From an uncultured Ignavibacteria bacterium (GTDB taxonomy: Bacteria; Bacteroidota; Ignavibacteria; Kapaibacteriales; UBA2268): DNA of 33,547 bases. The stretch is from assembly GCA_903862655.1 (NCBI GenBank), contig CAIOZA010000108.1:1-33547 (forward strand). Reading direction: 5' to 3'. The stretch's first letter is position 1, and each line of letters opens with the position of its first letter. Below are positions 1 to 33,547 of this stretch, piece by piece. Under the pieces are notes generated by a model. It was not told where the DNA came from. It saw only the letters and a list, made by a program, of their open reading frames with translations, and did no database searches. The position numbers and the translations under genes were made by a program.

Positions 1-330
1 ATGCAAAAGTGCAAATCAAAAAGTGAATCAATTGAAATATAAGGAGGTTATGTGAATTTTAAATAACTATTCACTCATTAAAACGATGCAAATCGATGCA
101 ATTCAATGCAAATCGATGCAATTTGCATTAACTCCCTCTCCAATTGTTATAGAGGATCAAGGTGAGGAAAATTCTCTATTACAAAAACCTTATTTCTTTG
201 GCTAACCTTAGTAACTGGAAGAACGCCAAAGACCATAAACCTTATTACCTTATTTAATAATGGCTAAAGCTCAAATGCACAATTTGGGTTTCAAATATTC
301 CGAGCTAATGCTTGCTGAAAATTCAATAAG
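1..330. other. Intergenic region without a recognisable gene
   Basis: I see no supportable gene here. The first 42 bases read open in frame 1 up to a TAA at 40-42 and could be the tail of an upstream gene, but 13 codons prove nothing. A good Shine-Dalgarno-like AAGGAGG at 41-47 is followed only by frames that stop within a few codons. The 10-bp repeat array at 81-130 is listed separately. CTTTGGC (196-202) and GCCAAAG (225-231) could pair around a 22-base loop, too weak to call a terminator for the gene ending at 331. Confidence 0.5.
81..130. repeat. Tandem 10-bp iteron-like repeats
   Basis: Four consecutive decamers end in ATGCA: AAACGATGCA (81-90), AATCGATGCA (91-100), ATTCAATGCA (101-110) and AATCGATGCA (111-120). 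ATTTGCAT at 121-128 then gives a near-palindromic end. The period of 10 matches one helical turn, so all units face the same side of the DNA, as expected for a protein-binding array (iteron or operator). Which protein binds is unknown. The 11-mer AATCGATGCAA occurs here twice and once more in the hairpin at 19578-19606. Confidence 0.6.
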
Positions 331-1530
331 TCAAAGCTCTCCCCCGCCATCCTCCAGCATCTCATAACTGTTGGCATAGCTCGATATTTCGCCTTTAAGC
401 AGGTTCTGTCTGGTCTCAAAGTCATGGGTCAATAGATGTTTGCCTCGTTTGTCGGTAGGCGGATTGATGACTTCTGCCTGCTCTATGTCGCTAATCTGTT
501 TCAGCATCTCATGCGGAATGTCAACCTTACATTTCTTCAGTAGATCAAGATTCAGATCTATAAAGAACTGGTCAATCTGAATGCGCCGTTTCGTGGAATG
601 TGAGAACTTGCCTATAACCCTGCATACATTGTCTCTGTCTTCCGGACTGAGCTGCTCAGCAAACTCATATTCCTCAATCTTTTTCAATGAAAGTATGATT
701 GGCTCTAGTGAGTCTTTTGTTATGATGAAAACATTATAATCAGCCATGTTGTAGGAGAACTTTGGTATTTCTTGAACAGTGTTTGAAGGTATAACCAGAA
801 ATATATCTTTCCTGACATTCTGCTGGTTCGCATACTTCTTTACGTTCTTGGTTTGTTCAAGAATATAATTTGGGAAATTGTTCAAATCATTGTTGGATGG
901 GCTTTTGGCGTCAAAGATAATAAACTCATCACAAATCTTGATAGTATTGTCAGGGCTTCCCTTGAAAGGAACTTTCTCGACATATTCAATAATATGATTT
1001 CGGCAAATCATCTTGATGCTTTGTTGAATATCAGTCTCATGGCTCACCCATGTCTTTTTCCTCAGCTCATATTCATCTTCCTTCTCTTGGAGTCTGTCAT
1101 TATGTAATTTTTGCCGCTCAAGTTCCATACTGTTCTTCACCTGATTCAACTGAGCAATATTCTGCTGATAAGTCTTGTTCCTGTCTTCCTCTTGTGCTTC
1201 GAACTTGGCAATCTTATCACTCTTATCCTTCAGTTCAAAGTTCAGGTTATCAAGCTTAGTTTCAAGAATTTCTTGTCTATGTTCCTGTTCTGAATTTTCT
1301 TTTTCATATTCCTGTATTCTGAGAGTATATCCATCAATCTGAGATTTCAAGACCGATAATTGACTTTTAAGTGAATCTGAATTTTCCTTATCGGAAGTGA
1401 AGCGTTTCTCAAAATCCTTAAACTCCTGGTAAGCTTCATAGCTCAACGCCTTGATGCTCGACCATGAGAAGACTCTCTGCCAAAAGCTAAGTTCTTTTAT
1501 TTTACTAAAAAAAAGGTTTAAAGTTTCCAT
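331..1530 (-). CDS. Coiled-coil protein with PD-(D/E)XK nuclease-like domain
   Basis: A 399-residue protein with no signal peptide. Residues about 35-175 are rich in E, K, Q and heptad-spaced L/I, which indicates a long coiled coil. The region about 178-285 has the pattern of a PD-(D/E)XK nuclease core: an acidic residue (D201) before a hydrophobic strand, then D207-A-K209, then a strand ending LVIPSN. This resembles the IDAKFP region of RmuC proteins, which also join a coiled coil to such a core. The ATG start is supported by an upstream GAGG about 8 bases away. The helicase gene lies upstream on the same strand, separated by 161 bases holding two hairpins, so cotranscription is doubtful. 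DNA cleavage is an inference from fold-like motifs; a structural protein that has lost catalysis is the alternative. Confidence 0.55.
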   Translation of the reverse strand: METLNLFFSKIKELSFWQRVFSWSSIKALSYEAYQEFKDFEKRFTSDKENSDSLKSQLSVLKSQIDGYTLRIQEYEKENSEQEHRQEILETKLDNLNFELKDKSDKIAKFEAQEEDRNKTYQQNIAQLNQVKNSMELERQKLHNDRLQEKEDEYELRKKTWVSHETDIQQSIKMICRNHIIEYVEKVPFKGSPDNTIKICDEFIIFDAKSPSNNDLNNFPNYILEQTKNVKKYANQQNVRKDIFLVIPSNTVQEIPKFSYNMADYNVFIITKDSLEPIILSLKKIEEYEFAEQLSPEDRDNVCRVIGKFSHSTKRRIQIDQFFIDLNLDLLKKCKVDIPHEMLKQISDIEQAEVINPPTDKRGKHLLTHDFETRQNLLKGEISSYANSYEMLEDGGGEL

Positions 1531-1620
1531 TGTTTATACCTCAGAATGATGAGTTCATTTCGAATAGTTTTCTCAGACAATTTCTCACTTTGCAATTTAA
1601 ACCAACAAATTACGTTTCTC

Positions 1621-1653
1621 AAAGAAAAAAAATGAATTGGGTTTACTCAATTC
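1621..1653 (-). terminator. Weak intrinsic terminator after the Pif1-like gene
   Basis: Read on the minus strand, GAATTG pairs with CAATTC around an 8-base loop (1634-1653) and is followed by a T-rich run (ATTTTTTTTCTTT, 1633-1621). The stem has only six pairs, but position and T-tract suit termination of the helicase transcript. Confidence 0.45.
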
Positions 1654-1660
1654 GGTAATC

Positions 1661-1684
1661 AAGTTCGCTTAGGCGAACTTTTTT
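1661..1684 (+). terminator. Hairpin with T-tract facing the plus strand
   Basis: AAGTTCGC and GCGAACTT form a perfect 8-bp stem with loop TTAG, followed on the plus strand by TTTT. This is the shape of an intrinsic terminator for plus-strand transcripts, yet no plus-strand gene is recognisable upstream. It lies 8 bases beyond the helicase stop codon and may stabilise that mRNA's 3' end or stop antisense transcription. Confidence 0.45.
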
Positions 1685-1691
1685 GCTATGG

Positions 1692-3044
1692 TTAGTTTTC
1701 CTCTTCTTCTGTGAATCTCAACACATGAGGGTCTGTCTTGATTACATTTCTGCTTATTCTGGATTTGAGTACCAAACCTTCAAGGCTAGTACAACGGCTC
1801 AGAGCTACATAGACTTGCCCGGGAGAAAACGAGCCGCTCAAGTCAGCGATGACATTGTCAAATGTCAATCCCTGGCACTTATGGACTGTTATAGCCCATG
1901 CTAGCTTGATTGGGAACTGAGTGAAATCGCCAACTTTCTCTTCCTCGATTTTTTTCTCTTTAGCATTCCATTTGTACTTGACGTTGCTCCATGTGAACTT
2001 CTTAACTTCAATCTCTTTGCCGTCAGGCAGCTCCACGATAATTTTTTCATCTTCAAGCTTCTTGATTTTTGAAATTTTGCCGTTAAAGTACTTTTTCTCA
2101 GCGTCATTCTTGATGAACATAATCTGAGAGCCTTCCTTCAGCTTCAGAACTTTCTCTGTAGGCAACATCGTATCGGGAAAGTCATTAGTAGTTTCAGCAT
2201 TATAAGTCTTCAATGGTGTTGTTAGTTCAGCAAGTTTTCTCTTGTTCGTTTCATCGACAATACTGTTGTGAGTGGCTATGGTTATGTAATTCAGGTTCTC
2301 ATTTTTAAATAATGCAGGAATAAACCTGGTGTTAAGATTGAACAAATCATCCTCGTTCACCTCATTGGTTCTCACTTTGTTAAGCAATTCAATGAATTTT
2401 GCTTCTTTTTGCCTGTATAATTTTTTCAGTTCAATGTACTTTGGTTTATTATTCTGAAGAGCCAAGGCACTGAAGAAGAAAGGTGTTTCATAGAACTGAT
2501 GGAGTATGTTCCATTGGTCGTTCTGAGTGATTGGTGGAAGCTGAAAAGCGTCTCCAATAAGAAGAACCTGAACACCACCGAATGGCTCTGATTCTCTATC
2601 TCTGAATACTCTCAATAGTCTGTCTATAACATCAAGCAAATCACATCTGACCATCGAGATTTCATCAATGATAAGGAGCTCCATTCCTAGTATCAGATTC
2701 TTCTGACTCTTTCGATAATGGAAATTGTCAAATATTGTCTGTTTGTCTTCACTCTCAGCATCAGGCCTGGTTCTCAGCCTTACATCATTAGGCAGATAAA
2801 TGCTTGGAGGAATCTTGAAGAATGAATGGATGGTCTGCCCACCTGCATTCAGAGCTGCCACACCTGTAGGAGCAAGCACAACGGTCTTCTTAGCTGTAGT
2901 TTGTTTAATATATTTTAGAAATGTTGTTTTACCGCAACCAGCCTTACCCGTAAGGTAGATTAATTGATTGGAATTCTCAACCAAATCTGCGGCATAGTTG
3001 AATTCTTTATTATCTTTATCTAGAGTGATATTGTCTACTATCAT
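1692..3044 (-). CDS. Pif1-family SF1B DNA helicase
   Basis: A 450-residue ATP-dependent helicase of the Pif1/RecD type, expected to unwind DNA with 5'-to-3' polarity in the cytoplasm. Visible motifs are Walker A GKAGCGKTT (residues 33-41), motif Ia APTGVAALNAGGQTIHSFF (about 58-76), Walker B LLIIDEISM (about 123-131), motif III VLLIGDAFQLPP, and the C-terminal motifs AWAITVHKCQG and VYVALSRC that close the second RecA-like fold. The length fits short bacterial Pif1 proteins; there is no extra nuclease domain on the chain. The protein may act with the coiled-coil nuclease-like product downstream, but a hairpin/T-tract between the genes suggests separate transcripts. No Shine-Dalgarno sequence is visible before the ATG. 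The family assignment is firm; the cellular role (replication fork, repair or defence) cannot be told from sequence. Confidence 0.88.
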   Translation of the reverse strand: MIVDNITLDKDNKEFNYAADLVENSNQLIYLTGKAGCGKTTFLKYIKQTTAKKTVVLAPTGVAALNAGGQTIHSFFKIPPSIYLPNDVRLRTRPDAESEDKQTIFDNFHYRKSQKNLILGMELLIIDEISMVRCDLLDVIDRLLRVFRDRESEPFGGVQVLLIGDAFQLPPITQNDQWNILHQFYETPFFFSALALQNNKPKYIELKKLYRQKEAKFIELLNKVRTNEVNEDDLFNLNTRFIPALFKNENLNYITIATHNSIVDETNKRKLAELTTPLKTYNAETTNDFPDTMLPTEKVLKLKEGSQIMFIKNDAEKKYFNGKISKIKKLEDEKIIVELPDGKEIEVKKFTWSNVKYKWNAKEKKIEEEKVGDFTQFPIKLAWAITVHKCQGLTFDNVIADLSGSFSPGQVYVALSRCTSLEGLVLKSRISRNVIKTDPHVLRFTEEEEN

Positions 3045-3126
3045 GGATACAAAATATTAAACTTTGAAGAAATTAATTTTTAAATTAGCGAAAAAATGGG
3101 AGGTCTGAAAATTGAACTTTCAACAA

Positions 3127-3504
3127 TTACTGGTCAATAGAGGGTTTTTTCCTTAGCATCTTGATTGAAGCCTTACGATGCTTGTCCTCAAGTATCTTTC
3201 TTTTAATTACTATAGGTTTTTCTCTGTTCCTTCTATATTCCTTTTCCATTTCATTCTTGGCTTGTTGTCTCAATCCAAGGTAGTAACTCTGAATCTTATC
3301 CTTAAGAATTTCTCTTGCTTTGGCTCTGTTAGCTGATTGTGATCTCTCTCCTGAATATTTAACAGAAATGCCTGTTGGTATATGCTTCAGATATACGCAG
3401 GTAGCTACCTTGTTTACATTCTGCCCACCTTTGCCAGTAGCATGAATGAATTTCTCAATCAGTTCCGAGTCGTCGAATCTAAAACTATTATCAGTTCTTT
3501 TCAT
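3127..3504 (-). CDS. GGQ-domain peptidyl-tRNA hydrolase, release-factor-like (ribosome rescue type)
   Basis: A small protein with the class I release-factor catalytic domain. The GGQ motif sits in HATGKGGQNVNKV (GGQ at residues 26-28), followed by HIPTGISVKYSGERSQSANRAKA, the usual continuation in RF domain 3. The C-terminal tail is rich in K and R, as in ArfB/ICT1 and C12orf65-like rescue factors, where it enters the empty mRNA channel. There is no codon-recognition domain, so sense-stop decoding is not expected; hydrolysis of peptidyl-tRNA on stalled ribosomes is inferred from the family. The reading frame also allows a GTG start at 3516 (129 residues), but the ATG at 3504 gives 125 residues and has GTGGA seven bases upstream, so I prefer it. 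It could instead be a PrfH-like protein; the sequence alone does not decide. Confidence 0.8.
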   Translation of the reverse strand: MKRTDNSFRFDDSELIEKFIHATGKGGQNVNKVATCVYLKHIPTGISVKYSGERSQSANRAKAREILKDKIQSYYLGLRQQAKNEMEKEYRRNREKPIVIKRKILEDKHRKASIKMLRKKPSIDQ

Positions 3505-3578
3505 TTTTTTCCACACGACACTGAGTGTCTAATGTTCTCATATTTTGTTATTTGAAAAAAAGAATATAACATTATTCC

Positions 3579-3809
3579 ATGAGAAATAGAATGGAAACAC
3601 CTGAGTTTATTTTAAAAGATAAAGTAGAAACATTTTGGAAGATTTACAATCACGTATGTTATCTAATGGCAACTGAAGAGTGGACGACTTTGGAAGGAGA
3701 ATCAATAGACTTGATGGAAATACTAGGATATAAAATAACCGAATAAGAAAGAAAGTACCTTATGGAGTATCCCGATAAATATTTAGAATCATTCGATTTG
3801 GAAGTGTAA
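3579..3809 (+). pseudogene. Possible small gene, interrupted by an in-frame stop
   Basis: An ATG at 3579 opens 55 codons ending at TAA 3744-3746. The same frame then continues for 20 more codons to a second TAA at 3807-3809. The peptide is acidic with protein-like composition (METPEFILKDKVETFWKIY in the first part, MEYPDKYLESF after the stop), and the two parts together would make a protein of about 75 residues. No Shine-Dalgarno sequence is visible and I recognise no family. It could be a real 55-residue gene, a decayed 75-codon gene or a chance open frame. Confidence 0.25.
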
Positions 3810-3975
3810 AAATTACAATATTTAAAGCCCCTCAGAGCCTAATTTCGAACATAGGGTATTCAGTCCAAATTCAACCTTGAGTGTGTACCATGGCAGAACA
3901 GGTAGATACTATAGCGATGGTGATGATGAAACTACAGGATATAGTTAAATGATGATTTGAATTCAACTAGGGCTA
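3810..3975. other. Non-coding stretch, no clear content
   Basis: Only very short open frames occur here. One plus-strand frame reads VYHGRTGRYYSDGDD before a stop near 3949, a composition that could be a coding relic. I found no hairpins, tRNA or repeat worth naming. Confidence 0.3.
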
Positions 3976-4318
3976 GTAGAACATTATTTATTAATTCTTG
4001 AAGTCGTAGATTGGCACTTGCTGTACAGACTGTCTAGAGAATGAAGTAACCTTTCTGCTATGCGGTGCCGGAGGGCTTTTTTTTCTTGGATGAGATGGAT
4101 TTAATGATCTCGAAGGTTTTGCACATGGGACGCTTTGTGTCGATCTGCAAAAGGAGATGGACGTGGTTGGTGGAGATGCCGATTTGCTCGAGGACGGCAG
4201 AAGCAGAGGCAACTGAATCTTCAAAAACTATTTAGTTGAAATAGTAATTTCTTCTCCATTTGGTGATTAAAACTAAGTGGAGTGAAATGTCGGATATGCT
4301 GTGGGATAGCTTAATCAT
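3976..4318 (-). pseudogene. Decayed IS200/IS605-type Y1 (HUH) transposase TnpA
   Basis: Read on the minus strand from an ATG at 4318, the frame gives HSISDISLHLVLITKWRR, the conserved N-terminus of IS200-type TnpA. A TAA follows at 4234-4232, and beyond it the same frame carries GISTNHVHLLLQIDTKRP, containing the HUH metal-binding motif as H-V-H. This frame ends at TAG near 4064. The third block, GYFIL then TVCTASANLRLQELINN after a stop, lies in another frame and matches the usual C-terminal GYFVSTVG...YIEEQ segment; the catalytic Tyr is not recognisable there. Roughly 35 residues expected between the first two blocks are shortened. The element is therefore a dead remnant of about 340 bases. 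It may belong to the REP-associated (RAYT) or the IS200 branch. Confidence 0.75.
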
Positions 4319-4480
4319 AATGAGCTTCGCTGATCTCCGCTTCGCTACGGTAGAAAATTGATAATGGATACGAATTAGTTCAAAGTGCTTCGCCATTTTG
4401 TTCAATCGCAGCACTTATATTATTGTATTGTATAAGCTATTTTTTGAAGTTCTATTTTCATTTTTATTTAAAAGTTAACT
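4319..4480. other. A/T-rich gap after the redox operon
   Basis: This gap separates the last gene of the minus-strand redox operon from the TnpA remnant. Within 4324-4347 the octamer GCTTCGCT occurs twice (4324-4331 and 4340-4347), directly before the remnant's start, and could be part of the old element's end. A palindrome AAAGTTAACTTT lies around 4471-4482 at the operon's stop codon; I do not see a convincing T-tract. Confidence 0.35.
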
Positions 4481-4993
4481 TTATTTCAAGATATTTAGTA
4501 TTGCTTGCTCCAATTCGATACCATGAAGATTCTTCGCTATAATCTTTCCTTTTCCATCAATCAATACATTGAATGGCAGATCTTGAATATTATATAGCTT
4601 TGCTACAGGAGATGCCCAAAATTGCAGATCGCTTACCTGAGTCCAGTTAATATTGAATTTCTTAATCACGCTCTGCCATGATTTTTTCTTATTATCCAAG
4701 GAAACTGCATAGATCTCAAATCCATTACCGACAGTAAAGACTGATGTTTTGTACTTTTTGTACAATTCAGCCAATTTTGGTTGTTCACTTACGCACGGAG
4801 CACACCAAGAAGCCCAAAAGTCAATTAACACAATCTTATTACTAAAGGAACTTAAAGACACAGTATCACCTTTAAGATTGGGCAGCTTTAATTCGGGTGC
4901 TATATCTCCTATGTTCAGACCTATAGACTGCGAGAAAGCACAAGAAAGACTCAAGCTCATCACAAAGGCTAACAATATTATTTTCGTCGTCAT
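4481..4993 (-). CDS. Periplasmic TlpA/ResA-type thioredoxin-fold protein
   Basis: From the ATG at 4993 the protein has 170 residues. An N-terminal signal peptide (MTTKIILLAFVMSLSLS, cleavage near AFSQ-S) sends it to the periplasm. An AhpC/TSA-Redoxin type thioredoxin fold follows, with the redox pair in FWASWCAPC (Cys64 and Cys67), and the conserved cis-Pro region as IQDLPFNVLID. Family members reduce disulfides in cytochrome c or other extracytoplasmic proteins. The frame extends upstream to a TTG at 5005, but the signal peptide fits the ATG start better. It is the last gene of the run that begins at 13739 and follows the rhodanese gene by 15 bases. Specific substrate unknown. Confidence 0.85.
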   Translation of the reverse strand: MTTKIILLAFVMSLSLSCAFSQSIGLNIGDIAPELKLPNLKGDTVSLSSFSNKIVLIDFWASWCAPCVSEQPKLAELYKKYKTSVFTVGNGFEIYAVSLDNKKKSWQSVIKKFNINWTQVSDLQFWASPVAKLYNIQDLPFNVLIDGKGKIIAKNLHGIELEQAILNILK

Positions 4994-5008
4994 CTGATCA
5001 ACCAAATA

Positions 5009-5458
5009 TTATTTCTTAACAGCATAACCTTTGTCAATCCAGTCAACTTTTATATTTTGAGGTAGATTTAAAAGTTTATGGTTTTTGAATCCCATTTCGT
5101 TCAATAAATTGAATACCGGTCTTACATTCGGGCATCTATCAAATGGGCAACAGCCACAATATATGATGATGAAAGTGTCCTTTGACAATTTACTGATATG
5201 CTGTTTGAGTTTCTTGATGCTTTCTTTGTCGCGACCCGGTCCGATATCAATTGAATTTTTGATAATATCCTGGAACCCTATACTGAAGATGACAGGTTGC
5301 GAAGCTTTTGGATTATTTAATATTTTGTTCAATTCAGCAGGTGCCAATAATTGAGTTGGTTTCCATGGTTCCTCAGCTTGTGCATTTGCGAATTGAAAAG
5401 CCAATACTATTATTGAGATAGCTAAAAAGGATAAAAAGTTATTTCTTAATGTTTTCAT
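5009..5458 (-). CDS. Periplasmic rhodanese-like protein with Cys-rich active loop
   Basis: A 149-residue protein with a signal peptide (MKTLRNNFLSFLAISIIVLA, cleavage after about ANA-26). The rest resembles a single rhodanese domain: a conserved IDIGPGRD-type segment, the strand FIIIYCGCCPFDRCP leading into the active loop, then helix VFNLLNEMGFKNHKLL and a C-terminal DWIDKGY. In rhodaneses the first Cys of the loop (here Cys101 after Tyr100) carries persulfide. This loop holds four cysteines (101, 103, 104, 109), more than usual, and could bind metal or shuttle sulfane sulfur. A good GGAGA lies 7 bases before the ATG. Neighbouring thioredoxin-fold genes suggest a shared thiol or sulfur pathway in the periplasm. 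Sulfur transfer is inferred from family. Confidence 0.75.
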   Translation of the reverse strand: MKTLRNNFLSFLAISIIVLAFQFANAQAEEPWKPTQLLAPAELNKILNNPKASQPVIFSIGFQDIIKNSIDIGPGRDKESIKKLKQHISKLSKDTFIIIYCGCCPFDRCPNVRPVFNLLNEMGFKNHKLLNLPQNIKVDWIDKGYAVKK

Positions 5459-5501
5459 TGTTATATCTCCAATTTCTAAAAATAATTTGTTTTAATTTGA
5501 G

Positions 5502-6098
5502 TTATTTAGTTCCGAATAGCCTGATAACTGATGCATTGCCAGAATGATACTGACCTTCGGATAAGTCAATATTTAATTTCTTTATATTCAAGTCTTTTAA
5601 TTCCCCGAAATGAAAAAGAAGCTCTTCTTCGGAATAAAGATTATTTATATCCTTGGGGCCGCCGGATGTACGCCCAATCTGTTCCTTAGAAAATACTTCA
5701 AGAAATAAAGTGCCGCCGTACTTTAAAAGGGATAAGAATTTATTGAAATATGATTCTCTAACTTCAAGCGGATAATGATTGAAAATAATAGCGACAGCAT
5801 CAAATTGTTCTTCATCGTACTCAAACTCTTCAACAGATGTCAAATGAAAATCAATTTCAACATTATTTTCGGAAGCTAGATTTAAGGCTTTTCTCCTGCC
5901 TTCTTCACTAAAATCAAAAGCAACTACATCCCACCCGCATTTAGCAGCATAAACAGAATTTCTACCTTCACCGTCTGCCGGGAGCAAGATCTTACCAGCA
6001 GTCATTGAATCAATTTGTTCTTTGAAAAAATGATTTGGTGTAGTTCCATACGAATAATCCTTGTTTGAATATCTTTGATTCCAGAAGTCTTTGCTCAT
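5502..6098 (-). CDS. Class I SAM-dependent methyltransferase (TehB-like)
   Basis: A 198-residue cytoplasmic protein. It starts with FWNQRYSNKDYSYGTTPNHFF, typical of TehB/thiopurine-methyltransferase-like proteins. Motif I is ILLPADGEGRNSVYAA (about 38-53), in which the usual GxGxG is replaced by DGEGRN, as in this subfamily; VVAFDFSEEG is motif II and AVAIIFNHYP motif IV. Related enzymes methylate thiol, selenium or tellurium compounds or small metabolites. A Shine-Dalgarno-like AAAGAT lies before the ATG. It sits between a TlpA lipoprotein and a rhodanese gene, which fits a substrate with a thiol or chalcogen, but the substrate cannot be read from the sequence. Confidence 0.8.
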   Translation of the reverse strand: MSKDFWNQRYSNKDYSYGTTPNHFFKEQIDSMTAGKILLPADGEGRNSVYAAKCGWDVVAFDFSEEGRRKALNLASENNVEIDFHLTSVEEFEYDEEQFDAVAIIFNHYPLEVRESYFNKFLSLLKYGGTLFLEVFSKEQIGRTSGGPKDINNLYSEEELLFHFGELKDLNIKKLNIDLSEGQYHSGNASVIRLFGTK

Positions 6099-6135
6099 AA
6101 TAATCTTTCTAATTGTGAGTAAGCAAATGAACGTC

Positions 6136-6741
6136 TTACTTCATCATTTTATTTAATTCTAAATCAAAGTCTGCTTTTGTCCTGGCTCCTTGGATAGAAT
6201 TAACGATTTTACCTTTGTCATTTATCAGAAATGTAGTTGGAACAGCTTCAATTCCTCCATAAGCATCGAATAAATCTCCGGTACCAATAATTACAGGATA
6301 GTTCATTTGATTGGTCACCCAAAATGTAGAGACTCCACTGAGTGCTTCTGTCATCGATGTTGTCCGTTCCATAGCGACACCGATTACAACCAAATTTTTA
6401 TTCCCAATTTCAGCTGCAATTTGCTCCAGGTCAGGCAATTCGCGTCTGCAAGGCGGGCACCATGTTCCCCAAAAATTCAGTAAAACAAATTTGCCTTTAG
6501 TAAACTCAGAAAATCTGACTTGCTTTCCATTCTGATCCCACGCAAAGTCAGCAGTAATTCCATTTTTGGGTGCTTCAGCTGAAATTAAGGGATAAACCTG
6601 AGCTACAACTTTTGGAGCATCACTTTGTGATGTTTTATCATCGGATATCGGTTTCTGATCTTCAGTTTTCTTTGCACAGGATGCAGTTAATAACGTCAAA
6701 CCTATTATAATTATCCAAATATTATTTTTGATAAATCTCAT
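6136..6741 (-). CDS. TlpA/ResA-like thioredoxin lipoprotein
   Basis: A 201-residue protein with a type II signal: membrane segment WIIIIGLTLLTA followed by lipobox LTAS-Cys22, so it should be lipid-anchored outside the cytoplasm. A linker rich in K, D and S (23-60) leads to a TlpA/ResA fold with FWGTWCPPCRRELP (Cys95, Cys98) and cis-Pro segment IEAVPTTFLIND. Members of this family keep extracytoplasmic cysteines reduced. The gene is preceded by AAGGAAA, a fair ribosome binding site. It lies 34 bases after the membrane thioredoxin gene, giving two adjacent extracytoplasmic reductant candidates; how electrons reach them is not shown (no CcdA/DsbD gene is in the window). Confidence 0.86.
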   Translation of the reverse strand: MRFIKNNIWIIIIGLTLLTASCAKKTEDQKPISDDKTSQSDAPKVVAQVYPLISAEAPKNGITADFAWDQNGKQVRFSEFTKGKFVLLNFWGTWCPPCRRELPDLEQIAAEIGNKNLVVIGVAMERTTSMTEALSGVSTFWVTNQMNYPVIIGTGDLFDAYGGIEAVPTTFLINDKGKIVNSIQGARTKADFDLELNKMMK

Positions 6742-6775
6742 TTATTTCCTTAGATATAATTTAGTTTAGATTATA

Positions 6776-7201
6776 TTAATTGTTACTATGTTTCTGGATT
6801 TGATCGAGTAAAAAGCCCTTCTGCTTCACACCAACAAATCGGTCAATTTCTTTTCCATTCTTCAATAAGATCAGAGTAGGAATGCTTCTGACAGAATATT
6901 TAGCCGCTAAATTACGCTGTTCATCAACATTAATCTTGCAAATTTTAACATTTCCGTCCACTTCATTTGCGACTTCGTTCAAGACCGGAGTCATCATTTT
7001 GCAGGGCATACACCATTCCGCCCAGAAATCAACCAATGCAACAGAATTTTTGGTTGTTTGCTGAAAATTTTTATCATTCAGATTGATTATCTTATCGCTC
7101 TCAGCGGCAGCTGGAGTATTCTTCATTTTCAAATATGAAAATATTATATAAATGACAAACGTAGCAGCCAGAGCTAAGATTATATATAGGATTGTATTCA
7201 T
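6776..7201 (-). CDS. Membrane-anchored thioredoxin
   Basis: 141 residues. An N-terminal hydrophobic helix (TILYIILALAATFVIYIIF, residues 3-21) is followed by KMKNTP and a linker, then a classical thioredoxin domain (about 36-139) with active site WAEWCMPC (Cys64, Cys67), KINVDEQRNLAAKYSVRSIPTL with the cis-Pro, and a C-terminal helix. The middle of the CxxC is Met-Pro, not the Gly-Pro of standard thioredoxin. Few positive charges lie before the helix and K/M-K after it, so topology is uncertain: the domain may face the cytoplasm. It follows the FmdB-type gene by 12 bases and precedes the TlpA lipoprotein gene, in a run of thiol-redox genes. Confidence 0.85.
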   Translation of the reverse strand: MNTILYIILALAATFVIYIIFSYLKMKNTPAAAESDKIINLNDKNFQQTTKNSVALVDFWAEWCMPCKMMTPVLNEVANEVDGNVKICKINVDEQRNLAAKYSVRSIPTLILLKNGKEIDRFVGVKQKGFLLDQIQKHSNN

Positions 7202-7213
7202 TATTTTATATTT

Positions 7214-7438
7214 TTAATTATTATTAAAACTACACATACCGGATGCACACGAAGGTGCGGTAGGAATATCAAAAGATTTCCCACCTGAAAATCCACTGAA
7301 ATTAGTGGCTGACATTAATTTCTTACTGTTTTCTGAACTACATGACGGACATTTTACTTCCGATTCCTGTTCGATTGTCTTTTGAAATACATCATACTTT
7401 GAATCGCAGTCATTGCACTTATAAGCATAAGTCGGCAT
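7214..7438 (-). CDS. FmdB-family zinc-ribbon protein
   Basis: 74 residues. The start MPTYAYKCNDC and the second pair CPSC form a four-Cys zinc ribbon (Cys8, Cys11, Cys30, Cys33), diagnostic of FmdB-type regulatory proteins (often called regulatory without proof). The C-terminal part holds an additional SCASGMCSF (Cys64, Cys69). It has a good ribosome binding site (AAAGGGA). The extra Cys pair resembles the GCTSGSC motif of the DUF6132 protein at the start of the same gene run. Its role is unknown; small zinc ribbons of this type may bind nucleic acid or protein. Confidence 0.85.
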   Translation of the reverse strand: MPTYAYKCNDCDSKYDVFQKTIEQESEVKCPSCSSENSKKLMSATNFSGFSGGKSFDIPTAPSCASGMCSFNNN

Positions 7439-7473
7439 ATTCTTTTCCCTTTATTATTTATGATAATTTGATA

Positions 7474-7677
7474 TTATTTTTTCTTGCCCGAATTAAGACC
7501 AAGTATTGTATATAATGGGCAGAAACTGATTGAGCTAGTTAACAGAAAAACCACTGCAACTATCAGTAGAATGACACCAAATGTGCCTGTAACTACATTT
7601 GAAAAATAGAGTATACCCAGCAGTAATGCCACAGTGACTCTTAATGCTCTGTCGATATTTCCCAGATTCTTTTTCAT
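7474..7677 (-). CDS. DUF2892 (YgaP-type) inner-membrane protein
   Basis: 67 residues. It opens with KKNLGNIDRALRVTVALLLG, the typical N-x-G-x-x-DR-x-x-R signature of DUF2892, followed by two hydrophobic helices and CPLYTILGLNSGKKK, where the Cys-Pro-x-Tyr-x-x-LG end is also family-typical. In E. coli YgaP this domain is fused to a rhodanese; here a separate rhodanese lies further along the same run. A strong GGGAG precedes the ATG. Proposed role: a membrane partner for sulfur or thiol chemistry, by family association only. Confidence 0.82.
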   Translation of the reverse strand: MKKNLGNIDRALRVTVALLLGILYFSNVVTGTFGVILLIVAVVFLLTSSISFCPLYTILGLNSGKKK

Positions 7678-7710
7678 AAAAAAACTCCCAAAAATGAAAT
7701 AATAAAAATT

Positions 7711-8991
7711 TTAGTCTAATTCTTTTGCAATTGAGATCGCGGCAATAGTTCCGTCCGCTACAGCTGTAGTGATTTGTCTGTATTTCTTGCTAACAACATC
7801 GCCAACGGCATAAACATCCTTGATATTTGATCTCATATCCTCGTCGGTTTTAATGTATCCCCATTGGTCAGTTGTAAGTTCTTCTTTGAAGAGAGAAGTA
7901 TTTGGCATCATCCCGATAAATATGAACACACCATCGGATTCAATTTTTGACATTTCTTGTGTCTTTACATTCTCGATTTCTGTAATCATTTTGTCGCCGA
8001 CTTTAGTAAAAGCTCTCGGTTCAGTATCGTAAATAACACTTACTTTTGGATTCGCCAGTAATTTTTCCTGTGCTTGCTTATTCGCAGTGAGTTTATCGAA
8101 TTGATGAATCATAGTAATTTTACTTGCAAATCTTGTAATGAATTCAGCTTCTTCAACAGCCGAATTTCCGCCTCCAATCACTACGACTTCTTTATCGACA
8201 AAATACTTAGCATCACATGTTGCGCAATAGGAGATTCCTTTTCCTTTAAGCTCACGTTCACCTTTTGCACCGGTAAGATTAGGTGAAGTGCCGGTTGCAA
8301 TTATAATCTTTTTTGCTTTTAAGGTTTCAAATTCATCAATGACAATTTCTCTTTTTTCGAGGTCAACATTGGTAACGTCAACAGCAACTTTGTAAATTGT
8401 TCCGCAAAGCTTGGTTTGCTCTGACATATTATGAGACAAGAGATAACCCGGCTGAGGATCAATAAATCCAGGATAATTTGAGACCTCGTGTGTAGTGGAA
8501 ACCTGCCCCCCCGGGAGAGCAATATCGATCAATACTGTATTGACCTTAGCCTGGCAAAGATATAACCCTGCTGTTAAACCACCGGGACCACCACCGAGAA
8601 TTGCCACATCGAATTCGGTAACAGAGGGTTTGATCTGTGATTTAATGCTGTCTCTTTTTTCAGAAGAAATCATTAAATCGAGATTTTCAATAATCTCACT
8701 TCTTTTGATTCCACCGCTTAGTCTTTCCCCAATTTCTTTGCCATCATTAAAGAAAACAATTGTTGGAGATGATTTTATTTGTAATAAATCAGCTAGTTCT
8801 CTATTTCCCTGACGGAAAATCTTCAAGAACTTGATTTCTTCACCGTAAAGGTTAGATAGACCTTCGAATTTAGGAGCAAGTGCATCGCATGGAGGACATT
8901 CGGTTGAATAAAAATCAAGTGCTACATTACCACCTTGAATAACTTCATTCTCAAATTCACTGTTTGTAATCTCTTTCATTTCTTTTTCCAT
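7711..8991 (-). CDS. Thioredoxin-thioredoxin reductase fusion
   Basis: 426 residues in two domains. Residues about 5-108 form a thioredoxin domain with YSTECPPC (Cys32, Cys35) and SSPTIVFF (cis-Pro). Residues about 126-425 form an NADPH- and FAD-dependent thioredoxin reductase: FAD-binding GGGPGGLTAG (133-142), PGGQVSTT, the redox pair CATC (Cys256, Cys259), NADP-binding VVIGGGNSAVEEA and the C-terminal YAVGDV plus TTAVADGTIAA. The enzyme should move electrons from NADPH to its own thioredoxin domain and on to targets in the cytoplasm. This order (thioredoxin first) is the reverse of the reductase-thioredoxin fusion of Mycobacterium leprae. The ATG at 8991 is used here; ATG 8979 is possible. 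It lies 69 bases after the TonB receptor gene and before the DUF2892 gene. Confidence 0.92.
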   Translation of the reverse strand: MEKEMKEITNSEFENEVIQGGNVALDFYSTECPPCDALAPKFEGLSNLYGEEIKFLKIFRQGNRELADLLQIKSSPTIVFFNDGKEIGERLSGGIKRSEIIENLDLMISSEKRDSIKSQIKPSVTEFDVAILGGGPGGLTAGLYLCQAKVNTVLIDIALPGGQVSTTHEVSNYPGFIDPQPGYLLSHNMSEQTKLCGTIYKVAVDVTNVDLEKREIVIDEFETLKAKKIIIATGTSPNLTGAKGERELKGKGISYCATCDAKYFVDKEVVVIGGGNSAVEEAEFITRFASKITMIHQFDKLTANKQAQEKLLANPKVSVIYDTEPRAFTKVGDKMITEIENVKTQEMSKIESDGVFIFIGMMPNTSLFKEELTTDQWGYIKTDEDMRSNIKDVYAVGDVVSKKYRQITTAVADGTIAAISIAKELD

Positions 8992-9060
8992 TTATATTAA
9001 TTGAACAAATTTGTTCAGGTCATTGGCAGATAAATTCTGCTGAAAGGTCAAGTCCAGTTC

Positions 9061-11340
9061 TTAAAACAAAATATTTACTCCGAGTACGGGCAAAATTCCA
9101 AAATCTTCTCTGACATTAGTTTTAACAGTACCATCAGCATTTGCTTGAAAGGTATAAGAAATAACATTAGTCCTGTTATAGATATTCCATAGATCCAGAT
9201 AAGCATTAATTGACCAGGAACCGAGATTAAATGTTTTGTCCAAACGCACATCAATCTTATGATAATCAGGATATCTGGCTGAATTCCTGTCACCTTCTAC
9301 GATGAAGTTCATACCTTGTTTCTTAACTACTCCGATATATGGAGTATAAGGATTTCCGGTAGCGTACTGGAATTTTACCCCAAGATTCCATGATTTGAAA
9401 ATTTCATAACCAACAATCAAATTTAATATGTGAGGTCTGTCATACTCAAAAAGATATTCCGGTAGATTGATGTTATCTTGTCTTTTCGATACAGAATATG
9501 TATAGGACAAGCTACCGACAAATCCTTGTGTAAATTTCTTTTGAAGGTACAATTCAAATCCCTGAGAATATCCGATTCCGGTGTTGGAAATTATATTATT
9601 CAGATCATTTACCGTAAGAACACTGTTCATATCCTTGTAATAGGCTTCAACTGTCAGCCTTGTGTCATCGCTGATTCTTTGTTCAAACCCAATAATATAG
9701 TGAGTTGCCTTACTGCTTTTAAGAGTATGATTGGCAGTGTCGATTGCTATCTGGTATGCTGCTGGAGTCTGGTAAAAGATTCCATAAGCTGCATTTAATG
9801 TTGTATTCTGAAATAAATCATAAGATCCGGAAATTCTTGGACTTATATGGTTTTCCTTTGTCAGTGAACTATTGTCATACCTTAGTCCGGCGGTAAAAGC
9901 CAGATTCGACATAGGATGAATCGTGCTCTGAATAAATCCAAAATATTTTTCCGATAAATCTGGGAAATACGAAACAGAGGATGCAGGTATAAGCTGTCCA
10001 CTCTTAGTTGTATCTTCGGGACTCCAGATCGTGTGTTTAGAGTCAACGAATTTAACACCGGCTCCACCCTTGAATTCGAGCCATTTAGTGGTGATGTGAG
10101 TTATCTCAGTTTTTAGAGTATATTCATTTTCGCGGATATCATCTCCCTTTAAATTTTTGTTGATGGCTGTTCCCAAGCGAGTATTCCAACCATTACTCGA
10201 ATAGGAGAATGTTGTCAGTGAAAATGCTTTACTTGAAAACAGAGACTGCCAGTTAATACCAAAAGCCGCACCATAGTCATCTCTGGTCATGTATTCGTAT
10301 TTCGAAATGCCGGCATTTTCTTTAGTAAATCCGGCTTTATCAATCTGATCCAGATAATAAAAACCAATTAAGCTGATTTTATTAATATCATCCAAATTAT
10401 AAGTAACTTTACCAACTGCATCATAGTATCTGGGAGCTGCCGGTTTATTCATTGCAGCAGTAAGAATATCAAAAAAACCTCTTCGTAATGAGAAGATTAC
10501 TGAGCTGTTTTCTGTGATAGGACCATCAACAGTAATTCCGAAACCTGCAAGATTTAGATTAACATCGGTATTGAACATCTCTTTATTCCCATCATTGAGT
10601 GTCATATCAAAAACGGATGACATTTTATCTCCATATTTGGACGGGAAACCTCCGGTCAGAAAATCAACTTTTTTTAACAAAGATGGATTTATTACACTTA
10701 TAACCCCCATTGATTCACCCGATCTTGCAAAATGAATCGGATTATAAATTTCAATATCATCAAGCAGCGTTAAATTTTCATCAGGGCTTCCACCACGGAC
10801 AATAAGCTGAGCACTCTTTCCCCCGGCTGTAGAAACACCGGGTAGTGACTGCATAACACGGAATATATCTTCAGCTGAACCGGGAGAGCGCCTTATTTCC
10901 TGACTTTCGAGTGTCTTAATACTTGCAGGATTATCAATCAATTTCGGGAAATAATCTTCTGAAACTGTTACTCCTTCTGATTTAACTGAGATAGAATTCA
11001 TCTCACTGTTTACGGCTTTGTTTCTATTGGCAACAACTACAATATCAGCCAACGCAATCTGCTGGTAACCAACGCTACTGATTTTTAAAAGGTGGATTCC
11101 AACGGGTACTTTGTTAATCACAAAATAGCCTTTCTTATTTGTGATACTGCCAAGTTTAGTTCCATCAATCCTGATTGTTGCTGATATAATCGGTTGCTTT
11201 GTTTCGGCATTAATAACGGTACCCGAAATAGTTCCGGTTGATTCCTGAGCAATGGCAATATTTATATTAAATCCGATAAGCATTATTATTAATAATGTAG
11301 AGTATATTCCGGTAATAATTTTTATCATTCTTATAGTCAT
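9061..11340 (-). CDS. TonB-dependent outer-membrane receptor with carboxypeptidase-like N-terminal domain
   Basis: From ATG 11340 the protein has 759 residues. A signal peptide ends near IAIA-Q; a CarboxypepD_reg-like domain follows (GTISGTVINAETKQPIISATIRI into VGIHLLKISSVGYQ), then a plug domain (IRRSPGSAEDIFRVMQSLPG, LIVRGGSPDENLTLLDDIEI) and a 22-strand-type beta barrel ending VLGVNILF with the C-terminal Phe of outer-membrane barrels. Such receptors import ligands with energy from TonB-ExbBD; no susD or tonB is in the window. The frame reaches back to a TTG at 11367, which would overlap the radical SAM gene; the ATG leaves one base after the radical SAM stop (TAA, 11344-11342), so translation is likely coupled. 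The ligand is unknown; a modified peptide, a metal complex or a thiol compound would fit the operon. Confidence 0.9.
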   Translation of the reverse strand: MTIRMIKIITGIYSTLLIIMLIGFNINIAIAQESTGTISGTVINAETKQPIISATIRIDGTKLGSITNKKGYFVINKVPVGIHLLKISSVGYQQIALADIVVVANRNKAVNSEMNSISVKSEGVTVSEDYFPKLIDNPASIKTLESQEIRRSPGSAEDIFRVMQSLPGVSTAGGKSAQLIVRGGSPDENLTLLDDIEIYNPIHFARSGESMGVISVINPSLLKKVDFLTGGFPSKYGDKMSSVFDMTLNDGNKEMFNTDVNLNLAGFGITVDGPITENSSVIFSLRRGFFDILTAAMNKPAAPRYYDAVGKVTYNLDDINKISLIGFYYLDQIDKAGFTKENAGISKYEYMTRDDYGAAFGINWQSLFSSKAFSLTTFSYSSNGWNTRLGTAINKNLKGDDIRENEYTLKTEITHITTKWLEFKGGAGVKFVDSKHTIWSPEDTTKSGQLIPASSVSYFPDLSEKYFGFIQSTIHPMSNLAFTAGLRYDNSSLTKENHISPRISGSYDLFQNTTLNAAYGIFYQTPAAYQIAIDTANHTLKSSKATHYIIGFEQRISDDTRLTVEAYYKDMNSVLTVNDLNNIISNTGIGYSQGFELYLQKKFTQGFVGSLSYTYSVSKRQDNINLPEYLFEYDRPHILNLIVGYEIFKSWNLGVKFQYATGNPYTPYIGVVKKQGMNFIVEGDRNSARYPDYHKIDVRLDKTFNLGSWSINAYLDLWNIYNRTNVISYTFQANADGTVKTNVREDFGILPVLGVNILF

Positions 11341-11341
11341 T

Positions 11342-12661
11342 TTATTCAAAATATGCTGCAAAACCAAGCTCCAGCAATTCCTTTACTGGTCTGCAGTCTG
11401 GTGAGCATATTTTATTTGTGATATTTTTTGCAACAGATCCGCATCCTCCGCCACAAGCTAATTGTAAATTACATTCTTTGCAGGCATCAATTTCTGTAAC
11501 ATCTCTAGACTGCCATAGTTCGATTGTATCTTGCTCAAGTTTTATTTCAGGATAGAATGTTCCTAAAGATTCACCCGGTTTACCAACCGTCGCAGTGCAT
11601 GAGTAAATATGTCCTGTATAATCAAAAGCCCATTCAGTCTTACAGGCTGGGCAGGAATCGAATAATGGATTTGGCAGTTCGCCGTTTTCAAACAGAAATT
11701 TGCTTATTGAATAGGATGGTTCGTAGAATTTTGTAACCTGAGGATTGGACTTTATCATTTCATAAAGTTCTTCATAAAGGCTGATTCTGCTTAAAAGATT
11801 ATCCGAAGAAAACTGACAATGATGCAATTCATAATTTCTTCCCAATTGGGTTTTGAAGAACTGGCTGCTGGTCCATCCTTTTTCAATAGCAAAATTTGCT
11901 AAGTCAGGTATAGAATTGATGTTTTCTTTATCTACAACCATTCTGAGATTCACAACAAGATCGTTCTTCAAACATTCATCAATTCCATTCACAATTTGAT
12001 CAAATGTTGGATTTCCATTTTTTAACAATCTGCGTTTATTATGAATAGCTTCGGTACCATCCAGCGTTATCTGTATTTCGCGTACAGTTGCTGTTTTCAG
12101 AACATCAATATATTCCGTCAGATGAAAACCGTTTGTTACCAGTGAGAGTTCTATACCTGCTGAACTTGCTTTTTGAAATATATAAGCTATAATAGCTTTC
12201 TGCTTTTGTGTGTTCAAAAGCGGTTCACCACCGAAAATGGTTATATACTTCTTTTTCTCAGCAAAGGTCTTAGCAACATATTCAAAAAAAGAGTCCACAA
12301 TCTCAAAAGTAACCTCTGTCTTTGCATTTGTATATTCATCCTGATAGCAATAAGAACATGCAAAATTACAAGCATAATTAGGCACAAAAAATATCTGCAC
12401 TTCGTCATCATCTCGCTGATCCAGAAAATTAAGATATGCATTACGGTAATTTTTCTTTTCCAGCTCAGCATCAGTGAAATATCCTTTATTGATTAAATCA
12501 GGTAATAACACTGAATCGGATTGAAATTCCCTTCTCAAAGTTTCAATCTGCTCGAATTCAACTGAAGATAAAATATCAGCATTGCCTGACAGTAGATTAA
12601 CTATGTAATACTTGTCAGAGTCCTTGATTTTTGAAGATATGTTGTATTTCGAGTAATTCAT
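11342..12661 (-). CDS. Radical SAM/SPASM peptide-maturase-type enzyme
   Basis: 439 residues. Residues 1-90 form an N-terminal part without Cys, starting YYIVNLLSG, like the leader-contact part of peptide maturases. The radical SAM core has the 4Fe-4S motif CNFACSYC (Cys98, Cys102, Cys105), a GGEPLLN segment for SAM binding and VTNGFHLT. The C-terminal SPASM domain shows SCPACKTEWAFDYTGHIYSC, then CKECNLQLACGGGC and CSPDC, enough Cys for two auxiliary clusters. Enzymes of this class make thioether, C-C or epimerised links in ribosomal peptides or act as sulfatase activators; no sulfatase is in the window. The candidate peptide gene lies only 12 bases upstream, and the TonB receptor gene starts one base after the stop. 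The exact chemistry is not predictable. Confidence 0.88.
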   Translation of the reverse strand: MNYSKYNISSKIKDSDKYYIVNLLSGNADILSSVEFEQIETLRREFQSDSVLLPDLINKGYFTDAELEKKNYRNAYLNFLDQRDDDEVQIFFVPNYACNFACSYCYQDEYTNAKTEVTFEIVDSFFEYVAKTFAEKKKYITIFGGEPLLNTQKQKAIIAYIFQKASSAGIELSLVTNGFHLTEYIDVLKTATVREIQITLDGTEAIHNKRRLLKNGNPTFDQIVNGIDECLKNDLVVNLRMVVDKENINSIPDLANFAIEKGWTSSQFFKTQLGRNYELHHCQFSSDNLLSRISLYEELYEMIKSNPQVTKFYEPSYSISKFLFENGELPNPLFDSCPACKTEWAFDYTGHIYSCTATVGKPGESLGTFYPEIKLEQDTIELWQSRDVTEIDACKECNLQLACGGGCGSVAKNITNKICSPDCRPVKELLELGFAAYFE

Positions 12662-12673
12662 TTAGTCTTACAA

Positions 12674-12787
12674 TTAATCGTGACATCCAGCTTTGATAAC
12701 AGAAGTTTTTGCACAGCATTGAGCATTTTTCTGATTTGTATTAGCTTTGGATGATGTTTGAATTTTTTTCTTAATTAATGTTTTCAT
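12674..12787 (-). CDS. Small Cys-containing peptide, candidate radical SAM substrate (RiPP precursor)
   Basis: A 37-codon gene too short for usual ORF cut-offs. It starts MKTLIKKKIQTSSK and ends with QCCAKTSVIKAGCHD, so a Lys-rich, Ser/Thr/Asn-rich leader-like half is followed by a Cys-bearing core (Cys24, Cys25, Cys35) and a terminal His-Asp. AAAGGA lies about 8 bases before the ATG, a good ribosome binding site. It fits exactly between the ArsM-like gene (15 bases) and the radical SAM gene (12 bases), both on the same strand, which is the standard position of a RiPP precursor. No signal peptide or membrane segment. Size, position and the concentration of Cys support the call; no family is recognised and modification is inferred. 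An alternative is a small Cys-based metal- or metalloid-binding peptide that is not modified. Confidence 0.72.
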   Translation of the reverse strand: MKTLIKKKIQTSSKANTNQKNAQCCAKTSVIKAGCHD

Positions 12788-12802
12788 TTTACAATCCTTT
12801 TT

Positions 12803-13453
12803 TTAGTTTAAAATTTGTTCTGCATTTTTGTTCTTTATGCTTTTAATAGTTATGCTAACCACATCGATCTTACCTTTGGAATAAGGTTGTGATTCTTCAA
12901 GAATATCAATCTTGGTGAATCCTGCTTTATGCAAAACCGACATGTAATCTTCTTTTGTGATTGATCCTGCCCAACACTCAGCTACTGCTGCAGGATCATT
13001 TCTATATTCATCAGGCACTGTATCGGTTGAATAAATATCACTGATAACAAAGCGGCCATTGTCTTTCAGTACGCGGAAAATTTCATTCCAAACAGCTTGC
13101 TTGTCTGTAGCGTGATTCAATGTGCAATTTGAGATTATAAGATCAATAGAAATATCGGGCAAAGGAATTACTTCCAACTCACTTTTGATAAATTCGACAT
13201 TGCTAATGTCAAACTTCTCAGCATTCTTCCTGGCTTTGTCAAGCATTCCGTCGGTTATATCCAGACCATAAGAAAAGCCAGTCGGACCTACTTCCTCAGC
13301 CATTCTGATTACATCGGTTCCTCTTCCGCTCCCAAGATCTAAACAAACCTCTCCTGTTTTCGGTTGAGCATAATCAATTGCTCCCCCGCATGACAAACAG
13401 CATGAGCTTTCCGCTAATTTTGTATATCTTTCTTCTATCGCTATCTGAGCCAT
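12803..13453 (-). CDS. ArsM-like SAM-dependent methyltransferase
   Basis: From ATG 13453 (AAAGGA about 8 bases upstream) the protein has 216 residues; the open frame reaches 13510, but the extra residues lack homologous character. SAM-binding motif I is VCLDLGSGRGTDVIR (36-50), followed by motif II YGLDITDGML. The pattern matches arsenite S-adenosylmethyltransferase: VGPTG, MLDKARKNAEK, SNVEF, SNC, FVISDIYS, and the late ECWAGSITKEDY. The three Cys positions that bind As(III) in ArsM are present: in SCGG (Cys22, with extra Cys18 and Cys19), SNC (Cys110) and ECWAG (Cys160). In the third block SNC is followed by TLNH, where ArsM usually has VINL. Arsenic methylation is therefore plausible, but the next gene is a Cys peptide and no arsR, acr3 or arsC is nearby, so a peptide or thiol-bound substrate is also possible. 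Confidence 0.82.
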   Translation of the reverse strand: MAQIAIEERYTKLAESSCCLSCGGAIDYAQPKTGEVCLDLGSGRGTDVIRMAEEVGPTGFSYGLDITDGMLDKARKNAEKFDISNVEFIKSELEVIPLPDISIDLIISNCTLNHATDKQAVWNEIFRVLKDNGRFVISDIYSTDTVPDEYRNDPAAVAECWAGSITKEDYMSVLHKAGFTKIDILEESQPYSKGKIDVVSITIKSIKNKNAEQILN

Positions 13454-13481
13454 TATTATATCCTTTATATTCCTATTATTA

Positions 13482-13739
13482 TTAACATACTGAACATGGT
13501 CTCTTGACAAAGACTACTCCTAACAAACTGCCGATCAAAGTGCTCGAAACCGGATTACTAGCTAAAGCACATGAGCCGGATGTACAGCCTACAAAAGTAT
13601 AGTATAAAAACCCGGCTAATCCGCCTATTACTATTCCCAGAGCGAGCTTATATTTTCGGGCAAAGCCAATAAATTTATTCTGATTCTGAGTATCTTTGGA
13701 GGTTTCGCATGTATTTTGCATCATTTTCTTAAATAACAT
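13482..13739 (-). CDS. DUF6132-family small membrane protein
   Basis: About 85 residues from ATG 13739; ATGs at 13724 and 13721 are also possible starts, and no clear ribosome binding site decides. After a polar N-terminal part, a hydrophobic helix KLALGIVIGGLAGFLYYTF leads to VGCTSGSCALASNP, the signature of the family, then a second helix SSTLIGSLLGVVFV and a C-terminal RPCSVC. The Cys in GCTSGSC and the terminal CSVC could bind metal or form disulfides. Family function is unknown. It is the first gene of the long minus-strand run, 28 bases before the ArsM-like gene. Confidence 0.8.
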   Translation of the reverse strand: MLFKKMMQNTCETSKDTQNQNKFIGFARKYKLALGIVIGGLAGFLYYTFVGCTSGSCALASNPVSSTLIGSLLGVVFVKRPCSVC

Positions 13740-13766
13740 TCTTAAAAACAAATATTTCTGTCAATT

Positions 13767-13774
13767 CAAATTTA
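13767..13774 (-). promoter_or_regulatory. Possible -7 element of the redox/RiPP operon
   Basis: On the minus strand TAAATTTG matches the Bacteroidota -7 consensus TAnnTTTG. It lies 28-43 bases before the possible starts of the DUF6132 gene. A clear TTTG at the -33 distance is missing (a TTTA occurs near 13792-13795), so the call is tentative. Confidence 0.35.
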
Positions 13775-13789
13775 CAAAAAATATTTAAC

Positions 13790-13888
13790 TTTAAATCGTT
13801 TTAGTATCACTTTTATTTTATTTTTTTATAAAAAAATATTTTTCCCAGCATTTAAAACAATTCGGTTTTTAAGTCGTTTTGATAGCAC
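13790..13888. repeat. Imperfect 21-bp direct repeats between divergent genes
   Basis: Two copies in the same orientation, 13790-13810 and 13868-13888, match at 17 of 21 positions; the cores are TCGTTTTAGTATCAC (13796-13810) and TCGTTTTGATAGCAC (13874-13888). The left copy lies at the -33 region of the possible operon promoter and the right copy overlaps the -35 box of the promoter for the divergent zinc-ribbon gene. The arrangement suggests operators for one regulator acting on both sides, or remnants of an element end. Confidence 0.5.
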
Positions 13889-13906
13889 CTAATTATTAAG
13901 TATAAA
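13879..13906 (+). promoter_or_regulatory. Sigma-70-like promoter for the zinc-ribbon gene
   Basis: TTGATA (13879-13884) and TATAAA (13901-13906) are separated by 16 bases, each one mismatch from the general sigma-70 consensus. Transcription would start near 13913, only about five bases before the ATG at 13917, so the mRNA would be almost leaderless or a later start is used. Confidence 0.4.
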
Positions 13907-13916
13907 AAGTTAATCT

Positions 13917-14330
13917 ATGTTATTCAATAATGATCTTACTGAGGCTCGTTTAAATGAATTATTTACCGAAAACGATAAATGTTTGGAGTTTTTGGCTGAG
14001 CTAAAATGGGCTGATGGTTTTGAATGTCGGAAATGTGGAAATAAGAATTACTGTCCTGGAAAATCACCGCATTCCAGAAGATGTACTAAATGTAAAAGTG
14101 AAGAATCCGCGACTACAGGAACGATTTTCCATCACTGTAGATTCGATATAAATAAAGCCTTCTATATAGCTTACTCTGTCTGCAAGAGCAATTCAGACAT
14201 ATCTTCCTATGAATTTGCAAGAAGATTATCCTTAAGGCAGATGACTTGCTGGAAATTCAAGGATAAACTAAAAAAAGTTATTGAAGCTAATGGTGAATTA
14301 TCCGAAAATTGGATTGAAATTTTGAAATAA
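13917..14330 (+). CDS. Stand-alone IS1595/ISXO2-type zinc-ribbon protein
   Basis: 137 residues. The stretch LFTENDKCLEFLAELKWADGF followed by CRKCGNKNYC and RRCTKCKSEES is the transposase zinc-ribbon of IS1595-family elements (two CxxC pairs), followed by an HTH-like part in which DISSYEFARRLSLRQMTCWKFKDKL is conserved. The DDE/ISXO2 catalytic domain that follows in a full transposase (about 300 residues) is absent: the frame stops at TAA 14328-14330, five bases before the IS4 inverted repeat. Similar short proteins are known from Bacteroidota, so it may be a domesticated DNA-binding protein or a transposase cut off by the IS4 element. Its own reading frame is intact and in the opposite direction to the redox operon. 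Confidence 0.72.
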   Translation: MLFNNDLTEARLNELFTENDKCLEFLAELKWADGFECRKCGNKNYCPGKSPHSRRCTKCKSEESATTGTIFHHCRFDINKAFYIAYSVCKSNSDISSYEFARRLSLRQMTCWKFKDKLKKVIEANGELSENWIEILK

Positions 14331-14335
14331 GAGAT

Positions 14336-15625
14336 TAGTGTCAACTAAAACATCAATATTGTTCTTTGTAATCATTATAAAATCTGAAGTTTACGAGAAA
14401 AAGACTTACGTGACGATTTGAATTTATTATTTAATCTGGAATCATTAGATTTCAGAAATGAATACAGGTAAATACGTATTTTCGCAACTTGTTGAATTTT
14501 TGCCACAACGAGTTTTTGACGGCATTGTCACGAAATATGGAGGCAATAAATATGTAATGCATTTCACTTGCTGGAATCATTTGCTGGCAATGATGTTTGG
14601 ACAACTAACGCGCCGTGATAGTTTACGTGATTTGATTGTAGCTCTTGAAGCTCATTATCGAAAAAGTTATCACTTAGGTTTTGGTAAGAATATTACCAGA
14701 AGTAATCTATCCAAAGCAAACGAAAATCGTAACAGCAAAATATTTGAAGAATATACCTATTATATGATTGACATTGCACGTAGAAAGAGAGCCAATAACG
14801 ACTTTGAGATTCAAGGTAAAGTCTATGCTTTCGATTCAACTACAATTGATTTATGTCTAAGTGTATTTTGGTGGGCAAAATTTCGTAAACATAAGGCAGT
14901 TATAAAGCTTCATACGTTATATGACATTAGCACTCAAATACCAGCGTTTATACATATAACAAAAGCCTCAGTCAATGATATTAATGCTATGGATGTAATT
15001 CCATATGAGTATGGTGCTTATTATGTTTTTGACCGTGGATATGTCGATTATGCAAGGCTTTATAGCATTTGTAGTCACTCAGCATATTTTGTTGTTCGAG
15101 CTAAAAAACCTTAAATTCAAATTTAATCGACTCAACGAAGTCAAAGAAAACACAGGAGTAATTTGCGATCAAGTAGGAATACTAACAGGGTTATATTCGT
15201 CTAAAGATTATCCCAATGAAATTCGCTAGGTTATTTATTATGATAAAGAAAGTAATAAAACGTTTGTTTATTTGACTGACAATATGGAGCTTACTTCTGT
15301 GCAAATTGCATTACTTTATAAAAATCGTTGGCAAGTGGAATTATTTTTCAAATGGATTAAACAGCATTTAAAAATTAAATCCTTTTGGGGAACAAGTGAA
15401 AATGCTGTAAGAACTCAAATATATTATGCAATAATAACTTATTGCTTAGTTGCTATAATCGAGAAAGACCTTATGATAAATCGTTCAACATACGAAGTCT
15501 TGCAGGTTTTCAGTATTTCGTTACTGGATAAAACGCCTATTAATGAGCTATTTGATAGGTCAGATTTTAATGCTGTCAAAGAACTTTGTTTAAATCAATT
15601 ATCCCTAAATTTTTAGTGGCCACTA
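14336..15625 (+). mobile_element. IS4-family insertion sequence, inactive
   Basis: An element of about 1,290 bases bounded by imperfect terminal inverted repeats: TAGTGTCAACTAAAA at 14336-14350 and TTTTAGTGGCCACTA at 15611-15625, which match at 13 of 15 positions when one is reversed. It contains a single broken transposase gene. I could not find a convincing target-site duplication in the flanks, so either the duplication has decayed or the exact ends differ by a few bases. Confidence 0.75.
14458..15616 (+). pseudogene. IS4-family DDE transposase, frameshifted and with a stop
   Basis: The N-terminal 218 residues (MNTGKYVFSQLVEFLP, the DUF4372-type start, then YAFDSTTIDLCLSVFWWAKFRKHKAVIKLH with the first catalytic Asp, and YVFDRGYVDY with the second) end at TAA 15112-15114. 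The protein goes on in the next frame: LKFKFNRLNEVKENTGVICD, an in-frame TAG at 15227-15229, then VIYYDKESNKTFVYLTD and the late block YKNRWQVELFFKWIKQHLKIKSFWG with the catalytic Glu (YREK-type region) up to TAG 15614-15616. One extra A in the A6 run at about 15102-15107 explains the shift. With both lesions repaired the product would be about 385 residues, the usual length. Dead unless both changes are sequence errors. Confidence 0.88.
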
Positions 15626-15757
15626 GTGATAAAATATCTACTTTCTTTGGATATAAAAATAGATTTTAGAATTTTATCTAAAGAAATAGGATCATCTCAA
15701 GAACATATTTCAGTTTTAATAAGGGAACACTACACTAAAGATAGAAAAAAATCCTAA
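15626..15757 (+). pseudogene. Short gene fragment at the right edge of the IS4 element
   Basis: Starting at the inner edge of the right inverted repeat (GTG 15626), 43 codons stay open to TAA 15755-15757. The peptide contains IDFRILSKEIGSSQEHISV and LIREHYTKDRKKS, which looks like the N-terminal helix-turn-helix part of Rha/antirepressor-like phage proteins. It may be the remaining part of a gene split by the insertion. Upstream the frame is closed by a TAG inside the inverted repeat. Short length makes this tentative. Confidence 0.35.
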
Positions 15758-15900
15758 GTAAGTTAAATATGTAATATTTTAAAAAAAAGTAATGTTCTTT
15801 GATGTGATGAGTTCATAAATAATTTTATTAAATTTTATTAAATAAAGTGGAGAATATTAGTCAAAATGAGGAATTTCTGTGCAACATTCTGTGCAAGACT
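15758..15900. other. A/T-rich gap without a gene
   Basis: Nothing coding is convincing. Around 15824-15845 TTTTATTAAA is repeated, and around 15879-15896 TTCTGTGCAA occurs twice. A short frame here ends in KTKTKNGISTLFIK, which hints at a tyrosine-recombinase N-terminus but overlaps the tRNA terminator; see the rejected list. Confidence 0.4.
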
Positions 15901-15949
15901 AAAACTAAAAATGGCATAAGTACCTTATTTATCAAGTAACTTATGCCAT
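15901..15949 (-). terminator. Intrinsic terminator of tRNA-Pro
   Basis: On the minus strand, just after the tRNA, ATGGCATAAGT and ACTTATGCCAT form an 11-bp stem (15939-15949 with 15911-15921) around a 17-base loop, followed by TTTTAGTTTT. Stem, position and T-rich tail agree with Rho-independent termination. Confidence 0.75.
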
Positions 15950-15955
15950 AATATG

Positions 15956-16029
15956 TCGGGGTGAGAGGATTTGAACCTCCGGCCCCTACGTCCCGAACGT
16001 AGTGCTCTACCGGGTTGAGCTACACCCCG
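15956..16029 (-). tRNA. tRNA-Pro (anticodon CGG)
   Basis: A 74-base cloverleaf on the minus strand. Acceptor CGGGGTG pairs with CACCCCG, discriminator A. The D arm contains GTAGCTCAACCCGGTAGAGC, the anticodon arm CTACG-TTCGGGA-CGTAG has anticodon CGG (reads CCG, proline), and the T arm GGAGG-TTCAAAT-CCTCT carries the TTCAA signature. The 3' CCA is not encoded. Promoter and terminator are visible on either side. Confidence 0.93.
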
Positions 16030-16043
16030 AAATTAAAGGATTG

Positions 16044-16075
16044 CAAAATTAAGCATTATTGGTTAATATAACAAA
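16044..16075 (-). promoter_or_regulatory. Bacteroidota-type promoter of tRNA-Pro
   Basis: On the minus strand TTTG (16075-16072), 20 bases, then TAATTTTG (16051-16044) match the -33/-7 consensus TTTG/TAnnTTTG of Bacteroidota primary sigma factors. The -7 box ends 14 bases before the mature tRNA 5' end, a sensible distance. Confidence 0.65.
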
Positions 16076-16166
16076 CTCTTTATTGATTGTGTATTGTAAG
16101 AGGAAGATCAAATAAACCATAAGCTGCACTGTTTCGTCAAATTGACCAAAATAATAAAGAAACAAA

Positions 16167-17276
16167 ATGGCATTAAGTAAAAAAAGAGTCTTGGTTGGAA
16201 TGTCGGGTGGTGTTGATTCATCTGTTGCTGCTGCTCTTCTGAAGGATCAGGGTTATGAAGTGATTGGAATTACTATTACTTCTGTAAAAATAGATGACAA
16301 CTGCAAGCCAGATACCCGTGAGACAGGTTGCTGTAACTATCAGGCAATTATGGATGCGATGGATATTTGCACTAAATTGGGAATAGAACATCATCTGATT
16401 GATTTATCAGAGATTTTCAAAGAAAAGATAATTTCCAATTTCATTGATGAATATATGTCTGGAAGAACTCCGAACCCATGCACACTCTGCAATCCATTGA
16501 TTAAATGGGGTGAAGTTCTTAAGAAAGCTGATGAATATGACTGCTATTATTACGCAACGGGACATTATGCTAATATTAGTCATGACTCAGAATCAGACAG
16601 ATATTACATCAAAGCTGGTGATGACGAAATGAAAGATCAGTCCTATTTTCTTTGGGGACTGTCCCAATCACAATTGAGCAGAACGCTCTTCCCTCTTGCT
16701 AATCTGGTGAAAACAGAGACACGTTCTATTGCTGAACAGTATGGAATCACTGTTTATAACAAAGTAGATTCACAAGAAATATGCTTTGTTCCGAGTGATG
16801 ACTATAAGGATTTTTTGATTAAAAATGTAGTCAACATCGAGAGTAATTACAATCATGGCGATATTCTCTTTAGAGGGGTTGTTATAGGCAAGCATAGGGG
16901 TTATCCGTTCTATACGATAGGTCAAAGAAAAGGTCTTGGTGTTTCGCATTCTCAGCCTATTTATGTAAAGGATATTGTGCCTGAAACTAATACTATTGTT
17001 GTCGATATTGAAGAGGCAATTCTAAGCAGAAAGTTCATCGCCAAGAATATTAATCTGATGAAATATTCTACTTTGCCTGAAGAGAAATTATTTGATGTGA
17101 AAATTCGCTACCGAGACAAAGGCAATAAGGCTACATGCAGAATCAATGGGAATAACGATCTGGAAATAGAATTTCTCGAACCAAGGAAAGCGATTACTCC
17201 TGGTCAGTCGGTAGTTGTCTATGAAGGAGCTGATCTGGTCTGCGGAGCAGTTATTGAATCAGTTGTTTCACAATAA
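16167..17276 (+). CDS. mnmA: tRNA-specific 2-thiouridylase MnmA
   Basis: 369 residues, the normal length. It makes the 2-thio group of the wobble uridine in tRNA-Lys, Glu and Gln, using ATP to adenylate the base and sulfur delivered as persulfide. The ATP-pyrophosphatase PP-loop is SGGVDSS (13-19). The two catalytic cysteines are present: Cys105 in NPCTLCNPLIKWG and Cys206 in DSQEICFVPSDDY; GLGVSHSQPIYVKDI and the C-terminal YRDKGNKATCRI/ITPGQSVVVYEG blocks are also typical. The gene begins a plus-strand pair with the umuD-like gene 16 bases after its stop. I see no clear promoter; the start ATG lies in an A-rich stretch without a strong ribosome binding site. Confidence 0.96.
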   Translation: MALSKKRVLVGMSGGVDSSVAAALLKDQGYEVIGITITSVKIDDNCKPDTRETGCCNYQAIMDAMDICTKLGIEHHLIDLSEIFKEKIISNFIDEYMSGRTPNPCTLCNPLIKWGEVLKKADEYDCYYYATGHYANISHDSESDRYYIKAGDDEMKDQSYFLWGLSQSQLSRTLFPLANLVKTETRSIAEQYGITVYNKVDSQEICFVPSDDYKDFLIKNVVNIESNYNHGDILFRGVVIGKHRGYPFYTIGQRKGLGVSHSQPIYVKDIVPETNTIVVDIEEAILSRKFIAKNINLMKYSTLPEEKLFDVKIRYRDKGNKATCRINGNNDLEIEFLEPRKAITPGQSVVVYEGADLVCGAVIESVVSQ

Positions 17277-17292
17277 GCACAAGAATTAACAA

Positions 17293-17754
17293 ATGAATAA
17301 ATTGAAGGTAGTTGAAATTGATAAAGTAAAAGTGACTGGGATATTATTACCGATAGAGAATTTAAAATTACCACTTCCACTATTTCTTGAATCAGTATCT
17401 GCTGGATTTCCTTCACCAGCAGATGATTACATTGAAGGCAAGCTTGATCTGAATGATTATCTTGTCAGGAATAAATTATCTACATTTTTCGTAAGAGTAA
17501 CAGGTGATTCCATGAAGGATGTGGGAATTTACTCAGGTGATTTATTGATTGTTGACCGTTCACTAACTCCAAAAGAAGCCAGTATTGTCATAGCAATAAT
17601 CAATGGTGAGCTCCTTGTGAAAAGAATGCATCATGAGAACAACAAACTGTACCTTTTGCCTGAAAATAAGAATTACCAAGCACTTGAAGTGACACAAGAG
17701 ATGAATTTTGATGTTTGGGGAGTTGTGACAAATGTTATTCACTCTGTAGTTTGA
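17293..17754 (+). CDS. umuD: UmuD-like S24 self-cleaving peptidase (SOS mutagenesis)
   Basis: 153 residues, similar to UmuD (about 140). It contains the cleavage site SAGFPSPADDY (Ala37-Gly38), the catalytic Ser in GDSM (Ser73) and Lys in LLVKRM (Lys110), the Ser-Lys dyad of LexA/UmuD proteins. There is no N-terminal DNA-binding domain as in LexA. After RecA-stimulated cleavage UmuD' works with the polymerase UmuC. No umuC follows: the next 139 bases have no gene and the next gene is on the opposite strand. The gene is 16 bases after mnmA and may be cotranscribed with it; I do not see a LexA box. Confidence 0.87.
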   Translation: MNKLKVVEIDKVKVTGILLPIENLKLPLPLFLESVSAGFPSPADDYIEGKLDLNDYLVRNKLSTFFVRVTGDSMKDVGIYSGDLLIVDRSLTPKEASIVIAIINGELLVKRMHHENNKLYLLPENKNYQALEVTQEMNFDVWGVVTNVIHSVV

Positions 17755-17893
17755 GTGGCTATTTGGAATAAAGTGAATTATCAAAGATTCAAAAATAGTT
17801 TCAATACATCTTTACAGATTCTGTTATGATAAGATTATGAACAACAGACAAATATTTCATCAATACCAGCATTTCATTATCATTAAATATTAA

Positions 17894-18619
17894 TTAGTCT
17901 CTGAAAAATATTCCATCAATTTGCATCAAGTTACCAGTTACCGGATCCGACCAGCCATGTTCCAAGCTAATCAATTTAAAACCTAATGAATAAATATAAT
18001 CCAGCATACCTCGAAACAAGAGTTCATCTTTGTATAGTGGAACGATTGACATCTCAAGTTGTAAGCCGGAAATATTAGGTAATGAATTAATCGCTCCTTC
18101 TAATACAGATTTTTCATAACCCTGAGTATCAATCTTCAGGAAAACTTTATCCGATGAGGTATAATAATCTTTGAAAATGGAATCGAGAGTTTTTATAATA
18201 ATTTTTTCTTTGCGGAAATATTTTGATTCAGGAACGACTGAATAGTGCGAAGGAAGCATTTCTAGTATAGAACTGCTAACAGAGTTCTGAGAGATATTAA
18301 TTTCTGATTCTTGATTTTCATTTCCAAGGGCCATATTCAAGCATTCCCATGATGAATCCTTACCCGCTAGTTTTTGCAATGCTTTAAATTCATTTGATAA
18401 TGGTTCAAATGCTACAATTCTTCCATCATAACCCATATTCCTTAAACAATGAGAATATAAGCCAATATTAGCTCCAACGTCAAATACCAGATTGATATTG
18501 TGAATATTTAGGAGACGAATTCGATGTTTGTATTCAGGCTTTTGTTTGCCGAGCATATAATAGCTCAGCTTAGGAAAGAAATATTTAAGATTATATTTTA
18601 AATCTGTTTTGAAACTCAT
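17894..18619 (-). CDS. FkbM-family methyltransferase
   Basis: 241 residues. Typical motifs are VFDVGANIGLYSHCLR (SAM binding), IVAFEPLSNEFKALQK, and VFLKIDTQGYEKSVLEGA, followed by GLQLEMSIVPLY. FkbM enzymes methylate hydroxyls, often of sugars in glycans or of polyketides. No signal peptide. It stands apart from the glycan genes further on, on the same strand, with 75 bases to the upstream nuclease-like gene. Substrate unknown; a role in surface glycan decoration is a reasonable guess only. Confidence 0.87.
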   Translation of the reverse strand: MSFKTDLKYNLKYFFPKLSYYMLGKQKPEYKHRIRLLNIHNINLVFDVGANIGLYSHCLRNMGYDGRIVAFEPLSNEFKALQKLAGKDSSWECLNMALGNENQESEINISQNSVSSSILEMLPSHYSVVPESKYFRKEKIIIKTLDSIFKDYYTSSDKVFLKIDTQGYEKSVLEGAINSLPNISGLQLEMSIVPLYKDELLFRGMLDYIYSLGFKLISLEHGWSDPVTGNLMQIDGIFFRD

Positions 18620-18694
18620 AAGAACTTTAAATTTTGAAATACTTAAAACAATGTATTACAAAAATAGTGGAAATGAAGACAAAACAAATAAATA

Positions 18695-19441
18695 TTATTT
18701 ACAAGGTTGATTTCTATGTTTAGAATCGCATTGAAACAATTTCATTCTTTTATCGGATTTTTGAACATAATTCAGAACAGCTCTGAATAAAGATATTGAT
18801 TCTGTAATTTGCATTTTTGCTTCGCTAATAGTCATATCACGATTTTTCTTTTCGAGCTTGTATCCCAGTTTCTTAGACAAATTTGCTATTCTAGCAATGT
18901 GAATTTTAAGATCGCACTCATTTTGAATCCAATATCTTTTGAGTTTATGGTCTAAATTGATGAAGTAACCTTTATGTTTTAGATCATTAAGATAATTGTC
19001 GAGTATGGCATCATTTTTTGAATGATGAGTTTCATTGAATGTTTCATATCCCATATTATGAAATGGATTAGATAAATCTCCAATAAAGTGCCCAAGAAAT
19101 ACCAGATTCTGAATATTCTTTGTTTTAAGAAATTCACGATAATAATAGACAATCGAAAAATAGAGGTTACCATTTTTTTGACATGTATCTTGATCAGTTC
19201 TATAAAATAGTAATCCATTTTCAATAAACCTTGTTGCTACAGTAGAATCTTTGTCTAGATTGAAATAATGATCATTTCTAGATGATTCATCATACTTCTT
19301 ATTTTCATCTGGAAACCCTAAACTATCAGATAGCAGGAAACAAGCATACTTACCAATCGCAATATGAGTTTGTTTATCCCAAGAATAAGAAAACTGAATG
19401 TTAATAAAAGCAACAAGCAATAGAATGATAATTTTCTTCAT
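18695..19441 (-). CDS. Secreted zinc-dependent P1-nuclease/phospholipase C-like protein
   Basis: 248 residues with signal peptide MKKIIILLLVAFINIQFSYS. Cleavage before Trp21 would make Trp the first residue, as in P1/S1 nucleases and zinc phospholipase C, where the N-terminal Trp binds zinc. WDKQTHIAIG gives the first His; LGHFIGDLSNPFHNMGYE carries the H-x3-D-x5-H zinc pattern, followed by HHSKND. Expected activity is hydrolysis of phosphodiester bonds outside the cytoplasm; whether nucleic acid or lipid is the substrate cannot be told. The C-terminal tail is basic with two Cys (Cys238 region and NQPCK). Confidence 0.72.
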   Translation of the reverse strand: MKKIIILLLVAFINIQFSYSWDKQTHIAIGKYACFLLSDSLGFPDENKKYDESSRNDHYFNLDKDSTVATRFIENGLLFYRTDQDTCQKNGNLYFSIVYYYREFLKTKNIQNLVFLGHFIGDLSNPFHNMGYETFNETHHSKNDAILDNYLNDLKHKGYFINLDHKLKRYWIQNECDLKIHIARIANLSKKLGYKLEKKNRDMTISEAKMQITESISLFRAVLNYVQKSDKRMKLFQCDSKHRNQPCK

Positions 19442-19567
19442 AATATTTCGACAAATTATTGGAAAATGGTTGTTATTAAAATGAAATATAATAAATTCCT
19501 AGAATAATAGTAAGAAATATTTCTTAGGGAATTTTCAATGGATAACTTTTAATAATAGGCTGTTTTA

Positions 19568-19606
19568 ACAAAAACAAATAAGGGTTGCAATCGATGCAAC
19601 CCTTAT
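19568..19606 (-). terminator. Strong intrinsic terminator after glutamate dehydrogenase
   Basis: A perfect 12-bp stem, ATAAGGGTTGCA (19578-19589) with TGCAACCCTTAT (19595-19606), loop ATCGA, is followed on the minus strand by TTGTTTTTGTT. It lies 27 bases beyond the dehydrogenase stop codon. The stem top contains the 11-mer AATCGATGCAA seen in the array at 81-130. Confidence 0.85.
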
Positions 19607-19633
19607 AATTAGATCATTTGTTTGAATAAAGTA

Positions 19634-20920
19634 TTATACCCAACCACGCATTTTAACTGCTTCAGCCACTCTTGATATTGAAATCATATAAGCTGCGTCG
19701 CGCATATAAACTTTCTTTGAACGTGCTAATTCTGACACAGCATGATAAGCCGCTGTCATTTTCTCATCAAGTTTTGTTAGCACTTCTTCTTTTGTCCAGT
19801 AGTAGTTCATGTTGCACTGTACTTGCTCGAAGTATGAGCATGTAACACCACCAGCATTGGCTAAGAAGTCAGGAATCATAAGAATTCCCTTAGCTTTGAT
19901 AACTTCATCTGCTTCAGGAGTTGTAGGACCATTAGCTCCTTCAACTATTAATTTAACTGAGCTATGAATCTTGTTGACTGTTGCTGCATTTACCTGATTT
20001 TCGATAGCTGCTGGAACGAGAATATCAACATCTTGTTCGATCCAGGCATCACCGGGCAGAATATCAAAGCCCATATCTTGTGCTTTTTGTCTGTCGATTT
20101 CACCAAAACGGTTTGTTATTGCCATAAGATCAGTCTTTTTAATACCATCGAGTTTGCGATATGTGTAGGATTTCTGCTCTTTGTTATCCCAACATGATAC
20201 TGCGATAGCTTTACCACCGTATTGAGTATAAAGGTCAACAGCATACTGGCTTACGTTTCCAAAACCTTGGAATGAAGCTGTTGTTTTTGTAATATCTATA
20301 CCAAGTTCCTTTAATGCTTCTCTAGTGCAATAAATAGCTCCATAGCCTGTAGCTTCTGTTCTGCCGAGTGAACCTCCCATACCGAGTGGTTTTCCAGTTA
20401 TGAAACCTGGTGACTTCATTCCTGTAATTCGTTCGTACTCATCAAGCATCCATACCATGTGTTGTCCTGTTGTCATAACATCAGGTGCAGGAACATCCTG
20501 TAATGGGCCAACATTGCGTGCAATCTGACGTACCCAACCACGACAGATGGCTTCTTGTTCTCTCATTGACAAGTTGTGTGGATCACAAATAACTCCACCC
20601 TTACCACCACCGAGAGGGATATCAACTACAGCAGTTTTCCAAGTCATCCACATTGATAAAGCTTTGACAGTATCAATTGTTTCTTGTGGATGAAAACGGA
20701 TACCACCCTTTGCAGGACCGCGTGCATCACTATGCTGGCAACGGAATCCTCTAAAAACCTTATAGGTACCATCGTCCATTCTAATGGGAATGTTAAAATG
20801 ATATTCACGATCGGGATTACGTAGAAATTCTCTTGTTGCTTGGTCTAAACCTAATTTTTCGGCTACTGCATCGAATTGCTGCTGTGCCATTTTGAACGGA
20901 TTAAATGCTTCGTTAACCAT
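19634..20920 (-). CDS. gdhA: Glutamate dehydrogenase (Glu/Leu/Phe/Val family)
   Basis: 428 residues, the length of hexameric NAD(P)-dependent glutamate dehydrogenases of class I short type. Dimerisation/substrate region: KGGIRFHP and MTWKTAVVDIPLGGGKGGVICDP with the catalytic lysines; the following PAPDVMT carries the proton-shuttling Asp. The nucleotide-binding part starts at ASFQGFGNVSQYAVDLY (GxGxxx), and VEGANGPTTPEAD and FLANAGGVTCSYFEQVQ are typical. It interconverts glutamate and 2-oxoglutarate plus ammonium. The start is secured by AGGAG seven bases before ATG 20920. It is transcribed alone: a 248-base gap before it and the strong terminator after it. Coenzyme preference is not decided. 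Confidence 0.94.
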   Translation of the reverse strand: MVNEAFNPFKMAQQQFDAVAEKLGLDQATREFLRNPDREYHFNIPIRMDDGTYKVFRGFRCQHSDARGPAKGGIRFHPQETIDTVKALSMWMTWKTAVVDIPLGGGKGGVICDPHNLSMREQEAICRGWVRQIARNVGPLQDVPAPDVMTTGQHMVWMLDEYERITGMKSPGFITGKPLGMGGSLGRTEATGYGAIYCTREALKELGIDITKTTASFQGFGNVSQYAVDLYTQYGGKAIAVSCWDNKEQKSYTYRKLDGIKKTDLMAITNRFGEIDRQKAQDMGFDILPGDAWIEQDVDILVPAAIENQVNAATVNKIHSSVKLIVEGANGPTTPEADEVIKAKGILMIPDFLANAGGVTCSYFEQVQCNMNYYWTKEEVLTKLDEKMTAAYHAVSELARSKKVYMRDAAYMISISRVAEAVKMRGWV

Positions 20921-21168
20921 ACCATAACTCCTAATTAATAAATTGTTTTGGGGTTATAAATAAAAAAACAGATGATCAGCCAGGAAATCTAACTCCCAAC
21001 ACAAATGATACAAACTGTTTTTAATCCATAACCAAATACTATTTTAAAAATTTGTCAATTTCAAGTATGCAATTTAAGAAATAACATTGTGTACAAACAA
21101 GATAAATCTTACTTTTTTTATATTTATTAATACTTTATTCAGAATTCGTTAATTAAATAGCGATGTTG
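20921..21168. other. Gap upstream of glutamate dehydrogenase
   Basis: This 248-base gap must hold the dehydrogenase promoter. I see only partial matches to TAnnTTTG and no hairpin or riboswitch-like structure. Apart from the AGGAG ribosome binding site at its end, nothing is assignable. Confidence 0.4.
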
Positions 21169-22152
21169 CTACTCTTCCTTATCCATAATTATCTGGACAC
21201 CTGGTAACCTATCCTTTAGATTTATTATCTGAGAGACAGAGATGTCATTACCTTGAACATAAAGGACTTCCAAGCTTTTCATTTTATAAAGACACTCTGG
21301 AAGCTTAGATATATCATTATTTGATAAATTCAGTTCTTTTAGTTTTCTAAAATCACATATATCGTCAGGTAGTTTAGTCAATTCATTGTTTGAAAGATTC
21401 AAGTATTCCAGATTTTTTAGATCATAAATATCACCTGGAAAGTTCTTCAATTCTTTTTCCGATAAATCTAGTCTTGTAACCTGCATAGGACTTTCGGCTC
21501 GAATTTCATCAAGACTTGTATAAACTCTCCCCTGTTTGGATCTTTTTTCTGTATCTACAGCTCCAGTGTACGGCAATTCAGTAAGACCGATCAAATAACC
21601 TGCAATTGATGAATTGGGATTAACTTTTAATGCTTTTTCAAATTCTTCACGAGCTTTCTCATTCTGGTTACGGGCTAAATATTTTAAGCCATTCATAATG
21701 AATTTGTTTTCCTTTTGTTCCATTTTAGGGTCACCAGAATTTGATAATCCATCCATTTCGGACAGTAGATAGTCCAGATTCTCTAGAACCATTCGGGAAG
21801 CGACTTCACTGCCATCGGGTTGTCTGATTATCTTTGAAAACTGAACAAAAGCATCTTGAAAATATTCCTTTGCTCTGTGAAGATATTCATTTTTGTTTAG
21901 TTCTGTGCCCCAGTCTCTATAAAGATACCCCATATATTCTTTAGATGTAGCCATCCAGTATCTGCTATTTTGTTTCATTACAATTTCTAGACCTTTATAA
22001 AGATATTCTTTACTCTTTGAGTAATCCTTGGCTTCGCGATATGTATTGCCGAGCTTGAGATATCTGATACCAAGTTCAAGATTATCCCTCTGAGGATAGG
22101 CATCATTAGCTGTCAGCATAAATGCTATTATAAAAAATATTAATGTTTTCAT
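21169..22152 (-). CDS. Secreted TPR plus leucine-rich-repeat protein
   Basis: From ATG 22152 (AGGA about 9 bases upstream) 327 residues; the frame opens earlier at 22203 but the signal peptide MKTLIFFIIAFMLTANDAYP sets the start. Residues about 25-190 form TPR-like helical repeats (YLKLGNTYREAKDYSKSKEYLYKGLEI; AREEFEKALKVNPNSSIAGY). Then about four LRRs of 23 residues run from VTRLDLSEKELKNFP through YLNLSNNELTKLPDDI, ELNLSNNDISKLPECL and VLYVQGNDIS. These repeats bind proteins; the ligand is unknown. It lies 29 bases after the coiled-coil/beta protein gene, so the two form a pair in the envelope. A signalling or adhesion role is possible. Confidence 0.8.
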   Translation of the reverse strand: MKTLIFFIIAFMLTANDAYPQRDNLELGIRYLKLGNTYREAKDYSKSKEYLYKGLEIVMKQNSRYWMATSKEYMGYLYRDWGTELNKNEYLHRAKEYFQDAFVQFSKIIRQPDGSEVASRMVLENLDYLLSEMDGLSNSGDPKMEQKENKFIMNGLKYLARNQNEKAREEFEKALKVNPNSSIAGYLIGLTELPYTGAVDTEKRSKQGRVYTSLDEIRAESPMQVTRLDLSEKELKNFPGDIYDLKNLEYLNLSNNELTKLPDDICDFRKLKELNLSNNDISKLPECLYKMKSLEVLYVQGNDISVSQIINLKDRLPGVQIIMDKEE

Positions 22153-22181
22153 ATTTTTATTCCTATTTTTTTTACTTATTT

Positions 22182-23243
22182 CTAGTATTGATCCTGCCAC
22201 CATAAGCAGATCCTAAGTCCAACTGCAAAACTTGTAAATGTGTTTTTATTCAGATCTATAATTTCATTGGGTGTCACGAAAACTGCACTTTTTGTTGGAT
22301 AATGAATTGAATAATTGAAATATACCTCGAGAGGATAGAACCAGGAATATTTCATAATATCTAATTCAAAATTAACAAGGTATCCTCTCCAGTCAGACTT
22401 GGAGACACTACCGTTATAAATTCTTGAATCGCCCCAATAGTAACCGAAACCACCTCGTAAACCTACATTAAAATACTTCATATCCCATCTGAAAGGCACA
22501 CGAAGATTCAATCCCAATGAATATTGATTAACATTCCATTCGATTGAATTTATCTGATCAACAGTGTTAAACCTTGGTTTTTGGTACTCACCCCAAATTT
22601 CAACAAAATCAGCAGAATTAACAATTGGATATAAGCTTAACTCAAACCTGGTTCCAATTGTTATATCATGCTCTAATCTGGAATCAGACATGAAAAAGTT
22701 TTTTCCAAAAACTGATGCTGAAAACACGTTCACACTATTTTTAAATAGTTCATTCAATTTCGATTCTTTGATTGAATTGTAGAACTTATTCATCTGGCGA
22801 CGCTCATCTTCGTAGATCTTAATCTTGTCCTTATAGCAATTTATAGCACTATCTCGCATTTCTTTTTCTTTATTCGTCAGCATATCCTGAAGAATCATTA
22901 CATCAGTCGGAGAAATTGTTGCCACCTGCTCCTGGAGACTTCTTGCAGATTGATAGAATTCTTCTGTCTTGGCTCTCAGATCCTTAATTCGCATTCTTGA
23001 AATCTTGTCCGGAAGCTTTGGAACTGAAGAAATCGGAATTGTGTTCAAAGATTTAATTTGGGTTTCCAATTTGTTGGCCACTATGGAGTATCGAATCAAA
23101 GAGTCCGATAAATCTCTTTTTGAAAAATCGGCAAATATAGGCTGTTTTTCTGTAACTGTTGCGACAGGCACTATATTTTGAGCCGCATGCAGAGTTACAC
23201 CATAAAACAATATCAGTATTAAACATGATAAATATTTTTGCAT
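22182..23243 (-). CDS. Envelope protein: coiled coil plus beta-barrel-like C-terminal part, unrecognised family
   Basis: 353 residues with signal peptide MQKYLSCLILILFYGVTLHA. Residues about 40-170 have heptad-like helices (LRAKTEEFYQSARSLQEQV, NKEKEMRDSAINCYKDK). From about 185 on alternate hydrophobic and polar residues with many Y, F, W and G (RFELSLYPIVNSADFVEIWGEY; SLGLNLRVPFRWDMKYFNVGL; FAVGLRICLWWQDQY), like amphipathic strands of an outer-membrane barrel; about ten strands could fit. GGGAGA lies six bases before the ATG. The TPR/LRR gene follows. I do not recognise a family; a mid-size outer-membrane barrel with a periplasmic coiled coil is the best description. Confidence 0.6.
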   Translation of the reverse strand: MQKYLSCLILILFYGVTLHAAQNIVPVATVTEKQPIFADFSKRDLSDSLIRYSIVANKLETQIKSLNTIPISSVPKLPDKISRMRIKDLRAKTEEFYQSARSLQEQVATISPTDVMILQDMLTNKEKEMRDSAINCYKDKIKIYEDERRQMNKFYNSIKESKLNELFKNSVNVFSASVFGKNFFMSDSRLEHDITIGTRFELSLYPIVNSADFVEIWGEYQKPRFNTVDQINSIEWNVNQYSLGLNLRVPFRWDMKYFNVGLRGGFGYYWGDSRIYNGSVSKSDWRGYLVNFELDIMKYSWFYPLEVYFNYSIHYPTKSAVFVTPNEIIDLNKNTFTSFAVGLRICLWWQDQY

Positions 23244-23342
23244 AATTATCTCCCTAATTAATGATTTAATAATTATAGGATAATATCAGCCAAAATTATG
23301 CCATAAATTCAAGCATATTTAGTAGAGATAATTAGTAGTTGT

Positions 23343-24197
23343 TTAATTTGAACTTTTGTAGAAGTATCCATCTTTAAATGCTTTCCATACGAGCTTTCTT
23401 CCGTCTGTAGTTTTAGCACGATTTAACCATCTTATCAAATATCCGAATGGACGGATCAATCTAACCCCAACATTGCCATGAAGAACATCAATAGCAATTA
23501 TATTACGAATTATATAATAGGTTTTCCATGTAAAATTTGTTGGATCAGTATCAGCATAGAGTTTTCGGTCTAATCTTGCATCACGATAAATAAATGTTTT
23601 CCAACCAGCTTTCCAAGCCCTAATGAAGAACTCGGTATCATCACCAAAAATAAAAATCTTCTTTTCAGGATAGCCAATTTTTTCTACTAATGATCTGTGA
23701 AAAAGTGGGCCTTCGAAGGTTATACCTATTGCTTGAATTTTAGATTCATTAAGTGATTCAATGCTAAGGATATCATTCCAAATACTTCTGAATGGATTTG
23801 TTAAATTATATGTTAATGCATCGTTCTCAAAAGGGATTCCATCTGGTGTATAACGAAGAGGTGTTCGTATAATCAATTCATCATTAGTATCACAAAGCGT
23901 TTCCAAACATTTAGGATCAGGAACGACATCATCGTCCATAGTCCAGATCCAATCAAAACCTAAATCATAGGCCTTTTTAATTCCAGTAAACTGCCCGCCT
24001 GAAGAGCCAACATTATCTTGAGTTATAACAATCAGATCATCCTGTTTTATTAGCCATTCTAATGTACCATCTGAACTAGAATTGTTTACAACAATAATTG
24101 CGTCAGGTTTTCTTGATTGATTCCTGATTGCATTTATAATTTCTTGTAGAAAAGTGATTCGGTTAAACGTAATTACTACTGCTGCTATTGTTTGCAT
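23343..24197 (-). CDS. Family 2 glycosyltransferase (GlfT/rhamnosyltransferase-like)
   Basis: From ATG 24197, 284 residues. GT-A fold: AAVVITFNRITFLQEIINAI at the start, VVNNSSSDGTLEWL, and DWIWTMDDDVVPDP with the DDD metal/nucleotide-sugar motif; FIFGDDTEFFIRAWKAGW carries the catalytic-base region. The pattern with MDDDV and GDDTEF is like galactofuranosyl- or rhamnosyltransferases using UDP-Galf or dTDP-rhamnose. It extends a surface glycan on the cytoplasmic side. The gene follows the NUDIX gene with two bases between and ends the glycan run. The track of the frame to TTG 24203 is not needed. Donor and acceptor are not known. Confidence 0.86.
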   Translation of the reverse strand: MQTIAAVVITFNRITFLQEIINAIRNQSRKPDAIIVVNNSSSDGTLEWLIKQDDLIVITQDNVGSSGGQFTGIKKAYDLGFDWIWTMDDDVVPDPKCLETLCDTNDELIIRTPLRYTPDGIPFENDALTYNLTNPFRSIWNDILSIESLNESKIQAIGITFEGPLFHRSLVEKIGYPEKKIFIFGDDTEFFIRAWKAGWKTFIYRDARLDRKLYADTDPTNFTWKTYYIIRNIIAIDVLHGNVGVRLIRPFGYLIRWLNRAKTTDGRKLVWKAFKDGYFYKSSN

Positions 24198-24199
24198 AA

Positions 24200-24673
24200 T
24201 CAATTTTCTGAATTATAATTAAAGTTGGATCTGTCATCGATTGACAAAATAAAATCCCTGAAAATTCTGGTACCTTCTCTATGCGATGGTATTGGAAGTA
24301 TTGAAGTACATTCCTCATAATCTACCCATTGATAATTCTGATGCTCATCAGATAATATAATTACGGGCTTATTCACTAATATAATCCCAAATACAGGTAC
24401 TAAACTGATTTTATCAATATTGGGATCAAAGAAAGAGGCAATATAAGGAATAGTATATAATCCATCATAATTATAAATACCAGTTTCCTCACCCAACTCT
24501 CTGATAGCAGCATTTATTGCAGTTTCATCCACTTCAATTCTACCAGTAATTACCTGCCAAACATTAGGATAAACATCCCTTTCATTTGATCTTTGCAGCA
24601 ATAAGAATTCCCAATTCTGATCTACTTTTATTGCTACATGCAATTGAATGGTATTTGAATGAATTCCAGGCAT
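24200..24673 (-). CDS. NUDIX hydrolase (NudB-like)
   Basis: 157 residues. The NUDIX box is complete, GRIEVDETAINAAIRELGEETG, G-x5-E-x7-RE-U-x-EE-x-G, and binds Mg for hydrolysis of a nucleoside diphosphate linked to X. The start HVAIKVDQNWEFLLLQR and WQVITGRIE and the end with EGTRIFRDFIL resemble dATP/dihydroneopterin-triphosphate pyrophosphatases. The gene sits between two glycosyltransferase genes (7 bases after one, 2 before the next), so a nucleotide-sugar substrate is also possible. No signal peptide: cytoplasmic. Confidence 0.87.
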   Translation of the reverse strand: MPGIHSNTIQLHVAIKVDQNWEFLLLQRSNERDVYPNVWQVITGRIEVDETAINAAIRELGEETGIYNYDGLYTIPYIASFFDPNIDKISLVPVFGIILVNKPVIILSDEHQNYQWVDYEECTSILPIPSHREGTRIFRDFILSIDDRSNFNYNSEN

Positions 24674-24680
24674 TTATGGG

Positions 24681-25832
24681 TCACAAATATTTATTAACGA
24701 AATTAATTAATCTTTCTTTGTCAATTGACCAATTGTACATCTTGAAAGCACTCGCAGAATTCTCGGAATATTTTACTAAATCTCTGGATAAGTAGTCAAT
24801 TATCGCATCTCTTACTGTCTCAGGAGTAGATAAATCATACGTATTTCCAGAGTTAGTGGATACTATTATTTTCTGAGTAGGTATCATCTTAGATGCAAGT
24901 ATAGGTTTCCCACAGGACAGAAAATCGAAAAGTTTATTATGTAAAGTAGTATTATTAAATTCATTTACCTGATAAGGTATGATACCGATGTCGATTGCGT
25001 TTAAAATTTCAGATAATTGATCGTTTTGGAATTTCCCCATTAGAGTAATTCTATCATTTATACCGGATGTTTCAGCCAGAGCTTTAATTTTCGGGTAGCA
25101 CTCTCCATCTCCGGCTAGTAGTAGTTTTATATCCTTATTTTTTTGGGCAGCTAGAATAAACCCCTTTAGAAAAGTCTCTATTCCTTTTTCGGCACTCATA
25201 AATCCATGATGACCAAAAGTCAAGAATTCATTCCGCTTATCTGATTTATTAATACATTCAATTGAGGGAGTATTCATAACAATTTCAGTTTTTCGTATGT
25301 CATAATTATAATCTTTTACCAATCTATCAATTTGTTCTTCACATACTGTAATAATTCCATCAGCAAGTCTCACGGATGAGCGTTCTACTTTTTCAGGTAA
25401 ATCAAGATAATGAACTGCAATTTTACGCCAAAGAGTTTTTTGATATTTATCCCATCCTTTCATAGCAGCAGGATAATTCTCTGCCATATCAATGATAGTT
25501 GGAATATTGTGTTCATGAGAAATCCTAGCTGAAGCTTCAGCTAGAAGGATATCTCTTGATACAACAAGATTTGGTTTGAAATCTTTTATTGCAGAATTTA
25601 TGGCACTGCGCCAATATGGATTAAATGAAACCGGAGTGGATTTGATTGAACTAGATTGATATCCTACTCTTCTTATAAAGAAATTTTCATATTTCTCTTC
25701 AAATTTTTGACCTGGTTTCCATCTGCATAAAAGCGTAACTGAAAAACCATTTTCAGCAAGGGATCTGCATATTTTTTCGGTACGAACATCCCAAGGATAC
25801 TTATCTTTCCATATATAAAGGATACTCTTCAA
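24681..25832 (-). CDS. Family 4 glycosyltransferase (GT-B)
   Basis: 383 residues, starting at a TTG codon (25832) because the first strand ILYIWKDKYPWDVRTEKICRSL requires it and no ATG is near. N-terminal acceptor half: LVVSRDILLAEASARI; C-terminal donor half: FGHHGFMSAEKGIETFLKGF, IKLLLAGDGECYPKI, and NNTTLHNKLFDFLSCGKPILAS, the usual E-x7-E-like region in a less typical form (LHNKLFDFLSCGKP). It transfers a sugar from a nucleotide donor with retention. It follows the DedA gene by five bases. Donor and acceptor unknown; part of the glycan run. Confidence 0.85.
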   Translation of the reverse strand: MKSILYIWKDKYPWDVRTEKICRSLAENGFSVTLLCRWKPGQKFEEKYENFFIRRVGYQSSSIKSTPVSFNPYWRSAINSAIKDFKPNLVVSRDILLAEASARISHEHNIPTIIDMAENYPAAMKGWDKYQKTLWRKIAVHYLDLPEKVERSSVRLADGIITVCEEQIDRLVKDYNYDIRKTEIVMNTPSIECINKSDKRNEFLTFGHHGFMSAEKGIETFLKGFILAAQKNKDIKLLLAGDGECYPKIKALAETSGINDRITLMGKFQNDQLSEILNAIDIGIIPYQVNEFNNTTLHNKLFDFLSCGKPILASKMIPTQKIIVSTNSGNTYDLSTPETVRDAIIDYLSRDLVKYSENSASAFKMYNWSIDKERLINFVNKYL

Positions 25833-25837
25833 TTATA

Positions 25838-26512
25838 TTAACTATTCGAATTGTCAGGAATAGTTCTATTTTTTCTGTGTCTGATATATTCAGTAAAAAT
25901 GGGAATAACCGAAATAATAATAATAGCAATAACAACAAGGCTGAAATTATTTTTGACGAAAGGAAGAGTTCCAAAAAAATATCCCGAATACACGAAAATT
26001 GCTACCCATAACACTCCACCTACAACATTATAAACAATAAATTTTCCATAACTCATTGAACCAATGCCAGCAACAAATGGGGCAAACGTACGAATAATTG
26101 GAACAAACCTGGCTAATATGATTGTCTTTCCTCCATATTTCTCATAAAATTTATGAGTTCTGTCTAAATATTCTTTTTTAAAAAACTTAGACTCACTATG
26201 AAACACTTTTGGACCTAACCTATTTCCTATCCAATAGTTAACAGTATCTCCCAAAATTGCGGCAGTCGATATAAGGACAAATAAGATATGCGGATTTAAA
26301 GAACCGAGACCGGCAAAGGATCCAGCAGCAAAGAGCAGGGAATCACCTGGCAAGAAAGGTAAAACAACTAGACCAGTTTCACAAAAGACTATAGTAAAGA
26401 GAATTGCATAAGTCCATGTTCCATAATTCTTAATAATTTCACCAAGATGTTTATCTATATGAAGAATAAAATCCATTAGAAATTTCAACCAATTAACACT
26501 TTCACTTTCCAT
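25838..26512 (-). CDS. DedA-family membrane protein (VTT domain)
   Basis: 224 residues with four to six hydrophobic helices. Conserved parts: [31 protein letters not shown] (re-entrant helix with E and P-x-x-PGD), [13 protein letters not shown], and [32 protein letters not shown] with the functionally important R residues, then [10 protein letters not shown]. DedA proteins translocate lipids such as undecaprenyl phosphate or phosphatidylethanolamine across the inner membrane. In this locus a flippase recycling undecaprenyl phosphate would serve glycan synthesis. AGGATGAT precedes ATG 26512. The inverted-repeat element lies just upstream. Confidence 0.93.
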
Positions 26513-26538
26513 ATCATCCTAATAGTTATAAAAAATTA

Positions 26539-26674
26539 ATTGAGCTGTCTCAAAATTGTCATTACAAGTTAAACGAAGCTAGAATCAGAATGTAAGAATT
26601 TCATAAATCCAAGATTCTTTACAAGGTTAAGAATGACAAATTAGCATTATTAATAGCTTTTGAGACAGCTCAAT
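26539..26674. repeat. 136-bp inverted-repeat element (MITE-like)
   Basis: A perfect 17-bp inverted repeat, ATTGAGCTGTCTCAAAA (26539-26555) and TTTTGAGACAGCTCAAT (26658-26674), encloses a non-coding middle in which ATTGTCATT and AATGACAA continue the symmetry. Non-autonomous transposable elements have this build, but a long hairpin acting on accA/dedA mRNA would look the same. Flanking duplications are not visible. Confidence 0.6.
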
Positions 26675-26699
26675 CATTTAAATACACATAAAACAGAAA

Positions 26700-27653
26700 T
26701 TATTCGTTCCAGACACCCATTTGATAGAATTTCTCGCGACGATTTTTAATTAGTTTATCCTGTGATAACTTCTGTAGTTGCTTTATTTCTTTAATAAGGG
26801 TAGATTTCACGATTTTGAACATAAAATCAGGATCTTTATGAGCTCCACCAATTGGTTCCTCAATTATCTCATCAATAATACCCTGCTTTTTTAGATCAAC
26901 AGCTGTTAATTGAAGTGCTTCAGCTGCTTGCTCTTTAAAATCCCAACTTCTCCAAAGAATACTTGAGCACGATTCAGGTGAAATAACTGAATACCATGAG
27001 TTTTCGAACATTAATACCCTATCGCCAACACCGATTCCAATTGCACCGCCTGAGGCACCTTCACCTATAATCACAATTACGATAGGTACTTTAAGTGAAG
27101 ACATTTGCATTAAATTGCGGGCTATTGCCTCTGCCTGACCCCTTTCTTCGGCTTCAATGCCTGGGAAAGCACCAGGAGTATCCAAGAACGTGATAACGGG
27201 ACGATTAAACTTTTCTGCCATAGCAAATAATCTATTTGCTTTCCTGTAACCTTCAGGATTAGACATGCCAAAATTTCTATAAAGGTTAGATTTGGTGTCT
27301 CTCCCCTTTTGATGTCCAACTATCATAACAGGACTCCCATCCAACTCAGCAAAACCACCGATAATGGCAGGATCATCCTTAAATTTTCTGTCTCCGTGAA
27401 GTTCGATGAAGCTATCAAAACAATTATGGATATAATCAAGAGTTAATGGTCGTTCAGGATGGCGAGCTATCTGAACTCGTTGCCAGCGAGTTAATTGCTT
27501 GTAAACCTGCAGTTTAAGGTCATTCACTTTTTTTTCTAAAAAAACGATTTCAGAACTTATATCTAAATCATTAGACATTAGCTTCATTTCCTCAATTTTT
27601 TTCTCTAATTCCACAATTGGTTTCTCAAAATCCAGTATTATTTTTGAAGACAC
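26700..27653 (-). CDS. accA: Acetyl-CoA carboxylase carboxyltransferase subunit alpha
   Basis: 317 residues, the usual length of AccA. It carries out, with AccD, the transfer of CO2 from biotin-BCCP to acetyl-CoA. Conserved parts: N-terminal helix [98 protein letters not shown] and [28 protein letters not shown]. It starts with GTG at 27653; AGGAA of the ribosome binding site overlaps the end of the fused glycosyltransferase gene, whose stop lies three bases upstream. accD is not next to it. It is cotranscribed with glycan genes, which is unusual for a lipid-synthesis gene but may just be genomic chance. Confidence 0.96.
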
Positions 27654-27656
27654 TTT

Positions 27657-29600
27657 TTATTTCCTGAATAATTTTTTCAAAATAATTTCAATATCTAATG
27701 AAAATGTATAATTCATCAGATAATAATCGTTCAAACGATTTATCGCCTGAATTGTTAATTTTTCCGGTTTACTAATGTGTACCATTCCAGTAAGCCCTGT
27801 TCTGCAAAGAATATTTTCAGTTACTGGGTATAATCCGACTATCGAAAGTCTTCCAGTAAGAACACTGTACAATTTGTTTATCAAATTACTAGAATTTCTG
27901 AACAACAAATATACGATAGGTAAACCAATAGTCAAAGAGAAAAGAGAAATTACAATATCAGATGTTCTTTTAATAAATCTAAACCTGAATTTTGCTAGAT
28001 TATAATCCGGTATAGTTGGCTCAAATCCTGATATATCATTTATAATTCTGGAAGCAACAATATCATCCCATTCAAAAGCAACATGATATTTTATACCAAG
28101 ACTAGAAGTATTCTGAATCAATTTCATTAACTCATTTGAGTTAATAGATTTTTCGGCAATTATCAATTCCTTGACATCATTTTCAAGAATAATATTGTTG
28201 ATATATTCTATATTTCCTATTACATTATCATTTATAATCGGGTTTTCAATTACTCCAGTTGTAGAAATGAATCCGGCGATATTAGTAAAAACATGATCAG
28301 AATTTTGGATTGCATTATAAATATCAAATGCTTCATTCCCTGTACCAATAATTGCAACCTTTCTATTGGGATTGGTTTTTGTATAACTATGACTAATCGA
28401 CAAAGCAGATCTTGAAAAATAAGTAGAAATAATCGTAAATCCTATGGTCATCAATACTACACCTCTACTAAAGGCATAATCTTTGAAGAAATAAGTTAAT
28501 GAAGATAAAATAAAAAGAGTTATCAATAGACCAGATAGAGCTTTCCGAAATGAAGGATTATTTTCGAAATACTCTCCCATGGAAACCATTGATGTTATCA
28601 AAATTAAGGACACGGCAATAAAAACTATTGGATAAGCATAATCAGGAAAATTCAAATATCCTCCAAATCTAATCTTTGTTGCTATAATCAATGATACATT
28701 AATTGTAATTAAGTCCATAATGATAACTAAAAGACTAGTTCTATACTTATAAGTTCTTGCAATCAACTCTCTAAATTTAATCCCAGCTTTGATAAGAGAG
28801 AAGAATAACGAAGATGAAGAGTAATGTTTTGCACTAAAAATTTTCATTGCGTTATAGAAATGTTCCAATTCATTGATAGAACTCCTTTTTGTACTTATTC
28901 CTTTGTAGTGTATAATGGATGTAGTGTGAACATAAGAAATTTTCCAATTTGATTTATTCAATCTATAACACAAATCAATGTCCTCGCCATACATAAAAAA
29001 ACTCTCATCAAATCCATTAACATCCTCCCATGCTTCCTTTCGGATAAACATAAAAGCACCGATTATTGAATCGATATAGTATGTTTCATCTACGGATCTA
29101 AAAGTTTGATTATACCTTGCGAAAAATTTAGATTTCGGAAATAGGCTTTGAAATCCAAATAATTTAGAAAAAGATGCCCATGGAGTTGGAAATCCCCTGC
29201 GACATGCAAGTTGAAATGTTCCATCTGTATTGAGAACCTTACATCCAGATCCTCCGACTTCGGTATGTTCTTCCATATATTGAAGCATTGTTGAAAGAGT
29301 ATTTTCTTCAATTAAAGTGTCTGGATTGAGAATAAGGAAGTAATCACCTGAAGATATTTTTACACCAATATTATTAGCTTTTGCAAATCCAAGATTCTCT
29401 AGAAGTGCAATAAATTTAACATTTGGCAAAAGAGGAGTAAGATATTCAATGGATCCATCAGAAGAATTATTATCAACAACTATAATTTCAATATTTAATT
29501 TATATGAAGCTTTTTCAATTGATTTCACACACTGTAAAAGGAAATCTTTTGAATTATAATTAACAATAACGATCGAGATTTTTTTTGATGCTTGTTCCAT
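27657..29600 (-). CDS. Family 2 glycosyltransferase fused to a degenerate polyprenyl-phosphate sugar transferase
   Basis: 647 residues from ATG 29600 (TTG 29621 also open). Residues about 1-265: GT2 domain, ISIVIVNYNSKDFLLQCVKSI, VVDNNSSDGSIEYL, LILNPDTLIEE (DxD-like), GFDESFFMYGEDIDLCYR, a rhamnosyltransferase-like enzyme. Residues about 285-400: four hydrophobic helices like the N-terminal membrane part of WcaJ/WbaP proteins. About 415-535: Rossmann-like domain RKVAIIGTGNEAFDIYNAI. About 535-647: remnant of a bacterial sugar transferase: FRFIKRTSDIVISLFSLTIG, then a jump to LSIVGLYPVTENIL and TGLTGMVHISK, where active enzymes have KFRSM, DE-x-PQ, MSLVGPRP and GITGW. The catalytic KFRSM/DE segment is missing. 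The initiating activity is thus probably lost while the membrane anchor and GT2 domain remain. Confidence 0.82.
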   Translation of the reverse strand: MEQASKKISIVIVNYNSKDFLLQCVKSIEKASYKLNIEIIVVDNNSSDGSIEYLTPLLPNVKFIALLENLGFAKANNIGVKISSGDYFLILNPDTLIEENTLSTMLQYMEEHTEVGGSGCKVLNTDGTFQLACRRGFPTPWASFSKLFGFQSLFPKSKFFARYNQTFRSVDETYYIDSIIGAFMFIRKEAWEDVNGFDESFFMYGEDIDLCYRLNKSNWKISYVHTTSIIHYKGISTKRSSINELEHFYNAMKIFSAKHYSSSSLFFSLIKAGIKFRELIARTYKYRTSLLVIIMDLITINVSLIIATKIRFGGYLNFPDYAYPIVFIAVSLILITSMVSMGEYFENNPSFRKALSGLLITLFILSSLTYFFKDYAFSRGVVLMTIGFTIISTYFSRSALSISHSYTKTNPNRKVAIIGTGNEAFDIYNAIQNSDHVFTNIAGFISTTGVIENPIINDNVIGNIEYINNIILENDVKELIIAEKSINSNELMKLIQNTSSLGIKYHVAFEWDDIVASRIINDISGFEPTIPDYNLAKFRFRFIKRTSDIVISLFSLTIGLPIVYLLFRNSSNLINKLYSVLTGRLSIVGLYPVTENILCRTGLTGMVHISKPEKLTIQAINRLNDYYLMNYTFSLDIEIILKKLFRK

Positions 29601-29647
29601 TGAGTAGAAAATTTTGTTCAATTGAATAATATTATTGATAATAATTC

Positions 29648-30364
29648 TTATTTTTTATATTTTTTATCAAATAAAAACTTTAATTTCCAAACAAGAAAAA
29701 TTGCTTCATAAATTATCTTCTTGTTCATTTTTGAAGTACCACTTCTTCTATCAATAAAAATAATCGAAATTTCTTTAATTTTAGCTCCAATTTTCCACAT
29801 CAGATAATTCATTTCTATCTGGAATCCATATCCGTTAGTTTTGATTCTAGTAAGGTCAATCTTTCTAAGAGCTTCAGCTTTAAAGCACTTAAATCCACCT
29901 GTAGCATCCATAAGGGGCAACCCGGTAATCCATCTTGTATACATATTAGCACCATAGCTTAGAATTAATCTTCTAAGTGGCCAATTAACAACATTTACTC
30001 CTGATATATATCTTGAACCTATTACTAAATCATTTTCCTTGAGTTCATCTAGTAGCCTTGGCAAGTCAGATGGATTATGTGAAAAATCCGCATCCATCTC
30101 GAATATAGCTTCAAATCCCTCGTTTAATGCCCAAGTAAAACCTTCACAATATGCAGTACCCAATCCCATCTTTCCAGATCTGGCAATAAGATGCACCTTA
30201 CTATTTGATTCAATAATATTTTTGACGGCTGAGGATGTTCCATCGGGAGAATTGTCGTCAACAATTAAAATATGAGTTTCAGGTAAAGAAATAAAAATAG
30301 CATCAATTATATTCGATATATTTTCAATTTCATTATAAGTTGGTATAACTACAATAGATTTCAT
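29648..30364 (-). CDS. Polyprenol-phosphate mannose synthase-type glycosyltransferase (DPM1-like)
   Basis: 238 residues, GT2 fold. IVVIPTYNEIENISNIIDAI, LIVDDNSPDGTSSAV, GLGTAYCEGFTWAL, FEMDADFSHNP (DxD), VIGSRYISGV, ATGGFKCFKAEALRKIDL and NGYGFQIEMNYLMWK are conserved in dolichol/polyprenol-phosphate mannosyltransferases. It would load a sugar (mannose or glucose) from a nucleotide donor onto polyprenyl phosphate at the inner face of the membrane, as donor for transfer outside. No C-terminal membrane domain, so the short soluble type. It lies between the sugar-phosphate transferase and the fused GT gene, gaps under 50 bases. Confidence 0.9.
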   Translation of the reverse strand: MKSIVVIPTYNEIENISNIIDAIFISLPETHILIVDDNSPDGTSSAVKNIIESNSKVHLIARSGKMGLGTAYCEGFTWALNEGFEAIFEMDADFSHNPSDLPRLLDELKENDLVIGSRYISGVNVVNWPLRRLILSYGANMYTRWITGLPLMDATGGFKCFKAEALRKIDLTRIKTNGYGFQIEMNYLMWKIGAKIKEISIIFIDRRSGTSKMNKKIIYEAIFLVWKLKFLFDKKYKK

Positions 30365-30412
30365 ATTTTTATCTTTTATTTGTTAATTAATTTATCTATA
30401 TATTTATTATTA

Positions 30413-31855
30413 TCACGATTGACCGTGCATTCTAAACATCAATATAACAGTCCTAATTATTATTTCAAGATCAAGTTTTAGAGACATATTCTCAATATAA
30501 TAAAAATCGTCCTTTAATCTGCTTTCAATCTCTTCGACACTTTCTTCATAAACAACATAATTCACCTGCCACCAACCCGTAATTCCAGGCTTCACAACAT
30601 GTCGACGCTTATAATAAGTAACAATTGATGAATATTTATTGACAATAACAGTTTGCTCTGGTCTTGGACCAACAAGAGACATTTCCCCTTTTAATACATT
30701 TAAGAACTGAGGGAATTCATCAATATGGGTTTTACGGATAAAATAGCCAATTTTAGTCACTCTTGGATCATTAACTGTTGTCCAAATTGATCCATTCTTT
30801 TGAGCATCTTGAATCATTGATCTGAATTTATATATTACAAATGGCTGACCATCTTTTCCAACTCTTTCTTGTTTATAGAAAACGGGACCATGAGATTCAA
30901 CTTTTATTGCTATTGCAATTATTACCCATAAAGGCATACCAAGAATCAAGACCAAAAGAGACATTACAATATCAATAAATCGCTTAATCACCATTTCCCA
31001 AGGCTTTAATAACTGAGTATTGATTTCTATTAATGGTATTCCATATATTGGTAATGTTCTTACCAGACCAGTAAATATATCATATAAATCAGGTACTATC
31101 TTGACAATAATATTCTTCTCTGCGCACTCATTAGCGATATTTACTAATGTTGATCTCTTTGGGGAATCAACCGTAATGAGAAGCTCAGTTGGTAAGACTC
31201 TATCAAGAATAATGTGAAGGTTATCAATGTAACCTAAAACAGGTTCATTTGGTTCAACATTCTTATTCTCATCAGACGTGTCAGTTAAAATAATACCAAT
31301 AGCTTTGTACCCCCAAGCCCGAGAAATCCTTGTTTTGTCGATAAATTCGTTAGCTTTCTCAATTGTCCCAACAATTATTGAAGGAATAGTATATATACCT
31401 TTCTTTCTAATTTTCTTTTGAATTTTTCTGGAACTAAGTCTGCCAATAGCTATTGAGATAGTAATTATTGCAAAATAGACTAAAAATACCATTCTTGGTG
31501 ATCTGTTACTATCGAGTAAAACTAAAAAAAATACGATGAAACTACCAAAGAATGTCACTCTCAAAACAAGAAAAAATTCATCAAAGGGAGAACGTATATA
31601 CCAATTCTTATATAAGCCACTGAACCAGAATAATATAAGCCAATAAACTAGTAGAATCACCATAGGAATTAACAAATCTGGATTAGCAACACTATAAAAC
31701 CAACCAGTGCCAAATTTAATATAATAATAAGCTACATAACCGACAATCAACATAAGAATATCAGCATAGAACTGTGTTGCCTGAGGAGATAAAAATTTAC
31801 GTATTAATAAATCCCGGCTCGATGGTTTATAACTATAATGATCATCAATTAACAT
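30413..31855 (-). CDS. Undecaprenyl-phosphate sugar-1-phosphate transferase (WbaP/WcaJ type)
   Basis: 480 residues. N-terminal five membrane segments (from ADILMLIVGYVAYYYIKF, MVILLVYWLILFWFSG, FFGSFIVFFLVLL), a Rossmann-like middle domain (IVGTIEKANEFID), then the C-terminal catalytic bacterial sugar transferase domain: FIDIVMSLLVLILGMPLW, YKQERVGKDGQPFVIYKFRSM, THIDEFPQFLNVLKGEMSLVGPRPE and KPGITGWWQVN. The Asp-Glu pair in DEFPQ and the KFRSM block are intact. It starts glycan assembly by moving a hexose-1-phosphate onto undecaprenyl phosphate. AGG lies before ATG 31855. In contrast to the fused gene at 27657 all catalytic parts are present, so this is likely the working initiator. Confidence 0.93.
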   Translation of the reverse strand: MLIDDHYSYKPSSRDLLIRKFLSPQATQFYADILMLIVGYVAYYYIKFGTGWFYSVANPDLLIPMVILLVYWLILFWFSGLYKNWYIRSPFDEFFLVLRVTFFGSFIVFFLVLLDSNRSPRMVFLVYFAIITISIAIGRLSSRKIQKKIRKKGIYTIPSIIVGTIEKANEFIDKTRISRAWGYKAIGIILTDTSDENKNVEPNEPVLGYIDNLHIILDRVLPTELLITVDSPKRSTLVNIANECAEKNIIVKIVPDLYDIFTGLVRTLPIYGIPLIEINTQLLKPWEMVIKRFIDIVMSLLVLILGMPLWVIIAIAIKVESHGPVFYKQERVGKDGQPFVIYKFRSMIQDAQKNGSIWTTVNDPRVTKIGYFIRKTHIDEFPQFLNVLKGEMSLVGPRPEQTVIVNKYSSIVTYYKRRHVVKPGITGWWQVNYVVYEESVEEIESRLKDDFYYIENMSLKLDLEIIIRTVILMFRMHGQS

Positions 31856-31892
31856 TTTTACCTATTATCATTTATCAAACTCTTGAATATAA

Positions 31893-33524
31893 TTAAAAAT
31901 CTGAGAAACTGAATATCATCCGAAAATTCGTGTACGATGTTCCATTAGTTTGATTTTTATAAAATAATAAAAAGTTCAGACTAAAACCTCGAATTATTTC
32001 ATAAGCAAAATTCAGTTCCAAAATTTTTGCATCGACTCTGGTGCCGTCGAGAAATGTCACATAAAAAGCGTCATTTGAGCCCCTAACAATTGCAGGATCA
32101 GATCCAACATTTTTTATTAATTTACTGTTATTATCGTACACATTTTCGCCATGTCTTAAATACGCTAACCTGATTGTCCAGGGATACCGATTACCCAACC
32201 AGTAAAATCTCATTAACAAAGAAAACTGATCAGAATTTGGAAAAATATTAGAGCCAATCAATTGCTTATCGTTTGTATAAGTGTTTTCAGGATTAAAATG
32301 AGTAAATGTATAAGGTTCAACCCTTGCATATTCTACACCTGCCATACCTAATGAAGAGGCATAAGAAAAGCCCAGGTTGAAAGCCGTTTTATTACTCCAG
32401 TAACCAGTTCCGATTTCAGAAAAGATAATATCATCAAGAAGGAAAGAACCGGTTATTTGTATTCCTTTGGAGGGCCTTATTGTCCAGTCAAAGCCCATCA
32501 TGCTATTGTCTCTGTCACGATTAGCATGTTCAAGAGACTTATAGAAGCTTAGTGGATTAAGATAAGAAACATCGTATCCTCTACCCGAATAAAGAACGGC
32601 ATCCCAGAAAGATATCTCTCCCCATTCTGGTAATATAGTGAATTTATGCATGGCAAGAATCTTTGACGTAAGATAAGTTTTAAAACCAACTTTCATCAAT
32701 GAAGAATCCGGCAATCCGAGTAAACTATAAGATGAATGTGTGTACCTGAAATTCGAAAAATGAGCCCCAAGAGTAAACCCATCAATTGGCGGACTAGTTG
32801 TGGACACAAAAAGCCTTTGCGTCAAACCTGAACCGTTTAAACGAGTTTCCCGCCCTATTGAGGCGTTAAACCAATCATAGCAAAAACTTACATGAGATTC
32901 AGTAAAATCAAAGTCACTATTTAGTTCAGAAAATTTTATGTTCTGATGCAAGCGATGATCTAACAACGCAATTGTCTTATTACCGCTAAATAATGTTCCA
33001 TTTGTAACTTGCAAATAGTAACCTACCATATTGCTAAGTGAACCGTGGAGCCTAAATCCCAGATTTCCCATTAACGCATAACTAGTTAATGTATCGCTAC
33101 GATAGCCTGAATAATCCAAGTTGGCAAGAGGTAATAGATTGACAGAATTTGAAGAATCTCGGAAGTGATAGAAAAACTTTTCATCTTCAGAAGCGAGTCC
33201 CTTAATCAAAATCTGATTTGTATCAGATTTACTGTAGAAAACCACAGTGTTATGACGTTGAACAATTTCAAATTCTATTTCAAAAAGCTCTAAAGCTTTT
33301 AACTCATAACCATTAAGATCTGGAGTCTGAATTCTAATTTGTTTCAATGCTTCAATAATTTCCGATCTCTTAAGTGGCAGTTGATCAGATGAAAAATGAG
33401 GTAACAATCCTTTTGCTTCCTGTTGAATTAAATAATTATAAACAGGATGAGAAACAGGTATATGCTCCACCTGCGCATTTACTATAAAAGTGCAAAAAAA
33501 TAATATTAATATATTTTTAATCAT
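31893..33524 (-). CDS. Wzi-like capsule assembly outer-membrane protein
   Basis: 543 residues with signal peptide MIKNILILFFCTFIVNA. The next part, HIPVSHPVYNYLIQQEAKGLLPHFSSDQLPLKRSEIIEAL, is typical of the Caps_assemb_Wzi family, whose proteins hold capsular polysaccharide at the cell surface. The rest has many Y/F/W/G and alternating residues of a beta barrel (about 18 strands fit), ending FRMIFSFSDF with the terminal Phe of outer-membrane proteins. It is the upstream-most gene in the window and opens the glycan run, 37 bases before the sugar-phosphate transferase gene. Function as capsule/polysaccharide anchor is inferred from family and context. Confidence 0.82.
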   Translation of the reverse strand: MIKNILILFFCTFIVNAQVEHIPVSHPVYNYLIQQEAKGLLPHFSSDQLPLKRSEIIEALKQIRIQTPDLNGYELKALELFEIEFEIVQRHNTVVFYSKSDTNQILIKGLASEDEKFFYHFRDSSNSVNLLPLANLDYSGYRSDTLTSYALMGNLGFRLHGSLSNMVGYYLQVTNGTLFSGNKTIALLDHRLHQNIKFSELNSDFDFTESHVSFCYDWFNASIGRETRLNGSGLTQRLFVSTTSPPIDGFTLGAHFSNFRYTHSSYSLLGLPDSSLMKVGFKTYLTSKILAMHKFTILPEWGEISFWDAVLYSGRGYDVSYLNPLSFYKSLEHANRDRDNSMMGFDWTIRPSKGIQITGSFLLDDIIFSEIGTGYWSNKTAFNLGFSYASSLGMAGVEYARVEPYTFTHFNPENTYTNDKQLIGSNIFPNSDQFSLLMRFYWLGNRYPWTIRLAYLRHGENVYDNNSKLIKNVGSDPAIVRGSNDAFYVTFLDGTRVDAKILELNFAYEIIRGFSLNFLLFYKNQTNGTSYTNFRMIFSFSDF

Positions 33525-33547
33525 TTTTTATTTTTTACTAAAAATAG

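Follow-up and report, generated by a model that had tools for sequence, protein, structure and literature searches.

A strictly conserved three-cysteine peptide gene between ArsM-like and radical SAM/SPASM genes in Bacteroidota: a probable precursor of an undescribed RiPP

The small gene lying between an ArsM-like and a radical SAM/SPASM gene in the window, i.e. the whole stretch of 33,547 nucleotides analysed here, encodes a peptide which we regard with considerable confidence as the precursor of an undescribed RiPP, with the adjoining radical SAM/SPASM enzyme as its putative maturase. What the comparison of sequences supports is a conserved coding gene, its strict co-occurrence and linkage with the radical SAM gene, and the class of the enzyme; that the peptide is modified at all, and by which type of bond, is inferred. 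The peptide belongs to a four-gene system, defined here, which comprises the ArsM-like enzyme, the peptide, the radical SAM/SPASM enzyme and a thioredoxin-thioredoxin reductase (Trx-TrxR) fusion, and occurs in Bacteroidota and rarely in other phyla. This system is best read as a new RiPP family which has an unusual, dedicated partner in the ArsM-like enzyme, its chemistry and role being inferred. Its four members in the window are:

12674..12787, minus strand: putative precursor peptide of 37 aa, with a basic leader-like N-terminus (MKTLIKKK), a variable linker and the C-terminal stretch AQCCAKTSxxxxGCHD
12803..13453, minus strand: dedicated ArsM-like SAM methyltransferase, probable start ATG 13453 (the longest ORF runs from TTG 13510)
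11342..12661, minus strand: putative radical SAM/SPASM peptide maturase of 439 aa, assigned from its sequence, NCBIfam and Pfam matches and CteB-like fold
7711..8991, minus strand: thioredoxin (CPPC)-thioredoxin reductase (CATC) fusion of 426 aa, downstream of the radical SAM gene

The peptide ORF (12674-12787) starts with ATG and its 37 codons encode MKTLIKKKIQTSSKANTNQKNAQCCAKTSVIKAGCHD, with cysteines at positions 24, 25 and 35. It stands 15 bases from the ArsM-like ORF (12803-13510) and 12 from the radical SAM ORF (11342-12661), the three sharing the minus strand, and in these respects the description given in the earlier note was confirmed from the sequence. The ribosome binding site which that note had called good is present and purine-rich in the upstream sequence (AAAAAAAGGATTGTAAAATG), but is only moderate. 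The GTDB genome collection was scanned with the radical SAM protein, yielding 80 loci at 56-65% identity; two further loci with more distant radical SAM proteins, L006 (34% identity) and L007 (29%), are without such a peptide and were not used. A complete peptide homologue on the same strand was found in 75/80 loci, usually upstream of the radical SAM gene and no more than ~200 bases from it, hence the conserved small Cys ORF that the earlier note had proposed to look for next to close radical SAM homologues does exist, and the condition by which that note would have been refuted turned out strongly in its support. The five loci without a complete adjacent peptide are all accounted for: in L050 the peptide motif is severed by the contig end, in L055 and L081 the contig starts inside or at the radical SAM gene, and in L013 and L018 the peptide is sited elsewhere in the genome.

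Within the system the peptide measures 31-48 residues, with hardly any change in its C-terminal part from one phylum to another. Across 30 aligned sequences M1 and ten core residues (A22, C24, C25, A26, K27, S29, G34, C35, H36 and D37) are invariant. For the last 15 codons pN/pS is 0.111 (76 distinct DNA sequences), and the nine unvarying residues among these 15 are each encoded by at least two synonymous codons in the same set. The peptide frame is open in 75/75 plus-strand homologues, the other two frames in 0/75 and 8/75. A chance ORF between two genes might be suspected, given that it is short and has no database family, but such an ORF would not leave 75 homologues under purifying selection; the 75/80 loci, the invariant residues, the pN/pS of 0.11 and the frame openness leave this explanation with practically no room, and we take the ORF, on this comparative evidence, to be a real, strictly conserved gene. 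No family in Pfam or NCBIfam was matched by the peptide, and a literature search mostly without subscription journals gave no text match to its core motif, in line with the earlier note, which had recognised no described family. Within the same coverage, neither the Bacteroidales RiPP literature (PMC10352776) nor that on ArsM with SPASM enzymes describes the system; an earlier description is not excluded.

Presence and absence of the two genes go together. In a phylum sample (n=395) strong peptide matches and the radical SAM protein occur in the same six genomes (Fisher p 2e-13), and in an order sample (n=295, the order of G531, the genome holding L013) the radical SAM protein occurs in 34 genomes, the peptide in 34 and both in 33 (Fisher p 2e-41), the p values being uncorrected for relatedness. 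Overall, both are present in 39/41 sampled genomes having either gene. In the one genome with radical SAM but no peptide match (G801), the gene is truncated at base 5 of a contig. The peptide-only genome (G575), in which no radical SAM homologue was found, carries the peptide (L137:7296-7394) next to a SAM methyltransferase other than the ArsM-like one, with Trx/TrxR and Crp genes nearby; here the peptide may also act unmodified, or the genome may be incomplete. The conserved peptide and its co-occurrence with the enzyme (6/6 and 33/34 genomes) lend support to the RiPP precursor proposed by the earlier note, although modification remains an inference. Three genomes (G231, G421 and G459) gave weak matches to the peptide, at E values of about 0.002-0.005, which lie in unrelated regions and were dismissed as chance. 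A separate observation concerns G536, where a second peptide copy (L140:5018-5125) lies away from ArsM and radical SAM genes, followed by DUF1847 and DUF302 genes and with an FCSD-like gene divergent.

The radical SAM protein shows the CxxxCxxC motif (C98/C102/C105) and the auxiliary-cluster cysteines C337, C340, C355, C394, C397, C403, C407 and C423; the three first and the eight C-terminal ones are kept in at least 97% of 84 radical SAM sequences. It matches Pfam Radical_SAM with 85.9 bits, and among NCBIfam models (bits/cut-off) CefB NF038107 (170.7/600), TIGR04463 (138.8/525), PapB NF047865 (137.6/340), Clo7bot (110.4/600) and SCIFF TIGR03974 (84.7/425), all scores being far below the cut-offs, so that membership of a named NCBIfam maturase family was rejected. 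Since the closest models are CefB, TIGR04463 and PapB, which match all 25 members tested, the enzyme sits with maturases whose peptides are Cys-rich or carry thioethers, but belongs to no named family. Its AlphaFold model (mean pLDDT 76) is of low confidence around residues 315-341 and 401-410, i.e. around the auxiliary-cluster region, and over residues 4-439 it matches the fold of CteB (5why; Z 22.4, rmsd 3.9 over 373 residues), which is also the best PDB sequence match. The first 85 residues are modelled as beta3-alpha3, as in RRE domains that bind leaders. A Pfam search of the protein gave no RRE/PqqD match. The VIA-align list mostly spans residues 82-426, thus the N-terminal domain was only weakly tested by it; from its secondary structure and the CteB alignment starting at residue 4, we consider that it is likely, but not proven, to be an RRE.

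Comparison with known systems places this one close to several and within none. CefB, the Cys-every-fifth maturase, resembles the radical SAM protein over 1-438 and is its best NCBIfam match, but the present precursor does not show a Cys at every fifth residue. PapB, a ranthipeptide enzyme, shares a similar radical SAM/SPASM core, whereas the present peptide is devoid of a Cys-X3-Asp motif and the partner genes differ. CteB, the SCIFF thioether maturase (PDB 5wgg/5why), matches in fold over the full length, yet with 17% identity, and the SCIFF precursor has six Cys where the present peptide has three. Concerning the pairing with an ArsM, the radical SAM enzyme of the arsinothricin cluster is, to our knowledge, not a SPASM peptide maturase, and we know of no precursor peptide in that cluster. 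The likeness lies in the adjacency of ArsM and a radical SAM enzyme in this natural-product cluster, arsQML (PMC8552651).

The ArsM-like gene lies just upstream in 64/66 testable loci. The exceptions are L013 and L018, where neither peptide nor ArsM adjoins the radical SAM gene, an ArsM-peptide pair being found elsewhere in the same genomes. The enzyme is of the same sequence family as canonical ArsM (PRK11873; PDB 4fr0/4kw7), with three Cys positions common to both: its C41, C129 and C179 align with the arsenite-coordinating C72, C174 and C224 of the canonical PDB chain. It nevertheless forms a separate group, since the subfamily scores 345-390 bits in exactly the six cassette genomes of the 395 and the next best match reaches 166. 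It also lacks the N-terminal ~40 residues (a Cys region) of the canonical enzyme, its C-terminal domain is missing a section, and it has further Cys of its own and scores 210.7 bits against PRK11873, under the cut-off of 263. The missing N-terminal region, the three Cys kept, the own Cys added and the gap in score mark it as a specialised paralogue, in which the site for a soft atom seems to be preserved; methylation activity is inferred. A separate canonical ArsM (~280 aa) is found, among the matches listed, in 5/6 cassette genomes, which disfavours the cassette enzyme as the ordinary arsenite methyltransferase of these genomes. A dedicated, uncharacterised branch of arsenic methyltransferases is here tied to a peptide, so that its methylation target becomes directly testable. 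It should be noted that the window's ArsM-like protein is without the C-terminal CxC (12803-12850, minus strand) present in nearly all aligned relatives.

The Trx-TrxR fusion is found downstream in 70/70 loci with enough sequence. Of 18 genomes searched, the six with the cassette were alone in giving full-length matches to it (at least 529 bits), the others showing plain thioredoxin reductase. Judged from these comparisons, the system includes the ArsM-like gene and the Trx-TrxR fusion just as much as the peptide and the radical SAM gene, a point that the earlier note had missed. Three further genes lie close by in the window:

13482..13751, minus strand: DUF6132-like small membrane protein, a frequent first operon gene (32/66 loci)
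13917..14330, plus strand: IS1595-type zinc-ribbon protein without the transposase catalytic domain, divergent (18/57 loci)
9061..11367, minus strand: TonB-dependent receptor, between the radical SAM and Trx-TrxR genes

The TonB-dependent receptor is not a core part of the system, because its position there is seen in this window only. Neighbours that recur across the loci include DUF6132, DUF302, DUF1847, Crp-type regulators and SQR/FCSD-like flavoproteins, and those of sulfur type are OsmC, sulfur transport, TauE, SQR/FCSD-like and methionine gamma-lyase, a neighbourhood which, from its gene content, points to sulfur and redox functions. The first 25 neighbour families listed contain no ars gene family, though single ars genes near some loci could be missed, and no peptidase, exporter or immunity gene recurs next to the peptide in the clusters seen. 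Homologues of the IS1595-type protein, which may be a domesticated piece of a transposase with a regulatory role, also occur beside ArsM-peptide pairs apart from radical SAM genes.

In the mechanism that we propose, an RRE-like domain of the radical SAM enzyme would bind the basic leader (MKSLIKKK), and a radical reaction within the invariant C-terminal part QCCAKTSxxxxGCHD would form a Cys non-alpha thioether, with Asp37 or Ser29 as candidate acceptors. Possible sites are Cys25-Ser29 (CX3S) and Cys35-His-Asp37, the latter because PapB, which makes Cys-Xn-Asp thioethers, accepts n = 0-6 (PMC9413430), a range that would include C35-H36-D37. That the mature peptide carries a non-alpha thioether is an inference with about even chances of being right. 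The mature peptide would then stay intracellular as a thiol-bearing ligand or a redox or cofactor-like peptide, with the Trx-TrxR fusion maintaining its thiols in the reduced form. As the methylation target of the ArsM-like enzyme we envisage either a soft atom (arsenic, sulfur or selenium) bound to the cysteines of the peptide, or the peptide itself. Taken whole, this working model is inferred and tentative, with the balance somewhat against its holding in every part. Action inside the producer is proposed because the core is unvarying and because of the lack of recurring peptidase, exporter and immunity genes in the clusters seen. The fixed C-terminal 15 residues argue for a cofactor or a metal/thiol peptide, not a variable bioactive one, which the earlier note had likewise overlooked, and, because the precursor is so conserved, the product is probably one fixed compound. 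Fixed RiPPs such as PQQ and mycofactocin turned out to be cofactors. In our view an undescribed peptide-modifying pathway of anaerobic bacteria very probably has this peptide as its substrate.

Some of these observations can be read otherwise. The peptide could be a small unmodified metallo- or thiol peptide, a metal(loid) chaperone whose ligands would be three Cys, His and Asp, while the radical SAM enzyme acts on another substrate in the same pathway. The invariant CC...CHD resembles a ligand set, two genomes have ArsM and peptide side by side at a site away from the radical SAM gene, and G575 has the peptide with no detectable radical SAM; however, the two genomes in question, those of L013 and L018, still contain the radical SAM gene, presence and absence of peptide and enzyme match near-perfectly, and the best scores of the enzyme are against peptide-maturase models, all of which makes this reading very unlikely. 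It is likewise most improbable that the product is a secreted antimicrobial ranthipeptide of bacteriocin type: radical SAM/SPASM maturases do commonly make such peptides, but the near-constancy of the C-terminal part between phyla speaks against it, as do the lack of a recurring adjacent peptidase or exporter in the clusters seen and the nature of the partners, which are redox and methyltransferase enzymes.

Other readings turn on arsenic. In an arsenic detoxification operon, ArsM would methylate arsenite and the peptide would replace glutathione as arsenite carrier; the three arsenite-binding Cys of ArsM are retained, and Trx-TrxR could, by inference, provide the reductant which ArsM enzymes need. 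The recurrent neighbours listed are, however, of sulfur type with none of them ars, and the canonical ArsM found separately in 5/6 cassette genomes among the matches listed implies that the cassette enzyme is not the ordinary one, so that detoxification is unlikely without being negligible. A RiPP cofactor or carrier bearing a metalloid, in which the ArsM-like and radical SAM enzymes work on the same peptide and arsenic or a methylated soft atom is bound or attached, is decidedly unlikely in our estimate. The arsenic link is suggested by homology alone, and the genomic setting fits sulfur too.

The proposed RiPP system is carried nearly always by metagenome-assembled Bacteroidota, many with isolate names that indicate lakes or other waters, and the habitats of many carriers are probably anoxic. 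A Myxococcota contig (67% GC) has ArsM, peptide, radical SAM and Trx-TrxR all present, and the difference from the 34% GC of the window speaks against simple mis-binning of Bacteroidota DNA; a less clear Spirochaetaceae contig (39% GC) also has all four. Finally, in the window itself, two ORFs on the plus strand near the cassette (14458-15114 and 15272-15616) resemble fragments of one broken DDE transposase, and downstream, at 4481-7438 on the minus strand, lies a group of thiol genes encoding an FmdB-type zinc ribbon, a thioredoxin, TlpA/ResA-like proteins, a TPMT/TehB-like methyltransferase and a rhodanese-like protein.
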